Positions 1 through 64,000 of a stretch of DNA of 64,000 bases are shown one piece after another. Numbering within the stretch: position 1 is the stretch's first letter; each line of letters opens with the position of its first letter. The DNA lies in assembly GCF_006442815.1 (NCBI RefSeq), contig NZ_VFVL01000003.1, positions 237,001-301,000 on the forward strand. The letters are read 5' to 3'. The DNA is from Mesorhizobium sp. B2-4-3. GTDB lineage: Bacteria; Pseudomonadota; Alphaproteobacteria; Rhizobiales; Rhizobiaceae. The notes below the pieces were generated by a model. It saw only the letters and a list, made by a program, of their open reading frames with translations. It was not told the origin of the DNA and did not search any database. Both the position numbers and the translations under genes were made by a program.

Positions 1-375
1 GTGCTCCAGCTCCAGGACGCGGGCCACCGCCTGGACGCGCTGAGCGCGTTCGGCCGACGCAACACCGGCCACCTTCAGCGAGTAGCCGATGTTCTGGGCC
101 ACGCTCATATGCGGGTAGAGCGCGTAGTTCTGGAACACCATGGCACAACCGCGCTCGCGCGGCTCGAGCCTGTTGACCACCGTGCCGTCGATCGCGATCG
201 TGCCGTCGGAAATCTCTTCCAGTCCCGCGATCATCCTGAGCAGCGTGGACTTGCCGCAGCCGGACGGCCCGAGGATGACGACGAATTCACCCGAAGCGAA
301 GTCGAGGTCGACGCCGTGCACGACCTGCGTCTTGGCGTAGTTCTTCTTAACGCCGCGAATGGCGATGGAGGCCAT
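1..375 (-). CDS. ugpC: Glycerol-3-phosphate ABC importer ATPase UgpC (C-terminus beyond window)
   Basis: ATP-binding subunit that powers uptake of sn-glycerol-3-phosphate or glycerophosphodiesters at the inner membrane. Only the first 125 residues lie in the window. They begin [15 protein letters not shown] and include a perfect Walker A (GPSGCGKST, about residues 37-45) and the Q-loop region ([14 protein letters not shown], about 79-92), typical of the MalK/UgpC subfamily of carbohydrate importers. The ATG at 373-375 follows ugpE with a 12-bp gap. It is the last visible gene of a ugpB-ugpA-ugpE-ugpC operon. The sugar-family ATPase alone does not fix the substrate; the assignment rests on UgpB. 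Confidence 0.9.
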
Positions 376-387
376 TTTATCGTCTCC

Positions 388-1302
388 CTATTTTTCGGTG
401 GCGATCAGGCCGCGCACGAACCAGCGCTGCATCAAGACCACGACGATCAGCGGCGGCAGCATGACGATCAGCGTGCCGGCCATGGCGATATGCCATTCCG
501 GCGCGCCGCCGACATTGGGTATGAGCTGCTTCAGCTCGGTCACCGCCATCGCATGCGACTGGTCAGTGGTGATGAGCAACGGCCACAGATACTGGTTCCA
601 GGCCCACAGGAACATTATGGTGCCGAGTGCCGCCATGTTGTTGCGCGACAGCGGCAGAAGGATATCGACGAAGAAGCGCAGCGCGCCGGCGCCGTCCATG
701 CGCGCCGCCTCGGTCAACTCGTCCGGCACGGTCAGGAAGAACTGGCGGTAGAGGAACGTGCCGGTGGCGGTCGCGACCAGCGGCAGGATCAGGCCGCTAT
801 AGGAGTTGAGCAGTCCCAGGCTGAGCGATACCTGCACGCCCGAGACCTTTTCGATCAGCCAGGAGAGGCCGGTCAGGTCCATGATCGCCTGATAGGGCTC
901 GAGCACGTTGGCGACCACCGCGTAGGTCGGCACGATGCGCACCTCGAGCGGCAGCATCAGCGTGATGAAGATCAGCCAGAACATCAGCATGCGGCCGGGA
1001 TAGCGGAAATAGACGATCGAGAAGGCGGTCAGCGCCGAGATGATCACTTTGCCGGCGGCCACGCCAAACGCCATGATGAAGGAGTTGAGCAGCTTCGGAC
1101 CGAGATCGGCGGTCGTCCACGCCGTCTTGATGTTGACCCAGAAATCGCTGCCCGGCAGCAGCGACATCGGCACGTCGTTGACGTCCTTCAGATTGTGCGA
1201 GGCGGCGATCGCGACGATGGCAAACGGCGCCACGCAGAATATGAAGCCGACGAACAGGATCAGATGCGTGAAGAAATTGAGGATCGGGGTGCGCTCGACC
1301 AT
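388..1302 (-). CDS. ugpE: Glycerol-3-phosphate ABC importer permease UgpE
   Basis: Inner-membrane permease subunit (304 aa, MalG/UgpE type) that pairs with UgpA. It begins MVERTPILNFFTHLILFVGF, whose first membrane segment follows at once. It carries a large periplasmic loop and the cytoplasmic coupling EAA loop (EAARMDGAGALRFFVDILLPL), which docks on UgpC. The same frame stays open far upstream over ugpA, but family length and the ATG at 1300-1302, 8 bp after the ugpA stop, fix this start. Tight spacing to ugpA and ugpC indicates one transcript. Confidence 0.92.
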   Translation of the reverse strand: MVERTPILNFFTHLILFVGFIFCVAPFAIVAIAASHNLKDVNDVPMSLLPGSDFWVNIKTAWTTADLGPKLLNSFIMAFGVAAGKVIISALTAFSIVYFRYPGRMLMFWLIFITLMLPLEVRIVPTYAVVANVLEPYQAIMDLTGLSWLIEKVSGVQVSLSLGLLNSYSGLILPLVATATGTFLYRQFFLTVPDELTEAARMDGAGALRFFVDILLPLSRNNMAALGTIMFLWAWNQYLWPLLITTDQSHAMAVTELKQLIPNVGGAPEWHIAMAGTLIVMLPPLIVVVLMQRWFVRGLIATEK

Positions 1303-1310
1303 GGCCCGCC

Positions 1311-2195
1311 TCAGCGATAATGCACGCGCCGCTCGATGAAGCGGAACTGGACAATAGTGAGCGCGATGATGAGCAGCATCAGGATGATGCTCTGCGCGGC
1401 GGCGCCTGAATAATCCAAACCTTTGAAGCCGTCGGAATAGATCTTGTAGACCATCAGATTGGTGGCGTTGGCCGGGCCGCCGGCGGTCATGATGTCGACG
1501 ATGCCGAAAGAGTCCTGGAAGCTCTCGGTGATGTTGATGACAAGCAGGAAGAAGATCGTCGGCGTGATCAGCGGGAACTGGATATCCCAAAAGCGCCTGA
1601 TGACGCCGGAGCCGTCCATCGCCGCCGCCTCGATCAGCGAGCGCGGAATCGCCTGGAAGGCGGCGAGGAAGAAGATGAAATTGTAGCCGACATATTTCCA
1701 CGAGAAGGCGATGATGATCGAGGCCATGGCGTCGGCGCCGTCGAGGCCTGGGTCCCAGAAGCCGGGCCAGGCCTGGTTGACGACGGCCATGAAGCCGGCT
1801 TCCGGCGCCAGGATGAAGCGAAATGCCAGTGCAAGCGCCGGCGCGGCGATGCCGTAGGGCCAGATCAGCACCACGCGATACAGCCATGAGCCGGCAAGTT
1901 GACGGTCGGTCAAGGCGGCGAGAACCAGCGCGATTGTCATCGCCAGACCCGTGCTGATGCCGGCGAAGATCATGCTGGCGGTGATCGAGTCCCAGTAGCT
2001 GGCGTTGGACAGGATCGAGCGGAAATTGTCGAGCCCGACCCAGATATTGCCGCCCCCCCAGGGCTGCTGCAGCGTCAGCGACCAGTACACGGCCTGCCCG
2101 GCCGGCCAGTAGAAGAAGGTGAAGATCAGAAAAAGCTGCGGCACGGCGAACAGGATGCCGATCGTCCATTTGCTGAAAGTGACGCGTTTTTCCAT
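1311..2195 (-). CDS. ugpA: Glycerol-3-phosphate ABC importer permease UgpA
   Basis: Inner-membrane permease subunit (294 aa, MalF/UgpA type). It starts MEKRVTFSKWTIGILFAVPQ and has about six membrane segments plus the EAA loop (EAAAMDGSGVIRRFWDIQFPL) that contacts the ATPase. A start 36 codons further up is possible, but that extension is encoded by the intergenic palindromic repeat and is cysteine-rich and unlike the family, so the ATG at 2193-2195 is preferred. It lies second in the operon, 168 bp after ugpB; this gap holds a RIME-like palindrome that could set differential expression of ugpB relative to the membrane subunits. Confidence 0.92.
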   Translation of the reverse strand: MEKRVTFSKWTIGILFAVPQLFLIFTFFYWPAGQAVYWSLTLQQPWGGGNIWVGLDNFRSILSNASYWDSITASMIFAGISTGLAMTIALVLAALTDRQLAGSWLYRVVLIWPYGIAAPALALAFRFILAPEAGFMAVVNQAWPGFWDPGLDGADAMASIIIAFSWKYVGYNFIFFLAAFQAIPRSLIEAAAMDGSGVIRRFWDIQFPLITPTIFFLLVINITESFQDSFGIVDIMTAGGPANATNLMVYKIYSDGFKGLDYSGAAAQSIILMLLIIALTIVQFRFIERRVHYR

Positions 2196-2249
2196 CGATC
2201 CGCCGATGTCGTTGAACCGCCAACCCGCTCTCGCGGCACAAGAACTAAA

Positions 2250-2294
2250 GCATGTCTCCCGAAAGTGGGAACCGGTTTCGGGACAAAGACATGC
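2250..2294. repeat. RIME-like palindromic repeat (family B, copy 1)
   Basis: Imperfect palindrome opening GCATGTCTCCCGAAAG and closing with the complementary GGGACAAAGACATGC, between ugpB and ugpA. It is the same family as the copies near 9738, 24702, 26356, 31037, 35727, 42511, 46730, 46793 and 50419. In transcript form it makes a hairpin in the ugp mRNA. It resembles the rhizobial intergenic mosaic elements known from Sinorhizobium and Rhizobium. Confidence 0.8.
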
Positions 2295-2363
2295 GCAAAT
2301 CAAAAACCCATATGAAATGGCCGCCCGTCGATGCTCGGCGGGCGGCCGTTCCAGTACCCGGGA

Positions 2364-3716
2364 TCAGGGCAGGGTCTTACCCGGATAGGTCTGCTGGAAG
2401 CGATCGAGGATCGCGTCGCCATTCTTGACCAGCGCGTCGAGGCCTTCCTGCACGCTGACCTTGTTGGCGAAGATCGCCTGCATCTGCGTGCCGAACTCGG
2501 CGCGGATCTGGGTGAAGTTGCCGAGGCGGACGCCGCGGGTGATCTCGGTCGGCTCTGACGCGGTCAGGCTGGCGATAGCCACTTCACGGCCCTTGAAGGG
2601 CGCCTTGTCGTAGAAGCCGTTGGACTTCATGAAATCGAAGCCCGACTTCGTCACCGGAATGTAGCCGGTGTTGGTCGACCAGAACAAAGCGGTCTTGGGG
2701 TCGTGGATGAAGTTGAGGAAGGCGGCCGCGCCCTTGTACTCGGCGTCGGACTTGCCCGACAGCACCCACAGCGAAGCGCCGCCGACCAGCGAGTTCTTGC
2801 GCTCGGTGCCGGCATAGACCGGCAGCTCGGCGACGTCCCAGTTCATGCCTTCCTTCTGGGTGCGGCCGACCGTGCCGTGATCGCCGACCGAGGTCAGGAT
2901 GAGCTGGCAGGTGCCGGTGGCGAAGGCCTGCACCATATCCTGGCCGAGGTCCTTCGACTTGATCTTGACCAGGCCGGCGTCATACCACTTCTTGAGGTCG
3001 GTGACATACTGGACGAACTTGGTCTTGTTGACTTCGAGGCGCGCGTCGAGGCCGTCATAGCCGTTGTTCTTGGTGGCGACCGGCTGGTTGTGCAGCGCCG
3101 AGAACTGCTCCATCAGCTGCCAGCTTTCGTTGGCCGAGATGTTGATCGCCATCGGGCAATCATAGCCGGCGTCCTTCAGGGCCTGGAGGTCGGCGGCAAC
3201 ATCTTCCCAGGTCTTCGGCGCCTCGGTCTTGCCGATCTTGGCGAAGGCGTCCTTGTTCCAGTACATCAGCGGCGTCGACGAGTTGAACGGGAAGGACAGC
3301 ATCTCGCCCTTCGAGGTCGCGTAGTAGCGCGCGATGCCAGGGAAATAATCGCTGTAGTCGATCTTGTAGCCGTTTTCTTCCATCAGCTTGTCGGCGGGCT
3401 TGTAGGCGCCCGACAGCATCATGGTGGCGGTGCCGACGTCATAGACCTGGACGACGGTGGGCTGCTTGCCGGCACGGAAGGCGGCGATCGTGTTCTGCAG
3501 CGTGGCGTCGTAATTGCCCTGGCTGGTGCAGACGACCTCGTAGTCCTTCTGGGAATCGTTGAAATTCTTGCACAGCGTGTCGACGACGCGGGCGAGATCG
3601 CCCGAAAGGCCGAACCAGAAGTCGAATTTGACCGGCTCCGCAAATGCAGGAACCGCAAGCGCGGTGCTGAGCGCGCCGGCGGCAAGGGCGGCAAAGCCCC
3701 GCTTGATGATGGTCAT
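2364..3716 (-). CDS. ugpB: Glycerol-3-phosphate-binding periplasmic protein UgpB
   Basis: Periplasmic solute-binding protein (450 aa) that delivers sn-glycerol-3-phosphate to UgpAE. It has a Sec signal peptide (MTIIKRGFAALAAGALSTALAVPAFA, cleavage after about residue 26). The body matches E. coli UgpB closely in its key blocks: the GNYxxxLxxxIAAFR region, QVYDVGTATMM, PFNSSTPLMYWNKDAF, GGASLWV and the C-terminal GVRLGNFTQIR. These UgpB-specific blocks make glycerol-3-phosphate the likely ligand rather than a plain sugar. It is first gene of the minus-strand ugp operon and divergent from the gene at 3946. Confidence 0.93.
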   Translation of the reverse strand: MTIIKRGFAALAAGALSTALAVPAFAEPVKFDFWFGLSGDLARVVDTLCKNFNDSQKDYEVVCTSQGNYDATLQNTIAAFRAGKQPTVVQVYDVGTATMMLSGAYKPADKLMEENGYKIDYSDYFPGIARYYATSKGEMLSFPFNSSTPLMYWNKDAFAKIGKTEAPKTWEDVAADLQALKDAGYDCPMAINISANESWQLMEQFSALHNQPVATKNNGYDGLDARLEVNKTKFVQYVTDLKKWYDAGLVKIKSKDLGQDMVQAFATGTCQLILTSVGDHGTVGRTQKEGMNWDVAELPVYAGTERKNSLVGGASLWVLSGKSDAEYKGAAAFLNFIHDPKTALFWSTNTGYIPVTKSGFDFMKSNGFYDKAPFKGREVAIASLTASEPTEITRGVRLGNFTQIRAEFGTQMQAIFANKVSVQEGLDALVKNGDAILDRFQQTYPGKTLP

Positions 3717-3945
3717 GGTTTTTCCCTCTTGAGTGGCAGTGTGACAAGGTTTTGCGCAAGTCCTTGCCCGCTCTCATAGAGAAGGTATGTGACAGTTCTG
3801 TTGTGACCCTGAGGCCCTGTGGACAGCCAATCTCTCCTCCCCCTGGCAGCGGTCGCGCCGGCATGAAAACGTCACATCGGCGCTCTAGGAAGCTAGGGCG
3901 CCGCCAAGCGGCGAAAAGACCTTCCGTGATTAACCGGCTAACTGG
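3717..3945. promoter_or_regulatory. Divergent control region of ugpB and the 3946 gene
   Basis: The 229-bp interval between divergent genes must carry both promoters. Three TGTGAC motifs occur at 3740-3745, 3788-3793 and 3802-3807. ugp operons of proteobacteria are commonly under PhoB, but the motifs are not in the 11-bp phase of a classical Pho box, so I call this only a candidate regulatory region. Confidence 0.3.
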
Positions 3946-4998
3946 ATGAGAAGAGACATGCTGGTCCCGCAGCTCACGCACGTGCCTGTCGCCCTCCGCA
4001 ACGCGATGCGGAACGGACCGCGCGACAGCGCCACCCATCTGCGCCACGCCGCCGCCGTGCCCGCCCTGGGCGAGATCGAGATCGGCGGCCAGGCGTCGCG
4101 TGAGAGCGTCGGCGGGAACCTGACCGTCATGGCCTGGAACGTCGAGCGGCTCCGCCATGTCGATGCCATCGCCGCAACGATCGCCGGCCGGGCACCGGAC
4201 GTCGTGCTGCTGTCCGAAGTCGACAAGGGCATGGCGCGTTCCGGCAACGGCCATCTGTTGAGCCGGCTTGCCGATCGTCTGAGCCACTCCTACGCCTATG
4301 GCGTCGAGTTCCTGGAACTCGGCACCGGCAATGAGACGGAACAAGCGGCAAATGGCGGCGCCGAGAACATTGAGGGCTTCCATGGCAATGCCGTGACCAG
4401 CGCCGTTCCGCTGCTGCGGCCTTTTCTCATTCGCCTGGACGCGGCCGGCGCCTGGTTCCTGCCGGAGCACGGCCAGCCGCGCATCGGCGGCCGCATGGCG
4501 CTTGGCGGCCAGGTGATGGTCGGCGACCGCCGGGTCACCGTCGTTTCGGTGCATCTCGAAAACCGCACCACGCCGGCCGGCCGCGCCGACCAGACGCGCC
4601 ATCTCCTCGACGCCATCGACAGGTATGACGCGGAGGCGCCGGTCCTGATCGGCGGCGACTTCAACACGCTGACCGCCACCTATGAAGAGCGTCACGCCGA
4701 TCCGGCCGCGTGGCAGGGGCGCATCGACGCCGAACCGGATCGGCTGATGTGCCCCGACCGCCACGAGCCCCTCTTCGCGATCATGGCCGGGCGCGGTTAT
4801 GACTGGCGCGATGCCAACGCGCTGGACAAGCCGACCCAGCGCCGCGCGGCCGGCGACTTGACGCCAGCCGGCCATATCGACTGGTTCTTCACCCGCGGCC
4901 TCACGGCAAGCGCGCCGGCGACGCTGCCGGCGGTCTTGCCGGACGGCAGCCCGAGCGCCGATCACGAGGCGCTGGTGGTCACGGTGCAGGTGACGTAA
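3946..4998 (+). CDS. Endonuclease/exonuclease/phosphatase-family protein
   Basis: 350-aa protein with the metal-dependent EEP fold. Visible catalytic blocks are MAWNVER (Asn, about residue 65), SEVDKG (Glu metal ligand, about 89), GDFNT (Asp/Asn pair, about 235) and the C-terminal SADHEALV (Asp-His, about 341). There is no obvious signal peptide; the first 60 residues are a poorly conserved arm. An alternative ATG at 3958 has a purine-rich stretch in front. It is divergent from ugpB, so it might be a phosphodiesterase feeding the Ugp importer, but that is inference from position only. DNA-nuclease, sphingomyelinase-like and phosphatase roles are all possible in this family. Confidence 0.75.
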   Translation: MRRDMLVPQLTHVPVALRNAMRNGPRDSATHLRHAAAVPALGEIEIGGQASRESVGGNLTVMAWNVERLRHVDAIAATIAGRAPDVVLLSEVDKGMARSGNGHLLSRLADRLSHSYAYGVEFLELGTGNETEQAANGGAENIEGFHGNAVTSAVPLLRPFLIRLDAAGAWFLPEHGQPRIGGRMALGGQVMVGDRRVTVVSVHLENRTTPAGRADQTRHLLDAIDRYDAEAPVLIGGDFNTLTATYEERHADPAAWQGRIDAEPDRLMCPDRHEPLFAIMAGRGYDWRDANALDKPTQRRAAGDLTPAGHIDWFFTRGLTASAPATLPAVLPDGSPSADHEALVVTVQVT

Positions 4999-5110
4999 CG
5001 GCCTCCCGGATCGATACATTCGACCCCGAGATCGTTCCGGCATCAATACAACCTGGAAAGCACGCAACGGTTGCGGGCAGCATAATCGATTCTTCAGCCG
5101 TCCGGCCCTA

Positions 5111-5134
5111 ATCAATCACGTTGCCTTGATTGAT
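5111..5134. promoter_or_regulatory. Inverted repeat upstream of the c-di-GMP gene
   Basis: ATCAATCA (5111-5118) and TGATTGAT (5127-5134) form a perfect 8-bp inverted repeat with an 8-bp spacer, 23 bp before the start codon at 5158. It could be an operator or a 5'-UTR hairpin. The AT-rich arms stand out in a GC-rich context. Confidence 0.35.
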
Positions 5135-5157
5135 GCGGGAAGATCAGGTGAAGCAAG

Positions 5158-7614
5158 ATGCTGACCGTCTATAATTGCATCGTGAACGAGCACGATCTGA
5201 GACTGGTGGCACTGGCCGCGCTCATTTGCGGAATCTCCTGTTTCTCCGCCGTCAACCTGCTTCGCCATGTCGACCAATCGACGAGCCGAAACCGTCATGC
5301 GTGGCTGCTGATTGCAGCCGCGTCGACCGGTTTCGGCATATGGGCGACGCACTTCATCGCCATGATCGCCTTCACGCCGGGAATACCCAACGCCTACAAC
5401 GCCGAGCTTTCGGTGGCTTCGCTGGCGATGTCCGTCGTCCTGACCGCGGCCGGTATGTGGATCGCGACGGTGCGCCGTGGCATCGACCACTACCTCGTCG
5501 GCGGCGCCGTGCTCGGCATCGGCATTGCGGCGATGCATTATACCGGCATGGCGGCTTTCGAAGTCGAAGGCCGGATCGTCTGGAACCGGCTGCTGGTCGC
5601 CGCTTCGTTGGTATCGGGCGTAACGCTTGCCGCGCTCTCCATGCTTGTCGTGCTTCGCCGGCCGTCCATACAGGCGACGGTCGCCGGCGCTGTGCTGCTC
5701 ACCCTGGCGATCTGCACGCTGCATTTCATCGCCATGGCCGCCGTCTCGATCTACCCGGATTCCTCGATCGAGATCTCGAAATTCACGATTGCGCCGATGT
5801 CGCAGGCCTTTGCCGCCGCGGCGGCAAGCCTCGTCATCCTGGTGCTGTCGGCCACGGCGCTATGGATCGACCTGCGCTTCCGCCGCCACAGGATCGAGGC
5901 GGAGCGTATGCACGGCCTCGCCAATGCCGCCGTCGAAGGCCTCATCGTCTGCGACGGCAGCCGCATCGTCAGCGCCAATGACAGCATCGCTGCGCTGAGC
6001 GGCATCGCCGCCGGCACGCTGAACGCGATGACGCTGGGCGACCTGTTCGGCGAGCGGATTGCCTCCGCCGTCGTCGCCGGCAACGGACAGGCGCAGGAAG
6101 TCGACCTCCGCGGCCAGGACGAAAGCCGGATTCCGGTGGAACTGATCGCCAGGAGCATCGACTATTGCGGCAAGCCGCATCTGGTCGTTGCCGTCCGCGA
6201 CATCCGCGAGCGCCGGAAGGCAGAGCAGGAGATCATGCGCCTCGCGCATTACGACCCGCTCACCGGTCTTGCCAATCGCCGCAGTTTCACCGGCCGCCTG
6301 GAAGCCGAGATCGCCGCGTCCGTGCCGGGCGGCAGAGACAGCGGCAAGGGTGGCCAGCTGGCGCTCATGCTTCTCGATCTCGACCGGTTCAAGGAGGTGA
6401 ACGACCTCTTCGGCCACGCCGCCGGCGACGCCGTGCTGCAGAACGTGGCTCACTGCGCCTCCGGGGTGCTGCGCCACGGCCAGTTGCTGGCCCGGCTCGG
6501 CGGCGACGAATTCGCCATCATCGCCCCCAATCTTCCCGACCCGCAGGCGGCCGGCCGCATTGCCGAAGCGGTGCTTTCGGCGCTGCGTCAGGAAAACCGG
6601 CTGTCGCCCGGCGGCATGGTGTCGGCCAGCATCGGCATCGCGCTCTACCCGCTCGACGCCGACGAACAGGCGTCGCTGGTCAGCCATGCCGACACCGCGC
6701 TCTACCGCGCCAAGGCCGAGGGCAAGGATACCTTCCGCTACTTCGAGGCCTCGATGGGCGCCGAGGCGCGAGACCGGCGCATCATGGAGCAGGACTTGCG
6801 CCAGGCCGTGGCGCGCGGCGAATTCCGGCTCGTCTACCAGCCGCAGAAGGAAATCAGCAGCGGCAGGATGATCGGCTTCGAGGCCTTGCTCCGCTGGCAG
6901 CATCCCGAACGCGGAGAGGTTCCGCCCTCGGTGTTCATCCCGGTGGCCGAGGATAGCGGTTCGATCGCCCAGATCGGCGAGTGGGTGCTGGCGACGGCCT
7001 GCAAGGAGGCCGCGACATGGAAGAACCCGCTGACGGTCGCCGTCAACGTCTCGGCGGTGCAGCTCCACAATCCCGATTTCAGCCGCCGGGTGCATGAGGT
7101 GCTGCTTCGTTCAGGCCTGGCGGCGGGCCGGCTCGAGCTCGAGATCACCGAGACGGCGCTGGTGAAGGACATGCCGCGGGCGCTGGCCACCTTGCGCCAG
7201 ATCAAGGCGCTCGGCGTGCGCGTGGCGATGGACGATTTCGGCACCGGCTATTCGTCGCTGTCCAACCTGCGCGCCTTCCCGTTCGACAAGATCAAGATCG
7301 ACGGATCCTTCATCAAATCGGTCGACCGCAACGACCAGGTGGCGACCATCGTGCGCGCCGTGCTGGGTTTGGGGCGCGGCCTCGGCCTGCCGGTCCTGGC
7401 CGAAGGCGTCGAGACGCTGGACGAGCTGCGCTTTCTCGATGCCGAGGATTGCGACATCGGCCAGGGATATTATCTCGGCAGGCCTGGCCCGATCGAGGCG
7501 TTCGGCGAGCTGACGGGCGTTCCGGCCGCCGATGACGGCGTCAAGCCTGCCGGCGTCAGGAGCGGCGGCAGCATCCTGATGCTCGAGCCTGCCGCGGCGG
7601 CGCGCTCGGCCTGA
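5158..7614 (+). CDS. MHYT-PAS-GGDEF-EAL cyclic-di-GMP turnover protein
   Basis: 818-aa inner-membrane signalling protein. The N-terminal seven-helix MHYT sensor carries three copies of the metal-binding motif (THFIAM at 64-69, MHYTGM at 126-131, LHFIAM at 188-193). It is followed by a PAS-like segment (about 250-365), a GGDEF domain with an intact RLGGDEF active site (about 445-451) and an EAL domain with an intact EALLRW (about 574-579), DDFGTGYSS and EGVET. Both diguanylate cyclase and phosphodiesterase sites therefore look catalytically complete; the net direction cannot be read from sequence. MHYT domains are proposed to sense O2, CO or NO through a bound metal. It is monocistronic and convergent with tlpA. 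Confidence 0.95.
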   Translation: MLTVYNCIVNEHDLRLVALAALICGISCFSAVNLLRHVDQSTSRNRHAWLLIAAASTGFGIWATHFIAMIAFTPGIPNAYNAELSVASLAMSVVLTAAGMWIATVRRGIDHYLVGGAVLGIGIAAMHYTGMAAFEVEGRIVWNRLLVAASLVSGVTLAALSMLVVLRRPSIQATVAGAVLLTLAICTLHFIAMAAVSIYPDSSIEISKFTIAPMSQAFAAAAASLVILVLSATALWIDLRFRRHRIEAERMHGLANAAVEGLIVCDGSRIVSANDSIAALSGIAAGTLNAMTLGDLFGERIASAVVAGNGQAQEVDLRGQDESRIPVELIARSIDYCGKPHLVVAVRDIRERRKAEQEIMRLAHYDPLTGLANRRSFTGRLEAEIAASVPGGRDSGKGGQLALMLLDLDRFKEVNDLFGHAAGDAVLQNVAHCASGVLRHGQLLARLGGDEFAIIAPNLPDPQAAGRIAEAVLSALRQENRLSPGGMVSASIGIALYPLDADEQASLVSHADTALYRAKAEGKDTFRYFEASMGAEARDRRIMEQDLRQAVARGEFRLVYQPQKEISSGRMIGFEALLRWQHPERGEVPPSVFIPVAEDSGSIAQIGEWVLATACKEAATWKNPLTVAVNVSAVQLHNPDFSRRVHEVLLRSGLAAGRLELEITETALVKDMPRALATLRQIKALGVRVAMDDFGTGYSSLSNLRAFPFDKIKIDGSFIKSVDRNDQVATIVRAVLGLGRGLGLPVLAEGVETLDELRFLDAEDCDIGQGYYLGRPGPIEAFGELTGVPAADDGVKPAGVRSGGSILMLEPAAAARSA

Positions 7615-7619
7615 TACGA

Positions 7620-8303
7620 TCAAGGTTCCAGCGCCGCTTCCACCAGCCGCTTGGCGTCAGGGCTCGACCATTCGGCCGGGCCGTTCATATGCGCGATCAG
7701 GCAGCCATCCGCGTCGATCAGCATGGTCACGGGAAGTCCGAGCGCCAGCCCGCGCGTCTTGACTTCATTGAACAGGGCGATCGTCGGGTCCCGGTAGAAA
7801 CCAAGCGTTTGAACACCGATCTCCTTGAGGAACTTCTTGGGCTTCGCGTCGTCGCCGGTGTCGACATTGACCGCGACCACCTCGAAGGCCTTGCTGCCCT
7901 TCTCCTTCTGCAGCGCATCGAGCGCTGGCATCTCGGCACGGCACGGCGCGCACCATGTCGCCCATAGATTGAGCAGCACCGTCTTGCCGGCATGGTCGGC
8001 CAGCGTCATCGGCTTGCCGTCGGGGCCGTTGAAGGCAAGGCTCTTCAGCGACTGCGGCGGGTCGGCCGGCTGCAGCGCGGCGACCTGCCCGACGGCCTTG
8101 GCGGCGACAGTCTTGGCGCGTGCTGCCTTCGCCGCGCAGACGGCGTCATCCTTGCCGGCGACCGCGGCGACCTTCTCGGGAGCGTTGTTGCCAGAACCGC
8201 TCTCGCTGACATATACCGCGACCGCGCCCGCCAGCACGCCCGCCACCAGGGCGGCGAGGATGAGGCGCGTAGCCGGAAAAAAGAATCTCTTGCCGTCTGC
8301 CAT
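7620..8303 (-). CDS. tlpA: TlpA-family thiol:disulfide interchange protein
   Basis: 227-aa periplasmic thioredoxin-fold protein anchored by one N-terminal membrane helix (about residues 9-30), with the catalytic CxxC as WATWCAPC and the cis-Pro region GLPVTMLIDADG. It also has the extra cysteine pair seen in this family (Cys near 55 and DADGC). It acts as a membrane-tethered reductant, classically for cytochrome oxidase copper-site or cytochrome c maturation. I choose the ATG at 8301-8303 (GGAG lies upstream) over a GTG seven codons earlier with no clear ribosome-binding site. It is divergent from argH, with only 32 bp between the starts, an order conserved in rhizobia. Confidence 0.88.
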   Translation of the reverse strand: MADGKRFFFPATRLILAALVAGVLAGAVAVYVSESGSGNNAPEKVAAVAGKDDAVCAAKAARAKTVAAKAVGQVAALQPADPPQSLKSLAFNGPDGKPMTLADHAGKTVLLNLWATWCAPCRAEMPALDALQKEKGSKAFEVVAVNVDTGDDAKPKKFLKEIGVQTLGFYRDPTIALFNEVKTRGLALGLPVTMLIDADGCLIAHMNGPAEWSSPDAKRLVEAALEP

Positions 8304-8335
8304 TTTAAAACTGCTCCGGAGCACGGGTTATAGCG

Positions 8336-9736
8336 ATGAGCGACAAGAAGGCCAGCAACCAGATGTGGGGCGGACGTTTTGCCTCGGGTCCGGCCGCAAT
8401 CATGGAAGCGATCAACGCGTCGATCGGCTTCGACCGCAAGCTCTATGCGCAGGACATAAGCGGATCGATCGCCCATAGCGAGATGTTGGCCGAGACGGGC
8501 ATTATTTCGGCCGCCGATCAAGAAAAAATCGCTCACGGGCTGAACACGATTCTGAAAGAGATCGAGGCCGGCACGTTCGAATTCTCGACCAAGCTGGAAG
8601 ACATCCACATGAATGTCGAGGCCCGCCTTGCCGACCTGATCGGCCCGGCGGCGGGACGCCTGCACACCGCCCGCTCGCGCAACGACCAGGTGGCCGTCGA
8701 TCTCAGGCTCTGGGTCAAGCAGGAATGCCAGCGCGTCGCCCGGGCGCTGAAGGACCTGATCGCCGCGTTCCTGGAACGCGCCGAGGAGCATGTAGCGACC
8801 GTGATGCCCGGCTTCACCCATATGCAGGCGGCGCAGCCGGTGACCTTCGGCCACCATTGCATGGCCTATGTCGAGATGTTCGGCCGCGACCTCTCGCGCG
8901 TCCGCGACGCCATCGAGCGCATGGACGAAAGCCCGCTCGGCGCGGCGGCGCTTGCCGGCACCAGCTTCGGCATCGACCGCCACATGACCGCGAAGGCGCT
9001 GGGTTTCCGCGAGCCGACGCGCAATTCGCTGGACAGTGTTTCGGATCGCGATTTCGCGCTCGAATTCCTGAGCCTTGCCGCGATCTGCGCGACGCATTTG
9101 TCCAGGCTCGCCGAGGAGATCATCATCTGGTCGACGCCGCAATTCGGCTTCGTCCGCCTATCGGATTCCTTCTCCACCGGCTCCTCGATCATGCCGCAGA
9201 AGAAGAACCCGGACGCCGCCGAGCTGGTGCGCGGCAAGACCGGCCGCGTCAACGGCCACCTCGTCGGCCTGCTGACCGTGATGAAAGGCATGCCGCTGAC
9301 CTATGGCAAGGACATGCAGGAAGACAAGGAAGCGGTCTTCGACGCCGCCGAGACGCTCGACCTGATGCTGGCGGCGACCGCCGGCATGGTGCGCGACATG
9401 ACCGTCAACGCCGCCGCCATGAAGAAGGCCGCCGGCGCCGGTCACGCCACCGCGACCGACCTTGCCGACTGGCTGGTGCGCAATCTCGGCCTCCCCTTCC
9501 GCGAGGCGCACCATGTCACCGGCCGCGCCGTGGCGCTTGCCGAGGAGAAGAAGCTCGGGCTGGAAAAGCTCTCGCTGGACGACCTGCGCTCGATCCATCC
9601 AGGCATAACCGACGGCATCTTCTCGGTGCTTGCCGTGCAGAATTCGGTGAAGAGCCGCACAAGCTTCGGCGGCACCGCGCCGTCGGAAGTGCGAAAGCAG
9701 ATCCGCTATTGGAAAAAGCGGCTCGCCAAGGCTTAA
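8336..9736 (+). CDS. argH: Argininosuccinate lyase
   Basis: 466-aa cytosolic enzyme that splits argininosuccinate to arginine and fumarate, the last step of arginine synthesis. It has the fumarase/aspartase superfamily signature [12 protein letters not shown] (about 282-293) with the catalytic serine. Other family blocks are [10 protein letters not shown] and [16 protein letters not shown]. It starts [15 protein letters not shown] at the ATG at 8336. It is followed by an intergenic palindrome and hairpin and then lptM and lysA; arginine and lysine synthesis genes are thus side by side. Confidence 0.97.
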
Positions 9737-9737
9737 T

Positions 9738-9819
9738 GCATGTCGCCCAGAAGTGTGCAGCGGTTCTGGGACAATGACATGCGTCAAAACAAAGATTTAA
9801 AGCGCGTTGCGCTTTAAAT
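9738..9819. repeat. RIME-like palindrome (family B, copy 2) plus perfect hairpin
   Basis: GCATGTC (9738-9744) to GACATGC (9776-9782) is a family-B palindrome starting one base after the argH stop codon. It is followed by a perfect 11-bp inverted repeat with a 3-nt loop (ATTTAAAGCGC at 9795-9805, GCGCTTTAAAT at 9809-9819). There is no U-tract, so it is not a clear intrinsic terminator. It may protect the argH 3' end or uncouple argH from lptM-lysA. Confidence 0.75.
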
Positions 9820-9889
9820 TGCCGGGATGCAAAGCGCTGAAAACTCGGCTAAAAGCGCAGCACGCAATCAGTTTCGAACGGATGGATCG

Positions 9890-10096
9890 ATGACCCGTAG
9901 CAGGATTTTGGTGACACTCGCGCTGCTGGCGGCGGTTGTCACCGTCACGGCCTGCGGCAGGAAGACCGGCCTCGACACGCCCTATGAGGCGGCGGAGCAG
10001 GCGCGCAAGGATGCGGAAAAGGCCAAGCAGCCGGTGCCGCCCGAGCCGGAAAAACCGGTCAAGGACAGGAAGTTCATCCTCGATCCCCTGCTCTAG
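9890..10096 (+). CDS. lptM: LPS translocon maturation lipoprotein LptM (YifL-like)
   Basis: 68-aa small lipoprotein. The signal peptide MTRSRILVTLALLAAVVTV ends in a lipobox with the lipidated Cys (VTAC), followed directly by GRKTGLDTP, the hallmark of the LptM/YifL family (C-G-x-K-G-x-L). The C-terminal part is a lysine/proline-rich tail. In E. coli LptM helps the LptD-LptE complex to form correct disulfides. The same frame is open to 9827, but the lipobox position fixes the start at 9890. It lies between argH and lysA, as in many proteobacteria where yifL precedes the DAP genes. Confidence 0.88.
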   Translation: MTRSRILVTLALLAAVVTVTACGRKTGLDTPYEAAEQARKDAEKAKQPVPPEPEKPVKDRKFILDPLL

Positions 10097-10150
10097 AGCC
10101 GAAGAGATCGACCCGATCTCATCGAGCTTCAACCTTCCGGAACCGAACCC

Positions 10151-11419
10151 GTGAACCATTTCGACTACCGCGACGGCGTTCTCCATGCCGAGGACGTCGC
10201 CATCCCTGACATCGCAGCCGAGGTCGGCACGCCCTTCTATTGCTATTCAACAGCGACGCTGACCAGGCATTTTCGCGTCTTCAGGCAAGCCTTTTCCGGC
10301 CTCGACGCGCTGGTCTGCTACGCCATGAAGGCGAACTCCAACCAGGCGGTGCTGAGAACGCTGGCCAGGCAGGGCGCAGGCGCCGACGTGGTCTCGGAGG
10401 GCGAATTGCGCCGCGCCCTGGCCGCAGGCATCCCGGCCGGCAAGATCCTGTTTTCCGGCGTCGGCAAGACCGCGCGCGAGATGGACTTCGCGCTTTCGGC
10501 AGGCATTCTCTGCTTCAATGTCGAATCCGAGCCTGAGCTCGAATTGCTGTCGGCGCGCGCCGTGGCCCTCGGCAAGGTGGCGCCCATCTCGCTGCGCATC
10601 AATCCGGATGTCGATGCCAGGACCCACAAGAAGATCTCGACCGGCAAGGCCGAGAACAAGTTCGGCATTCCGTGGCAGCGCGCGCGGCAGGTCTATGCCC
10701 GTGCTGCGCAATTGCCGGGCATCAAGGTGACCGGCATCGACACCCATATCGGCAGCCAGATCACCGAATTGCAGCCTTTCGACGATGCCTTCGCATTACT
10801 GGTCGAACTGGTCGGCGCGCTGCGCGCCGACGGACATGCGATCGAGCATGTCGATCTCGGCGGCGGCCTCGGCATTCCTTACCGCGTCGACAACAGTCCG
10901 CCGCCGCTTCCCGACGCCTATGCCGAGATCGTCCGGAAGCACGTCACCAGGCTTGGCCTGAAGGTGATGTTCGAGCCCGGCCGCCTGATCGTCGGCAATG
11001 CCGGCATCCTGGTGTCTGAGGTCATCTATGTGAAGGAAGGCGACGCCAAGAACTTCCTCGTCGTCGACGCCGCCATGAACGACCTGATCCGGCCGACGCT
11101 CTATGACGCCTTCCACGACATCAGGCCGGTGGTGCAGCCGCCTGCTTCGGCGCCCCGTATGAAGGTGGACGTCGTCGGCCCGGTCTGCGAGACGGGCGAT
11201 TTCATCGGCCTCGACCGCGACCTGCCGAGGCTGAAGTCGGGCGACCTGATCGCGGTTTCCACCGCCGGCGCCTATGGCGCGGTGCAGGCCGGCACATACA
11301 ACACCAGGCTCCTGGTGCCCGAGGTGCTGGTCGACGGCGACCGTTTTCACGTCGTGCGGCCGCGCCAGACCTATGAGGACCTGATCGGATTGGATTCGAT
11401 CCCCGACTGGCTGAAATAG
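10151..11419 (+). CDS. lysA: Diaminopimelate decarboxylase
   Basis: 422-aa PLP enzyme (alanine-racemase fold) that decarboxylates meso-diaminopimelate to L-lysine. The Schiff-base lysine lies in CYAMKANSN (about residue 59). HIGSQI (about 199-204), the glycine-rich GGGLGIPY, EPGR (about 274-277) and CETGD (about 346-350) are the family's PLP and substrate blocks. It starts with GTG at 10151. It lies 54 bp after lptM and is probably co-transcribed with it. Confidence 0.97.
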   Translation: MNHFDYRDGVLHAEDVAIPDIAAEVGTPFYCYSTATLTRHFRVFRQAFSGLDALVCYAMKANSNQAVLRTLARQGAGADVVSEGELRRALAAGIPAGKILFSGVGKTAREMDFALSAGILCFNVESEPELELLSARAVALGKVAPISLRINPDVDARTHKKISTGKAENKFGIPWQRARQVYARAAQLPGIKVTGIDTHIGSQITELQPFDDAFALLVELVGALRADGHAIEHVDLGGGLGIPYRVDNSPPPLPDAYAEIVRKHVTRLGLKVMFEPGRLIVGNAGILVSEVIYVKEGDAKNFLVVDAAMNDLIRPTLYDAFHDIRPVVQPPASAPRMKVDVVGPVCETGDFIGLDRDLPRLKSGDLIAVSTAGAYGAVQAGTYNTRLLVPEVLVDGDRFHVVRPRQTYEDLIGLDSIPDWLK

Positions 11420-11435
11420 GCCATTCCGCCTGACG

Positions 11436-11738
11436 CTAGATCTTCTCTTGGATCAGCGCCTTGGCCTCGGCGATCCGGCCCTCGTCGCGGCGATAGAATA
11501 TCCATTGCTTGGTTCGCTTGGTCGAGAGCAGGCCGACCTGGGTCAGCACGCGCATATGCTCGCTCAGTGTCGCCTGGGTAATGCCGAGCTTTTCGGCGAT
11601 CAGCAGCGCGCAGACGCCGTCCTCGACCAGGTCGCCATCGGCCTGGCGCGGAAAATGCGCGCGCGGATCCTTGAGCCACTCGAGGATCTGCAGCCTTCGC
11701 TCATTGGCAAACGCCTTGAAGATGTCGACCTCTTGCAT
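11436..11738 (-). CDS. ArsR-family winged-helix regulator
   Basis: 100-aa repressor-type protein. The winged helix covers residues 5-90, with recognition region IAEKLGITQATLSEHMRVLTQVGLL and wing TKRTKQWIFYRRDEG. It lacks the classical arsenic-binding CxC in helix 3, so metal sensing by that site is unlikely; one cysteine (GVCALL, about residue 43) lies before the recognition helices. It is divergent from the Thr/Ser dehydratase gene with an inverted repeat next to its own start codon, suggesting autoregulation and control of the dehydratase. The effector is not evident. Confidence 0.85.
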   Translation of the reverse strand: MQEVDIFKAFANERRLQILEWLKDPRAHFPRQADGDLVEDGVCALLIAEKLGITQATLSEHMRVLTQVGLLSTKRTKQWIFYRRDEGRIAEAKALIQEKI

Positions 11739-11754
11739 TTAGCTATTTTGCTAA
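11739..11754. promoter_or_regulatory. Candidate ArsR operator
   Basis: TTAGC (11739-11743) and GCTAA (11750-11754) form a perfect inverted repeat with a 6-bp AT spacer, immediately beside the arsR start codon and 34 bp before the divergent dehydratase start. Size and place fit an ArsR-family dimer site overlapping both promoters. Confidence 0.5.
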
Positions 11755-11788
11755 GTTACTAATTGAAGTCAATCCCGAGGAGCAGGTC

Positions 11789-12730
11789 ATGTTGAACACC
11801 AGGACGATCACGCGCGAACGCATCGCCGCAGTCGAACCGCGCATCCGGCCATATGTCCGTCACACGCCGGTGATGCGCGTCGACATGGCGGATTTCGGCC
11901 GGACGGCCTTTCCGGTCGACCTGAAGCTTGAATGCCTGCAGCACTCCGGCTCCTTCAAGGCGCGCGGCGCCTTCACCAACCTGCTCGAACGCCAGGTGCC
12001 CGAAGCCGGCGTGGTCGCCGCGTCCGGCGGCAATCATGGCGCGGCCGTCGCTTACGCCGCCTTGAAGCTCGGCCACAAGGCGACCATCTTCGTGCCGGAG
12101 GTCAGCCCGCCGGCGAAGCTCGCGCGCATTCGCGGCTACGGCGCCGAGCTGGTGGTCGGCGGCGCGCGTTATGCAGAGGCACTCGCCGCCAGCGAGGATT
12201 TCGCGGCCAGGACCGGCGCCCTGCAGATCCACGCCTTCAACCAGGAGGAAACGCTGCTCGGCCAGGGCACGCTCGGCCTGGAGATCGAAGCCGACCTGCC
12301 CGAAATCGACACGCTGCTGGTCGCCGTGGGCGGCGGCGGCCTGATCGGCGGCATTGCCGCCTGGTTCTCGGGGCGCATCCGCATCGTCGCCATCGAGCCG
12401 GAAGGGGCGCCGACACTTTACCGCGCCTTGGAGGCCGGCCAGCCAGTCGATGCACCCGCCGAAGGCATCGCCGCCGATTCGCTGGCGCCGAAGCGCGTCG
12501 GCGAAATGATGTTCCCGATCGCCGAGGCCTTCGTCGAACGCTCGATCCTGGTCAGCGACGACGACATCGTCGCGGCGCAGAAAGCGCTGTGGGATCGCGT
12601 GCGAATCATCGCCGAGCCCGGTGGCGCCGCGGCCTTCGCCGCCATGCTTTCCGAACGCTATGTGCCGGCGGAGGGCGAGCGCGTAGCGGTCCTCGTCTGC
12701 GGTTCCAACACGAATCCCGCCAATTTCTGA
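11789..12730 (+). CDS. Threonine/serine dehydratase-like PLP enzyme
   Basis: 313-aa fold-type II PLP enzyme of the threonine dehydratase/serine racemase group. SGSFKARGA (about 54-62) contains the Schiff-base lysine. ASGGNHG (about 75-81) binds the substrate, and VGGGGLIGG (about 174-182) cradles the PLP phosphate. There is no C-terminal ACT regulatory domain, so it is a catabolic or short form rather than the biosynthetic IlvA. A GAGGAG ribosome-binding site stands upstream of the ATG at 11789. It is divergent from an ArsR regulator. Serine racemase or hydroxyaspartate dehydratase activities cannot be excluded. Confidence 0.88.
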   Translation: MLNTRTITRERIAAVEPRIRPYVRHTPVMRVDMADFGRTAFPVDLKLECLQHSGSFKARGAFTNLLERQVPEAGVVAASGGNHGAAVAYAALKLGHKATIFVPEVSPPAKLARIRGYGAELVVGGARYAEALAASEDFAARTGALQIHAFNQEETLLGQGTLGLEIEADLPEIDTLLVAVGGGGLIGGIAAWFSGRIRIVAIEPEGAPTLYRALEAGQPVDAPAEGIAADSLAPKRVGEMMFPIAEAFVERSILVSDDDIVAAQKALWDRVRIIAEPGGAAAFAAMLSERYVPAEGERVAVLVCGSNTNPANF

Positions 12731-12844
12731 TCATAACCGGGCCAAACCGCTTCACGTTTTTGGAACCCGCCTCGCCTTTGCCGTGTTTGTTGGTATCCTT
12801 CTGCTGATGACGTCCGGGCTATCGTGCCCGGGCAGGAAGGGCCG

Positions 12845-15463
12845 ATGACCGAACGACCCATTTCCAGCGGCGAACGCGGCCGGGCCAGCGGTGGACGCGG
12901 GTTGGCCGGGCGTCTGGCGCTCAGCCGGTTGGCGACGCGGGCCTCGATGACCTTCGAGCGCGCTTGGCCGCTCGTGCTGCCATTGCTGGTCGTCGCCGGC
13001 CTGTTCCTCAGCTTTTCGTGGTTCGGCCTGTTCCCGCGTCTGCCGGACGTCGTGCGCATCAGCTTTCTGATCCTGTTCGCGCTGGCGGCGGTCGCGGCGT
13101 TCTATCCGCTTCGTTTCTTCCGCATGCCCTCGGCAGCCGAGATCGACCGGCGCATCGAGGCGGCGAACGAATTGCTGCACAGCCCGGTGCAGGTGCAGAC
13201 CGACCGGCCAAGCGGCGCCGACAGCATCTTCTCGCAGGCGCTGTGGCGCGAGCACCAGAAGCGCATGGCCGAGCGGCTTTCGAGCCTCGGCGCCGACCGG
13301 CCGCGCACCGGCGTGCCGGACTACGACCGCTGGGGCCTGCGCGCCGTGGCGGGGCTGCTGTTCGTCACGGCTTTGGCCTTCTCCTTCGGACCCTTTGGCG
13401 GCAGGGTCAGCGACGCTTTTGTCGCCCGCGCCGCGCACGACGCCGTGCCGCCGCGCATCGACGCCTGGGTGACGCCGCCCGCCTATACCGGCAAGGCGCC
13501 GCTGTTCCTGACCGCCGATGCCAACCAGGCCGTCCAGACCTTTTCCGTCCCGCAAGGCAGCGACGTTTCGCTGCGCGTCACTGGCGGCTCGGGCGAGGAA
13601 ACGCTGAGCTATGCCGATCAAGGCGGCAATGACCGCGCCATCGAGCCAGCGGCGCGCCCCGTAGCCAAAGGGACCACGCCCGCCGCCGCCAGCCAGACGG
13701 CGCCAAAGGTGCGACAGTTCTCCGGCAAGCTGAACACCAACGGCACGCTGACGCTGAAATCCGGCGAGGGCGATCTCGGCCACTGGGCCTTTGCCGTCAT
13801 TCCCGACAAGCCGCCGACGATCCGCTTCGTCGGCGAGCCGAAGCGCGCGGTCAACGGCGCCATCGAGCTGAACTACCAGATCGACGACGACTACGGTGCC
13901 GCCTCCGCCAAGGCCGTTTTCGAGCCATCGGACCCGCCGGCTGCCAACGCCCATCCGCTCTACGGCGCGCCCGACATGCCGCTGACGCTGCCGCGCCGCG
14001 GCGGCAAGGCGAACGCGGCCAAGACGACCAAGGACTTGACCGAGCATGTCTGGGCCGGCACCAACATCAAGCTGACGCTCACTGCCACGGACGACGCCGG
14101 CCACACCGCGGCCAGCGAAACCAAGACGCTGGTGATGCCGGAGCGGCCTTTCGCCAATCCGCTTGCGCGCGCGGTGATCGAGCAGCGCCGGCTGCTGGCG
14201 CTCGACACCAATGCCAAGCCGCGCGTCCTTGACCTGATGGACGCGATCACGCTGCGTCCCGAGGACACGTTCGACAACATGTCGAACTATCTCGCCGTCA
14301 TGAGCGCGAGGAGCCGGCTGAAGCTCTCCGAGAGCGACGACCAGCTGCGCAACGTCGTGTCCTATCTGTGGGAGATCGCGCTCGGCATCGAGGAAGGCAA
14401 TCTGTCGGCCGCCGAGCGGCGGCTGCGCCAGGCGCAGCAGGCGTTGCAGGATGCCATCAAGAACGGCGCCAGCGATCAGGAGATCGAGAAGGCGATGAAG
14501 GAACTGCGCGAGGCGATGAACCAGTTCCTGCAGGAATTCGCCCAGCGCGCGCAGCAGAACCCGAACGCGCCGCAGATGCAGCAGAACGGCCGCGAGCTGC
14601 GCCAGAGCGACATCGACCGCATGATGGACCAGATCGAGAACCTGGCCAAATCGGGTGATCGCGACAAGGCCCAGCAGCTTCTCTCCGAGCTGCAGGACAT
14701 GATGAACAACCTGCAGGCCGGCCGCCAGCAGCAGGGCGGCGAGCAGGACAGCGAGATGCGCCAGCAGATGGACAAGCTTGGCGACATCATGCGCCGCCAG
14801 CAGGAAATGATGAACGACACCTTCCGGCTGGACCAGATGCAGCGTGGCTCACGCGACAATGGCGAACAACAGTTCGGCGAGGATGGCGAGCAGCAGCAGG
14901 GTCAGGACGAACAGCGGCCAGGCCCCGGCCAGGATCGCGATCCGCTCGGACGGCCGAAAATGTCGCCAAAGGACCTGGCCGACGCGCTGAAGCAGCTACA
15001 GGAAGGCCAAGGCCAGCTGCAGAGTGAGCTCGACCAGCTGAAGAAGGGGCTCGAGGGCATGGGCATGGAGCCCAATGAGGGCTTCGGCGAGGCCGGCAAG
15101 TCGATGGGCAATGCCGAGCAATCGCTTGGCCAGGGCGACGGCGACCAGGCCGTCGGCCACCAGGGCCGCGCGCTGGAGGCGCTGCGCCGTGGCGCCAAGG
15201 ATATGATGAAACAGATGCAGGCCATGCAGGGCGATCAGGGCGGCAGCGAGCAGGGCGGCCGCCAGCAGGACGCCGACCGCGATCCGCTGGGACGGCCGCG
15301 CGCCACCAACGGCCCCGACGACGGCACCTCGGTCAAGGTTCCCGACGAGATCGACGTGCAGCGCGCGCGCCAGATCCTCGACGCCATCCGCAAGCGGCTC
15401 GGCAATGCGCTCAGCCCCGATATCGAGCGCAGCTATCTCGAGCGGCTGCTGGAGCTGAAATAA
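12845..15463 (+). CDS. TIGR02302/DUF4175-family membrane protein
   Basis: 872-aa protein of unknown function found almost only in alphaproteobacteria. Two or three N-terminal membrane helices lie at about 40-85 and 165-185. A long soluble, probably periplasmic, region follows, with Ig-like blocks near PRIDAWVTPPAYTGKAP and PPTIRFVGEPKR. The C-terminal third (about 500-870) is extremely rich in Gln, Met, Asp and Gly and has strong coiled-coil character. The start at 12845 (GGAAGG in front) is chosen over the ATG seven codons earlier. The lysA-TIGR02302 order is typical of rhizobia. The Q-rich repeats may mediate multimerisation; this is inference. Confidence 0.85.
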   Translation: MTERPISSGERGRASGGRGLAGRLALSRLATRASMTFERAWPLVLPLLVVAGLFLSFSWFGLFPRLPDVVRISFLILFALAAVAAFYPLRFFRMPSAAEIDRRIEAANELLHSPVQVQTDRPSGADSIFSQALWREHQKRMAERLSSLGADRPRTGVPDYDRWGLRAVAGLLFVTALAFSFGPFGGRVSDAFVARAAHDAVPPRIDAWVTPPAYTGKAPLFLTADANQAVQTFSVPQGSDVSLRVTGGSGEETLSYADQGGNDRAIEPAARPVAKGTTPAAASQTAPKVRQFSGKLNTNGTLTLKSGEGDLGHWAFAVIPDKPPTIRFVGEPKRAVNGAIELNYQIDDDYGAASAKAVFEPSDPPAANAHPLYGAPDMPLTLPRRGGKANAAKTTKDLTEHVWAGTNIKLTLTATDDAGHTAASETKTLVMPERPFANPLARAVIEQRRLLALDTNAKPRVLDLMDAITLRPEDTFDNMSNYLAVMSARSRLKLSESDDQLRNVVSYLWEIALGIEEGNLSAAERRLRQAQQALQDAIKNGASDQEIEKAMKELREAMNQFLQEFAQRAQQNPNAPQMQQNGRELRQSDIDRMMDQIENLAKSGDRDKAQQLLSELQDMMNNLQAGRQQQGGEQDSEMRQQMDKLGDIMRRQQEMMNDTFRLDQMQRGSRDNGEQQFGEDGEQQQGQDEQRPGPGQDRDPLGRPKMSPKDLADALKQLQEGQGQLQSELDQLKKGLEGMGMEPNEGFGEAGKSMGNAEQSLGQGDGDQAVGHQGRALEALRRGAKDMMKQMQAMQGDQGGSEQGGRQQDADRDPLGRPRATNGPDDGTSVKVPDEIDVQRARQILDAIRKRLGNALSPDIERSYLERLLELK

Positions 15464-15498
15464 AGCCCACCCGTTCCGTTGCGCACGGTGGCGCACGG

Positions 15499-16371
15499 CT
15501 AACTTCCCTCGAACGTCCGTGAGATGATCGCGGCCAATTTGTCGGCTAGGTGTCGAGGAGCTTTCGGTGAGCCGCTGAGCACCAGATGCGTTTCGCCTAG
15601 CTGAGGCAGCTTCTCATCGCTCAGCGCCCTGATACGATCGGTCAGGGTGCTTTGCGGCAATACGCCGATCGCGACTCCCGCAGCGATCGCGGCCCGAACC
15701 CCTGAGACGCTCTGACTGGTGCAAACGATCTGATAGTCCAGTCCGGATTTCCGAAGGAGGTCGAGACAGCGCTCTCTCCACCAGCAAGCCTTGTCGAACA
15801 GCGCAACGGGCAGAGGTCGCCGGGTCTCGACACTGTGGAAAGCGGAGCCGGCCCACACGGCTCGCTCACTATGAACAACGACGTCGCCGTTCGAGATGCG
15901 CTCAGGCGAGTGCAAGGCGATATCCAATTCGCCGGCAGCGAGCGCATGCGGAAACTCCATGCTCGAACTGCATCGCACGAAAATTCGAGCCGCAGGCTCC
16001 TCCTGCGTAAAGGTGGCCAAAATAGACGGTAGAATCGTGTCGCCATATTCCTCGGGTATACCGAGTCGGACTTCCTCTTCGGCTGGCAACCCGCGCAGAT
16101 CGGCCACCACCTGGTTCAGCATTTCTACGACATCGCGGGCGACGGGTAGTAAGCGCTCGCCAGCAGCAGTCATGGCAACTCCGCGCCCATGCCTTTCAAA
16201 TACGCGTTGCCCGATGGCACTCTCCAGCTTCTGCACCTGGAGGCTGACAGCGGACTGCGTTCGGAACAGGCGAGCCGCGCCCCCGCTAAGGCTCCCAGCC
16301 TTGGCCACAGAGAGGAACGTACGCAGCAATTCGCTGTCCAGTTGAGCGCTTTTCCCATCGTCAATGCTCAT
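15499..16371 (-). CDS. LysR-family regulator (permease-linked)
   Basis: 290-aa LysR-type regulator. The N-terminal helix-turn-helix (FLSVAKAGSLSGGAARLFRTQSAVSLQVQKLE, about 18-50) is followed by a periplasmic-binding-like effector domain (about 98-285). It is divergent from the permease at 16445, with a perfect inverted repeat over its start codon. It is clearly related to the LysR protein at 17520-18404 (shared TQSAVSxQxxKLE, GIPxEYG, ALAAGELDxA). Its codon use and that of the permease look less GC-biased than the neighbours, suggesting the pair was acquired together. Confidence 0.9.
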   Translation of the reverse strand: MSIDDGKSAQLDSELLRTFLSVAKAGSLSGGAARLFRTQSAVSLQVQKLESAIGQRVFERHGRGVAMTAAGERLLPVARDVVEMLNQVVADLRGLPAEEEVRLGIPEEYGDTILPSILATFTQEEPAARIFVRCSSSMEFPHALAAGELDIALHSPERISNGDVVVHSERAVWAGSAFHSVETRRPLPVALFDKACWWRERCLDLLRKSGLDYQIVCTSQSVSGVRAAIAAGVAIGVLPQSTLTDRIRALSDEKLPQLGETHLVLSGSPKAPRHLADKLAAIISRTFEGS

Positions 16372-16389
16372 AGCTGATATTTAAGCTAT
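16370..16389. promoter_or_regulatory. Candidate LysR operator (permease pair)
   Basis: ATAGCT (16370-16375) and AGCTAT (16384-16389) form a perfect inverted repeat with an 8-bp AT-only spacer apart from one G. It overlaps the lysR start codon, inside the divergent promoter. This suits autorepression plus activation of the permease gene. Confidence 0.45.
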
Positions 16390-16444
16390 TCGTTTCACAT
16401 ATGGAAGACAGGCGTTCTATAGATGCCACAAAGAGAGTAGTGCC

Positions 16445-17467
16445 ATGATCGTCACGCTCGCGAGGCTTCAACGAAAGAAACTCATCCTGACGACCGCCAC
16501 TGCTGTTGCAGTCGCTGTAGCACTTACCTGGCCGCAAAGGGTCAATGAGACGGTCCACTTCGTCCTGCAGAGTTTCACGGACGTCGCGTTGATGATTGCA
16601 ATCGGGCTTGTTATTTCAGCATGGGTTGCGGCCAGTGGGGCGGCGACCCTTACAGCTCGGTGGTTCAAGGGCCGGCCCATCGCAACTGTTTTTATCGCAT
16701 CGGCAATCGGCACCGTGATACCCGTGTGCGGCGTGACGGTGCTGCCACTCACGACAGGGCTTCTTGCTTCGGGCGTTCCGCTTGCGCCCATTATGGCATT
16801 TTGGCTTTCCTCGCCTGTTACCGGACCCACCATGCTCACCGCGACCTGGGCACTACTCGGCCCTGGATTCGCCATTGGAAAGTTGCTTGCGGCGTTTGCG
16901 CTGGGAGTCTTTTCGGGCGCGATGACAGCTCTGCTGGCCCGTACGCAGATGGTCCAAAACCCGTTGCGGGCATCGGGCATCAGGCAGGTGGGACTATGTG
17001 GCACATGCATGTCAACGGGCTTATCTTTCAGAATTTGGCGCGAACCGGCGCGTATGCGTGCATTTGGAGAAAATCTCGTTTCCACGACTGGAACCGTCGT
17101 GACTTGTTTGACGTTTGCCTTTTCGGCTGAATTCCTGCTGCGCGATCTTCTGCCGCCCGAGGTACTCACCGCTTACGTCGGTGCAAACTCTCATTATGCC
17201 ATCCCCCTTGCCGTGCTGGTCGGCGCACCGATGTATTTCGATGGTCTTGCGGCACTGCCACTGGTTCAAGCTTTGCTTGCTCTCGGCATGTCACCCGGCG
17301 CGGCAATGGCGCTCCTCGTCTCAGGGGGCGCGGTGAGCATTTGGGGCGTCATGGCAGTCGCTTTGGTCCTCAGACCGGCAACGATCGTCCTGTTCGTCGC
17401 GCTCGCGGTTTCCGGATCATTGGTCATTGGCTATGTCTTCCAGGCGCTCTGGGCGCTTTTTTCGTGA
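16445..17467 (+). CDS. ArsP-like permease (PF03773 type)
   Basis: 340-aa integral membrane protein with about eight hydrophobic segments. Family-type features are a symmetric pair of helical bundles, the GTVIPVCGVTVLPLTTGLLASGVPLAPIMAFWLSSPVTGPTM segment (about 97-138) and its C-terminal counterpart with GAPMYFDGLAALPLVQALLALGMSPGAAMALLVSGGAVS. A cytoplasmic loop carries GLCGTCMSTG with two close cysteines (about 182-190), which could bind a metal(loid) or trivalent arsenical. Family members export organoarsenicals or are uncharacterised. Divergent from a LysR gene rather than ArsR, so the inducer is unknown. Confidence 0.72.
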   Translation: MIVTLARLQRKKLILTTATAVAVAVALTWPQRVNETVHFVLQSFTDVALMIAIGLVISAWVAASGAATLTARWFKGRPIATVFIASAIGTVIPVCGVTVLPLTTGLLASGVPLAPIMAFWLSSPVTGPTMLTATWALLGPGFAIGKLLAAFALGVFSGAMTALLARTQMVQNPLRASGIRQVGLCGTCMSTGLSFRIWREPARMRAFGENLVSTTGTVVTCLTFAFSAEFLLRDLLPPEVLTAYVGANSHYAIPLAVLVGAPMYFDGLAALPLVQALLALGMSPGAAMALLVSGGAVSIWGVMAVALVLRPATIVLFVALAVSGSLVIGYVFQALWALFS

Positions 17468-17519
17468 GCACCGAAAGCCGCAGGGCTAGATGACCCGCCG
17501 GATTGGGTGCACTCCGGCT

Positions 17520-18404
17520 CTAAAGTCCGACCGCCGCGCCCGTCTGCCTTGTCAGCATGAAAGCCTCGCGGATCGCATTCTCCATGCCGTCGATCGCTTC
17601 GCCCGTCGCCAGCGGATTGCGGTGCAGGACGACGTTGGAGGAATCGATGTCGCCGAAGCCGTCGGCGACCGTCAGCTCGCGGCAATCGTCCGGGATGTTG
17701 CTGCGCGAGATCGGCGCGATCGCCAGGCCGGAAGTGACGGCGAGCGTCAGGCCGCCATTGGTGTCGCTCGTATAAGCGACCCGGTAGTCGAGGCCGCGCT
17801 GCTGCAGCGACTTGATCGCGAAGTCGCGGCACCAGCCGTTGCGGCTGTAAAGCGCGATCGGCACCGGCCGTTCCTCATGCATGTGGTGCAGCGTCGAGGT
17901 CACCCACACCGTGGGGTCGTGCATCAGCACCTCGCCGCCGGAAGAGCCCTCCCATTCGAACACAACCGCGAGATCGAGCTCGCCGGCCGCGAGCGCCCTT
18001 ACCTGCGAATCAGAATGCGCGTAGCGCACCGTGACCTCGACGCGCGGATGGCGCTTGGCGAATTCGCCGAGCGCCCGCGACAGGATCGAGCGGCCATATT
18101 CGGCCGGGATGCCGATGCGCACCAGCCCGCCGAGCGGCGGCGCCACCAGCGAGGCGGCCGTCTCGTCGAGCAGTGAGACGATCCGCCGCGCGTTCGAGAT
18201 CAATTCGCTGCCGCGGCGCGTCAATGCCACGCCGCGCGAGCCGCGCTCGAACAGATCGTCGCCGACCATGTCCTCCAGCTTCTTCATCTGCATCGACACG
18301 GCCGATTGCGTGCGCCCGGCTTTCTCCGCCGCGCGTGTGAAATTGCCGGTTTCGGCCACCGCCACGAAGGTCCGCAGGAGGTCGCTGTCGAGCACGGGCT
18401 TCAT
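17520..18404 (-). CDS. LysR-family regulator
   Basis: 294-aa LysR-type regulator starting MKPVLDSDLLRTFVAVAETGNF. The helix-turn-helix is at about 16-48 (AAEKAGRTQSAVSMQMKKLE) and the effector-binding domain at about 90-280 (GLVRIGIPAEYGRSILSRALGEF). The frame is open 41 codons upstream, but family length and the LDSxLLRTF N-terminus shared with the 15499 regulator place the start at 18404. It faces away from the EamA transporter gene (start 18595), a common LysR/exporter arrangement. Confidence 0.9.
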   Translation of the reverse strand: MKPVLDSDLLRTFVAVAETGNFTRAAEKAGRTQSAVSMQMKKLEDMVGDDLFERGSRGVALTRRGSELISNARRIVSLLDETAASLVAPPLGGLVRIGIPAEYGRSILSRALGEFAKRHPRVEVTVRYAHSDSQVRALAAGELDLAVVFEWEGSSGGEVLMHDPTVWVTSTLHHMHEERPVPIALYSRNGWCRDFAIKSLQQRGLDYRVAYTSDTNGGLTLAVTSGLAIAPISRSNIPDDCRELTVADGFGDIDSSNVVLHRNPLATGEAIDGMENAIREAFMLTRQTGAAVGL

Positions 18405-18547
18405 CGATTTCCGCCATAAGAAAATTTGATTGCTGGCATCATTCCAATTCGTTTGCAAGATGTCAAACGCCGCAGGATAGTCGCTGCACCCATTGGATAT
18501 GCGGTCGCGAAATCGGCAGCGGACCAATTCGAAGAGTCCTCACTCGT

Positions 18548-18581
18548 ACCCGCTGCCTGAAAATGGTGGCGGGTTCTTTTT
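18548..18581 (+). terminator. Terminator-like hairpin in the leader of the EamA gene
   Basis: ACCCGC (18548-18553) pairs with GCGGGT (18569-18574), with two further C-G pairs inside, and is followed by a TCTTTTT tract (18575-18581). This is the form of an intrinsic terminator, pointing towards and only 14 bp before the EamA start codon at 18595. No gene on this strand lies just upstream. It could be an attenuator or protect the gene from read-through. It also lies over the likely ribosome-binding region. Confidence 0.5.
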
Positions 18582-18594
18582 CGCTGGATCGATC

Positions 18595-19560
18595 ATGCAG
18601 AACCGGACGGTGCTTGGCATTTTGAGCCTCTGCCTCGGCGTGCTGGTCTTTTCGCTGCAGGATCCGCTGGTGAAGGCGGTGTCGAGCGGCTATCCGGTGA
18701 CCGAGGTGATGGCGATCCGCGCCATCGTCGCGCTGCCGATCCTGATCGTGCTCGTCCAGGCCGATGTCGGCCTGAAAGCGGTGCTGTCGAAGCGGGCAGG
18801 CATGCTGACGCTGCGCGCCTTCATCCAGTTTTCGTCCTACACGGTCTATTATCTGGCGATCGCCGCCCTGCCGCTGGCCGACGCGGTGGCGCTCTATTTC
18901 ATGGCGCCGTTGTTCATCATGGCCATGGCCGGTCCCTATCTCGGCGAGCGAGTCTCGTGGAAGACGCTGGCGACGGTGCTGATCGGCCTGATCGGCGTGC
19001 TTGTGATGGTGCGTCCGGGCGCCGGCGTGTTCGACTGGGCGGCGCTGCTGTCGCTGGGCTCGGCCTTCCTCTACGGCTTTTCGCAGTTGATGGCGCGCCG
19101 CATCGGCGACACCGAATCATCGACGGTGATGGCCTTCTACCAGAACGGCGCCTATCTCAGCGGCGCCGTTGCCGTCGCAGCCGTCTTTCATCTCGCCGGC
19201 ATCACCCATGCGGCGCATCCGAGCGTCGAATTCCTGGTGCGGCCCTGGGTATGGCCGACGATGCCGGATTTCCTGAAGATGGCCGCCTGCGGTTTCGTCG
19301 CTTCCGCCGGCATGATCCTGCTGTCGCAGGCCTACCGCATGGCGCCGGCCAATCGCGTCGCCACGTTCGAATACACCGGCATCCTGTGGTCGCCGCTGTG
19401 GGGGTTCCTGTTCTTCGCCGAGGTGCCGCGCGAAACGACCGTGCTCGGCGCGGCACTGATCATCGGCGCGGGCCTGCTTGCGCTCGGCGGCGGGCGTCGG
19501 CGAAGGGCCGCGCCGGCCGTCCCTGTTACGACCGATGCGGTCTCAAGCGAAGCAGCTTAA
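18595..19560 (+). CDS. EamA/DMT-family transporter
   Basis: 321-aa inner-membrane exporter of the drug/metabolite superfamily with ten predicted helices in two EamA repeats (about 8-140 and 152-290). Typical blocks are LVFSLQDPLVKAVSSGYPVTEVMAIRAIVALPILI and, in repeat two, ASAGMILLSQAYRMAPANRVATFEYTGILWSPLWGFLFFAEVP. The C-terminus is arginine-rich. The ATG at 18595 is chosen because translation from the earlier in-frame ATG (18493) would read through the hairpin. The last 18 bp overlap cpdR convergently. The substrate is unknown. Confidence 0.88.
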   Translation: MQNRTVLGILSLCLGVLVFSLQDPLVKAVSSGYPVTEVMAIRAIVALPILIVLVQADVGLKAVLSKRAGMLTLRAFIQFSSYTVYYLAIAALPLADAVALYFMAPLFIMAMAGPYLGERVSWKTLATVLIGLIGVLVMVRPGAGVFDWAALLSLGSAFLYGFSQLMARRIGDTESSTVMAFYQNGAYLSGAVAVAAVFHLAGITHAAHPSVEFLVRPWVWPTMPDFLKMAACGFVASAGMILLSQAYRMAPANRVATFEYTGILWSPLWGFLFFAEVPRETTVLGAALIIGAGLLALGGGRRRRAAPAVPVTTDAVSSEAA

Positions 19561-19914
19561 TGCCTTGCCGACGCGGGCGCGGATCTCGGCCAGCGTGAAC
19601 GGCTTTTGCACGACATCAAGGATGATGCCGTTGAGTTCCTCGGCGCGCTCGCGCTGATCGGCGTAGCCGGTCATCAGCATGATCCTCATCGTCGGGAACT
19701 CGCGCGCGGCGGCAGTCGCCATCTCGATGCCGTCCATCTCCGGCATGCGGATGTCGGACACCACCAGATCGTAGCCGCCACGGGCCTGCCGGATCATGTC
19801 CAGCCCCTGCGCGCCGTCGGTGGCGATGGTGACGTTATGGCCGTCGCGTTCGAGCGCGCGGGCGGCGAGGGTGCGGACGGACTCATCGTCCTCGACGATC
19901 AGAAGCTTTGCCAT
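19543..19914 (-). CDS. cpdR: Single-domain response regulator, CpdR-like
   Basis: 123-aa receiver domain with no output domain. The acidic pocket is Glu8-Asp9-Asp10, the phospho-acceptor Asp54 (VVSDIRMPEMDG), Thr82 in MTGYA and Lys104 in VVQKPF. Length and sequence resemble CpdR of Caulobacter and Sinorhizobium, the adaptor that primes ClpXP to degrade cell-cycle proteins such as PdhS1/PopA-dependent CtrA pathway substrates. The neighbourhood (hpt, DUF3426-like, ftsEX, with a CtrA-type box) fits a cell-cycle role. Other stand-alone receivers look similar, so the symbol is an inference from sequence and context. Confidence 0.75.
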   Translation of the reverse strand: MAKLLIVEDDESVRTLAARALERDGHNVTIATDGAQGLDMIRQARGGYDLVVSDIRMPEMDGIEMATAAAREFPTMRIMLMTGYADQRERAEELNGIILDVVQKPFTLAEIRARVGKALSCFA

Positions 19915-19997
19915 GCCGAGATAGATGCCGCCGAAACGTTGACGTTTTCTGAAAATTCTAACGAACGGCGGCTTTTCGAGGTGACCTCAACGCCCCT

Positions 19998-20540
19998 TCA
20001 GGCGTCGCCCTTCACCACCCCGACAAACGGCAGCTCGCGGAAGGCATGGGCGACATCCATGCCGTAGCCGACGACGAAATAGTCCGGGCAGTCGAAGCCG
20101 ACATAGTCGGCGTTGAGCGAGGTCTGGCGGCGCATCCGCTTGTCGAGCAGCACGGCAATGGCGCAGCTCTTGGCGCCGCGCGAAAGCATCAGGTCGCGGG
20201 TGAAGGAAAGCGTCTTGCCGGATTCCAGTATGTCGTCGATCAACAGCACATCGCGGCCGGCGACCTCATTGTCGATATCGCGCAGCACCCTGACCTCGCC
20301 GCTCGTGGTGCCGGCGCCGTAGCTGGAAATGAAGATGAACTCGACTTCCGGCGACAGGCCGACATCATGCATGGCGCGGATGAGATCGGCGGCGAAGACG
20401 AACGAGCCCTTGAGGATCGAGATCACCAGCAGGTCGTGGTAATCGCGCCCGGCGATTTCCTTGGCGAGCTCGAGATTGCGGCGCGCGATCGCCGACGCCG
20501 AAAACAGGACCTCGATGTCCTTGCCGCGCACAACTGGCAT
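19998..20540 (-). CDS. hpt: Hypoxanthine phosphoribosyltransferase
   Basis: 180-aa purine salvage enzyme converting hypoxanthine (and guanine) with PRPP to IMP/GMP. The PRPP-binding loop VLLIDDILESGKTL (about 98-111) and the flexible-loop SSYGAGTTSGEVR are diagnostic. C-terminal FDCPDYFVVGYGMD is the base-binding block. The start at 20540 is supported by AAGGA a few bases upstream; a GTG seven codons earlier lacks one. It is transcribed towards cpdR and preceded by a long hairpin repeat. Confidence 0.95.
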   Translation of the reverse strand: MPVVRGKDIEVLFSASAIARRNLELAKEIAGRDYHDLLVISILKGSFVFAADLIRAMHDVGLSPEVEFIFISSYGAGTTSGEVRVLRDIDNEVAGRDVLLIDDILESGKTLSFTRDLMLSRGAKSCAIAVLLDKRMRRQTSLNADYVGFDCPDYFVVGYGMDVAHAFRELPFVGVVKGDA

Positions 20541-20577
20541 TCTTTCGTCCTTCAAAATCACCTAGGACGCCAGGCGC

Positions 20578-20721
20578 TAGGTGTGTCGAGATTCAGGTCA
20601 GGGCGAGTCGAGAACGATGGCTTCCGAGAACCGGAGCGGAGCGTACTTTAAGTACGTGAGCACCGGAAGCGAAGGAAGCCGTCGTTCGCAGGCCGACCTC
20701 ACCTGAATATCGACGCACCTA
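20578..20721. repeat. Long covarying hairpin element (family A, copy 1)
   Basis: About 144 bp that can fold into one long hairpin. The outer arms (20578-20598 and 20701-20721) match at 19 of 21 pairs. Middle arms (GGCTTCC with GGAAGCC; GAACG with CGTTC) and the apical CGTACTTTAAGTACG follow. It shares the core GAGAACCGGAGCGGAGCG and GTACGTGAGCACCGGAAGCG with copies at 28064 and 32061. The last three bases are the stop codon of the minus-strand gene at 20719. Confidence 0.85.
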
Positions 20722-21348
20722 GCCGGCGAAGATTACGGAGACTGTCCTGACGCCGTCTTTAGGCACATCGAGGCGGCTGGAAAAGCCGAATCTTTCGCCC
20801 GGCCCCAGCGAACGGTTGGATGTCCCCAGCCTGTAGCGGATGATGTTGGCGTTGTTGTCGGTGACGCGGATCTCGAGCGGCGGCAGCGTTTCCGACCTCA
20901 TCCCGTCATTGGCAGCCTCGCCATCCACGAACAGCACCGGCTTCAGGCCCGATTCATCGATGCGCGACGTCACGTCGGAAATGGTGAGCGCGCTCGCTGG
21001 CGCCGTGGTCGCCCAGAAGGGGCTCTGCCGGACCAGCGCATGACCGCCCGACACCCAGAAAGAGATCAGCGCTATGCCGACGCCGGCGATCCAGAACGTC
21101 GGGCCGCCGCGCGAGGATCGCGACGGTGCGGCCTCCGGTTTGCGCAGCATGCCCATGCCTTCCATCGATGGGGTCGGCGGGACCGGCGGCGGGAGCGCCG
21201 ACGGCGCCGCGGCAAATCGTGGCAGCACCACATAATCGGCATCGACGATGTCGGCTGCATCGAACATGACGCGCCCCGGCGCGGCATTTGATGCCGTGCC
21301 GGTCATGATTTCGCCGGAAACAGGGCGCGCGGTTCTCTCGTCAGCCAT
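20719..21348 (-). CDS. DUF3426-like membrane-anchored protein next to ftsE
   Basis: 209-aa protein with a proline-rich N-terminal cytoplasmic part (about 1-85), one membrane helix (FWIAGVGIALISFWVSGG, about 86-105) and a periplasmic beta-rich domain (LPPLEIRVTDNNANIIRYRLG ... DGVRTVSVIFAG) of the DUF3426 kind. Related alphaproteobacterial genes beside ftsEX often start with an MJ0042 zinc-finger CxxC; none is present here. It is divergent from ftsE across a CtrA-type box. The stop codon lies in a hairpin repeat. Function unknown; an envelope or division link is inferred from position. Confidence 0.65.
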   Translation of the reverse strand: MADERTARPVSGEIMTGTASNAAPGRVMFDAADIVDADYVVLPRFAAAPSALPPPVPPTPSMEGMGMLRKPEAAPSRSSRGGPTFWIAGVGIALISFWVSGGHALVRQSPFWATTAPASALTISDVTSRIDESGLKPVLFVDGEAANDGMRSETLPPLEIRVTDNNANIIRYRLGTSNRSLGPGERFGFSSRLDVPKDGVRTVSVIFAG

Positions 21349-21444
21349 TACGGCACCAGTGCAGTCTTCGTTTCTTTTGCGTAAACGCAATTGGTTAACG
21401 CTTCCCCACCGGAATGGCTTTGATGCGCGCTGAACGTCGCAAAA

Positions 21445-21463
21445 TTAACCGCCGGTTAACCAT
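21445..21463. promoter_or_regulatory. CtrA-type binding site upstream of ftsE
   Basis: TTAA (21445-21448), seven bases, then TTAACCAT (21456-21463) exactly fits the alphaproteobacterial CtrA box TTAA-N7-TTAAC. The same bases make a perfect 7-bp palindrome TTAACCG-C-CGGTTAA. It is 66 bp before the ftsE start and 97 bp from the divergent DUF3426-like start. Master-regulator control of the division genes is the natural reading. Confidence 0.65.
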
Positions 21464-21528
21464 GCCGGCCGATGGTCTGTTAAAGTAGATTGTGGCGCGT
21501 CGCCGCCGAAAGTTTCAGGTCGCCGAAC

Positions 21529-22188
21529 GTGATCCGCTTCGAAAATGTCGGCCTCCGCTATGGCATGGGTCCGGAGATTCTCCGCGACATCTCCCTGCAC
21601 ATTCCGGAGCGCTCCTTTCAGTTCCTGAGCGGCCCCTCGGGCGCCGGCAAGACGACCTTGCTGCGCCTTTTATTCATGTCGCTCAAGCCGACGCGCGGCC
21701 TGATCACCATCTTCGGCAAGGACCGCTCGCGCATCTCGCGCGGCGAGCTGCCGCTGCTGCGCCGCCGCATCGGCGTGGTGTTCCAGGATTTCCGCCTGCT
21801 CGACCACATGACCACCTACGAGAATGTCGCGCTGCCCCTGCGCGTGCGCGGGCGCGAGGAAGCGAGCTATCGCACCGACGTCACCGAGCTTCTGAAATGG
21901 GTCGGCCTCGGCGACCGCATGCATGTCCTGCCGCCAGTGCTTTCGGGCGGCGAGAAGCAGCGCGCCGCGATTGCCCGCGCGCTGATCGAACAGCCCGAGA
22001 TCCTTTTGGCCGACGAGCCGACAGGCAATGTCGACCCGCCGCTGGCGCGCCGGCTGCTCAGGCTATTCATCGAGCTCAACCGGCTGGGCACCGCCGTGGT
22101 GATCGCCACCCACGACCTCGGCCTGATGGAACAGGTCGATGCGCGCCGCATGATCCTGGCCGGTGGAAGGTTGGACGTCTATGACTGA
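21529..22188 (+). CDS. ftsE: Cell division ATP-binding protein FtsE
   Basis: 219-aa ABC ATPase that with FtsX forms the divisome complex controlling septal peptidoglycan hydrolases. Walker A is GPSGAGKTT (35-43), the Q-loop VVFQDFRLL, the signature LSGGEKQRAAIARAL, and Walker B ILLADEPTGNVD, with the FtsE-type ATHDLGLM switch. I start at the GTG at 21529 (MIRFENVGLRYG), the conserved family N-terminus; a TTG 13 codons upstream is also in frame. Its stop overlaps the ftsX start by 8 bp. Confidence 0.95.
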   Translation: MIRFENVGLRYGMGPEILRDISLHIPERSFQFLSGPSGAGKTTLLRLLFMSLKPTRGLITIFGKDRSRISRGELPLLRRRIGVVFQDFRLLDHMTTYENVALPLRVRGREEASYRTDVTELLKWVGLGDRMHVLPPVLSGGEKQRAAIARALIEQPEILLADEPTGNVDPPLARRLLRLFIELNRLGTAVVIATHDLGLMEQVDARRMILAGGRLDVYD

Positions 22189-23173
22189 CTTTCCGGCCGA
22201 TCGTCTGCAAGATGAAGCCGACGCCGAGGCGCCGGTGACGGTCCGGCGTGTGCAGCGCAAGACGGCGCCGATCGTGCCGGCGCAGAACATCGCCGGCCGG
22301 GCACTGGTGCTGGTCATCGCCATCATGACCTTCCTGTCCTGCCTCACCTTCGGCGCGGTGACGCTGGTGCGCGATACCGCCTCCGTCTGGGAGAACCAGA
22401 TATCGCGCGAGGCGACGATCCAGATCAAGCCGGCCGACGGCCTCGACATGGAGGCGGCCCTTGCGCAGGCCTCGCAGATCGCCGGCGAGTTCCCCGGCGT
22501 GAAGGGCACCAAGATCATCGACCGCGACGCGACCGCGCGCCTTCTGGAACCATGGCTGGGCAGCGGCCTCAACATCGACGAGCTGCCGGTGCCGCGCCTC
22601 ATCATCGTCACCATCGACGAGGCCAGCCCGCCGGACTTTGCCGCCATGCGCGCCGCCATCTCGCCCAAGATCCCGACCGCGGCGCTCGACGATCACCGCA
22701 CCTGGGTAGACCGTCTTGTCGCCATGGCGCGCACGACGGTGACGATCGGCATCGCCGTGCTGGTGCTGATGCTGTCGGCAACCGTGCTGACGGTGGTGTT
22801 CGCCACGCGCGGCGCCATGGCCGGCAACGGCCACATCATCGAGGTGCTGCATTTCGTTGGCGCCGAGGCGCGCTTCATCGCGCGCGAATTCCGCTGGCAT
22901 TTCCTGGTCACCGGCATGAAGGGCGCAGCTGCCGGCGGGGCCCTGGCGATCACCGTCTTCATCGTCTTTTCCTGGTGGTCGTCGCGCAATATGGCGACGC
23001 CCCAGGCCGATCAGGCGACCGCCTTGTTCGGCAATTTCGCCATCGGCTCCGCCGGCTATTTCGGCGTCGGCCTGATGGTGCTGGTGATCGGCGCGCTGAC
23101 CGCGGCGACCTCGCACGCAACCGTCGTCGCCTATCTCAGCGACATCGACGTTCGCCAACCGGACGCAGGCTGA
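22181..23173 (+). CDS. ftsX: Cell division protein FtsX
   Basis: 330-aa membrane partner of FtsE. The cytoplasmic N-terminus of about 35 residues is followed by TM1 (ALVLVIAIMTFLSCLTFGAV), a periplasmic domain (about 60-185) that in other bacteria recruits hydrolase activators, and three C-terminal membrane helices with RTTVTIGIAVLVLMLSATVLTVVF, the EVLHFVGAEARFIAREF cytoplasmic loop and YFGVGLMVLVIGALTAATSHATVVAYL. The ATG at 22181 overlaps ftsE; GGAAGG lies 10 bp upstream inside ftsE. Translational coupling is likely. Confidence 0.95.
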   Translation: MTDFPADRLQDEADAEAPVTVRRVQRKTAPIVPAQNIAGRALVLVIAIMTFLSCLTFGAVTLVRDTASVWENQISREATIQIKPADGLDMEAALAQASQIAGEFPGVKGTKIIDRDATARLLEPWLGSGLNIDELPVPRLIIVTIDEASPPDFAAMRAAISPKIPTAALDDHRTWVDRLVAMARTTVTIGIAVLVLMLSATVLTVVFATRGAMAGNGHIIEVLHFVGAEARFIAREFRWHFLVTGMKGAAAGGALAITVFIVFSWWSSRNMATPQADQATALFGNFAIGSAGYFGVGLMVLVIGALTAATSHATVVAYLSDIDVRQPDAG

Positions 23174-23294
23174 CCATGAGTTCCAACCGAAAGTCGGCGC
23201 AAAGCGTTATAAACAAACAAGACAACGATCACACATGGGACACTTGCCGTAACGCAATGTGCGCGTTTTACCTGTCAAAGGCCGCATTTCGGAG

Positions 23295-23323
23295 TTAACC
23301 ATGGGATGTTTTCGGGATTAACC
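23295..23323. promoter_or_regulatory. Two TTAACC half-sites before the DUF218 gene
   Basis: TTAACCAT (23295-23302) and TTAACC (23318-23323) lie just upstream of the start at 23329. TTAACCAT matches a CtrA half-site but the spacing is not N7, so this is weaker than the ftsE box. Confidence 0.3.
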
Positions 23324-23328
23324 TGGGG

Positions 23329-24057
23329 ATGATGGAAGCGCGGGATTCGATCGGGACAACTGGACGGATGCCGGTGGTGCGTGCACGCGCCACTGCTTCC
23401 GCCATGCCCGGCCGTTTGAGGCTCGCCCTGCGCGTCTGCGGTTTCATCGTTCTCGCCGCGCTGGTGCTTTTTGCCGGCGGCTTCGGCTGGTTCGCCGACA
23501 AGGTCAGCCACATGACCACTCCGCTCAACCCGGCCAGGGCCGACGCCATCATCGTGCTCACCGGCGGTCAGTCGCGGCTAGACGCGGCAATGGACCTGCT
23601 GGCTTCCGGCAAGGGCGAACGCTTGCTGATCAGCGGCGTCCATCCGTCGGCCTCCAAGCGCCAGCTGCAGGCGGCGATGGGCGGCGACAAGCAGCTCTTC
23701 TCCTGCTGCGTCGATATCGACCGCGCCGCGCTCGACACCATCGGCAACGCCGAGGAAAGCGCCAAATGGGTGGAGAACCACGCCTATGGCAGCATCATCA
23801 TCGTCACCAACAACTACCACATGCCGCGCAGCCTGCTCGAAATGAGCCGGCTGCTGCATGGCGCGCGCCTCGAGCCCTATCCGGTGGTCAACACCAATCT
23901 CGGCAATGGCGGCTGGCTGACCAAGCCGGAGGCCCTGCGGGTGCTGCTCACCGAATACAGCAAATATGTGCTGTCGCTGGCGCGCGGCTTCCTGCCGCTT
24001 CACGCGGCGCCCGAGGGCGTCACGCTGGCGGAAGCATCGACCGTGGTGAAGAACTAA
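23329..24057 (+). CDS. YdcF/ElyC-family (DUF218) membrane protein
   Basis: 242-aa protein with an N-terminal membrane helix (LALRVCGFIVLAALVLFAGGFGWFA, about 32-56) and a periplasmic DUF218 domain. Characteristic blocks are ADAIIVLTGGQSRLDAAMDLL, GERLLISGV, NAEESAKWV and IIIVTNNYHMPRSLLEMSRLL. E. coli ElyC of this family affects peptidoglycan and envelope integrity. It follows ftsEX with a 155-bp gap. Several later ATG codons (for example 23368 and 23404) could be the real start, since nothing upstream of 23329 is a strong ribosome-binding site. Confidence 0.82.
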   Translation: MMEARDSIGTTGRMPVVRARATASAMPGRLRLALRVCGFIVLAALVLFAGGFGWFADKVSHMTTPLNPARADAIIVLTGGQSRLDAAMDLLASGKGERLLISGVHPSASKRQLQAAMGGDKQLFSCCVDIDRAALDTIGNAEESAKWVENHAYGSIIIVTNNYHMPRSLLEMSRLLHGARLEPYPVVNTNLGNGGWLTKPEALRVLLTEYSKYVLSLARGFLPLHAAPEGVTLAEASTVVKN

Positions 24058-24059
24058 AT

Positions 24060-24686
24060 TTAAACTTTAGCCGCCGCATTATCGCGCAGGCGCGCAATCT
24101 CCTGCTCCAGGCTTGCGATGCGCCGGTCGCGCTCGGCCAGCGCCGCCGCGACATCCGCCGCCTCGAAACGCTGCGGGATGTGCTGCGGGCAATTGGCATC
24201 CCAGGCCGTAACCGTGAACAGGATCGCCTGCTCCGGCCGGGCCTTGTAATCCGGCGGCATCAGCCTCGCCGTCAGCTCCGGGTCATTCTCGACGACACCC
24301 GCCCTGCCCCAGATCTTGATGCGCTGCCTGAGCATGTAGTCGATCAGGAACAGGAAAGCCTGGTCGTTGTCCTCGATATTGCCCTGGGTGATGAACTGCC
24401 GGTTGCCGGAAAAATCGGCAAAGCCGATCGTGTGCTCGTCGAGCACCTTGAGGAAGCCGGCAGGCCCGCCGCGATGCTGGATGTAGGGCTGGCCTTCGGC
24501 ATTGGCCGTCGCCAGGAACACGCTGGTCTGTGCTTCGATGAAGGCTGCGAGGTCGGGCGCGATCGTTGCCCGCCAGCCGCCGCGCTGCTCGACGCGCGCA
24601 TAGGAATCACGCGACCCCTTGCGGGATTGGATGGCCTTGACGGTCGGCGTGAAGGCCACGTCGCTGGTGAAGGCGGGGGCAATCAT
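24060..24686 (-). CDS. Pyridoxamine 5'-phosphate oxidase-family flavoprotein
   Basis: 208-aa split-barrel protein of the PNPOx-like family. QTSVFLATANAEGQPYIQHRGGPAGFLKVLDEHTIGFADFSGNRQFITQGNIEDNDQAFLFLIDY is the FMN-binding core (about 53-117). A C-terminal coiled coil (AERDRRIASLEQEIARLRDN) ends the protein, which is unusual and may dimerise. It lacks the PNPOx C-terminal RPxxxEFW block, so it is not PdxH. The start is supported by GGAGGA. It is convergent with the DUF218 gene, 2 bp apart. Substrate unknown. Confidence 0.8.
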   Translation of the reverse strand: MIAPAFTSDVAFTPTVKAIQSRKGSRDSYARVEQRGGWRATIAPDLAAFIEAQTSVFLATANAEGQPYIQHRGGPAGFLKVLDEHTIGFADFSGNRQFITQGNIEDNDQAFLFLIDYMLRQRIKIWGRAGVVENDPELTARLMPPDYKARPEQAILFTVTAWDANCPQHIPQRFEAADVAAALAERDRRIASLEQEIARLRDNAAAKV

Positions 24687-24701
24687 GGCAACGTCCTCCA
24701 G

Positions 24702-24757
24702 GGTATGATCCCGAAGAGTGTGGAGCGGTCTTCTGACGACATCATGCTCCGGCTCTA
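24702..24757. repeat. RIME-like palindrome (family B, copy 3)
   Basis: GTATGATCCCGAAGAGTGTGG to GACATCATGCTCC, a diverged relative of the first half of the 26356 element. It lies between the flavoprotein start and the end of the decarboxylase-like gene. Confidence 0.65.
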
Positions 24758-24804
24758 ATGGCCGAGCTCCGAAAGCGAACGACGATCGTCAGGCTAAGTC
24801 CAAG

Positions 24805-25356
24805 TCAGGCCGCCTGACGGGATTGAACGACGGGGAAGTCGACTTCCGTATCCGCAACCTTGTTGATGTAGTTTGTCCAGACGTTGAGGGCGACATGCTG
24901 CACGATCTCCACGATCTGCGCGTCGTCGTAGCCGGCAAGCCTCACCGCATCGAGGTCAGCCTGACCGACATGGCCACGCTCTCGTGCGACCTTGGCCGCG
25001 AAGCGGACGGCCGCTGCGGCCTTGCTGTCGTTGGAACTCCCTTCCCGGTTTGCAGCCATCTCCGCATCGTCCAGACCGGCGAGATTCTTGCCCAGATAGG
25101 TGTGGGCGGAAAGACAGTAGGTGCACTCGTTGATTTCCGCGACAGCCAGTGCGATGCGCTCCCGCGTCGGTGCCGGCAGTCGGCCCTTGGACAGTGCCGC
25201 CGACATTCCAAGATAGCCCTCCAACGCCGCCGTGCTGTTGGAGACCAGCCGGAACAGATTCGGTGCGACGCCAAGTTGTTTCTCGACGGCCTTGAGCATT
25301 GCCTGCGAGGCCTCAGGTGCGTCAGAGATGGTGTCAGGCGTGGGGATGCGTGGCAT
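24805..25356 (-). CDS. Carboxymuconolactone decarboxylase/AhpD-family protein
   Basis: 183-aa all-helical protein with the AhpD-type catalytic motif INECTYCLSAHTYLG (about 75-89): Glu, Cys-x-x-Cys and the proton-relay His. This indicates a peroxidase/oxidoreductase-type member rather than a true carboxymuconolactone decarboxylase, which lacks the CxxC. The start ATG at 25354-25356 is chosen from family length; the frame is open far upstream as a shadow. It is divergent from a LysR gene with palindromic operators between. Probably peroxide or reactive-aldehyde detoxification. Confidence 0.85.
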   Translation of the reverse strand: MPRIPTPDTISDAPEASQAMLKAVEKQLGVAPNLFRLVSNSTAALEGYLGMSAALSKGRLPAPTRERIALAVAEINECTYCLSAHTYLGKNLAGLDDAEMAANREGSSNDSKAAAAVRFAAKVARERGHVGQADLDAVRLAGYDDAQIVEIVQHVALNVWTNYINKVADTEVDFPVVQSRQAA

Positions 25357-25393
25357 GTGAACTCCTGTCGAGCTGTTGGTACGAGCAAAATGC

Positions 25394-25457
25394 ATTCTTC
25401 CGCTCTCGAATTGTAGATGGCATAACTGCAATTTATTATTCCATTTTACGGAAGAAT
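25394..25457. promoter_or_regulatory. LysR operator region with two nested inverted repeats
   Basis: The inner site AATTGTAG (25409-25416), nine bases, CTGCAATT (25426-25433) is a 7-of-8 inverted repeat of LysR-box form. An outer perfect 9-bp inverted repeat, ATTCTTCCG (25394-25402) and CGGAAGAAT (25449-25457), brackets it; the right arm also holds the GGAAG ribosome-binding site of the LysR gene. Confidence 0.5.
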
Positions 25458-25458
25458 C

Positions 25459-26361
25459 ATGGACCGCCTTGATGCCATGTCGCTGTTCGTCGCCACCGTG
25501 GAGGGCGGCAGCCTTTCCGCTGCCGCGCGGCACGCCGGCGTGCCGCTGGCGACTGTCAGCCGCAAGCTCTCCGAACTGGAGAAGCACTTGAAGACGCGCC
25601 TGCTCAACCGCTCGACGCGGCGCCTGGCGCTGACCGATGCCGGCCAGTCCTATCTGGACGCCTGCCGCCGCATTCTCGACGAGGTGAGCGAGGCCGAGCG
25701 CTCCGCTGCCGGCGAATATTCGAGCCCGACGGGCGAGCTGGTCATCACCGCGCCGGTCGTCTTCGGCCGCCTGCATGTGCTGCCGGTAATCGTCGATTTT
25801 CTCGCCGTCTATCCGCAAGTGGATATCCGTCTGACCTTGTCGGACCGGATCACCCAGCTGGTCGAGGAGCATATCGATCTGGCCGTGCGCATCGGCGAGC
25901 TGCCGGATTCGGCCATGGTCGCAATCCGCGTCGGCTCGATCCGCCGCATCGTCTGTGCAAGCCCGGCCTATCTCGCCGGGCATGGCACGCCGGCGAAACC
26001 GCCCGAGCTCGCCGGCCACGACTGCATCACCTTCGAAGGTCTTGCCGGGCCGGCGGCATGGAGTTTCGGAACCGGCAAGTTGGAAACCATAGTGCCGGTC
26101 CGCTCACGCCTTCAGGTCAACACCGCCGAGGCGGCGATCGATGCCGCGATTGCCGGGCTTGGCCTGACGAAGGTGCTCTCTTACCAGGCCGATGCCGCGG
26201 TGCGCGCCGGCGCGCTGCGGCTGGTGCTGGAGCCGTTCGAGCCGCCGCCCTGGCCCGTCAGCCTCGTTCACGCCGGCCAGGGCCGGCTGCCGGTGAAGCT
26301 GCGCGCCTTCCTCGATTTCGCCGCGCCGCGTCTCAGGGAGCGGCTGGCGCGGTCACTCTAG
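25459..26361 (+). CDS. LysR-family regulator
   Basis: 300-aa LysR-type regulator of the large AaeR/DmlR-like group (MDRLDAMSLFVATVEGGSLSAAARHAGVPLATVSRKLSELE). The helix-turn-helix is at about 18-50. The effector domain (about 90-295) has the GELVITAPVVFGRLHVLPVIVDFLAVYPQVDIRL and DLAVRIGELPDSAMVAIRVG blocks of that group. It is divergent from the AhpD-like gene and presumably regulates it. The stop codon TAG is part of the downstream palindromic repeat. Confidence 0.92.
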   Translation: MDRLDAMSLFVATVEGGSLSAAARHAGVPLATVSRKLSELEKHLKTRLLNRSTRRLALTDAGQSYLDACRRILDEVSEAERSAAGEYSSPTGELVITAPVVFGRLHVLPVIVDFLAVYPQVDIRLTLSDRITQLVEEHIDLAVRIGELPDSAMVAIRVGSIRRIVCASPAYLAGHGTPAKPPELAGHDCITFEGLAGPAAWSFGTGKLETIVPVRSRLQVNTAEAAIDAAIAGLGLTKVLSYQADAAVRAGALRLVLEPFEPPPWPVSLVHAGQGRLPVKLRAFLDFAAPRLRERLARSL

Positions 26362-26474
26362 AGCATGATGCCGAAAAGTGTGGAGCGGTTTTCGGACGAC
26401 ATCATGCTCTATCTCTTTGATTTAGAGCCGGATTCAGATTTCAGGTCGGTTCGACCTGAAATCATCCGGCTCTA
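26356..26474. repeat. Composite RIME-like element (family B, copy 4), forward
   Basis: 119 bp made of two palindromes. The first runs GAGCATGATGCCGAAAAGTG to GACGACATCATGCTC, the second AGAGCCGGATTCAGATTTC to GAAATCATCCGGCTCT with the core CAGGTCGGTTCGACCTG. Reading base by base, it appears identical, in inverse orientation, to 50419-50537. It contributes the TAG stop of the preceding LysR gene. Confidence 0.9.
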
Positions 26475-26556
26475 GCGGCGGCACTCCACCACGGCGCCGT
26501 TTCCTTTTTGCCGCCGCTTGGTGTAACCAACGCACACTTCCTCACGGGCCCCTTGC

Positions 26557-27351
26557 ATGCTCATCATCCGCTCGCTGGCGTTCAACTTCGTCTTCTATCT
26601 CAGCCTGATCGTCCAGATGATCTTCTGGACGCCTTTCTATTTCCTGTCGCCGCGCCACCGCGCCTGGTTCGTGCCGAAATTCTGGTCGCGCACCTCGATG
26701 TGGCTCTATGACAAGATCGCCGCGACCAAGAGTGAGATCACGGGTGTCGAGAACCTGCCCGAAGGCTCTTTCATCCTGGCGCCGAAGCATCAGTCCTTCT
26801 GGGATGCGATAGCCTTCTTCCCCTATCTCGACGATGCGCTCTACATCCTGAAGCGCGAGCTGACCTGGATCCCCTTCTTCGGCTGGTACATCTTGAAGAT
26901 GCGCATGATCCCGGTCGATCGCGGCAGCCGCTCGAAGGCGCTGAAGGCGGTCGTTGCCGCGACGAGGCAGGAAATGGATCGCAATCCGCGCCAGCTCATC
27001 ATCTACCCCGAAGGCACCCGCCGCCCGCCGGGCGCCGAGCCGTCCTACAAATACGGCATTGTCGAGATCTATTCGCAACTGGGCGTGCCCGTGGTGCCGG
27101 TCGCCCATGTCGCCGGCCTCTACTGGCCGCGCCGCAAGTTCCTGCGCTATCCCGGCACCATCAAGGCCCGCTTCCTGCCGCCGATCCCGCCCGGTCTCGG
27201 CAAGGACGAATTCATGCAGCGGCTGATCGGCGAGACCGAAGCCGCCTGCGATCAGATGCTTGTCGAGGCAGCGCAGGCGCCGAACCCGCCGCCCATGCCG
27301 CCGACGGCGCTGAAGCGGCTGGCGGAGCTCGGCGTGGCCGCGAAGACCTGA
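26557..27351 (+). CDS. plsC: 1-acyl-sn-glycerol-3-phosphate acyltransferase (PlsC family)
   Basis: 264-aa membrane acyltransferase making phosphatidic acid from lysophosphatidic acid. One N-terminal helix (FNFVFYLSLIVQMIFWTPFYF) is followed by the acyltransferase motifs: HQSFWDA (H-x4-D, about 78-84), the block around KMRMIPVDRGS (motif II), YPEGTRR (motif III, about 150-156) and VPVVPVAH (motif IV). The usual NH of motif I reads KH. It is convergent with the LysE gene, 4 bp apart. Multiple plsC paralogues are common in rhizobia, so the acyl substrate is not certain. Confidence 0.9.
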   Translation: MLIIRSLAFNFVFYLSLIVQMIFWTPFYFLSPRHRAWFVPKFWSRTSMWLYDKIAATKSEITGVENLPEGSFILAPKHQSFWDAIAFFPYLDDALYILKRELTWIPFFGWYILKMRMIPVDRGSRSKALKAVVAATRQEMDRNPRQLIIYPEGTRRPPGAEPSYKYGIVEIYSQLGVPVVPVAHVAGLYWPRRKFLRYPGTIKARFLPPIPPGLGKDEFMQRLIGETEAACDQMLVEAAQAPNPPPMPPTALKRLAELGVAAKT

Positions 27352-27355
27352 TCGG

Positions 27356-27976
27356 CTACCGCAACGCCGCCAGCGCAGTGGTCAGCACGAGCGTGGCGGC
27401 AAACGCCAGATTGATGATCCGCGAGGCCAGCGGATGGCGCAGGAAGCGCGCGAAAGCCGTTCCGGCAAGCAGCCACGCGACATGGATGGCGACGATCATC
27501 GCGGCAAGCACCAGCAACTTCGCAGGACCGCCCAGCGCATGCACTTGCGATGAAGCGCCGGCGAAGACGGCGGCGATCGCCACATAGGCTTTCGGATTGG
27601 CGACGGCGAGCGTGAAGCCGCCGGCAAAGGTCGGACGTGCCGCTTGCCTTCCGCTTTCGGCCAGCGGCGGCGCCGTCGCAATCTTGAAAGCGAGATAAAG
27701 GATGTAGGCGGCCGAGAGGATGGTCAGAACCTTGGCCAGCTCAGGCATCGAAGCAAGCATGCCGACGATGCCGGCCGCCACGACCAACAGCACGGCGATC
27801 GTTCCAAGCACGAGCCCTGACGCGTAGCCCAGCGAGGAACGCAGGCCGAACGCCGCTCCGACGGCTGTGACACTGATGGTCGATGGCCCTGGGCTGCCCA
27901 TGACGACAGTTGCTGCCACGATCAGCGCCAGCAATTGCTGCCAAGGCTGCGCCTCAGCCAGAACGCCACCAGCCAT
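27356..27976 (-). CDS. LysE/RhtB-family amino-acid exporter
   Basis: 206-aa inner-membrane protein with six predicted helices. The conserved N-terminal GSPGPSTISVTAVGAAFGLRSSLGYASGLVLG (about 27-58) and the central FTLAVANPKAYVAIAAVFAG (about 121-140) are family signatures. Members export amino acids such as lysine, threonine or homoserine. It is preceded by the hairpin element at 28064. No regulator is adjacent. Confidence 0.88.
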   Translation of the reverse strand: MAGGVLAEAQPWQQLLALIVAATVVMGSPGPSTISVTAVGAAFGLRSSLGYASGLVLGTIAVLLVVAAGIVGMLASMPELAKVLTILSAAYILYLAFKIATAPPLAESGRQAARPTFAGGFTLAVANPKAYVAIAAVFAGASSQVHALGGPAKLLVLAAMIVAIHVAWLLAGTAFARFLRHPLASRIINLAFAATLVLTTALAALR

Positions 27977-28063
27977 GCCGAAACTCTCCTGCCGCGATGC
28001 GACAGGATTTACGAAAGATTGGTCATGGCCGTCTTGGACGATCGTGCACGACGCCCACGGCGT

Positions 28064-28209
28064 TAAGGCGCGCTGAGATTCAGGTCAGGCCGAGTCGAAA
28101 ATGGTGGGTTCCGAGAACCGGAGCGGAGCGTACTTATGTACGTGAGCACCGGAAGCGCAGGAAGCTGCCATTTTGCAGACCGGCCTCACCCGAAGATCAA
28201 CACGCCTTA
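28064..28209. repeat. Long covarying hairpin element (family A, copy 2)
   Basis: About 146 bp. The core is the same as in copy 1, with apex CGTACTTATGTACG. Arms AAAATGG and CCATTTT replace the GAACG/CGTTC pair of copy 1, preserving complementarity. The outermost TAAGGCG (28064-28070) pairs with CGCCTTA (28203-28209), which contains the TAA stop of the aldo/keto reductase gene on the minus strand. Confidence 0.85.
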
Positions 28210-29154
28210 GGCGCTGGCGCGGTCCAGCGCCCCAATGTCGTCGGCCGAAAGCTTGAGCGACGCGGCGCGGATCAAACTGTCCATTTGGGCGGGCGTCGTG
28301 GCGCTGGCGATCGGCGCGGCAACGCCCGGCCGCGCGATGATCCAGGCCAGCGCCACCTCCGCCTGCTTGGCCGAATGACGCTCTGCCAGGGCGTCGAGAG
28401 CGGACAGGATGCGCATGCCGCGCTCGTTGAGATATTCGGCGACGTCTTCGCCGCGCGCGCTTTGCCCGAGATCGGCCTTGCTGCGGTATTTGCCGCTCAG
28501 GAATCCCTTGGCCAGGCTGAAATAGGTGATGACGCCGATATCCTCGGCCTTGCAGAGGTCGAGCAGCGGTCCGTCGAGCGACGAGCGGTCGTACAAATTG
28601 TATTCAGGCTGCAGCACCTCGTAGCGCGGCAGGCTGCGCAGGCTGGCGACGTCGAGCGCCGCGCGCAACTGCCCGGCATCGAGATTGGAGCCGCCGGGAT
28701 AGCGGATCTTGCCCTTTTCGAGCAGCCGCTGATAGGCGCCGAGCGTTTCCTCGTAAGGCGTCGCCGGATCCGGCCAATGCGATAGATAGAGATCGATGAC
28801 ATCGGTCTGCAGCCGCTTCAGCGACGCGTCGACCGCCTTTTCGATATAGGCCGCGGAAAGGTCGCGCTTGCCCTGGCCCATGTCGGAACCGACCTTGGTG
28901 ATGATGACGACCTTATCGCGGTTGCCGCGGCTCTTCATCCAGTTGCCGATGATCGTTTCCGATTCGCCGCCCTTGTTGCCGGGAACCCAGCGCGAATAGG
29001 CATCGGCCGTGTCGATGGCGTTCAGGCCGGCGCCGACGAACCGGTCGAGCAGGTCGAAGGAGGTCTTCTCGTCGGCGGTCCAGCCAAAGACGTTGCCGCC
29101 CAGGACCAGAGGCGCGATGGAAAGGTCGGTGCGACCGAGACGGCGTTTCTGCAA
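28207..29154 (-). CDS. Aldo/keto reductase
   Basis: 315-aa NADPH-dependent (beta/alpha)8 oxidoreductase. The tetrad is visible as NAIDTADAY (Asp and Tyr, about 45-53), VVIITKVGS (Lys, about 77) and DLYLSHWPDP (His, about 122). The C-terminal AWIIARPGVAAPIASATTPAQMDSL is the coenzyme-binding loop of the general YhdN/AKR11-like group. The start appears to be TTG (29152-29154), with GGAGAT at a proper distance upstream and MQKRRLGRTDLSIAPLVLGGN as the family N-terminus. Substrate unknown. Confidence 0.9.
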   Translation of the reverse strand: MQKRRLGRTDLSIAPLVLGGNVFGWTADEKTSFDLLDRFVGAGLNAIDTADAYSRWVPGNKGGESETIIGNWMKSRGNRDKVVIITKVGSDMGQGKRDLSAAYIEKAVDASLKRLQTDVIDLYLSHWPDPATPYEETLGAYQRLLEKGKIRYPGGSNLDAGQLRAALDVASLRSLPRYEVLQPEYNLYDRSSLDGPLLDLCKAEDIGVITYFSLAKGFLSGKYRSKADLGQSARGEDVAEYLNERGMRILSALDALAERHSAKQAEVALAWIIARPGVAAPIASATTPAQMDSLIRAASLKLSADDIGALDRASA

Positions 29155-29261
29155 GACTGATCTCCGTGGTGCTGGAAAGGGCTTGATGCCCAGGGATGGG
29201 GTTGCCGCTAAGCTAGGTCGTGCCCGGCCGAGGTCAAAGGCATGGTTTTGCTTTTTGATCG

Positions 29262-29312
29262 GACCAGAGCCAATTCCAGCAAAAGTGGGTAGCGGTTAGG
29301 CTCGGCGGCTTC
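29262..29312. repeat. Decayed RIME-like fragment (family B, copy 5)
   Basis: AGAGCCAATTCCAGCAAAAG followed by TGGGTAGCGGTTAGGCT recalls the AAAGTGGGAACCGGTTT core of the other copies but lacks a good right arm. It lies in the 237-bp gap 29155-29391, which holds no gene I can support. Confidence 0.35.
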
Positions 29313-29391
29313 GCCGTGGCCTTGCGTCCGGAATTGCGTAAAGACAAAAAGACAGAGCATTGCGGCGATCTTTTTTCGCCGGAAATACTCT

Positions 29392-29913
29392 TCACGAAGA
29401 CGCGACCTGACGGCCCACCTCCTCCAGCCAATGGTCGCGGATGCCGAGTGCCTTGAGATGCTCGAGCGTGCTCAGCACATAGTCCTCGTTCTTGCCGGAC
29501 CGACCGGTGGCGCCGCGAACGATTTTTGCCGCGTGACCGGCGTCGAGCGCGCCGGCATATTGCTCATGCTGCCGGTCGACGATGTAGGCGACCGCCTCGA
29601 CCGAACCGCCGCCATTCAGCCGGATGTCGAGCATGCGTTCGAGATAGACGCTGGTCACCAGCTCGCGTTCGCGCAGGTAGGAAAGCACCTCGTCGCGCAA
29701 ATTGCCGGGAACACGGTATGCCAGGCCGATGCAGGAGCCGCCCCGGTCGAGGCCGAGCACCAGGCCCGGCCGGGTGCGTGTGCCGCGATGCACGAAGGAA
29801 TAGACGCAAAGCGAGCGGCGATAGCCGTAAAGCCGGGCCCGACGCGTCTCGATATGGGCAAATCCGGGCCGCCAGATCAGCGACCCATAGCCAAAAACCC
29901 AAAAATCGCCCAT
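29392..29913 (-). CDS. chaC: Glutathione-specific gamma-glutamylcyclotransferase ChaC
   Basis: 173-aa cytosolic enzyme that cleaves glutathione to 5-oxoproline and Cys-Gly. The N-terminal FGYGSLIWRPGF (about 7-18) is the substrate-binding GYGSLIW signature, and GLAYRVP (about 62-68) with the following glutamates in LRERELVTSVYLER provides the catalytic acid. Length matches bacterial ChaC. It is divergent from the DUF2125 gene; this pairing beside tyrC/hisC/metX is common in rhizobia. Confidence 0.9.
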   Translation of the reverse strand: MGDFWVFGYGSLIWRPGFAHIETRRARLYGYRRSLCVYSFVHRGTRTRPGLVLGLDRGGSCIGLAYRVPGNLRDEVLSYLRERELVTSVYLERMLDIRLNGGGSVEAVAYIVDRQHEQYAGALDAGHAAKIVRGATGRSGKNEDYVLSTLEHLKALGIRDHWLEEVGRQVASS

Positions 29914-30038
29914 ATCGCCAAGCCTGATCGCATTCGAGTGAACGACACCGCACCGCCAAGGTGCTTCATCTGTCGCCCGCTTGTCTGCGTGAGAGTGAAT
30001 GCCCGCTCGCTGGATGAGGGGTTAACGAGAGCCGCAGC

Positions 30039-31037
30039 ATGACGTCAAGTGACGAGCGATCGCCCAAACCTCGCCGCCGGCTGTTCTGGCTTGCCGCACT
30101 CATCCTCGTGCTGTTCGCCATTTACAGCGGCGGCTGGTTCTATCTCGCCGACAGGCTCAAGGCCGAGGCCGACCAGGCGGTAGCGAGGCTGGGCAGCAAA
30201 GGGATCGCCGCCGGCTGCGCCAACTTCGCCGTCAGCGGCTATCCGATGAGCTTCACGGTCTCCTGCGACAACATCGCCTACGAGGACGACGCCCGGAAGG
30301 TCGCCGCCTCCACCGGAAGCTTCAATGCCGTCGCCGGGATCACCGGACCCTTGTCGCCGGTCGCCGATCTGCGCGGGCCGCTGCGGACGATGGCGCCCGG
30401 CATGCCGCCGCTCTGGATCGACTGGGACCGGTTGCAGGCCAATGTCAAAGTGTGGTGGCCGCTGCCAAGGAGCGTTTCGCTGCGGGCCGAAGGCCTGAAC
30501 GGTCAGACCGATCCGCAAGACGATACGGATCCGATGCAATTGTTCAGCGCCGGCAAGGCGGACGGCCAGTTGCGGCCGTCCGGCCAGGACGTCAATTATG
30601 TCGGCAGCTTCGGCGACCTGGAGATCAACGCGGATGCTATCGACGGGCGCGTGCTGCCGGCGCTGGACGGCAGCGGCGACGTGACGCTGAAGAACGGCGT
30701 GGCCTTGATCGCGGCACCGCCTAAAAGCCTGCGCGGCCAATCGATCGACATCGCCAAGCTCGACCTGTCGTCGGGAACCGCGCGCATCACGGTGTCCGGA
30801 CCGGTCTCCGTCGACGCGGAAGGCCTGATCGACGCAAGCCTGACGATCAAGCTCAAGGACCCCAAGGCGGTGGCGGCCATCCTTGGCGGTGCCATGCCGG
30901 AGCACAAAAGCGAAATCGACCAGGGCTTTGCCGCCATCGCCATGCTTGGCAAGGAACCGTCCTTGCCGCTCAGGATCGTCAAGGGCAAGGCCTCGCTGGG
31001 CTTCATCCCGCTCGGCAAGATCAAGCCGCTTGAATAG
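30039..31037 (+). CDS. DUF2125-domain envelope protein
   Basis: 332-aa protein of unknown function, conserved in alphaproteobacteria. One N-terminal membrane helix (LFWLAALILVLFAIYSGGWFYLA, about 15-37) is followed by a periplasmic beta-rich DUF2125 domain (GIAAGCANFAVSGYPMSFTVSCDNIAYED; the two cysteines about 17 residues apart could form a disulfide). The stop codon TAG leads straight into a family-B palindrome. Function unknown. Confidence 0.85.
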   Translation: MTSSDERSPKPRRRLFWLAALILVLFAIYSGGWFYLADRLKAEADQAVARLGSKGIAAGCANFAVSGYPMSFTVSCDNIAYEDDARKVAASTGSFNAVAGITGPLSPVADLRGPLRTMAPGMPPLWIDWDRLQANVKVWWPLPRSVSLRAEGLNGQTDPQDDTDPMQLFSAGKADGQLRPSGQDVNYVGSFGDLEINADAIDGRVLPALDGSGDVTLKNGVALIAAPPKSLRGQSIDIAKLDLSSGTARITVSGPVSVDAEGLIDASLTIKLKDPKAVAAILGGAMPEHKSEIDQGFAAIAMLGKEPSLPLRIVKGKASLGFIPLGKIKPLE

Positions 31038-31104
31038 AGCATGGTCCCGAACCGAAGGTCCGCGTAGCAAAAAATTGGGCACCGGTTTTCGGGTAAGACC
31101 ATGC
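31037..31104. repeat. RIME-like palindrome (family B, copy 6)
   Basis: GAGCATGGTCCCGAACCGAAG to the complementary GGTAAGACCATGC, between the DUF2125 stop and the kinase start. It has a longer middle (CGCGTAGCAAAAAATTGGGC) than the other copies, like copy 7. Confidence 0.7.
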
Positions 31105-31127
31105 CGGCTAAGAAGAGTAACACGGCG

Positions 31128-32072
31128 ATGGCACAGCCGGTCAGACTGCTCAGCGTCGGCGCCTTCACCCTCGACACGATCCTTCGCGTCGAAACGCTGC
31201 CCGCGCATCAAGGCAAGTTCATCGCCAGCGACGGCGTCCAGATCGCCTCCGGCATGGCGACGAGCGCCGCCTGCGCCGCACGGCGCCTCGGCGCCCAGGT
31301 CTCGCTATGGGCGAGCGCGGGCGACGACCCGGTCGGCGACCAGCTGATCGCCGACATCGAGGTCGAAGGCGTCGACTGCAGCCTCATCCGTCGCGTCGCC
31401 GGCGCGCGGTCGGCGCTGGCGGCGATCCTGGTGGATGCGCATGGCGAGCGCGTCATCGTCCCCTTCTACGACAAAAAGGCGCAAGCCGATCCCGAGGCGC
31501 TGCCGCTAGCCGACCTCTCCGCTTTCGATGCGGTGCTGGTGGATGTCCGCTGGCCGGGGGCCGCGGCGCTTGCTCTGAGCGCAGCCAGATCGATCGGCCG
31601 CCCGGCGATCCTGGATGCCGACACCGCGCCCGTCGAGGTGCTGGAGCGGCTCCTGCCCTTGGCCTCGCACATCGTCGCCTCGGAGCCGGCAGCGCGCATC
31701 GTCTGCGGCCACGCGCTCGACCCCGAAAGCGCCTGCGCCGACCTTGCCTCGCGCACCGATGCCTTCGTCGCGGTGACCGGCGGCGCCGCCGGCACCTGGT
31801 GGCATGACCGGGCGACCGGGCGCGTGCGCCATGTCGAGACGCCGAGGGTCAAGGCGATTGATACGCTCGCCGCGGGCGACGTCTTCCATGGCGCCTTCGC
31901 CGTCGGCCTCGCCGAGGCCATGCGCATGGAGGAAGCCCTGCGCTTCGCCAGCGCCGCCGCGGCGCTCAAATGCCGGCGCTTCGGCGGCCGCCTCGGCGCG
32001 CCGGATCGGGCTGAGACGATGGCGATGATGGCGGCGCACTGGCCGGCATCCCAAGAAGGCAAAGGGAGCTGA
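31128..32072 (+). CDS. PfkB-family carbohydrate kinase
   Basis: 314-aa ribokinase-fold sugar kinase from MAQPVRLLSVGAFTLDTILRV. The N-terminal GAFTLD and GGx-type substrate region (DGVQIASGMATSAACAARRLGAQ) and the C-terminal DTLAAGDVFHGAFA (about 244-257) with the catalytic Asp are present. The usual GAGD anion hole reads AAGD. The ATG at 31101 is in frame but is part of the palindromic repeat, so I prefer 31128. Its TGA stop lies inside the hairpin element at 32061. Substrate not evident. Confidence 0.85.
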   Translation: MAQPVRLLSVGAFTLDTILRVETLPAHQGKFIASDGVQIASGMATSAACAARRLGAQVSLWASAGDDPVGDQLIADIEVEGVDCSLIRRVAGARSALAAILVDAHGERVIVPFYDKKAQADPEALPLADLSAFDAVLVDVRWPGAAALALSAARSIGRPAILDADTAPVEVLERLLPLASHIVASEPAARIVCGHALDPESACADLASRTDAFVAVTGGAAGTWWHDRATGRVRHVETPRVKAIDTLAAGDVFHGAFAVGLAEAMRMEEALRFASAAAALKCRRFGGRLGAPDRAETMAMMAAHWPASQEGKGS

Positions 32073-32204
32073 GATTCAGGTCAGGCCGAGTCGAAAATGG
32101 CGGATTTCGAGAACCGGAGCGGAGCGTACTTTTCGTACGTGAGCACCGGAAGCGCAGAAAGCCGTCATTTGCAGGCCGGCCTCACCTGAATATCAGTTCC
32201 CTTT
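32061..32204. repeat. Long covarying hairpin element (family A, copy 3)
   Basis: About 144 bp between convergent genes. The outer arms 32061-32081 and 32184-32204 pair at 19 of 21 positions. The core and apex CGTACTTTTCGTACG are shared with copies 1 and 2, with AAATG/CATTT arms. It contains both the TGA stop of the kinase (32070-32072) and the TGA stop of tyrC on the other strand (32193-32195), so it probably acts as a bidirectional 3'-end structure. Confidence 0.87.
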
Positions 32205-33128
32205 GGGGTGCTCGACCGCCTGCCGGCCAAAGTCCGGCACATCAATGTCCTGGCCGGCCTCGATGATCGAGCGGCGGATGGCGCGGGTGCGAGTGAAGAG
32301 GTCGAACAGCTTTTCGCCGTCGCCCCAGCGGATCGCCCGCTGCAGCGAGGCCAGGTCCTCCGAGAAACGCGCCAGCATCTCCAGGATGGCGTCCTTGTTG
32401 TGCAGGCACACGTCCCGCCACATGGTCGGGTCGGAAGCGGCAAGGCGGGTGAAGTCGCGGAAACCGGAAGCGGAATATTTGATGACTTCGCTCTTGGTCA
32501 CCGCTTCCAAATCGTCCGCCGTGCCGACGATGTTGTAGGCGATGATGTGCGGCAGGTGCGACACGATCGCCAAGGTCATGTCGTGATGCTGCGGGTCCAT
32601 CGTGTCGATGTTGGAACCGCAGCGCCGCCAGAATTCCGAAAGCGTCTCGAGCGCGGCGGGATCGGTGCCCGGCAGCGGCGTGAAGATGCACCAGCGGTTC
32701 TCGAAGAGATCGGCAAAGCCCGCATCGGGTCCGGACTTTTCCGTGCCGGCCAGCGGATGTCCGGGGATAAAGTGCACGCCTTCCGGCACATGCGGCTCAA
32801 TCTGCGCGATCACCGAGGCCTTGGTCGAGCCGACATCGGTGAGGATGGCGCCCTTCTTCAGCGCCGACGCGATCTCGGCCGCTACCTCGCCGGACGAGCC
32901 GACCGGCACCGAGACGATGACGAGGTCGGCGTCACGCACCGCTTCGCTGGCGTCTGTGCCGTAGGAGTCGCCAAGGCCAAGCTCCTCGGCGCGCTTCAGC
33001 GTCGATGCGCTGCGCGTCGCGATGGCGATATGGCGCGCCAGGCTCTCGCGGCGGATGACGCGAGCGAGCGACGAGCCGATCAGGCCGATGCCGACCAGCG
33101 CTATTTTCTCGAACATCGGTGATGTCAT
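32193..33128 (-). CDS. tyrC: Prephenate/arogenate dehydrogenase
   Basis: 311-aa NAD(P)-dependent enzyme of tyrosine synthesis. The Rossmann motif ALVGIGLIGSSLA (about 9-21) is followed by TDVGSTK (about 95-101), the HFIPGHPLAGTEKSG substrate block (about 118-132, with the catalytic His) and the C-terminal helical dimerisation domain (LAIVSHLPHIIAYNIV; FRDFTRLAASDPTMWRDV). It has no ACT domain, so it is the cyclohexadienyl-dehydrogenase type. It is co-oriented with and 6 bp downstream of hisC, the usual alphaproteobacterial tyrosine operon. Confidence 0.93.
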   Translation of the reverse strand: MTSPMFEKIALVGIGLIGSSLARVIRRESLARHIAIATRSASTLKRAEELGLGDSYGTDASEAVRDADLVIVSVPVGSSGEVAAEIASALKKGAILTDVGSTKASVIAQIEPHVPEGVHFIPGHPLAGTEKSGPDAGFADLFENRWCIFTPLPGTDPAALETLSEFWRRCGSNIDTMDPQHHDMTLAIVSHLPHIIAYNIVGTADDLEAVTKSEVIKYSASGFRDFTRLAASDPTMWRDVCLHNKDAILEMLARFSEDLASLQRAIRWGDGEKLFDLFTRTRAIRRSIIEAGQDIDVPDFGRQAVEHPKGN

Positions 33129-33134
33129 GGTGTT

Positions 33135-34238
33135 CTAGCTTTTCAGGAAGGTCTTGAGCGCGTCGATAACGCCGCGATTGGCCTCTTCGGTGCCGATGCT
33201 CATGCGCAGCGCGTTTGGGAAACCGTAGCCGGTGACGCGGCGCAGGATGTAACCGCGCGCACTGAGATAATCGTCCGCTGCCGCCGCCGAATGCTTCTTG
33301 CCGTCGGGAAAATGGATCAGCACGAAATTACCGACGCTCGGCGTGACGCGCAGGCCGAGCCCGGTCAGCTCCGCGCTGAGCCAGGCCAGCCATTTCTCGT
33401 TATGCGTCGCGCTGCGCTCGATATGGGCGCGGTCGCGGATCGCGGCGATGCCGGCCTCGATCGCGGTGGCGTTGACGTTGAAGGGGCCGCGGATGCGGTT
33501 GATCGCATCGACGATATGCGCCGGGCCGTACATCCAGCCGACGCGCGCGCCGCCGAGCCCGAGCTTGGAGAAGGTGCGGGTCATCACCACGTTCTCGGAG
33601 CTGCCCGCCAGCTCGATGCCGGCTTCATAGTCGTTGCGCCGTACATATTCGGCATAGGCCGCGTCGAGCACCAGGAGCACGTCCTTCGGCAATGCCGCGT
33701 GCAGCCGGCGCACTTCCTGGAACGGCACATAGGTGCCGGTTGGATTGTTGGGATTGGCGAGGAACACGACCCGCGTCGCCGGCGTCACCGCGGCGAGGAT
33801 CGCGTCGATGTCGGCGCGTTCGTCGGTTTCCTTGACCGCGACCGGCTTGGCGCCCGCCGCCTGGATGTAGATCTTGTAGACCATGAAGGCGTGCTCGGTG
33901 AACACGGCCTCGTCGCCCGGCGCGAGATAGGTCTGCGCCAAAAGACCAAGGATCTCGTCGGAGCCGTTGGAGCAGATGATGTTGGCCGGGTTCAATCCAT
34001 GCACCTCGGCGATCGCCTCGCGCAGCCGGCGGGCAGAGCCGTCCGGATAGACATCGAGCTTCGCCGCCACTTCGCGTGCGGCCTCGATCGCCTTCGGCGA
34101 GGGCCCGAGCGGATTTTCGTTCGCCGACAGCTTGTAGACTTTCGCCACGCCGGCCGGCGCGGTGCTTTTTCCCGGCACATAGGCCTCGATGTCCATGATG
34201 CCCGCGCGGGGCGCCGGACGGGGCTGATCCTGCTTCAT
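33135..34238 (-). CDS. hisC: Histidinol-phosphate/aromatic aminotransferase
   Basis: 367-aa PLP aminotransferase (class II fold). [15 protein letters not shown] (about 33-47) is the HisC N-terminal signature, NPNNPTGTY (about 165-173) binds PLP, and [16 protein letters not shown] (about 225-240) has the Schiff-base lysine, with the C-terminal arginine in LRMSIGT. Because it is coupled to tyrC, this copy probably also transaminates prephenate or phenylpyruvate; rhizobial HisC-like proteins often have this dual role. The start at 34238 excludes a long upstream open frame that is not conserved. Confidence 0.93.
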
Positions 34239-34351
34239 GTCACAAATCCGTCGAGAGGGCCTCTTCAAGGCCGCAGCGGAAATACAGGCCACGGGCTGGA
34301 ATGTCGAGTGCCGGCGCCTGGTGCATGCGAACGCCAGCGAGGAGGCTACCC

Positions 34352-34380
34352 GTTGACGAAGCGCGGCGCTGGTCCTAGAA
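34352..34380 (+). promoter_or_regulatory. Sigma-70-type promoter of metX
   Basis: GTTGAC (34352-34357), a 17-bp spacer and CTAGAA (34375-34380) fit the alphaproteobacterial consensus CTTGAC-N17-CTATAT. Predicted initiation at about 34387 would place the SAM-II aptamer at the very 5' end of the transcript. Confidence 0.6.
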
Positions 34381-34393
34381 GGACTGCCAGACT

Positions 34394-34450
34394 TCCGTGG
34401 TGATTTGGCCGGTCGGCTTGCAGCCACGTTAAACAACTCGCTAAAGGGCC
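34394..34450 (+). ncRNA. SAM-II riboswitch
   Basis: CGTGG (34396-34400) and CCACG (34424-34428) form stem P1. The loop GTGATTTGGCCGGTCGGCTT and the downstream GTTAAACAACTCGCTAAAG are near-consensus SAM-II (metA motif) sequence, including the invariant GCTAAA (34440-34445). The class folds as an H-type pseudoknot around S-adenosylmethionine and precedes methionine genes in alphaproteobacteria. Here it leads metX-metW. Confidence 0.92.
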
Positions 34451-34463
34451 GTTTGCAACCTGT

Positions 34464-34497
34464 AACCGGCTTTGCGACGGCAATGCCGGTTTTTTGT
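34464..34497 (+). terminator. Riboswitch-linked intrinsic terminator
   Basis: AACCGGC (34464-34470) pairs with GCCGGTT (34485-34491), followed by a TTTTTG tract. It lies 14 bp after the SAM-II aptamer and 64 bp before metX, which suggests that SAM binding ends transcription early, rather than acting only on translation. Confidence 0.8.
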
Positions 34498-34560
34498 TGT
34501 CCGCCGCCGGCCGGACACCGCGTCGGGACGAGACCGTTGCGGCACAGGATGAGGACGGAC

Positions 34561-35730
34561 ATGGCCGCTCAGCGCGCTGCAAGGACCAAGAACGAGGCCG
34601 ACCATCCGTCGAGCCCGGTGCTGCAGTTCGGCCCCGACAAGCCGCTGAAGCTCGACGCCGGTACCATCCTTTCGCCTTTCCAGATCGCCTACCAGACCTA
34701 CGGCAGCTTGAACGACGCACGCTCCAACGCCATCCTCGTCTGCCACGCGCTGACCGGCGACCAGCACGTCGCCAACACCAATCCGGTGACCGGCAAGCCG
34801 GGCTGGTGGGAGGTGCTGATCGGCCCCGGCAAGATCATCGACACCAACCGCTTCTTCGTCATCTGCGCAAACGTCATCGGCGGCTGCCTCGGCTCGACCG
34901 GCCCGGCCTCGACCAATCCGGCGACGGGCAAGCCCTATGGGCTCGACCTGCCGATCATCACCATTCGCGACATGGTGCGCGCGCAGGCGATGCTGGTCGA
35001 TCATTTCGGCATCGAAAAGCTGTTTTGCGTGCTTGGCGGCTCGATGGGCGGCATGCAGGTTCTGGAATGGGCGGCGAGCCATTCGGAGCGTGTGTTCTGT
35101 GCCCTGCCGATCGCCACCGGCGCCCGCCATTCCTCGCAGAACATCGCCTTCCATGAAGTCGGCCGGCAGGCCGTCATGGCCGATCCGGAGTGGCATGGCG
35201 GCAAATATCTCGATTTCGGCAAGCGCCCGGAAAAGGGGCTCGCCGTCGCGCGCATGGCCGCTCACATCACCTACCTTTCGGAAGCCGCGCTCCACCGCAA
35301 GTTCGGCCGCAATTTGCAGGACCGCGAGGCGCTCACCTTCGGCTTCGACGCCGATTTCCAGATCGAGAGCTACCTGCGCCACCAGGGCATGACCTTCGTC
35401 GACCGCTTCGACGCCAATTCCTACCTCTATCTCACCCGCGCGATGGATTATTTCGACCTTGCCGCCGATCACGGCGGGCGCCTCGCCGATGCCTTCGCCG
35501 GCACCAAGACGCGCTTTTGCCTGGTCTCCTTCACCAGCGACTGGCTGTTCCCGACCGAGGAGAGCCGGTCGATCGTGCATGCCTTGAACGCGGCGGGCGC
35601 TTCCGTCTCCTTCGTCGAGATCGAGACCGATCGCGGCCACGACGCCTTCCTGCTCGACGAGCCGGAGCTGTTCGCGGCCATCAACGGCTTCATCGCGTCG
35701 GCCGCCCGCGTCAGGGGGCTCAGCCTATGA
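34561..35730 (+). CDS. metX: Homoserine O-acetyltransferase
   Basis: 389-aa alpha/beta-hydrolase enzyme activating homoserine for methionine synthesis. The nucleophile elbow is GGSMGGMQ (Ser about 161); the charge relay is completed by Asp in FTSDWLFP (about 326) and His in GHDAFLLD (about 360). CHALTGDQH and the [10 protein letters not shown] block are typical MetX signatures. The ATG at 34561 has GAGGAC 8 bp upstream. It is controlled by the SAM-II riboswitch and followed by metW, a partner usually needed for activity in alphaproteobacteria. Confidence 0.95.
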
Positions 35731-35793
35731 CCCCGAACCGAAGGTGGGCGAACGCAAAAAGTTGCGGACTTTTCGGAGCGGGATCGTGCTCCA
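35727..35793. repeat. RIME-like palindrome (family B, copy 7) inside metX-metW
   Basis: ATGACCCCGAACCGAAGG to the roughly complementary TTCGGAGCGGGATCGTGCTCC. The metX stop TGA (35728-35730) is at its left end. It lies in the operon transcript between metX and metW. Confidence 0.6.
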
Positions 35794-35809
35794 TGCAGGA
35801 GGCGAGGCC

Positions 35810-36424
35810 ATGAGCGTCAATCGCGCCCAGCGTGTCGACCTCGAGGTCGTCACCGATCTCATCCCGGCCAATTCGCGCGTCCTCGATGTCGGCTCGGGCG
35901 ACGGCGTGCTTCTGGAGCTTTTGCAGGAGACCAAGCAGGTCGACGGCCGCGGGCTGGAACTGTCGCAGCGCGGCGTCAATGAATGCGTGGCGCGTGGGCT
36001 GTCGGTCATCCAGGGCGACGCCGACACGGATCTGAAATTCTACGCCGACAAGGGCTTCGACTTCGTCGTGCTGTCGCAGACCCTGCAGGCGACGCGCAAC
36101 CCGAAGATCGTGCTCGACGAGCTGCTCCGGATCGGCAACCGCGCCATCGTCTCGTTCCCCAATTTCGGCCACTGGCGCGTGCGCTTCTCGCTGCTGGTCA
36201 AGGGCAGAATGCCGGTCACCAAGGACCTGCCCTACTCCTGGTACGACACGCCCAACATCCACTTCTGCACCATCCGCGACTTCGTCAACCTGTGCGAGGA
36301 GCTCGGCGCGACCGTCGAGAAGGCGACCGCGCTCGACGCCAACGGCCAGAAGATCGGCCTGTCGATGCCCTGGTGGTTCTGGAATTTCTTCGGCCAGCAG
36401 GCGGTGTTTCTGCTGAGACGTTGA
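35810..36424 (+). CDS. metW: Methionine biosynthesis protein MetW
   Basis: 204-aa SAM-methyltransferase-fold protein. NSRVLDVGSGDGVLLELL (about 21-38) is the SAM-binding motif I, followed by GRGLELSQRGVNECVARGLSVIQGDADTDL and DFVVLSQTLQATRNP, all MetW signatures. MetW acts with MetX in homoserine acylation. The start at 35810 has AGGAGG upstream; the frame opens earlier but that part is repeat sequence. Confidence 0.93.
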   Translation: MSVNRAQRVDLEVVTDLIPANSRVLDVGSGDGVLLELLQETKQVDGRGLELSQRGVNECVARGLSVIQGDADTDLKFYADKGFDFVVLSQTLQATRNPKIVLDELLRIGNRAIVSFPNFGHWRVRFSLLVKGRMPVTKDLPYSWYDTPNIHFCTIRDFVNLCEELGATVEKATALDANGQKIGLSMPWWFWNFFGQQAVFLLRR

Positions 36425-36447
36425 CGCCACGGCGCGAATTCCACAAT

Positions 36448-36768
36448 CTAGCCAAGCACATCCGTAGCCTTGTGCGGATGCTCGACGCCGTCGACGAAGA
36501 CCACGTCGGACAGCGAATTCTCGGTGCGCAGCGAAAGGATCGCCTGATAGGCCGGCGAACTATACCAATCCCGAACATGCCGCCTGTCGGGAAATTCGAT
36601 GACGATCAGATGCCCGGGCCAGTTGTTTTCGACGACCTCGACATCACCGCCATGGACGACGAAGCGCCCGCCGAACGGCGCCAGCGTGGCGTCGATCCTC
36701 TCCAGATACTCGATCATCCAGGGACCCGGCGTGACTTGGCGCATGTGGGCAACGGCGTAAGCGGTCAT
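36448..36768 (-). CDS. DUF1330-family protein
   Basis: 106-aa dimeric alpha-beta barrel-like protein. Family features are AYAVAHMRQVTPGPWMIEYLERIDATLAPFGGRFVVHGGDVEVVEN and the central IVIEFPDRRHVRDWYSSPAYQAILSLR (about 54-80). The function of the family is unknown; the fold resembles small monooxygenases of the ABM/EthD type. It is convergent with metW, 23 bp apart. Confidence 0.85.
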   Translation of the reverse strand: MTAYAVAHMRQVTPGPWMIEYLERIDATLAPFGGRFVVHGGDVEVVENNWPGHLIVIEFPDRRHVRDWYSSPAYQAILSLRTENSLSDVVFVDGVEHPHKATDVLG

Positions 36769-37100
36769 GATCCTGCTCCTTCAGGGTTGAAGCCGATCGG
36801 CCGGCCTCGTTGGATCATGATGCAAAAGTCAGGTAGTCTGGTCGATTACCTCGGAGATCATCGAGACAAGGCCGGCCTCCGACCATCGCCCCGCGGGCTG
36901 TCGCATAGCCAGGACGTCAGTTGTGTTGCCATCAAACCGCAATGTTGCGGAAAAGCCACTAACTTCGGCATTTCTCGGCCAGCTTGGCGTGACACAAGGG
37001 TGGCTTTTTTGTAGCGTCAGCCGCAAATCAAAGGTGGGGTACGAGGATAGTCATCAGACCCATCCGACAAACGCCAGATCCGACCGGCAGTGGCAGCCCG
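36769..37100. other. 332-bp intergenic region with an RNA-like hairpin pair
   Basis: There is no supportable gene between the DUF1330 start and the GT2 start. It contains the structured segment 36938-37010 described separately. It should also contain the promoters of both divergent genes. Confidence 0.6.
36938..37010 (+). ncRNA. Candidate small RNA 3' end with intrinsic terminator
   Basis: CCGCA (36938-36942) and TGCGG (36946-36950) make a small hairpin. Then AAAAGCCAC (36951-36959) pairs perfectly with GTGGCTTTT (37000-37008) across a 40-nt insert, which itself holds GCCAGCTTGGC. The T-run continues to 37010. This is terminator form without an upstream coding gene on this strand, as seen at the end of small RNAs. 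Confidence 0.35.
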
Positions 37101-38030
37101 ATGTCGAACCAGGACGTTCCGCTGATCTCAGTGATCACGCCGACCCACAACCGGCGCAGCCAGGTCGTGCGCGCGGTGGAAAGCGTTCTGGCGCAGACAC
37201 TTACCCGCTTCGAGCACATCGTGGTCGATGACGGCTCGACCGACGGGACGGCCGCCGCGCTGGCCGAAATCCGCGACCCGAGGCTGATCTATGTCGGCGC
37301 CAAATGGCGCGGCGCCAATGCGGCGCGCAATGCGGGCATCGAGCGCGCGCGGGCGCCGGTGGTGACTTTCCTCGATTCGGACGACGTCTATCTGCCCGAC
37401 CGGCTGGAGCGGACGCTGGCGCGCTTCGACGAAAATCCTTCGCTCGAGGTGCTGATCAGCTCGTTCCTGTCACTGAAGGGCGGCCGCAGCACCAAATGCA
37501 TCAATCGCGACGCATTGCTCGACAAGGGCACGCTGCAACGCGCTTTGGTCTCGCAGACCATCTTCATTGCCGGCTCGGCGATCACGGCAAGGCACGAGTC
37601 GCTGCTCGCGATCGGCGGCTATGACAGCGACATCACGCGCATGCAGGATCGCGAATTGCTGCTGCGCTTTGCCCAACGCAGCGGCGCCCTGCTGTCGCAG
37701 GACATCGACTGGAAGAAGTACAATTCGGAGAATTCGATCTCCGGCCGCCGCGACGGCTATGTCGAGGCCTATGCCAGTCTGATCGACAAGCATCCTTACA
37801 TCGCCGACCGCTATCCCGACGTTCCGCCTTACATGATCGCGCGGCAGATCATCGCCGATATCCTCAAAGGCAGGTTGCCGCAGGCGTTTTCGGGCTATCA
37901 CGCCAACCGGTCGTCCAAGTCGCTCGGCTACTCGCCAGCCAAACTCTTGCGCGGCTATGTCGTCGGCCGCCGCTGGCGGCGCGACTGCTATGATGAGTTC
38001 CGCGCCAAATACGGCGCCCGGGCGGTCTGA
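37101..38030 (+). CDS. Family 2 glycosyltransferase
   Basis: 309-aa inverting GT-A fold enzyme without membrane helices. The N-terminal PLISVITPTHNRRSQVVRAVESVLAQT (about 7-33), VVDDGSTDGT (about 41-50) and the DxD-like FLDSDDVYLPDRLERTL (about 91-107) are the nucleotide-sugar and metal-binding blocks. The C-terminal 120 residues are specific to this subgroup. It stands alone, not in an exopolysaccharide cluster, so the acceptor is unknown. Confidence 0.9.
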   Translation: MSNQDVPLISVITPTHNRRSQVVRAVESVLAQTLTRFEHIVVDDGSTDGTAAALAEIRDPRLIYVGAKWRGANAARNAGIERARAPVVTFLDSDDVYLPDRLERTLARFDENPSLEVLISSFLSLKGGRSTKCINRDALLDKGTLQRALVSQTIFIAGSAITARHESLLAIGGYDSDITRMQDRELLLRFAQRSGALLSQDIDWKKYNSENSISGRRDGYVEAYASLIDKHPYIADRYPDVPPYMIARQIIADILKGRLPQAFSGYHANRSSKSLGYSPAKLLRGYVVGRRWRRDCYDEFRAKYGARAV

Positions 38031-38046
38031 GAAAACCGCAAGACGG

Positions 38047-38847
38047 CTATCTGTCGAGTTCCGGAAAATACGGATCGGAAAACCGCTTCCGTAGGCGCTC
38101 GCCCAGCAGGCAATCGACCGGCGTCGCATCCTCGACATGGAAGGATTTGGCGTCTGTCAGGCCGCTGACTTCCTGGACCAGCTTGCGGCGGACGGCGGTC
38201 GAGAATTCGGACGCCTGGTAGATCGGCAGCACGAACGAACCGGCTCCTCCGGTCACGCAGTCGGCGTAGTAGCGGTCGAGACGGCCGACACTCGGCGACG
38301 GACTGATGAGTATGGGCAGGCCGTTGATGACGATACCGCTGGCGACGGCGGCGTCACGGACTGCGGTGACGGGCAGCCCGGTATTGTTCGGCCCGTCTCC
38401 CGATATGTCGATGACACGGCGTGGCGCCGAAAAGCCGGTTCTCTCCAGAAGCCCGGCGCCGAAGCCGAGGGCGCCTGAAATCGAGGTGCCGCGGAAGCTG
38501 CGGAACGGCCGCGCGGCGATCTTGTCGGCGAAGGCGTTGGCGCTGTCCTCGCCGTCGATGATCTGCCAGGCAATGGCCCCGTCCTCGCGCACGACGCCTG
38601 CCCATTCGAAATAGGCGAGCGCAATGCGGCCTTTTGGACCCGAGCGTACGGCGTTGATGAAGTCGGGGTGGCGCAGCGCTTCGACATAGCCGGCGCGCTG
38701 CAGGGCAAGTTCTCGCTCGTCCATCGACTGCGAGATGTCGACGGCAAGCACGAGTTCCAAGTCCACCGGCGCGCCTTTGCCCGGCATGGGCAATGGCGCC
38801 GCCTCGGCGCAGGCAAGGCACATAAGCAGGCCGAGCATCGCAAGCAT
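38047..38847 (-). CDS. DUF1194 von Willebrand factor A-domain secreted protein
   Basis: 266-aa protein with a signal peptide (MLAMLGLLMCLACAEA) and a DUF1194/vWA domain. The metal-ion-dependent adhesion motif is AVDISQSMDE (DxSxS, about 34-40), with the distal RGTSISGALGFGAGLLE and IDISGDGPNNTG blocks. The frame is open upstream into the ABC gene, but the signal peptide fixes the start at 38847. It lies 52 bp after the BacA-like ABC gene in the same direction and is likely co-transcribed. The partner is unknown. Confidence 0.85.
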   Translation of the reverse strand: MLAMLGLLMCLACAEAAPLPMPGKGAPVDLELVLAVDISQSMDERELALQRAGYVEALRHPDFINAVRSGPKGRIALAYFEWAGVVREDGAIAWQIIDGEDSANAFADKIAARPFRSFRGTSISGALGFGAGLLERTGFSAPRRVIDISGDGPNNTGLPVTAVRDAAVASGIVINGLPILISPSPSVGRLDRYYADCVTGGAGSFVLPIYQASEFSTAVRRKLVQEVSGLTDAKSFHVEDATPVDCLLGERLRKRFSDPYFPELDR

Positions 38848-38899
38848 GGCAGCCTCGAACGACCCGGCGATTTTCCGGGCGATCGCGGCGAAAATAAAG

Positions 38900-40729
38900 C
38901 TATTTCTTCCCGTGACGGGCGGCGATGGGTGGTGGCTCGATCGCGCCGGCGCGGACACGAGCCGGCTTCAAAGCCGGCGCGCCGGTATCCTTCACGATGT
39001 TCAGCGCGCGCGGGAAGAACTGAGTGTTGTGCTGGCCGCGTCCGATATTGACGATCGCGGTTTCGGGCAGGCGCTTCTGCAGCATGGCCAGCACCCGCCG
39101 CAACGTAGGCCCGTCGAACGCATCCAGGGCTTCGTCGATGATCACCCATTTCGGCTTGCGCAAGGCCAATCGGGCGAAAGCGAGCGAGCGTTGTTCGTCG
39201 TCGCCCAACTCGCGTTCCCAGCGCCCGGGATGATCAAGGGTGGTTGCCAGTCGATCGAGGCCGACCTCGCCAAGCACTGCCGCGATCTCGGCATCGCTGG
39301 CCGGGGCCTCGCCGTTCGGGTGATCGAGCACCTCGCGCAGCGTGCCGGCCGGGAAATAGGGCACGCGCGGCACGAAGATGGGAGTCTCGCCGGCCGGCAG
39401 GCCGATCCGGCCGCTCCCCCATGGCCACAGGCCGGCAATGGCGCGGAAGAACAAAGTCTTGCCTGCGCCCGGCTCGCCGGTGATCATGACGCGCTCGCCG
39501 GAGTGGATTTCGACATCCGTCTGGGCAAGCTTGGTGCAGCCTTCCGGCGAAGCCACCTGAAGCGTGTCGAAAGTCAGGCTGCCATTGGCGTTTTCGCCGA
39601 ACTGGATGTGTTTTTCCGTGTCATGCAGCGCGTCGGTTTCGGTGAGCGCGATGCGGAAATCGGCCGCGCGCATCAGCGTCGCGCGCCAGTCGGCGATACT
39701 GCCGATGTTGTTGATGAACCAGCGCAGAGATGAATGAACCTGGTTGAAGGCGCCGACCGCCATCATCAATCCGCCGAACGAGATGTCGCCCGAGAAGTAG
39801 ACCGGCGACGCCACCAGGATGGGCGCCACCACCGTTATCCAGCCATAGGTGTCGGTCACCCAGGCGAGGTTGATCTGCGCGGTGAAGATGCGTCGCATGG
39901 CGCCCAGCACCGTGCCGAGATCGAGCTCGAGCCGGCGCCTGGCGTCGGGCTCGCCATGATAGAGCGCGATCGCGTCGACGTTCTCGTTGACCCGCACCAT
40001 GGAGGAGCGCAGCTCCGCCTCGCGGGTGTAGCGCTCGCTGTTGAGGCCGATCAGCGGACGCCCGACCAGCCAGCTCAGCCACGAGGCGATGCCGGCATAG
40101 AGGAACGCGGCCCAGACCATGTAGCCCGGTATCTCCAGTGAATAGCCGCCGACGTGGAACACGAAGCCGGAAGACAGCTCCCACAGCACGCCGATGAAGG
40201 AGACAAGCAGGATGAACGACTGCAGCAGGCCGACGCCGAGATCCGTCGACAGGTCCGACAAATGAGCGGCATCCTGCTGCATGCGCTGGTCGGGATTGAC
40301 GCCGATGGCGCCTGCATTGGCCAGCCGAAAGGCCCGCGCCGGACGCATCCATTGATCGATCAGGTCCAGCGTCAGCGCCTCGCGCAGCCGCAGACGGATC
40401 ATCTGGTTGAGCCAGGTCTGGCCAATATTGAGCACCAGAAGCCCGCCGGCGATCATCGCAAAGATGAGGAGCTGGTGCAGGAAAGCCGCCATGTCGCGCC
40501 GGGCCAGCGCATCGTAGAAAGGCTGGTTCCAGCGGTTGAGCAGCACCTGTCCGATCGAGGTTGCGACGATGACCGCGACGATGCCGATGGAGACCCAGCC
40601 AAGCTGCCTGCGCACCGGCGAGGACTTCAGCCCCAGCTTGATCGTCGCCACCTGGTCGGCGAGGCTGCTCGCCTCCACCGAGACGGCGGATCTTTGCGGG
40701 CCCGGCTTTCTATCGGTCTGATCGTCCAT
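38900..40729 (-). CDS. BacA/SbmA-like ABC transporter, fused permease-ATPase (YddA/BclA type)
   Basis: 609-aa half-transporter. The SbmA/BacA-like membrane domain spans about 40-335 (NQPFYDALARRDMAAFLHQLLIF; MQQDAAHLSDLSTDLGVGLLQSFILL) and the ATPase domain about 385-590. Walker A is GEPGAGKTLF, Walker B PKWVIIDEALDAFD. The LSGGQ signature is replaced by ELGDDEQRSLAFARL and the H-loop region reads NIGRGQH, both as in diverged members of this family. Relatives import peptides (rhizobial BclA protects bacteroids from host peptides) or cobalamin; the exact substrate here is inferred, not shown. Confidence 0.85.
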   Translation of the reverse strand: MDDQTDRKPGPQRSAVSVEASSLADQVATIKLGLKSSPVRRQLGWVSIGIVAVIVATSIGQVLLNRWNQPFYDALARRDMAAFLHQLLIFAMIAGGLLVLNIGQTWLNQMIRLRLREALTLDLIDQWMRPARAFRLANAGAIGVNPDQRMQQDAAHLSDLSTDLGVGLLQSFILLVSFIGVLWELSSGFVFHVGGYSLEIPGYMVWAAFLYAGIASWLSWLVGRPLIGLNSERYTREAELRSSMVRVNENVDAIALYHGEPDARRRLELDLGTVLGAMRRIFTAQINLAWVTDTYGWITVVAPILVASPVYFSGDISFGGLMMAVGAFNQVHSSLRWFINNIGSIADWRATLMRAADFRIALTETDALHDTEKHIQFGENANGSLTFDTLQVASPEGCTKLAQTDVEIHSGERVMITGEPGAGKTLFFRAIAGLWPWGSGRIGLPAGETPIFVPRVPYFPAGTLREVLDHPNGEAPASDAEIAAVLGEVGLDRLATTLDHPGRWERELGDDEQRSLAFARLALRKPKWVIIDEALDAFDGPTLRRVLAMLQKRLPETAIVNIGRGQHNTQFFPRALNIVKDTGAPALKPARVRAGAIEPPPIAARHGKK

Positions 40730-40846
40730 GAAGGATATTCCTGGTTTCCGTGGCGGTCATGAATGCCGCGCCAAACAAGCATTGCTTAGATCGGGCATGC
40801 CTCAGATAGGGTGACGATCGCCGCGCGATGCAAGGCGTGGTAGCGA

Positions 40847-41623
40847 TCACGAACGCGTCACTTGGCCGGGCGCGACGTCAGCCGCGCGCCGGCCAAGCCG
40901 CGTTGCGCCCTGTGGCGAGAAGACCGGCACGAACACGCGGCGAGAGGCGCGCTGCGCGACCGGCACGCCCTGATAGAGTCGCTTCTGCGCCTCGACGACG
41001 ATGACGCCGGAAAAGATCGGCCAGAACCGCCGGCCGGCTTTCTCCAGAACGTTGTGGAAGCGCATCATGAAACGCCTTGGCGACGGCGGGAAGAACAACG
41101 CGTCGCTCCATGTCGCCGGGGTGAAGTTCGCCTCGCGCAGCAGCTCGGTCAACTGGCCGCGCGAGAACGGCCGGCCATTGCCGAAGGGCGTGTGCTCGAA
41201 CCGCGCCCAGACGCCGCGCCGGTTGGGCACGACGATGACGACCCTGCCCGCCGGCGACAGCACGCGCCAGATCTCGTTCAGCGTCTCGCGCGGGTTTTCG
41301 GCATGTTCGAGCGAATGCACCAGGAGCACGCGGTCGATGCAGGAATCGACCAGCGGCAGTTCCTCGTCGAAGACCAGCGCCGTCGCCGTCGGCCCCGACA
41401 CCGGCCACACCACCGCGCCCTGCGTCGCCGGCATGAAGGCGAAGACGCGCTCGGCATCGGTGCCGAAGCGTTCCAGCCAGGGCAGCGTATAGCCGAGGCC
41501 GACCAGCCGCTCGTTGGGAACGGTTGCCCATATGGACGACAGCGCCATGGTGATCGAACGCTCGGCCAGACGCCCGAGCGTGGTCGAGTAGAAGGAGCGC
41601 AGGTCGACGATATCCGAATGCAT
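40847..41623 (-). CDS. Class I SAM-dependent methyltransferase
   Basis: 258-aa protein. The core reads LVGLGYTLPWLERFGTDAERVFAFMPATQGAVVWP, then LPLVDSCIDRVLLVHSLEHAENPRETLNEIWRVLSPAGRVVIVVPNRRGVWARFEHTPFGNGRPFSRGQLTELL, a methyltransferase type-11 pattern (motifs about 35-150). Motif I is weak. The start at 41623 (MHSDIVDLRSFYSTTLGRL) is the conserved N-terminus; the longer frame is not. It is divergent from gloB, a pairing frequently seen in rhizobia. Confidence 0.85.
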   Translation of the reverse strand: MHSDIVDLRSFYSTTLGRLAERSITMALSSIWATVPNERLVGLGYTLPWLERFGTDAERVFAFMPATQGAVVWPVSGPTATALVFDEELPLVDSCIDRVLLVHSLEHAENPRETLNEIWRVLSPAGRVVIVVPNRRGVWARFEHTPFGNGRPFSRGQLTELLREANFTPATWSDALFFPPSPRRFMMRFHNVLEKAGRRFWPIFSGVIVVEAQKRLYQGVPVAQRASRRVFVPVFSPQGATRLGRRAADVAPGQVTRS

Positions 41624-41735
41624 GCGCGGGACGGTAGCCGCGAAGGAGCCCGAGTTCAACAAAGCGGTCAAGCTCAACAAAGGCGGATGACATCGGCGGC
41701 CGGCCGCCCTATCTCTGCGGCGATAACGGAGAGAA

Positions 41736-42509
41736 ATGTCGATGCCGGTCGAAATCGAGCAGTTCATGTGCCGCACCGACAATTTCGGCGTGCTGGTTCA
41801 CGATCCGAAAAGCGGGCAGACGGCGATCATCGACGCGCCGGAGGAGGCGCCGATCCTGGCGGCGATCAAGCGCACCGGCTGGACGCCGACATTGGTCCTC
41901 ACCACGCACCATCATGCCGACCATGTCGAAGCCAATCTGGCGCTGAAGGAACGCTTCAAATTGCGCATCGTCGGCCCGGAAGCCGAAAAGGCGAAGATCC
42001 CCGGCATCGACGAGACGGTTGGCCAGGGGTCGGTCGTGCGCCTTGGCGAGGAAAGGGTCGAAGTCATCGAGACGCCCGGCCATACCGCCGGCCATGTCTC
42101 CTATTATTTGCCGGCCTCGAAGGTGGCCTTCACCGCCGACACGCTATTTGCGCTGGGTTGCGGCCGCCTGTTCGAATGCAAGCCGCCGGTCATGTATGAA
42201 TCGCTGAAGAAACTGGCGGCGCTGCCGGCGCAAACCGCCATCTATTGCGGCCACGAATACACCTTGGCCAATGCCCGCTTCGCGGTGACGGTCGACCCCA
42301 GCAATCCGGTGCTGAAGCAACGCGCAGCTAAAATCGAAGCGCTGCGCGCCGACAACAAGCCGACCTTGCCGACGACCATCGGCGAGGAATTGTCGACCAA
42401 CCCGTTCCTGCGCTGGCACGACCCGGCGATCCGCAAGCATCTCGGCATGGAGAAAGCCTCGGACGCCGAGGTCTTTGCCGAGATCCGCAAGCGCAAGGAT
42501 AATTTTTGA
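41736..42509 (+). CDS. gloB: Hydroxyacylglutathione hydrolase (glyoxalase II)
   Basis: 257-aa metallo-beta-lactamase-fold enzyme hydrolysing S-lactoylglutathione to lactate and glutathione. The THHHADH metal motif is at 57-63; further ligands are in GHTAGHVSYY (His about 115), FTADTLFALGCGRLFE (Asp about 134) and the CGHEYT (His about 173) of true glyoxalase II. The C-terminal glutathione-binding NPFLRW is also present. An alternative start at 41742 exists. Confidence 0.96.
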   Translation: MSMPVEIEQFMCRTDNFGVLVHDPKSGQTAIIDAPEEAPILAAIKRTGWTPTLVLTTHHHADHVEANLALKERFKLRIVGPEAEKAKIPGIDETVGQGSVVRLGEERVEVIETPGHTAGHVSYYLPASKVAFTADTLFALGCGRLFECKPPVMYESLKKLAALPAQTAIYCGHEYTLANARFAVTVDPSNPVLKQRAAKIEALRADNKPTLPTTIGEELSTNPFLRWHDPAIRKHLGMEKASDAEVFAEIRKRKDNF

Positions 42510-42510
42510 G

Positions 42511-42554
42511 GCATATCGCCCAAAGTGTGCGGCGGATTTTGGGATAACGACATG
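42511..42554. repeat. RIME-like palindrome (family B, copy 8)
   Basis: GCATATCGCCCAAAGTGTGC to the complementary GGGATAACGACATGC, directly after the gloB stop codon and before the cupin gene. Confidence 0.75.
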
Positions 42555-42574
42555 CATCAAGACAAAGGATGCGA

Positions 42575-43009
42575 ATGACCACTAGCGCCGCCGAGATCAT
42601 CGCAACGCTAGGCCTCAAGCCGCATCCCGAGGGCGGCTGGTATGCCGAGACCTTTCGCGACGCCGCGGGCGGCTCGCGCGGTCATTCGACCGCGATCTAT
42701 TTCCTGCTCGAGCAGGGCCAGCTTTCGGCATGGCACCGGGTGAAGGACGCGGCCGAGGTCTGGCACTTTTATGCCGGCGCGCCGCTGGCGCTGTCGATGC
42801 ACGGGGAAGGCGCGGGCGTGGTCATCGAACAGGTGCTGGGCACGGCTCTTGCCGCCGGCGAGCGGCCGCAGATCGTCGTGCCGGCCGGCTGGTGGCAGTC
42901 GGCGCGCAGCCTCGGCGAATGGACGCTGGTCGGCTGCACCGTGGCGCCGGGCTTCGATTTTGCCGCCTTCGAGCTGGCCGAGCCGGGCTGGCAGCCGAAT
43001 ATCGCCTAA
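42575..43009 (+). CDS. DUF985-type cupin protein
   Basis: 144-aa single-domain cupin. Family blocks are LKPHPEGGWYAETFRD, STAIYFLLEQGQLSAWHRVKDAAEVWHFYAGAPL with the metal-ligand His/Glu pattern, and the closing VGCTVAPGFDFAAFELA. The ATG at 42575 has AAGGA upstream; an ATG two codons earlier is possible. It overlaps the convergent lysoplasmalogenase gene by 4 bp. No biochemical role is established for the family. Confidence 0.88.
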   Translation: MTTSAAEIIATLGLKPHPEGGWYAETFRDAAGGSRGHSTAIYFLLEQGQLSAWHRVKDAAEVWHFYAGAPLALSMHGEGAGVVIEQVLGTALAAGERPQIVVPAGWWQSARSLGEWTLVGCTVAPGFDFAAFELAEPGWQPNIA

Positions 43010-43677
43010 CTGAGAAGAAAACCCAGCGTGATCGCCAGTTGCGCGGCGTAGTAAAGCCCCCAGACCGCGTACCGCATCCACAGGCGATGCGGCGAGATTG
43101 CCGCGAGCAGGAAGCGCTCGGCCGCCAGCAGCCCGTCCGAGGCGATGAACAGCACCGCGCCGGCAATCACCCCGGGATAGTTCGTCGTGAGCGCCGAAAT
43201 GCCCATGGCGAGGATCGCCGCGACATAGACGGCGACCGGGACGCGCAGTTGCGGGCCGACGCGGCGCCAGAGCGCGGCAAGCATGACGATGCTGAATGCG
43301 GCCATGGCGAGCGCAATCGCGCCCCGCCAGGATTCGGCGCTCAACAGGCCGAGCCCGCCGCCCACCTGCAAAAACAGCGCGATATAGGCGATGTGGCCGG
43401 CGAGAAAGCTCGCCAGCCCGCCGAGAAAGGCCTTTTCGCCGTCGCGCGACAGGAAGGCGTCGCCGGTCGCGCTGAGTGCCAGCGCCGCGACGAGCAGCAA
43501 CGGACCGCCCTGCATGGCGGCAAGCACGGCCAGCAAAGCCACGGCAAGCGTCTTTGCCGCCGTGCGCGTCCATTTCGGCGGCATGTCGAGCGCAAAGGCG
43601 TAGATCACCGCCGCGACGAACGAGAACAGCAGCGTCGCGTTGGCGTTGGCCTCGACGCCGCCGGGAAACGGCATCAT
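43006..43677 (-). CDS. Lysoplasmalogenase (YhhN/TMEM86 family)
   Basis: 223-aa membrane protein with about eight helices. The family signature ALALSATGDAFLSRDGEKAFLGGLASFLAGHIAYIALFL (about 65-103) carries the catalytic-type Asp in GDxxL and the His of GHxxY; IASDGLLAAERFL is the second conserved Asp block. Members hydrolyse vinyl-ether lysophospholipids. It is translationally coupled: the ATG (43675-43677) overlaps the stop of the upstream EamA gene as ATGA. Confidence 0.85.
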   Translation of the reverse strand: MMPFPGGVEANANATLLFSFVAAVIYAFALDMPPKWTRTAAKTLAVALLAVLAAMQGGPLLLVAALALSATGDAFLSRDGEKAFLGGLASFLAGHIAYIALFLQVGGGLGLLSAESWRGAIALAMAAFSIVMLAALWRRVGPQLRVPVAVYVAAILAMGISALTTNYPGVIAGAVLFIASDGLLAAERFLLAAISPHRLWMRYAVWGLYYAAQLAITLGFLLS

Positions 43678-44561
43678 GCGTTGACCTCTTTGGCCGCCGG
43701 CTTGCGCATCAGCAGCGACTTTGCCGCGAGCGTGGCGCCCCCGGTGATGAGCACGCAGGCCGCGAGGATGCGCAGCGACGGCTCGGCGACGCCGGCAGCG
43801 ATCAGCACCAGCGTCGACAAAAGCGGCGCGGCGTAGCTCGCGGCGCCCAGCACCTGGATGTTGCCGCGCTTGACGCCGATGTCCCAGGCGTAGAAGGCCG
43901 CGCCCACCGGCATCAGGCCGAGCCCGATGACGGCCAGCCACTGTCCAAGGCCATCCGGCAGCACCGTCTTCTCAAGCAGAAAATGGCAGATAAGCGACAG
44001 CACCGACGTCGCCGCGCAGAACCAGGTGACGATCGAGGTCGGCACCGACGGGAAGCGCCGCGACAGGAGCGAATAGGACGACCACAACAGCGCGCAGACG
44101 GCGGCCATCGCATAGCCGAAGGCGTAGCGCGCGTCGAAGGCGAGCGCGCCGCCCTTGGTGACGATCAGGAAGGTGCCGGCAAGGCCGAGCAGCGCGCCGA
44201 CGACATGGTTCCAGGCAAGCCGCTCGCCCGGCATCAGCGCCGAGCCGAGCACGATCAGCAGCGGCCACAGATAGGCGATCAGGCTCGCCTCGACCGCCGG
44301 CGCGTTGCGCAGCGCCGTGAAATAGAAGAAATGGTAGCCGAACAGCCCGGCTATGCCGATCACCCAGACCTGCGGCGGAATCTTCTGGCTCCGGTCGGGC
44401 GCCGGCATCAACAGCCGCGCCGCCAGGCCGACGCAGGTGCCGATGGCGAAGGTGATGGCCGACAGCAGGAACGGCGGCACTTGGCCCGAGGCGTCGGTGA
44501 GCAGCGCCAGCAGCGCCCACATGGCGACCGCCGAGAACCCGATCAGTGTTGCGCGCGCCAT
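43674..44561 (-). CDS. EamA-family exporter (YddG-like)
   Basis: 295-aa ten-helix DMT transporter. Two EamA repeats (about 5-140, 150-285) with GYHFFYFTALRNAPAVEASLIAYLWPLLIVLGSALMPGERL in the first and GLMPVGAAFYAWDIGVKRGNIQVLGAASYAAPLLSTLVLI in the second resemble the aromatic amino-acid exporter YddG. It forms a two-gene unit with the lysoplasmalogenase by ATGA overlap. Substrate inferred only from family resemblance. Confidence 0.85.
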   Translation of the reverse strand: MARATLIGFSAVAMWALLALLTDASGQVPPFLLSAITFAIGTCVGLAARLLMPAPDRSQKIPPQVWVIGIAGLFGYHFFYFTALRNAPAVEASLIAYLWPLLIVLGSALMPGERLAWNHVVGALLGLAGTFLIVTKGGALAFDARYAFGYAMAAVCALLWSSYSLLSRRFPSVPTSIVTWFCAATSVLSLICHFLLEKTVLPDGLGQWLAVIGLGLMPVGAAFYAWDIGVKRGNIQVLGAASYAAPLLSTLVLIAAGVAEPSLRILAACVLITGGATLAAKSLLMRKPAAKEVNA

Positions 44562-44594
44562 TCGTTCCCCCGCCGGCGCGCGGTAGCGCCTGAT

Positions 44595-45386
44595 CTAGTT
44601 GACTGCTTCGAACCGTCCCGCGCTGATGGTCAGCGGACCGATCTGGGTCCCGACCGTGGCGCGGATCGGCGCATATACGCCGGATTGGCCGAGCGGTGCA
44701 AACGTCACCAGCATGCGGCTCTTGTTCTTCAGGAAATTCAGCGCCTTGCGGCCCTTGCGATAGCCCGCCACCGGCTCGAAGCCCATCTTGCAGGTCACCG
44801 TGTCGCCCTTATAGCCGGGCACCGAGATCGAGCCCTTGGAGGCATAGGTCAAGGTCAGGTCGGCGCGCATCTCGCCGTCATAGAATTTGACTGTCCGTCC
44901 GCAGACCTTATCCAGGCTGTCGGCGTGGATGACGGTCGCGGCCATGGGATCGAGCACCGATCTCAGGTCGCTATCGCCGAGCGGCACCCAGCTCTTCGGA
45001 TCGCGCTTCTTCGGCGCCGGAACGACTTGCGTGGAGGCGACCGCCCCATTGTTGAAGCGGATGTCGACCATCGAGGTTTTCTTGCCGGACGTGTAATCGG
45101 CCCTGAAGGCATGCGGCTGCATCTGCTTGCCGGAAATCGTGCCTTTCGACGAGATCGTGCCTTTCGTGTCGTCGAAGAGCTTGCCGAGGCCGGCGGCCGA
45201 GACGGTGCCGTCGATGGCATAGCTGTCGCCTTCGTAGCGGCTGGAAAAAGTCGCCCTGGCGATCGAAAGGCCGAGATAGGACACCGTATACTCGCCCTTG
45301 AAGGACTGCGGCGCCGCGGCGGCGAAGCTCGTTGCCGGCACGGCAAGGGCAAGCAGGCTGGCGAATGCATGAGATGGACGGAGCAT
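44595..45386 (-). CDS. DUF3108 periplasmic protein
   Basis: 263-aa exported protein with a signal peptide (MLRPSHAFASLLALAVPATSFAAAA). The DUF3108 beta-rich domain follows (FKGEYTVSYLGLSIARATFSSRYEGDSYAIDGTVSAAGLGKLFDD ...), ending VTCKMGFEPVAGYRKGRK and YAPIRATVGTQIGPLTISAGRFEAV, with two cysteines (about 161 and 200) that may bond. The family is a lipid-binding-like envelope fold of unknown role. It lies divergently upstream of rpmB, 257 bp away. Confidence 0.85.
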   Translation of the reverse strand: MLRPSHAFASLLALAVPATSFAAAAPQSFKGEYTVSYLGLSIARATFSSRYEGDSYAIDGTVSAAGLGKLFDDTKGTISSKGTISGKQMQPHAFRADYTSGKKTSMVDIRFNNGAVASTQVVPAPKKRDPKSWVPLGDSDLRSVLDPMAATVIHADSLDKVCGRTVKFYDGEMRADLTLTYASKGSISVPGYKGDTVTCKMGFEPVAGYRKGRKALNFLKNKSRMLVTFAPLGQSGVYAPIRATVGTQIGPLTISAGRFEAVN

Positions 45387-45519
45387 GGCGGCTGGCGAAT
45401 CCCTGGCGGTTCGGCCGGAACGCAGCGGCTCCAGCCTGGCATATCCCTTCGCGATGGGCTTATACTGTGAAATCCGGCCTTTATATGGAGCGTGCCTGAC
45501 GGCTGGCCGCGTGCCGGAG

Positions 45520-45548
45520 CTTGACGCAGTGGTGAAATGCCACTATGG
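45520..45548 (+). promoter_or_regulatory. Sigma-70-type promoter of rpmB
   Basis: CTTGAC (45520-45525), exactly 17 bp, then CTATGG (45543-45548): a near-perfect alphaproteobacterial housekeeping promoter, 95 bp upstream of rpmB, as expected for a ribosomal protein gene. Confidence 0.65.
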
Positions 45549-45643
45549 AACGCCAACTTTTCCAAAGGCCGCCTGACCGAGACCGCGCGCCGCCCGGCGC
45601 GGGCAGAATGGTTTGGCAGGTTTAGAAACTGAAGGTTAGACAA

Positions 45644-45940
45644 ATGTCCCGCACCTGCGAACTCACTGCCAAGGCAGTTCAGACCGGCAACAATGTGAGC
45701 CACGCCAACAACAAGACCAAGCGCCGCTTCCTGCCGAACCTGGTAAATGTGACGCTTATTTCCGAAGCGCTGAACCAGAATGTTCGCCTGCGCATTTCGG
45801 CCAACGCGCTGCGTTCGGTCGAGCACCGCGGCGGCCTCGACGCCTTCCTAGCCAAGGCCGACGTCAAGGAATTGTCGCAGCGCGCGCGTCTGCTCAAGAA
45901 GCAGATCGCCAAGAAGCTGGCCGAGCAGCCGGCCGCTTAA
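45644..45940 (+). CDS. rpmB: Ribosomal protein L28
   Basis: 98-aa 50S subunit protein starting [40 protein letters not shown], the classical L28 N-terminus. The alphaproteobacterial form is longer than in E. coli (78 aa), with the extra C-terminal helix [21 protein letters not shown]. It lacks zinc-binding CxxC pairs. Monocistronic. Confidence 0.97.
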
Positions 45941-46024
45941 AGCAGCTTTCAGGCGGGGGACGACCGCCTCGAGCCCGGCCAGACCGGTGCTCGAAACAAG
46001 GGCGGGCGTTGGCATGGCGCTCGG

Positions 46025-46053
46025 CTGGTTCCATTACCCAGGATAAAAAAATG
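46025..46053 (+). ncRNA. preQ1-I-like riboswitch
   Basis: Stem P1 is CTGG (46025-46028) with CCAG (46038-46041). The loop is TTC, then CATT (46032-46035), then A and the ligand-position C (46037). An A-rich strand GATAAAAA follows, then AATG (46050-46053), which is fully complementary to CATT and would make pseudoknot stem P2. This is the minimal preQ1-I architecture, in front of a queuosine-precursor transporter. The P2 strand includes the start codon ATG (46051-46053), and the ribosome-binding AGGA is at 46040-46043. Confidence 0.75.
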
Positions 46054-46737
46054 AATTTCCTGACGCGATATTTGCCCTTTGTGGCCGCCATGGCGCTTGT
46101 CGTCGTGGCCTCCAACATCCTTGTCCAGTTCCCGATGCAGGGCCAGGTCGGCGGCCTGTCGCTGGCGGACGTGCTCACCTGGGGCGCCTTCACCTATCCG
46201 TTCTCCTTCCTGGTCACCGACCTCGCCAACCGCCGTTACGGTCCGGCCGTGGCGCGCAAGGTGGTGTTCGTCGGCTTCATGACGGCGGTGACCTGCTCGA
46301 TCCTGATCCCGCCTTTCCTGTTCCGCCACGGCCTGATCGAGTTCGAGACCGCCGCCGACCGACTGGTGCGCATCGCGGCTGCCTCGGGTGCCGCCTTCCT
46401 CACCGCGCAATTGCTAGACGTCACCGTCTTCAACCGGCTGCGCCGGCAGAGCTGGTGGCGCGCGCCCATCGTCGGCACCCTGGTCGGCTCGGTGTTCGAC
46501 ACCATCGTCTTCTTCGGCGTCGCCTTCTCCGCCGCCTTCGCCTTTGCCGGCCCCAATGACAGCTTCGCGCTGGAGACCGCGCCGTTGATGGGCGTGCTGC
46601 CGGTCGAGACGATGCGCTGGGTGTCCTGGGCGCTTGGCGACCTTTCGGTCAAGCTGATCATTGCCGTGGTGGCGCTGATCCCCTACCGGCTGCTCGCCGC
46701 CCGCTGGAGCCAGCCGGCGGTCGCGGTCGGAGCATGA
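46051..46737 (+). CDS. yhhQ: Queuosine precursor transporter (YhhQ/VUT family)
   Basis: 228-aa membrane protein with six helices (COG1738 family) that imports preQ0/preQ1 for tRNA queuosine modification. Conserved blocks are VVVASNILVQFPM, LSLADVLTWGAFTYPFSFLVTDLANRRYGPAVARKVVFVGF (about 38-78, the TYPxxFLxTDxxxxxYG signature) and LVGSVFDTIVFFGVAF. The start is the ATG at 46051, part of the riboswitch pseudoknot. The stop TGA belongs to a family-B repeat. Confidence 0.92.
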   Translation: MNFLTRYLPFVAAMALVVVASNILVQFPMQGQVGGLSLADVLTWGAFTYPFSFLVTDLANRRYGPAVARKVVFVGFMTAVTCSILIPPFLFRHGLIEFETAADRLVRIAAASGAAFLTAQLLDVTVFNRLRRQSWWRAPIVGTLVGSVFDTIVFFGVAFSAAFAFAGPNDSFALETAPLMGVLPVETMRWVSWALGDLSVKLIIAVVALIPYRLLAARWSQPAVAVGA

Positions 46738-46778
46738 TCTCAAAAAGTGGGACTCGGGTTTTGGAAAAGATCATGCTC
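46730..46778. repeat. RIME-like palindrome (family B, copy 9)
   Basis: GAGCATGATCTCAAAAAGTG to the complementary GGAAAAGATCATGCTCC. It contains the yhhQ stop codon (46735-46737) and is followed 15 bp later by a tandem copy. Confidence 0.85.
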
Positions 46779-46792
46779 CAAACAAAAAGAGA

Positions 46793-46841
46793 GAGCATGA
46801 TCCCGAAAAGTGGGACCCGGTTTTTGGAAAAGATCGTGCTC
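46793..46841. repeat. RIME-like palindrome (family B, copy 10)
   Basis: GAGCATGATCCCGAAAAGTG to GGAAAAGATCGTGCTC, a tandem repeat of copy 9, each followed by CAAAC(C/A)AAAAGAGAG. It ends 17 bp before the GTG start at 46859, so it lies in the next gene's leader. Confidence 0.85.
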
Positions 46842-46858
46842 AAACCAAAAGAGAGACC

Positions 46859-47533
46859 GTGATCCCCTGGGTTCAGCTCGATTCGGCCCGCACGCCTGAT
46901 GGCGCGCAGGAACTGCGCCTGAAGCGGCGCGGGGCTGAATTCTCGATCATGCTCGGCACCAACGAGCTGATGAACAGCCGCCTCAGCGGCTCCGAAGAGG
47001 CGCTCGCCAGGCTTTCCTGCGAGCGGATCGCCGACCGCAAGCGGCCAAGCATCCTCATCGGCGGGCTCGGCATGGGCTTCACCTTGCGCGCCGCCCTCGC
47101 CGCGCTCGATCGCGACGCCGCGGTCACCGTCGCCGAACTGGTTCCCGCGGTTGTCGCCTGGGCGCGCGGCCCGATGGCGGGAATCTTCGACGGCAGCCTC
47201 GACGATCCCCGCGTCACCATTCGCGAGGCCGATGTCGGTCATCTGATAAGGGTGGAAAAAGCCGCCTGGGACGCCATCCTGCTCGACGTCGACAATGGCC
47301 CCGAAGGCATCGTCTACAAGGGCAATGATGCGCTCTATGACGCCGCCGGCCTCGCGGCCGCGCGCGGCGCCTTGAAGCCCGGCGGTGTTCTGGCTATCTG
47401 GTCGCAGGGACCGGACAGCCGCTTCACCCGGCGGCTGAAAGAGGCCGGCTTTGCGGTTGAGGAGATCAACACGCGGGCCAACGGCAAGCGCGGCGCTCGC
47501 CATGTCATCTGGGTTGCAGCCAACAGGCCCTGA
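46859..47533 (+). CDS. Spermidine synthase-like SAM-fold protein
   Basis: 224-aa protein with the spermidine-synthase/methyltransferase Rossmann core: ILIGGLGMGFTLRAALAAL (about 65-83), VAELVPAVVAWARGPM (about 91-106), DPRVTIREADV and the acidic DAILLDVDNGPEGIVYKGNDALYD (about 140-163). It lacks the N-terminal beta-hairpin domain and the full polyamine-site motif of SpeE, so aminopropyl transfer is uncertain; a methyltransferase is possible. The start appears to be GTG, with the sequence AAGAGAGACC before it. Confidence 0.82.
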   Translation: MIPWVQLDSARTPDGAQELRLKRRGAEFSIMLGTNELMNSRLSGSEEALARLSCERIADRKRPSILIGGLGMGFTLRAALAALDRDAAVTVAELVPAVVAWARGPMAGIFDGSLDDPRVTIREADVGHLIRVEKAAWDAILLDVDNGPEGIVYKGNDALYDAAGLAAARGALKPGGVLAIWSQGPDSRFTRRLKEAGFAVEEINTRANGKRGARHVIWVAANRP

Positions 47534-47614
47534 CGCCTTTCCAGCCGCAGCTTTACGCTTTGTTACGCCCGATGATGCAGGATCGCGAAAATTCTCCAGG
47601 GCATTGCGACCAGC

Positions 47615-49390
47615 ATGACCGTGCAAGGCACCGGTTGGAAAAACGATCTCCTGCTTGCGTTGTGCGCCACGCTTGTGGTGCTGACGATCAACGCGGTTTC
47701 CGGCTTCCCCACCCTTGCCAACTACGGCGCCGACAATGACAGCATGCTGCGGCTGGTCGAGGTCCGCGACCTGCTCGGCGGCCAGGGCTGGTTCGACCTC
47801 CATCAATACAGGATGGGCGCCCCGGGCGGCTTCGTCATGCACTGGTCGCGGCTTGTGGACACGCCGCTCGCGCTGATCATCATGGCCTTCGATGCGCTCG
47901 GCGCCAGCACCGCCACCGCCGAACGCACCGCGCAGATCATCTGGCCGACCCTGCTCTACGGGCTGACCATATTCGTGCTGATGCGCGCCTCGCAGCGCTT
48001 CGCCGGCGCGAATGTCGCGATGCCGGCGCTCGTCCTGTCGACGGCGGGCCTTTTCTTCCTGGTGATCTACAGCCCGGGCGTGATCGATCACCACAACGTC
48101 CAGCTGTTGCTGACGGCGGCCGGCCTCTGGCTCCTGATGGAAGCGCCTTCCTGGCGGCCCGCGGCCCTTCTGTCGGGCATTTGCGCCGGCCTGACGCTGG
48201 CTGTCGGCATGGAGACCGCTCCCTATGTGGCGGTGCTTGGCATCTGTGCCGCTGTGCTGTTCATCCTCGACGACAATGAGCGCGTCATCGCCCGAGGCTT
48301 CGGCCTCGGATTTGCCGGCATCGCCTCGCTGGTCTTCGTGGCGACCATCCGGCCAGCCGACTGGGGCGTGGCCCAATGCGACGCCTTCTCGTCCTTCCAG
48401 CTCGCGGTTGCCGCGCTGTCCGGCTTCGGCCTGGCGATCGCCGCTGCATTGACCGGGTCGATAACCCGGGCGCGGCTCGGCTTCACGCTGGCGCTTGCTT
48501 TGGTGGTCGCGGCCGCCGCGATGCTGTTCTTCCCGCAATGCCTGGCGTCCCCCTATGCGGGCATGGACGAGCGTATCCGCGCCTATTGGCTGGCCGACGT
48601 GGTCGAGGCGCAGCCCTTCTGGAGCGTCGCCGTCCACCAGCCGAAGCTGATGGCGGCGCGCTATGTGACGCCCTTCATCGCCATCCTGCTGATCGGCTTT
48701 CAACTCCGAACGCGTCGCCTGCGCCGCGAGGAAATGCTCGCCGCCATCCTGCTTGTCGTCGCCTTCGGCGTCAGTCTCTGGCAGGTGCGCGGCTCGACCT
48801 TCTCCGTCGCCTTCGCCGTGTTGCCGCTCTCGGCCTGGATTGCGAAAATCCGCCTGCGGGCGGACGCCGCGCCGTCATTGCGCCTTTCCACCGGCATCGT
48901 CATGGCGTGGCTGGTCTCGCTCAACGCGACCTGGGCAGGGGTCGCGATGGCGGCACAGTCGGTGATCCAGAAGGCGCCGCAGCGGATCAATTCCGATCCC
49001 GATCACGCCGTGACCTGCGGCAAGCCAAGCGACTTCCGCGATCTTGCCGCCATGCCGGCGACGACAGTGCTTGCCTCGTCCAATCTCGGCTCGGGAATAC
49101 TGATGTTCACCCGCCACCGGGCGCTGGCCGGCCCTTACCACCGCAATGTCGGCGGCAACCTTGCCATGCTCGACGCTTTCATGGGAGCGCCGGACGCAGC
49201 GCGCGCCGTCATTGAGCGCGAGCATGTGGGGCTGGTCGCGATCTGCCGCGGCAACACGGAAGAGATATCGCTGGCCCTGGACGCACCGAAGGGCCTTGCC
49301 GCGGCGCTGCTGCGGGGCGACCTGCCGGCATGGCTGGAACTGGACCAGTCGACCGCGGGAAAACCGATCGAGATCTACAAGGTCCGTTGA
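47615..49390 (+). CDS. GT-C-type polytopic membrane glycosyltransferase-like protein
   Basis: 591-aa protein with about 11-12 membrane helices (first at about 11-30) and a soluble C-terminal third (about 425-591). The first periplasmic loop has YGADNDSMLRLVEVRDLLGGQGWFDLHQYRMGAPGGFVMHWSRLVD (about 37-82) and a later loop GVIDHHNVQLLL (about 150-161). This placement of acidic DxD-like and DHHN motifs recalls the STT3/oligosaccharyltransferase and related GT-C enzymes, which use polyprenyl-linked sugars. Precise function unknown. Confidence 0.75.
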   Translation: MTVQGTGWKNDLLLALCATLVVLTINAVSGFPTLANYGADNDSMLRLVEVRDLLGGQGWFDLHQYRMGAPGGFVMHWSRLVDTPLALIIMAFDALGASTATAERTAQIIWPTLLYGLTIFVLMRASQRFAGANVAMPALVLSTAGLFFLVIYSPGVIDHHNVQLLLTAAGLWLLMEAPSWRPAALLSGICAGLTLAVGMETAPYVAVLGICAAVLFILDDNERVIARGFGLGFAGIASLVFVATIRPADWGVAQCDAFSSFQLAVAALSGFGLAIAAALTGSITRARLGFTLALALVVAAAAMLFFPQCLASPYAGMDERIRAYWLADVVEAQPFWSVAVHQPKLMAARYVTPFIAILLIGFQLRTRRLRREEMLAAILLVVAFGVSLWQVRGSTFSVAFAVLPLSAWIAKIRLRADAAPSLRLSTGIVMAWLVSLNATWAGVAMAAQSVIQKAPQRINSDPDHAVTCGKPSDFRDLAAMPATTVLASSNLGSGILMFTRHRALAGPYHRNVGGNLAMLDAFMGAPDAARAVIEREHVGLVAICRGNTEEISLALDAPKGLAAALLRGDLPAWLELDQSTAGKPIEIYKVR

Positions 49391-49611
49391 ATATCGGCCC
49401 GCGGCCATGTCAGCATCGTCGACCGCGTCCCTCGCAACGCGCTCGTTTCGCGCTGATGCAACATCCCTTCGTGATTTAGAGGACCGCGATTGAAGTCGGT
49501 CCCGTGGATCATTGCAATCCAGCCTGTGCTTTGGCTAGCATTTCGCCGGGGCGGCGATATGTGTATTCAGGAAATTTGGATTCGGGGCTTTAGATTGGGG
49601 AGAGGGTATCC
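49391..49611. other. Intergenic region before the oxygenase gene
   Basis: 221 bp without a supportable gene. TTGGATTCGGGGCTTTAGATTGGG shortly before the start at 49612 may contain the promoter, and GGGGAGAGGG is the probable ribosome-binding region. Confidence 0.4.
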
Positions 49612-50421
49612 ATGTCGGCCATAGACGGCGCGGTGGCGCCAGCATCAGCCAAACAAATGCTGCAGCATGTTGTCTCCCACATGGTGGGCGCCGTAGACCG
49701 CGCCGCGTTTGTGGAAACGCCTTTCTGGCATCTGGAAATGACCGATGTTTTCCCCGCGGACCTTTATCTGCGCATGCGCGCCGCCATGCCGGAGGCGCGT
49801 GAATATCGTGCGCTCAAGGGGCGCAACAACGTCAACATTCAGGCCGACGGCACTGCGACGCGGATCAAGATCGACCTCTACCCCGAATATATCCGCCATC
49901 TGCCGGACGAGAAGCGTGGGGTCTGGTCCCTGGTCGGAAAGGCACTGCATGCGGTAGAACTGAGGGACGCATTCATGCGCCGCCTTGCCCCGGGCCTGGA
50001 GCGCCGGTTCGGGTCGGATTTCATGAAGGTCGGCATGTATCCGGTGCCGATGCTGACGCGCGACGTGGCGGGCTACAAGATCGGTTTCCACACCGACACG
50101 AAATGGAAGGGCATCACGGTCCAGTTCTACCTGCCGGAGGACGACTCGATCAACCACATCGGCACCCGCTTCGCCGAGCGCAAGCCGGACGGGCGTTTTG
50201 AGAATTCGCACCGGATGTCGTTTTCCCCGAACACCGGCTACGCCTTTGCGGTCGGCACCGACACCTGGCACGCTGTCGATACCGTCGGGCCGGAGGTCCG
50301 CACCCGCGACAGCATCCTCCACACCTATTTCGTGGACAACACCGCGACGCTCAAGATCCGCAACCGGAGCAAGCGCGCCGCCAATTTCGTGATGAACGAA
50401 GTCCGCCACGTCGGCCGGTAG
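49612..50421 (+). CDS. 2-oxoglutarate/Fe(II)-dependent oxygenase-like protein
   Basis: 269-aa double-stranded beta-helix protein. The iron ligands appear as GFHTDTKWKG (His about 160, Asp about 162) and TDTWHAVDTVGPEVRTRDSI (distal His about 220), with the 2OG-binding Arg in the RTR segment. ITVQFYLPEDDSINHIGTRFAERKPDGRFE is the strand-loop region between them. The substrate could be a protein residue or small molecule. Its stop TAG is the left edge of the composite repeat at 50419. Confidence 0.8.
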   Translation: MSAIDGAVAPASAKQMLQHVVSHMVGAVDRAAFVETPFWHLEMTDVFPADLYLRMRAAMPEAREYRALKGRNNVNIQADGTATRIKIDLYPEYIRHLPDEKRGVWSLVGKALHAVELRDAFMRRLAPGLERRFGSDFMKVGMYPVPMLTRDVAGYKIGFHTDTKWKGITVQFYLPEDDSINHIGTRFAERKPDGRFENSHRMSFSPNTGYAFAVGTDTWHAVDTVGPEVRTRDSILHTYFVDNTATLKIRNRSKRAANFVMNEVRHVGR

Positions 50422-50537
50422 AGCCGGATGATTTCAGGTCGAACCGACCTGAAATCTGAATCCGGCTCTAAATCAAAGAGATAGAGCATGATGTCGTCCG
50501 AAAACCGCTCCACACTTTTCGGCATCATGCTCTAGAG
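50419..50537. repeat. Composite RIME-like element (family B, copy 11), inverse
   Basis: 119 bp that appear, base by base, to be the exact reverse complement of 26356-26474. It contains both palindromes and provides the TAG stop of the upstream oxygenase gene (50419-50421). Confidence 0.9.
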
Positions 50538-50574
50538 CAAGTCCAGGGCGGCTGGATTCTGCCAGCGATCCTGC

Positions 50575-51591
50575 TCAATCCTGGTGCAGGATGAACTCCA
50601 GATAGAGGTTGCGCTGCAGGATCGAATGGTTGTCGTCGGAGATCAGCGACACCATCAGCGCGCCGTCGTCGCGGGTCCACACGTCGAGCCCTTCCATATT
50701 GTCGATCTGGTAGCCCATGTCGGCCTCCATCAGCACCGGCCCGTCGGCGATCGCGCCCTTCTCGACGCTTTCGCCATGGATGCGCCGCAGCCGCATCTTA
50801 ACCCCGCGCGCGAGCGAGAAGCTGCGCTCCAGGAGCAGCAGATCGCCGTCCGGCAGGAAGGCGCCGTCGGTTATGTCGAATTCGCCGTCGCGCCTGACGG
50901 TGAAGACGCCCTTATGCGGCCCCTCGATGATGGCGGCATAGACGTTGCCGGCTTCGTCGAGGCTCCTCTCCGAGACCACGACCAGGCTGCCAGCGTGCTG
51001 CCCATAAGGGTTGGCGTGGGTGACGGTCTCGAAGCCGCGATTCTGGCGCAGCTCCTTTGCCGGAACCAGGTAATCGAGCTGCCGGATCGGCGCCTTCATA
51101 TCGTCGGGATCGATCTTGAACTGGGCGACACGCTGGTCGCGCTCGAAGCCGACGGTGGCGATACCGTCCCTGACCGCGAGCCCTTCCGCGTCGACCTCCC
51201 ACTTCCGGTCGGTCGGCCGGCCCGAAGCGTCGACCATCTGCTGCATGCGGAAGTTAGAAACGCCGGATGGGCGCTTGTCGGCACCATGCGTGATCGTGCC
51301 GAAGAACCAGAAACCGGTGTCGGCGACGCCGATGAAGTCGCTGCCCGGCTTCAGGAAGCGAAAGGCCGACAGCGCGCCGAAATCGCGCGCCGGCGAGGTC
51401 ATCTCCAGCCCGCCGACGAATTCAAGCGGCCCGAACCGCGTCTCGTCGTGGCCGACATGGAACTGGCTGATCGGCCGCGCCGAAATCTCGACTGTTTCGA
51501 CGAGAGTTCCCGGAGCGGCAATTGCCGGCGAGGCGCAGGCCAGCACGCAGGCGAAAAGCGTCCGCCGCGCACGCCGCCCCGAAAGGATCAT
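50575..51591 (-). CDS. Esterase-like activity of phytase family protein
   Basis: 338-aa secreted beta-propeller-like protein (PF13449 type) with a signal peptide ([25 protein letters not shown]). Family blocks are [85 protein letters not shown] and [24 protein letters not shown]. It is translationally coupled to cobT (its ATG overlaps the cobT TGA). Phosphatase or esterase activity is a family-level guess. Confidence 0.87.
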
Positions 51592-53492
51592 CCGGCGCGC
51601 CGCAATCCGCCGCGCCGCGTGTCGCGCGCGCTTTCCTCGCCGAACAGCGAGGCGAGCTGCTCGGTCATGGCGCCGGCCAGTTCCTCGGCATCGACGATGG
51701 TGACGGCGCGGCGATAATAGCGCGTGACGTCGTGGCCGATGCCGATCGCCAGAAGCTCGACCGGCGAGCGCGTCTCGATCAGCTCGATGACCGCCCGCAG
51801 ATGGCGTTCCAGATAGTTGCCTGGATTGACCGACAGCGTGGAATCGTCGACCGGCGCGCCGTCCGAGATCATCATCAGGATCTTGCGCTGCTCGGGCCTG
51901 CCGATCAGCCGGTTATGCGCCCAAAGCAGCGCCTCGCCGTCGATGTTCTCCTTGAGCAGGCCCTCGCGCATCATCAGCCCGAGATTGCGCCGCGCGCGCC
52001 GCCATGGATGGTCGGCGGATTTGTAGATGATGTGGCGCAGATCGTTGAGGCGGCCGGGGTTCGGCGGCTTGCCGTCCTTCAGCCATCTCTCGCGCGCCTG
52101 TCCGCCTTTCCAGGCGCGGGTGGTGAAGCCGAGGATCTCCACCGAAACGCCGCAGCGCTCCAGCGTGCGCGCCAGAATGTCGGCGCAGGTCGCGGCGACC
52201 GTGATCGGCCGGCCGCGCATCGAGCCCGAATTGTCGAGCACCAGCGACACCACCGTGTCGCGGAATTTCGTGTCGCGCTCCTGCTTGAAGGACAGCGGCT
52301 GCATCGGATCGATGACGACGCGCACCAGCCGGGCCGGATCGAGATAACCCTCCTCCAGGTCGAAATCCCAGGAGCGGTTCTGCTGCGCCATCAGCCGGCG
52401 CTGCAGCCGGTTGGCGAGCCGCCCGACGACGCCGGAAAGGTTGGCGAGCTGCTTGTCGAGGAAGGCGCGCAGCCGGTCGAGCTCCTCTTCCTCGCACAGG
52501 TCCTCGGCGCCCACCGTCTCGTCGAAGGCGGTGGTGAACACCTTGTAGTCGATCTCTTTCGGCAGGTTCAGGAACGGATTGTCATTGCGCTTGGCCTCGC
52601 CCGGCGTCTCGGCGTCGGCATCGTCCTCGTCGGACAAGTCGTCGGAGGTGGCGTCGGTCGCTTCGGTCTCGGCCGAGTCTTCCTCATCGGCGGACGCTTC
52701 CGCATCCTCGGACTGCGACTGATCGGAGCCGGAATCCTCCTCGCCGCCCTCCTCGCTCTGGTCCTCGCCCTGCTGCTCGTTCTCTTCGTTGTCCTCCGAG
52801 TCGTCGGTTTCCTGGTCGTCGCCGAGCTCCTCGGCCATTTCCATGGAAACCAGCATGTCGCGCACGACGCGGGCAAAGGCCTGCTGGTCGTCGAGCTTGG
52901 CCGACAGGCCGTCGAGGTCGCCGCTCGCCTTCTCCTCGACCCAGGGGCGCCAAAGATCGACCATCCGCTCGCCGCTCTTCGGCACGGGACGTCCGGTGAG
53001 CTTCTCGCGCACTATCAGCGCAATCGCTTCCTCGAGCGGCGCGTCCGCCTTGTCCCTGACGTCGACGAGGTTCGCCTTGGTGTATTTGTCCTCGAGCATC
53101 GAGCCGATATTGTCGGCCACACCCTGCATGGCGCGGCTGCCGATCGCCTCGACGCGCGCCTGCTCGACCGCGTCGAAGATGGACCGCGCCAGCTTGCCTT
53201 CCGGCGCCAGCTTGTTGTGGACGCGCTGATCGTGGCAGGCGCGCTTCAGCGCCATGGAATCGCCCAAGCCGCGGGTGATCGCGATGTCGTTGCGCGAAGC
53301 CTTCTTGGGCAGCTCGGGCAGGCGCGCGCGGTTGCCGGCCAAAGCCGGCCGGTCCTTGGCAAAACCGACCTCAAGGTCCTTGTCGCCGGCGACGGCGCGC
53401 ATGCACACGGTGACGGCGCGCTTGAAGCTGTCGGCTTCAGACCCGTTCTTCGGCTTGTTGCGCGTGTTGTCGCCTGGACCCGCCATGATCAT
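51588..53492 (-). CDS. cobT: Cobaltochelatase subunit CobT
   Basis: 634-aa subunit of the aerobic CobNST cobaltochelatase that inserts Co2+ into hydrogenobyrinic acid diamide. The N-terminal part (about 1-220) is followed by a very acidic Glu/Asp/Ser linker (about 220-300, including [18 protein letters not shown]) and a C-terminal vWA domain with the metal-site motif [11 protein letters not shown] (about 414-424). CobT forms a two-ring AAA-type complex with CobS. It lies downstream of cobS on the same strand, 48 bp away. Confidence 0.96.
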
Positions 53493-53540
53493 TCCCTGCG
53501 CGATTGATGCTGAAAGGCTGGAAGCCTTTCGGCTGCGCGC

Positions 53541-54527
53541 CTAGCCCAGCACCACGTTGGCGGCGCTCTCCGGCAGATCCTCGCCGAAGGCGCGCTGGTA
53601 GAACTCGGCCACCACCGAACGCTCCAGCTCGTCGCACTTGTTGAGGAAGGTCAGCCGGAACCCCATGCCGATGTCGCCGAATATCTCGGCGTTTTCGGCC
53701 CAGGTGATGACGGTACGCGGGCTCATCACGGTGGACAGGTCGCCATTGATGAAGGCCGAGCGCGTCATGTCGGCGACGCGCACCATCTTGTTGACGATGT
53801 CCTTGCCCTTGCTGTCGCGATAGTGCTTGGCCTTGGCCAGCACGATGTTCACCTCGTTGTCGTGCGGCAGGTAATTGAGCGTGGTGACGATCGACCAGCG
53901 GTCCATCTGCGCCTGGTTGATCTGCTGCGTGCCGTGATAGAGGCCGGTGGTGTCGCCAAGGCCGACCGTGTTGGCGGTGGCGAACAGCCGGAAGGCCGGA
54001 TGCGGGCGGATGACCCGGCTCTGGTCGAGCAGCGTCAGCCGGCCGGACGATTCCAGCACGCGCTGGATGACGAACATCACGTCCGGGCGGCCGGCATCGT
54101 ATTCGTCGAAGCAGAGCGCGACATTGTGCTGATAGGCCCAGGGCAGGATGCCGTCGCGGAATTCGGTGACCTGCAGGCCTTCCTTGACCACGATGGCGTC
54201 CTTGCCGACGAGGTCGATACGGCTGACATGGCTGTCGAGGTTGACACGCACGCAAGGCCAGTTGAGCCGCGCCGCCACCTGCTCGATATGCGTCGACTTG
54301 CCGGTGCCGTGATAGCCCGACACCATGACGCGGCGGTTATAGGCAAAGCCGGCGAGGATCGCCATTGTCGTCGCCTTGTCGAACAGATAATCCGGGTCGA
54401 TGTCCGGTACATGCTCCGTCGCCGCCGAATAGGCGGGAACGATCATCTTGGAATCGAAGCCGAATTTCTCCTTCACCGACACCGTCGTGTCGGGCAGGTT
54501 GGCGATGTCGCGATCGACCTTGTTCAT
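53541..54527 (-). CDS. cobS: Cobaltochelatase subunit CobS
   Basis: 328-aa AAA+ ATPase of cobaltochelatase. It starts [34 protein letters not shown], the CobS N-terminus. Walker A is [11 protein letters not shown] (about 68-78) and Walker [25 protein letters not shown], with sensor/arginine finger [14 protein letters not shown]. The frame is open upstream but that part is not conserved; the start at 54527 has GGAGATG upstream. With cobT it gives late aerobic cobalamin synthesis. Confidence 0.95.
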
Positions 54528-54651
54528 CTTTATCAACATCTCCACGGGCGAAACGCCGCGTTTCGCCGGCAATCGATTTTGTCCGGGGGCGGTCTTAGAG
54601 CCTTTTCCAACCTTATGAAAGTTGGAAAACGACATGGGACCGTAGGGCCGC

Positions 54652-55275
54652 TCAGCACAATCCTGCTTGCTTGAGCACGCGATAGGCCTGCAGCACATCG
54701 CGGAACCGGTCTTCCGAACCTCTGTCGCCGCCATTCGCATCCGGATGGTGGCGCTTAACGAGTTCCTTATAGCGTGCCTTGATGTCCTGACCAGTCGCCT
54801 TTGTATCAAGGCCAAGCGTTTCCAGCGCCTTGGCCTCAAGCGGCTTTGCCTTGCGCTCGCGCGGCTCGCGCGCGCCTGAACCGAACAGATTGAAGGGATC
54901 GCGCATGCGGTTGTGGTAGCCGGCGCGGCCCGAGCGCTGTTGCGCGAAATCCGGCGCCGAGCGCGTTCCGCCGACATTGGCGCCCATGCGCCAAGTCGGC
55001 CTGTGGCCGGTCAGCGCCTCCTTCTGGAAGCGGGCGATCTCTGTGTCCGACACGCCGGAGAAGTAGTTGAAGCCCTTGTTGTATTCGCGCACATGGTCGA
55101 AGCAGAAGCGGAAATACTCGCCCTCCTTGAGGCGCCCGACCGGCGCGCGATGCGTTCCCGCCTCGCTGCAGCCATCCCACTGGCAGATCGGCGCGCGCGA
55201 CTTCAGCTCCGCGTCCTTCTCCGGCCGGATTCGAATTTTCTCGAAATATTTGGGATACGCTTTCATCTCACCCAT
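54652..55275 (-). CDS. J-domain (DnaJ-like) protein adjacent to cobS
   Basis: 207-aa protein. The C-terminal 60 residues are a J domain ([54 protein letters not shown]) with the catalytic HPD at about 171-173. The N-terminal part (about 30-70) has [15 protein letters not shown] and [12 protein letters not shown], a Cys/His-rich segment that may bind zinc. Such type C J proteins next to cobS are common in rhizobia and may assist chelatase assembly through DnaK; this is inference. The start may be 55266. Confidence 0.85.
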
Positions 55276-55410
55276 TTATGGGCTGTTCGCACGTGCGAAA
55301 CAAGAATTGACATTTCGCCGATGATCGCTCTAACCGCTGAATCGCGGCTTAAAAGCGGTCGAAATTCAAGATTTTGCGGCTATGCCGTCAAGTGGGGAAG
55401 GGAAACGCGG

Positions 55411-55713
55411 ATGTCCATACAGTCGACAATTGAAAACAAGCTGAAGGCGGCGTTTTCGCCCGAAAGGCTCGCCGTCATCAATGAGAGCCACCTTCACGCC
55501 GGTCATCATCACGTCGAGTCCGGCCACCACGCGACGTTCGACGGCGCCGGCGAGACGCATTTCCGCGTCCGCATCGTTTCGCCGAGCTTTGCCGGCATGG
55601 CTCGCATCGAGCGCCATCGCGCCGTCAACGAACTGCTTGCCGACGAATTGAAAGCCGGCGTGCATGCGCTGGCGATCGAGCCGGCGGCGCCCGGCGAGAA
55701 GACGCGCTGGTAG
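55411..55713 (+). CDS. bolA: BolA-family protein
   Basis: 100-aa class II KH-like protein. It has the family core MSIQSTIENKLKAAFSPERLAVINESHLHAGHHHVESGHHATFDGAGETHFRVRIVSPSFAGMARIERHRAVNELLADEL. The conserved [H/C] iron-sulfur ligand region is GETHFRVRIVS and the RhRxVxxxL helix follows. Cooperates with monothiol glutaredoxins in iron regulation. GGGAAGGGAAA precedes the ATG. It is divergent from the J-domain gene and abuts the convergent hydrolase (no gap). Confidence 0.95.
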   Translation: MSIQSTIENKLKAAFSPERLAVINESHLHAGHHHVESGHHATFDGAGETHFRVRIVSPSFAGMARIERHRAVNELLADELKAGVHALAIEPAAPGEKTRW

Positions 55714-56526
55714 TCAGCCGACGGTCGCCTCGAGGAAGGCCAGCGCAGCCGCGGTCAGGGCATCGCCGTCCTCGCCGAAATCGCGGTTGATCGACATATG
55801 TGTATAGGCGCTGCCGTCGAACAGCGTGACCTTGGTGCCGGTGGCGCGCAGGCGTTCCGCGAAAGCTTTCGATTCTTCGCCTCGCCCGGATGCCCGCGAA
55901 TAGGCGATGAAGGTCGGCGGATGTTTCCTGCCGTCGACATAGCTCGCCGGCGACAGCGCCGCCCACTGTGCCGGGTCGGGGAAGGCACGCGCATAAGCCC
56001 GAACCATGCCGCCATTCCTGGAAAGCGCGGCAAGGTCGTAGGCCCTGGTGTCGTCGAGGATCAGCGCGGCGATACCGGGCAATCCGCCGCGCATGCCGGT
56101 CAGCGCAATCAGATGGCAGCCGGCCGAATGGCCCATGCCAACGATGCGGTCCGGATCGCCGCCGTGCCGGGCGATGTTGGCACGCACATAGGCGTAGGCC
56201 TTTTCGACATCGCCGGCCTGGGTGGCGACATCCGCCTGCGGCAGCATGCGGTAATCGATCGAGACGAACACGAAGCCATTGGCGATGAGGAAGCCCGGCT
56301 TGGCGCCGACCTGGCCGCGGTTGCCGAACCGCCAGGCGCCGCCATGGACGAAGAACACCACCGGCAGCTTGTTCGCGCCGTCGCCTGCATGGACATCGAG
56401 CTTGGCCGGACCGTAATCGAGGGTTTGCGGTTCCGGCTGGCCCGGACGCCCGGCGGCCGACGCACCTGGCGGCAACAGTGCCGCCAGCGATGCCGCGATG
56501 AGGCTGCGTCGATTGATCATCGTCAT
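55714..56526 (-). CDS. Secreted alpha/beta hydrolase
   Basis: 270-aa esterase/lipase-type protein with a signal peptide with twin arginines (MTMINRRSLIAASLAALLPPGASA), suggesting Sec or Tat export. The oxyanion-hole motif is VVFFVHGGAWRFG (about 55-67) and the nucleophile elbow GMGHSAGCHL (Ser about 133). The acid and the histidine (SAYTHMSINRDFGEDGD) are near the C-terminus. It belongs to the hormone-sensitive lipase/kynurenine formamidase-like group; substrate unknown. Confidence 0.87.
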   Translation of the reverse strand: MTMINRRSLIAASLAALLPPGASAAGRPGQPEPQTLDYGPAKLDVHAGDGANKLPVVFFVHGGAWRFGNRGQVGAKPGFLIANGFVFVSIDYRMLPQADVATQAGDVEKAYAYVRANIARHGGDPDRIVGMGHSAGCHLIALTGMRGGLPGIAALILDDTRAYDLAALSRNGGMVRAYARAFPDPAQWAALSPASYVDGRKHPPTFIAYSRASGRGEESKAFAERLRATGTKVTLFDGSAYTHMSINRDFGEDGDALTAAALAFLEATVG

Positions 56527-56715
56527 CTCCAGTCAGGTTGCGACGAAAGCGCACGGACGCTCGCCACGCACCTCATTTACGAACCAAAAATGACAACTTT
56601 CGGTGCGAAAACAAATCCGGTCCTTGACGGTCCGCCGGCAATCACCACGTATCTTATCAGGCGAGCATTTTCGGCCGAATCGGGTACTCTGAGGGCCGAT
56701 GTCGGAGTGCGGTGA

Positions 56716-56738
56716 GTTCCCCTTCACGTGAAGGGAAC
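56716..56738. promoter_or_regulatory. Near-perfect palindrome upstream of prkA
   Basis: GTTCCCCTTCAC (56716-56727) and GTGAAGGGAAC (56728-56738) are complementary over 22 positions with a single bulged C. Its right end supplies the GGAAC of the candidate stress promoter, so a bound dimer would block or recruit polymerase there. Confidence 0.5.
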
Positions 56739-56758
56739 CACAATGCTTCCCGGCAGTT
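56734..56758 (+). promoter_or_regulatory. Candidate EcfG-type (general stress) promoter of prkA operon
   Basis: GGAAC (56734-56738), 16 bp, then AGTT (56755-56758) is close to the alphaproteobacterial sigma-EcfG consensus GGAAC-N16/17-CGTT. It lies about 50 bp before the prkA start codon. PrkA-YeaH-SpoVR operons are general-stress genes in other proteobacteria, which fits. Confidence 0.45.
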
Positions 56759-56808
56759 GATGAAGCGATGAGCCGATTGGCAGCCTATCGGCTCCGAGGC
56801 AAAGCATC

Positions 56809-58758
56809 ATGCGCGAGAACCAATCCGACGTCTTCGATCTGTTTTCGGAGATTTATTCCAACGCGGCCCAGGAAGAGATCAGCCTCCAGCAATACCTGCT
56901 GGCCTGCCGCGAGGACAAATCCATGTATGCCTCGGCGCCCGAACGCATGGTCGAGGCGATCGGCGAGCCGAACCTGGTCGACACCAGCAAGGACGAGCGG
57001 CTCGGCCGCATCTTCTCCAACCGCACCGTCAAGGTCTATCCCTCCTTTTCCGATTTCTACGGAATGGAGGACACGATCGAGCGCATCGCCGGATATTTCC
57101 GCTACGCCTCGCAGGGCCTCGAGGAGCGCAAGCAGATCCTCTATCTCCTCGGTCCGGTCGGTGGCGGCAAATCCTCGCTGGCCGAACGGCTGAAGAAGCT
57201 GATGGAGGAGCGCCCGATCTACACGCTCAAGGTCGGCAACAAGATCAGCCCGGTCTTCGAATCGCCGCTCGGCCTTTTCCATCCCGACCGCATGGGCGAT
57301 CTGCTGGAGGATAAATACGGCATCGCCCGCCGCCGCCTGAACGGACTGATTTCGCCCTGGGCGGCCAAGCGCCTCGACGAACTGTCGGGCGACATCTCCA
57401 AATTCAGCGTGGTCAAGCTGATGCCGTCGCGGCTGCGCCAGGTCGCCATCGCCAAGACGGAGCCCGGCGACGAGAACAACCAGGACGTCTCGGCGCTGGT
57501 CGGCAAGGTCGACATCAGGCAATTGGAGAATTTCAGCCAGTCCGACCCGGACGCCTATTCCTTCAGCGGCGGCCTCAACCGGACCACGCAAGGGCTGCTC
57601 GAATTCGTCGAGATGTTCAAGGCGCCTATCAAGGTCCTGCACCCATTGCTGACGGCAACCCAGGAAGGCAGCTACAACGGCACCGAGAATTTCGGCGCCT
57701 TCCCCTATCAGGGCATCGTCGTTGCCCATTCCAATGAATCGGAATGGCAGCAGTTCAAGAACAACAAGAACAACGAGGCCTTCCTCGACCGCATCCTCGT
57801 GGTCAAAGTTCCCTATTGCCTGCGCATCACCGAGGAAAGGCACATCTACGAGAAGCTGCTGCGCGAGAGCGAATTGGCAAGCAGTCCCTGCGCGCCGGAG
57901 GTGCTGGACATTCTCAGCCGCTTCACCGTCTCGACCCGCCTTGCCGAACACGAGAACTCGCCGCTCTACACCAAGATGCGCGCCTATGACGGCGAGAACC
58001 TCAAGGAGGTCGATCCGAAGGCGAAGTCCGTCCAGGAATATCGCGACGCCGCCGGCGTCGACGAAGGCATGAACGGGGTAAGCACGCGCTTCGCCTTCAA
58101 GATCCTGTCGCAGACGTTCAACTACGACACCAAGGAGGTGGCGGCCGACCCGGTGCACCTGATGTACATCCTCGAGGAAGCGATCAAGCGCGAGCAATTC
58201 CCGAAGGAAACGGAGGCCGCCTATCTCGAATTCATCAAGTCGGAACTCGCGGCGCGCTATGCTGAGTTCATCGGTCACGAGATCCAGAAGGCCTATCTGG
58301 AATCCTATAGCGAGTACGGTCAGAACCTCTTCGACCGTTACATCGCCTATGCCGATGCCTGGATCGAGGATCAGGACTACAAGGACCCCGACACCGGCCA
58401 GATCCTCAACCGCGAGGTCCTGGACAAGGAGTTGTCGCAGGTCGAGAAGCCGGCCGGCATCGCCAATCCCAAGGACTTCCGCAACGAAGTGGTCAAATTC
58501 ACCTTGCGCGCCCGGGCGCGCAACCATGGCCGCAACCCGTCATGGACGAGCTACGAAAAGCTTCGCGAGGTCATCGAGAAGCGCATGTTCGGCCAGGTCG
58601 AGGACCTGCTGCCGGTGATCAGCTTCGGCTCCAAGCAGGACAGCGTCACGGAGAAACGGCACAACGAATTCGTGCAGCGCATGGTGGAACGCGGCTATAC
58701 CCAGCGACAGGTGCGCCGGCTGGTCGACTGGTATATGCGCGTGAACAAGGCGGGCTGA
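56809..58758 (+). CDS. prkA: PrkA family serine protein kinase/AAA ATPase (YeaG)
   Basis: 649-aa protein of the PrkA family. The N-terminal AAA domain has Walker A LLGPVGGGKSSLAERLK (about 112-128), Walker B-type LLEFVEMFKAP (about 264-274), and the long family-specific blocks GLFHPDRMGDLLEDKYGI and LLTATQEGSYNGTENFGAFPYQGIVVAHSNESEWQQFKNNKNNEAFLDRI. The C-terminal kinase-like domain follows (about 420-649). In E. coli YeaG-YeaH work in nitrogen starvation and stress survival. First gene of a three-gene operon; GAGGCAAAGC precedes the ATG. Confidence 0.95.
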   Translation: MRENQSDVFDLFSEIYSNAAQEEISLQQYLLACREDKSMYASAPERMVEAIGEPNLVDTSKDERLGRIFSNRTVKVYPSFSDFYGMEDTIERIAGYFRYASQGLEERKQILYLLGPVGGGKSSLAERLKKLMEERPIYTLKVGNKISPVFESPLGLFHPDRMGDLLEDKYGIARRRLNGLISPWAAKRLDELSGDISKFSVVKLMPSRLRQVAIAKTEPGDENNQDVSALVGKVDIRQLENFSQSDPDAYSFSGGLNRTTQGLLEFVEMFKAPIKVLHPLLTATQEGSYNGTENFGAFPYQGIVVAHSNESEWQQFKNNKNNEAFLDRILVVKVPYCLRITEERHIYEKLLRESELASSPCAPEVLDILSRFTVSTRLAEHENSPLYTKMRAYDGENLKEVDPKAKSVQEYRDAAGVDEGMNGVSTRFAFKILSQTFNYDTKEVAADPVHLMYILEEAIKREQFPKETEAAYLEFIKSELAARYAEFIGHEIQKAYLESYSEYGQNLFDRYIAYADAWIEDQDYKDPDTGQILNREVLDKELSQVEKPAGIANPKDFRNEVVKFTLRARARNHGRNPSWTSYEKLREVIEKRMFGQVEDLLPVISFGSKQDSVTEKRHNEFVQRMVERGYTQRQVRRLVDWYMRVNKAG

Positions 58759-58777
58759 GCAAAGCCGGGACGGTTCC

Positions 58778-60088
58778 ATGCCGATCTTCATCGACCGCCG
58801 CCTGAACCCGAAGGACAAAAGCCTTGGCAATCGCCAGCGCTTCCTCAGGCGCGCCCGCGAAGAGCTCAAGCGCAGCATCCGCGACAAGGTCCGCGCCGGC
58901 GGCATCGGCGAACTCGACCGCGAGCACGCCGTGCCGATGCCTCGCAAGGGCACCGGCGAACCGACCTTCGGCGACGACAAGGAAAGCGGCCGGCGCCAGC
59001 ACATCCTGCCCGGCAACCGGACGTTCAGCCCTGGCGATCTTATCGACAAGCCTGGCGGCGGCGGAGGCTACGGCTCGGCTCCGGGGACTACGGAATCCGA
59101 GGACGACTTCCGCTTCGTGCTGTCACGCGAGGAAGTGCTCGACCTTTTCTTCGAGGACCTCGAACTGCCGGATCTGGTCAAGCTCAGTCTAAAGCAGATA
59201 CTCAGCTTCAAGCCGAGGCGTGCGGGCTTCGCGGCAAGCGGCGCGCCGACCAACATCAATGTCGGGCGCACGATGCGAAACAGCCACGGGCGCCGCATCG
59301 CGCTCAGGCGTCCAAAGCAGGCTGACGTGGACGCCATCGCCCGGCAGATCACCGAGCTGGAATCCAGGCCGCCGAATGCAAAGGCACGCGAACGCATCGA
59401 GGCTCTGTGCGAAGAGCTCGACCGGCTGGAGCGCCGGCGCAGGCGGATAGCCTATGTCGATCCGGTCGACATCCGCTTCAATCGCTTCGACCCTCAGCCG
59501 CGGCCGAATGCCAGTGCCGTCATGTTCTGCCTGATGGACGTCTCCGGATCGATGGGCGAGCGAGAGAAGGATCTGGCCAAACGCTTCTTCGTGCTGCTGC
59601 ATCTGTTCCTGACGCGACGATACGAGCGCACCGAGATCGTCTTCATTCGCCACACCCACGAGGCCAAGGAGGTGGACGAGCACACGTTCTTCTACCACAC
59701 GCAAAGCGGCGGCACCGTCGTTTCCACGGCGCTCGAGGAGATGCATCGCATCATCGAAGAGCGATATCCGGCCTCCGAATGGAACATCTACGCCGCCCAG
59801 GCCTCCGACGGCGACAATTTTGCCACCGACTCCGAGCGCTGCATAGAACTGCTCGACCGCAAACTCATGCGGCTTTGCCAGTATTTCGCCTATGTGGAGA
59901 TCATCGATGAGCGAGAAAGTCACATTTTCGGCTCGACCGAGAACGGCACGTCGCTCTGGCGCGCCTACAACGCCGTCGACGGCAAATGGCCGAATTTCCA
60001 GATGAGGCGCATTGCCGCGCCGGCCGACATATACCCGGTCTTCCGCGAGCTCTTCGCCAGGCAGCCTGGCCTGCTCAAGAGCGCTTGA
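58778..60088 (+). CDS. yeaH: YeaH/YhbH family protein (UPF0229)
   Basis: 436-aa protein with an N-terminal basic region starting MPIFIDRRLNPKDKSLGNRQRFLRRAREELKRSIRD and a C-terminal vWA-like domain with FCLMDVSGSMGEREKDLAKRFF (MIDAS DVSGS about 252-256) and IRHTHEAKEVDEHTFFYHTQSGGTVVSTAL. Its conserved partner is PrkA. It lies 19 bp after prkA and 11 bp before spoVR. Confidence 0.95.
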   Translation: MPIFIDRRLNPKDKSLGNRQRFLRRAREELKRSIRDKVRAGGIGELDREHAVPMPRKGTGEPTFGDDKESGRRQHILPGNRTFSPGDLIDKPGGGGGYGSAPGTTESEDDFRFVLSREEVLDLFFEDLELPDLVKLSLKQILSFKPRRAGFAASGAPTNINVGRTMRNSHGRRIALRRPKQADVDAIARQITELESRPPNAKARERIEALCEELDRLERRRRRIAYVDPVDIRFNRFDPQPRPNASAVMFCLMDVSGSMGEREKDLAKRFFVLLHLFLTRRYERTEIVFIRHTHEAKEVDEHTFFYHTQSGGTVVSTALEEMHRIIEERYPASEWNIYAAQASDGDNFATDSERCIELLDRKLMRLCQYFAYVEIIDERESHIFGSTENGTSLWRAYNAVDGKWPNFQMRRIAAPADIYPVFRELFARQPGLLKSA

Positions 60089-60099
60089 GGGCTTCGGCA

Positions 60100-61644
60100 A
60101 TGGTTAGCCAGGCGCGCAAGTCCGAACTGCTGTTTTCCGGGTCCGACTGGGATTTCAACAAGCTGTCCCGGGTCTATGACGAGATCGAAGCGATTGGCCG
60201 CGAAGAGCTTCGCCTCGACATATACCCGGTGCAGATGGAGGTCATTTCCTCCGAGCAGATGCTCGACGCCTATTCGTCGATCGGCATGCCGCTGATGTAC
60301 CGGCACTGGTCGTTCGGCAAACGTTTTCTCCACGACGAGCTTCTCTACCGCAAGGGCGCTCGCGGTCTGGCCTACGAGATTGTCATCAACTCCAACCCCT
60401 GCATCGTCTACCTCATGGAAGAAAACACCATGGCCCTGCAGGCCTTGGTGACCGCCCATGCCGCGCTCGGGCACAATCATTTCTTCAAGAACAATCATCT
60501 CTTCCGGCAATGGACGGATGCCGGCGGCATCCTGAGCTACCTGGACTTCGCCAAGAGCTACATAGCCCGATGCGAGGAACGGCATGGCCTGGCCGCCGTG
60601 GAGGCGATCCTGGATTCGGCCCATGCGCTGATGGAGCAAGGCGTGTTCCGTTACCGCCGCCCGCCGAAACTGTCATCGGAGCAACAGCGCGAGGGGTTGC
60701 GCGAGCGCCTCGAATACGAGGAACGCTCCTTCAACGATCTGTGGCGGACGCTGCCGCCCCCGCAGGGAAAGAATAAGCCGGAAGCCGAGGACGAGAACCT
60801 TGCCGAGCGGAAGAAATCGCTCAATCTGCCGGAGGAAAACCTGCTCTATTTCCTCGAGAAGAACAGCCTGGTGCTTGAGCCCTGGCAGCGCGAGATCGTC
60901 AGGATCGTGCGTGTCATCGCGCAATATTTCTACCCGCAGCGGCAAACCCAGGTGATGAACGAAGGTTGCGCCACCTTCGTGCATTACACGCTCATGAACA
61001 CGCTGTTCGACCGTGGCCGCATCGGCGAAGGCGCCATGCTGGAGATCCTGCGCAACCACTCGAACGTCATCTTCCAGCCGGCCTATGACGATCCGCGCTT
61101 TTCCGGCATCAATCCCTATGCGCTGGGTCTCGACATGATGCAGGACATCCAGCGGATCTCGACCGCGCCGACCGCCGAGGACCGTGACTGGTTTCCCGAC
61201 ATCGCCGGCCGCGGCGACTGGCGCGACACCCTGCTCGACGCCTGGGCCAACCACCGCGACGAATCCTTCATCCGCCAATATCTGAGCCCGACGCTGATCC
61301 GCAAATGGCGGCTCTTCGTGCTCGCCGACGGCGCCGACGAGCCGCACTATGAGGTGGCCTCGATCCACAATGAGCGCGGCTATGCCAAGATACGGTCGGC
61401 GCTCGCGCAAAGCTACGATGTCGGCGCCAGCCGTCCCGACATCCAGGTGGTTGACGTCGACCTGCTGGGCGACCGGCATTTGCGGCTCCAGCACAAGGTC
61501 AAGGACGACGTCATGCTCGAGGCCCAGAGCCGCGACGCAACCCTGCGCCATATCCGCAGGCTTTGGGGCTATGACGTCAGCCTGGCGGCAATCGATGCTG
61601 GAACCGGCGCGATGCTCAGCGAGCGTTCGACCAAGGAACTTTGA
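60100..61644 (+). CDS. spoVR: SpoVR family protein (YcgB-like)
   Basis: 514-aa cytosolic protein of unknown biochemistry. Family blocks are GSDWDFNKLSRVYDEIEAIGREELRLDIYPVQMEVISSEQMLDAYSSIGMPLMYRHWSFGKRF, HAALGHNHFFKNNHLF (about 120-135), YPQRQTQVMNEGCATFVHYTLMNTLFDRG (a His-Glu-rich region like a metal site) and INPYALGLDMMQDI. In Bacillus the homologue affects spore cortex; in Proteobacteria it travels with prkA-yeaH. The start at 60100 is set by family N-terminus; an overlapping upstream frame is open. Confidence 0.95.
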   Translation: MVSQARKSELLFSGSDWDFNKLSRVYDEIEAIGREELRLDIYPVQMEVISSEQMLDAYSSIGMPLMYRHWSFGKRFLHDELLYRKGARGLAYEIVINSNPCIVYLMEENTMALQALVTAHAALGHNHFFKNNHLFRQWTDAGGILSYLDFAKSYIARCEERHGLAAVEAILDSAHALMEQGVFRYRRPPKLSSEQQREGLRERLEYEERSFNDLWRTLPPPQGKNKPEAEDENLAERKKSLNLPEENLLYFLEKNSLVLEPWQREIVRIVRVIAQYFYPQRQTQVMNEGCATFVHYTLMNTLFDRGRIGEGAMLEILRNHSNVIFQPAYDDPRFSGINPYALGLDMMQDIQRISTAPTAEDRDWFPDIAGRGDWRDTLLDAWANHRDESFIRQYLSPTLIRKWRLFVLADGADEPHYEVASIHNERGYAKIRSALAQSYDVGASRPDIQVVDVDLLGDRHLRLQHKVKDDVMLEAQSRDATLRHIRRLWGYDVSLAAIDAGTGAMLSERSTKEL

Positions 61645-61670
61645 GCGGCATCGCCTGACATCAACGCGCC

Positions 61671-62567
61671 TTAGCCTTCGCTGGCGGGACGTATCCTCAA
61701 CCTCGCAATGCGGTTCTTGTCCCGCTTCATCACCACGAAACGCTTGCCGTGGAAGGTGAAGGCCTGCTTCTCCTCCGGGATCGACTGCGTCTCATGGATG
61801 ACCAGGCCGGCGATCGTCGTGGCTTCCTCGTCGGGCAGGTCCCAGTCGAGCGCGCGGTTCAAGTCGCGGATCGGCACCGTGCCTTCGACGACGACCGAGC
61901 CGTCCGCTTCTTTCTTCACGCCCTGCATGTCGATGTCGTGCTCGTCGGCGATCTCGCCGACGATCTCCTCGATGATGTCTTCCAGTGTCACCAGCCCTTC
62001 GACCTCGCCATACTCGTCGACGACGATGGCGAAATGCGCCTTGCGCCGCAGAAAGGCGTTGAGCTGCTCCTGCAAGGTGGTGGTATCCGGCACGAACCAG
62101 GGCTTGGCCGCGATCTTCATGACGTCGATCCGCGAAAAATCGTTGCCGACCTCGTTGAGGGCCCTGAGCAGATCTTTCGCGTGTAGGACGCCGACGATGT
62201 TGTCGAGCGAGCCCTTCCACAGCGGCATTCGGGTGTGCGGGCTCTGCAGGATCTCGCGCACCACCGCTTCGGGCGCATTGTCGGCATTGACCGAGCGCAT
62301 ATTGGTGCGGTGGACCATGACGTCCGACACTTCGAGCTCATCGAGGTCGAAGAGGCCCTCGAGCCGATTGCGCTCCTCACCGGCAGCCGCGCCCTCGCGG
62401 CGGGGTTCGTCGCCGTCTTCATCCTTGCCGTTGCGCTCCGACCGCTGCGGCGGCTCGATCGGCCGCAGCGCGTAGCCGCAAGCGGCAAGCAGCCGGGCGC
62501 GCAACAGAAGCGCCATGATTACGACGGCGGCGAGGACGGCGGCGACGATCCAGCCGGCGCTGCTCAT
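61671..62567 (-). CDS. CBS-pair/CorC-domain protein lacking the CNNM (DUF21) membrane domain
   Basis: 298-aa protein. One N-terminal membrane helix ([19 protein letters not shown], about 4-22) and a charged linker (about 36-70, with [13 protein letters not shown]) lead to [13 protein letters not shown], two CBS motifs (about 85-140 and 150-205, [24 protein letters not shown]) and the CorC/HlyC transporter-associated domain (about 215-298). Rhizobial hemolysin/CNNM proteins in this aroB-linked position usually have about 430 residues with a four-helix DUF21 domain; that is absent here. Its ATG overlaps the aroB stop (ATGA). It might act as a soluble-type CorC. Confidence 0.83.
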
Positions 62568-63709
62568 CTGGGATGGCTCATCTTGAGCCGTCCGGGATGG
62601 CTCAATTTGAGGAAGGAGAGCACTTCCGAGGGCGGCACGTCCTTGGCGATGAAAGCCTGGCCGATGCCGCGCGTCAGGATGAAGGTCAGCGCGCCGCGCG
62701 AGACCTTCTTGTCCTGGGTGATGAAGCCGAGCAGCGCCTCGGCATCCGGCAGCTCGCCTGGAATATCGGCCATCCGCCAGGGCAGGCCGACGGCGCGCAA
62801 ATGCGCTTCGACGCGCTCCGCGTCGTCCGGGCTCGCCAGGTTGAGGCGCGCCGAAAAACGATGCGCCAGCACCATGCCGATGGCGACGCCCTCGCCATGG
62901 ACGAGCCGGCTACCGTCATACTGCGTGGCGGCTTCGAGCGCATGACCGAAAGTGTGGCCGAGATTGAGCAGGGCGCGGTCCCCGGTCTCGAACTCGTCAC
63001 GGGCGACGACGTCTGCCTTGGCGCGGCAGGCCTCGGCGATCGCCTCGACCCGCGCGGGACCGCCGGCGAAGACTTGCCCCCAGTTCTGCTCAAGCCAGGC
63101 GAAGAAGGCCGGGCGGTCGATCAGCCCGTATTTGGCGAGCTCGGCATAGCCGGCGCGGAACTCTCGGATCGGCAGCGTGTCGAGCACCTGGGTGTCGGCG
63201 AGCACCAGCCTGGGCTGGTGGAAGACGCCGACGAGGTTCTTGCCGCGGGCGCTGTTGATGCCGGTCTTGCCGCCGACGGAGGAATCGACCTGCGCCAGGA
63301 GCGAGGTCGGGATCTGCACGAAATTCATGCCGCGCCGCACGATGCCGGAAGCAAAGCCTGCAAGGTCGCCGATGACGCCGCCGCCGAGCGCGATCACCAG
63401 GTCGCGGCGTTCGAGCTTTGCCGCAAGCACGCCGTCGACCACCTCTTCGAGATGGGCAAAGCTCTTGGTCTTCTCGCCGGCGGGCAGCGCGATGACGGCG
63501 GACTGGATGCCGCCTTTCTCCAACCCCGCCTTCAGCGTGTCGAGATGCGCGGCGGCGACGTTCTCGTCGGTGACGATGGCCGCGCGGGTTCCGGGAAGCC
63601 GGCGCGCGATCTCCTCGCCGGAGCGCGCCAGCAGCCCGGAGCCGATCAATATGTCATAGGCGCGGTCGCCGAGCCCGACCTCGACCTTCACCGGTTCGAC
63701 ATCGCTCAC
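62564..63709 (-). CDS. aroB: 3-dehydroquinate synthase
   Basis: 381-aa NAD- and metal-dependent enzyme, second step of the shikimate pathway (DAHP to 3-dehydroquinate). [46 protein letters not shown] (about 107-152) has the NAD-binding glycines and substrate lysines; [13 protein letters not shown] (about 184-196), [14 protein letters not shown] (about 263-276, metal-ligand His) and [11 protein letters not shown] (His) complete the site. The GTG/ATG at 63707-63709 overlaps the aroK stop by 4 bp, and its own stop overlaps the next gene, so translation is coupled. Confidence 0.96.
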
Positions 63710-64000
63710 GACTGCACCTCGTCGGTTGTGGCGCTTGTAGCGCCTGTCGCGATCGCGTCGACGCCGAGATGGGTGCAGAGCGCCGCGACGACTTCGCCGG
63801 CGATGATCTCCTTGCGGTCGTCGCGGGTCGGCACGGTCAGGTCGGCGGTGGCGTAGACCGGGTAACGCTCGCCCATCAGCCGCTCCAGCACGCCGCGCGG
63901 ATCGGGATTCTTCAAGAGCGGCCGGTTCTGCTTCTTGGAAACGCGCTCCATCAACAGGTCCAGATCGGCCTTCAGCCAGACCGACACGCCATACGCGGAA
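63706..64000 (-). CDS. aroK: Shikimate kinase (N-terminus beyond window)
   Basis: C-terminal 97 residues of shikimate kinase (3-phosphorylation of shikimate). [52 protein letters not shown] contains the LID arginine (NRPLL) and the RxxxY motif near the end of the fold. The P-loop half lies outside the window. Coupled to aroB by ATGA, as in other rhizobia. Confidence 0.92.

Follow-up and report, generated by a model that had tools for sequence, protein, structure and literature searches.

Mesorhizobium sp. B2-4-3 carries a family of 144-bp hairpins that we interpret as a non-autonomous mobile element, mostly anchored at stop codons, oriented with replication in one chromosome arm of relatives and predicted to insert into stop codons of the lagging-strand template. 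We put the probability of this reading at about one half. It is drawn from comparisons of sites, in which no copy was caught in the act of moving. Within the 64,000-nucleotide stretch of DNA analysed here (the window), three copies lie on the + strand, which is the strand of the conserved fold: copy 1 at 20578..20721, with its anchored gene on the − strand, copy 2 at 28065..28208 and copy 3 at 32061..32204. Each is 144 bp long, and they score 162.5, 144.2 and 158.7 bits, respectively, against a covariance model. An earlier note on this DNA had described three repeats of ~145 bp; all were found, the second starting at 28065 rather than 28064, and the arm and apex variants quoted there agree letter for letter. 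End-to-end folding, also claimed there, is borne out by energies of −100.2, −88.8 and −98.0 kcal/mol for copies 1, 2 and 3 (short flanks included). The corresponding z-scores are −9.6, −7.4 and −8.3, and for each copy none of 200 shuffles folded as well. The apex cores, which occupy invariant alignment columns, span 20625..20674 in copy 1 (CGAGAACCGGAGCGGAGCGTAC loop GTACGTGAGCACCGGAAGCG...), 28112..28160 in copy 2 and 32108..32157 in copy 3, all on the + strand, and the exact core is present in other alphaproteobacteria.

The three window copies and seven others picked out by pattern were used to build a covariance model (R1), which finds 94 matches at E≤1 in the B2-4-3 genome (150 candidates scored); as the element almost equals its own reverse complement, many of these are one place read on the opposite strand. 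Once strand and locus duplicates were removed, and with four weaker matches left out, 54 places were examined genome-wide, 51 with arms and core and three partial; 41 of the 54 are 143–146 bp long. The search extends to relatives, as the earlier note had proposed: 24 of 25 same-genus genomes (this one included) match at E≤0.01, as do 2 of 16 genomes from other families. In a draw across the order, with scoring limited to 10 candidates in each genome, matches at E≤1e-6 came from 26 of 297 genomes and 8 of 122 genera; many of these matches are 140–145 bp long despite diverged arms. Exact cores occur in at least 117 stretches, with Pleomorphomonas, Sphingosinicella, Sphingobium, Asticcacaulis, Bosea, Devosia, Agrobacterium vitis, Phyllobacterium and others among the matches listed. 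Similar DNA is found on 32 plasmid records, 14 of them from Sphingobium. Core-bearing copies L215 and L182 come from metagenome bins labelled Nitrospirae and Proteobacteria, where transfer or misbinning is possible. The earlier note recognised no named family, and we find likewise that no Rfam match overlaps an element, either in the window at the gathering score or at seven loci up to E=5. A stop-codon-anchored hairpin of this sequence is not described in the portions of the literature surveyed. Only one Rfam hit reaches the gathering score in the window, a SAM-II (SAM_alpha) riboswitch at 34387-34464 (+; 78.9 bits), and elsewhere in the genome an EcpR1 small RNA (RF02500, 107.9 bits) lies at L007 2562-2673 (−).

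On the core strand, an outer arm is followed by a conserved foot (GAGATTC/GAATATC, bearing a single fixed mismatch) and then by a long stem of variable sequence, which is capped by an apex of almost invariant CGAGAACCGGAGCGGAGCGTAC-loop-GTACGTGAGCACCGGAAGCG architecture. Variants of this plan are seen among the 54 places. Seven have a different outer stem on the same core, two have the outer palindrome alone, and two have an extra palindromic insert at the CCGG of the core. The nested insert is a second palindromic repeat, of the CCTTCGCCGGCC...GGCCGGCGTAGG type, seen within the apex at L078 1471-1682 and L082 1558-1835; it occurs twice in L082 and is also present in L100, L104, L132, L291 and L293. 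At L083 1350-1700, the core sits within a larger multi-hairpin array, inside an outer stem of the second kind, and the neighbouring gene ends 51 bases from the core. GANTC (CcrM-type) letters are found in copy 1 (GATTC at 20590-20594 and GAGTC at 20605-20609), and recur in the same arm of other copies of the main family. Several loci (L118, L091, L098, L382, L084) retain the outer palindrome and lack the apex. The idea that such outer-only palindromes (these and L085) are precursors was rejected at two loci: L084 (compared with L396) and L382 (compared with L017 of B2-4-3) are apex deletions, because a full copy with the same arms lies at the same gene in another genome. After insertion, copies decay at some loci by apex deletion and partial loss.

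Most copies fit the end of a gene. Copy 1 ends on the TAG stop (20719-20721) of a 223-aa ORF with no NCBIfam match (20719..21390, −). Copy 2 overlaps the TAA (28207-28209) of an aldo-keto reductase-like gene (28207..29154, −), which has NCBIfam matches under curated cut-offs. Copy 3 is flanked by convergent genes, both with stops within its ends; the TGA of the anchored prephenate/arogenate dehydrogenase gene (32193..33128, −) lies 9 bases inside the element, and that of the opposing gene (31101..32072, +) lies in its left arm. Genome-wide, with ORFs called by a codon model, the gene stop falls between −3 and 0 relative to where the element starts in 38 of the 54 places, with offsets of +6 or +9 in six, +20 in two, and other or none in eight. 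When a single gene caller is applied to both ends, stops fall at −3 to 0 in 36/54 anchored ends versus 6/54 mirror ends; end composition therefore cannot account for the anchoring. Ten anchored genes were compared with NCBIfam, among them a RecN-like ORF; HrcA, CcmB and prephenate dehydrogenase are matched nearly to the end of the profile. The fit extends to the hairpin itself. Across 46 copies, the frequency of end-to-end pairing is 0.30–0.57 outside the element and 0.80, 0.96 and 0.98 at positions 0, +1 and +2, such that the stop codon and its far-end complement vary together.

Beyond Mesorhizobium, among the matches listed, an ORF of at least 80 codons ends at −3 to 0 in 13 of 25 copies, versus 3 of 25 mirror ends. 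This sample comprises 24 listed contigs with 26 of 27 forward places (one partial dropped), 25 of which are not near a contig end. Among the order-wide copies listed, 19 of 20 of which come from other families, a stop fits at −1 or 0 in 8 of 20; the other 12 are without such a fit, which counts against a mobile element that targets stops.

Empty and filled versions of the same site were compared among relatives. All 61 genus genomes have the aldo-keto reductase-like gene next to copy 2; of the 30 in which the site was compared, nine carry the element, whether full, partial, enlarged by an extra insert or reduced to the outer palindrome, and 21 are without it. By eye, the end of the encoded protein is about the same in empty and filled versions. 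Copies 1 and 3 are also polymorphic among 20 relatives (L130 gave no match for copy 3); the copy 1 site is filled in most and empty in L121, L128, L134 and L135. Of four copies lying upstream of the window, three are likewise polymorphic and one gave no match. Of 42 further copies in four relatives, 40 were comparable and yielded 136 comparisons, of which 36 bear the core and 100 are coreless or degraded; absence was called by a text match to the core, so degraded copies and those with extra inserts fall among the 100, which is an upper count.

Right flanks could be aligned in 74 of these cases, and five comparisons at three loci show exact spacing: L012 (against L364 and L368), L023 (against L314 and L360) and L069 (against L306). 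At L012, GGATT^GAGG becomes GGATT[AGGG...CCCT]GAGA; at L023, CT^AGGACG becomes AT[AAGG...CCTT]AGGACG. In both cases the element has entered directly after the T of the stop codon, ahead of its two purines, and no target sequence is duplicated. A stop is restored by the bases with which the element opens (AA or AG at the clean sites, GA elsewhere), so the host protein ends as before. A TA target duplication of the type made by mariner-type MITEs was considered and dropped, as it would suit L023 whereas L012 (T^GAG) does not conform. Nor is the match to the stop always exact to the base, since the filled genes at copy 3 differ, by eye, from the empty ones in their final residues. Right flanks at most of the other loci differ by gained or lost bases, and some empty sites (e.g. 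L331, L337, L362) retain arm-like letters, which could be a scar or a likeness of the target. The small number of clean empty sites (five of 74 alignments), together with the arm-like letters in several, counts against the mobile reading.

The earlier note took covariation between the arms as a sign of selection on a folded RNA or cruciform. The covariation itself is strong. When 89 distinct copies are placed on a tree, same-branch co-substitutions at structure pairs number 157, 130 of them from one Watson-Crick pair to another, as against a null mean of 37.5 (sd 5.7, largest of 500 draws 54) and 26–44 for slid pairings. In an alignment of 96 distinct copies (Mesorhizobium and some distant ones) that was fitted to the structure, 96.8% of cells are paired, 41 of 50 pairs have changed on both sides (0/500 shuffles as high), and cells with two-sided changes number 433, versus 94 when shuffled and 52–75 for slid pairings. 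A stricter, R-scape-style pairwise G-test, akin to the check proposed in that note and with a null in which substitutions are scattered over the tree, supports 2 of the 50 pairs at E<0.05, does not flag the remainder, and finds no significant pair outside the structure. Among orthologs from 13 relatives at the w1 locus (that of L123), one-sided changes are pair-keeping in 37 cases and breaking in 24, and two-sided changes in 33 and 4; at the c217 locus (also 13 relatives), the figures are 38 and 53, and 71 and 9. One-sided changes are therefore at most mildly filtered, perhaps not at all at c217, and compensated states accumulate.

A symmetric cruciform is not supported. In 91 copies of 138–150 nt, G.T/T.G cells number 331 and A.C/C.A cells 43 (188 versus 42 when only Watson-Crick-majority pairs are counted), and the single changes inferred on the tree include 112 from Watson-Crick to G.U and 43 to A.C. 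A cruciform would give G.T and A.C equally; the fold is thus specific to one strand rather than double-stranded. It is on the strand antisense to the anchored gene that the tolerated wobbles occur; by RNA parameters this strand is the more stable in 88 of the 91 copies, in an alignment that was itself fitted to the antisense strand and in which the counts lean that way.

The most serious alternative to a mobile element, though we think it unlikely, is a structured RNA at transcript 3′ ends (a terminator, a stabiliser of mRNA ends or an antisense RNA) that is selected at these genes, with the repeats being secondary. The strong covariation would fit such an RNA, as would the anchoring and orientation of copies at genes, the conserved internal loops of the core and the presence of a copy at the same gene in several relatives. 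Against it, orthologous genes of close relatives are without the element, 24 of the 54 places are flanked on both sides by genes that run in one direction, and one of these copies sits in the short gap of a gene pair that looks like etfB-etfA. Moreover, it is the antisense strand that folds better, yet the left-hand gene that could transcribe it points each way equally often (27 versus 27). TTTT occurs within −3 to +12 of the element end in only 1/54 places in the gene sense and 3/54 on the other strand. An intrinsic terminator in particular was rejected, as no U tract follows the hairpin and copies also lie between same-direction genes.

It is also conceivable, but improbable, that pairing is maintained by mutation, through template switching or copying between arms or copies, rather than by selection. 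Arm types recur among copies, and the element at L123 is a recombinant with arms from two different allele types and hence a mismatched stem; conversion between copies can be a source of the double changes seen between orthologs. Such copying sits poorly with the conserved mismatch, which persists (position +12 is paired in 5 of 46 copies), and with the passage of single changes through G.U and the excess of G.T over A.C cells described above, which strand-blind repair would not produce.

If the hairpin is mobile, it would need an enzyme from elsewhere. Neither Y1_Tnp (Pfam PF01797) nor Y2_Tnp was found in the B2-4-3 genome or in G004, a complete relative; of 16 same-genus genomes, all with element matches, one has Y1_Tnp and ten have Y2_Tnp. 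In control searches, Y1_Tnp (PF01797) was detected in 5 of 14 genomes and Y2_Tnp in none. Either the family relies on a different enzyme or it has ceased to move here, and the absence of both domains from B2-4-3 and G004 counts against the mobile reading. It also weighs on the proposal that this is a REP-type element mobilised by a RAYT (a Y1 tyrosine transposase), which we consider a poor prospect. In the available portion of PMC3733652, GTAG-type REPs often provide flanking ORFs with their TAG stop, and REP dimers are sometimes found within longer palindromes, both of which are reminiscent of our hairpin; however, Y1_Tnp was found in just that one of the 16 element-bearing genomes, and the hairpin is 144 bp long rather than a unit of 20–40 bp.

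The orientation of the copies bears on a mobile origin from another direction. The gidB gene is an origin-side marker, and with the terminus assumed to lie opposite, 105 matches at E≤1e-13 were placed on the chromosomes of four complete relatives (G009, G004, G063 and G011; 150 candidates scored per genome). The copy-rich arm, designated as such only after the counts were known, holds 82 of the 105, of which 81 are co-directional with replication and one is head-on; in G004 alone the ratio is 30:0. The other arm holds 23 copies, 10 co-directional and 13 head-on, and this failure of the bias to be mirrored counts against the mobile reading. GC skew, sampled every 0.33–0.36 Mb in three of the four genomes, is consistent with this placement and most pronounced in the copy-rich arm. 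Elements are oriented 61:1 in windows of strong skew and 14:10 in those of weak skew (genes 236:208). Gene-strand bias as the source of the polarity was rejected, as genes in the same strong-skew windows stand at 261:268. Across eight genomes, 72 of 83 exact-core matches lie on each genome's majority strand, with shares from 7/10 in G063 to 8/8 in G052; copies at sites common to several genomes are not independent. In the B2-4-3 draft, 12 of the 14 contigs with two or more copies have them in a single orientation, which 1 of 10,000 random draws reached; this is a test of strand uniformity. A chromosome-polarity signal that serves the segregation or replication machinery as a landmark, stop codons being tolerated sites, would account for the 81 of 82 and is nonetheless very improbable, given the unmirrored other arm, the small number of copies there and the separate cause that the stop-codon fit would require. 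The earlier note was right that the family is more than a simple dispersed repeat, but with its stop-codon anchoring and one-arm replication orientation it is also dispersed and mobile-looking.

How, then, might a mobile hairpin reach these sites? Fork orientation, the lack of duplication at clean sites and the one-strand fold suggest insertion of a single strand at replication. The stop codon of co-directional genes lies on the lagging-strand template, the antisense fold would be the strand synthesised against the sense strand as the fork passes, and the folded antisense strand may serve as the substrate of a trans-acting enzyme. Known lagging-strand elements act via the strand in the lagging template. 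The folding strand here is antisense, unlike theirs, which counts against the mobile reading.

More tentatively, the hairpins may represent an undescribed class of alphaproteobacterial mobile hairpin that enters lagging-template stops, rebuilds the stop from its own two leading bases and copies or matches its complement at the far end, in hundreds of genes and several orders. We regard this wider proposal as possible but doubtful. If true, it would describe a mobile element that enters genes at the one point where little harm is done. Dispersed palindromes are commonly dismissed as unexplained clutter; this family unites an address at the stop codon, a direction that in one arm follows the fork, and a fold that compensating changes preserve on one strand. 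The combination makes the spread of non-autonomous hairpins testable, as it predicts the base of insertion, the strand and the link to replication. It would also mean that screens for terminators or small RNAs in alphaproteobacteria may repeatedly pick up these hairpins.

Finally, we compare the element with known systems. It looks like a relative of REPs, RIMEs and MITEs, yet as far as can be tested it fails a defining feature of REP, RIME and CIR. RIMEs (Rhizobium-specific intergenic mosaic elements), reportedly described by Osteras in 1995, are said to be about 108–109 bp, to contain two large palindromes and to be confined to the Rhizobiaceae. Like them, our element is palindromic, intergenic, multi-copy, mosaic and rhizobial. 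Unlike RIMEs, which are compared here by description rather than by letters, it is one hairpin of ~144 bp (41/54 at 143–146 bp), is tied to stops, and extends beyond the Rhizobiaceae, with exact cores in Sphingobium, Sphingosinicella, Asticcacaulis, Bosea and Pleomorphomonas among the matches listed. Integron attC sites belong to gene cassette arrays with IntI and carry RYYYAAC/GTTRRRY boxes; no such boxes were seen by eye in the copies, which are dispersed.

The CIRs (CcrM-associated intergenic repeats) of Caulobacter and Brucella are, in the available part of PMC2229807, ~110 bp long, with two linker-joined arms and GANTC at a terminal loop. The element shares with them an alphaproteobacterial host, GANTC letters, structure and an intergenic location, but is set apart, by that partial description, as a single end-to-end hairpin with GANTC in the arms and an apex loop without it. 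GTAG/CGTC-tagged REPs, as the available text of PMC3733652 has them, are units of 20–40 bp with an unpaired tag; they too are extragenic palindromes, with GTAG ends that often give a TAG stop and with some units in larger palindromes. Our sequences fail the 20–40 bp palindrome with an unpaired GTAG/CGTC tag of that account, and no Y1 transposase was found in the B2-4-3 genome. The prokaryotic MITEs listed in the portions seen of PMC10969869 and PMC2229807 mostly have short terminal repeats and target duplications. Our element is likewise small, non-autonomous, intergenic and built of inverted repeats; in contrast to the MITEs of those excerpts, the whole of it pairs, and its clean sites are without duplication. 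For an IS91/Helitron-like element, the defining Y2 transposase was not found in B2-4-3 or G004, though it is present in 10 of 16 same-genus genomes.

A parallel in behaviour may lie in single-strand transposition. IS200/IS605-type ssDNA transposition makes no target duplication, and none is seen here at two clean loci (four comparisons), most other sites being unclean; as to the orientation bias with replication that marks this type, copies stand at 81:1 in one arm and at 10:13 in the other. Differences from IS608 and ISDra2 lie in the TnpA (Y1), which was not found, in the antisense folding strand and in the stop-codon target. The likeness to these lagging-strand ssDNA elements, as far as the available text of PMC6006769 describes them, would lie in a folded single strand and an orientation linked to replication, and by that analogy the hairpin may work as a lagging-strand single-strand element does.
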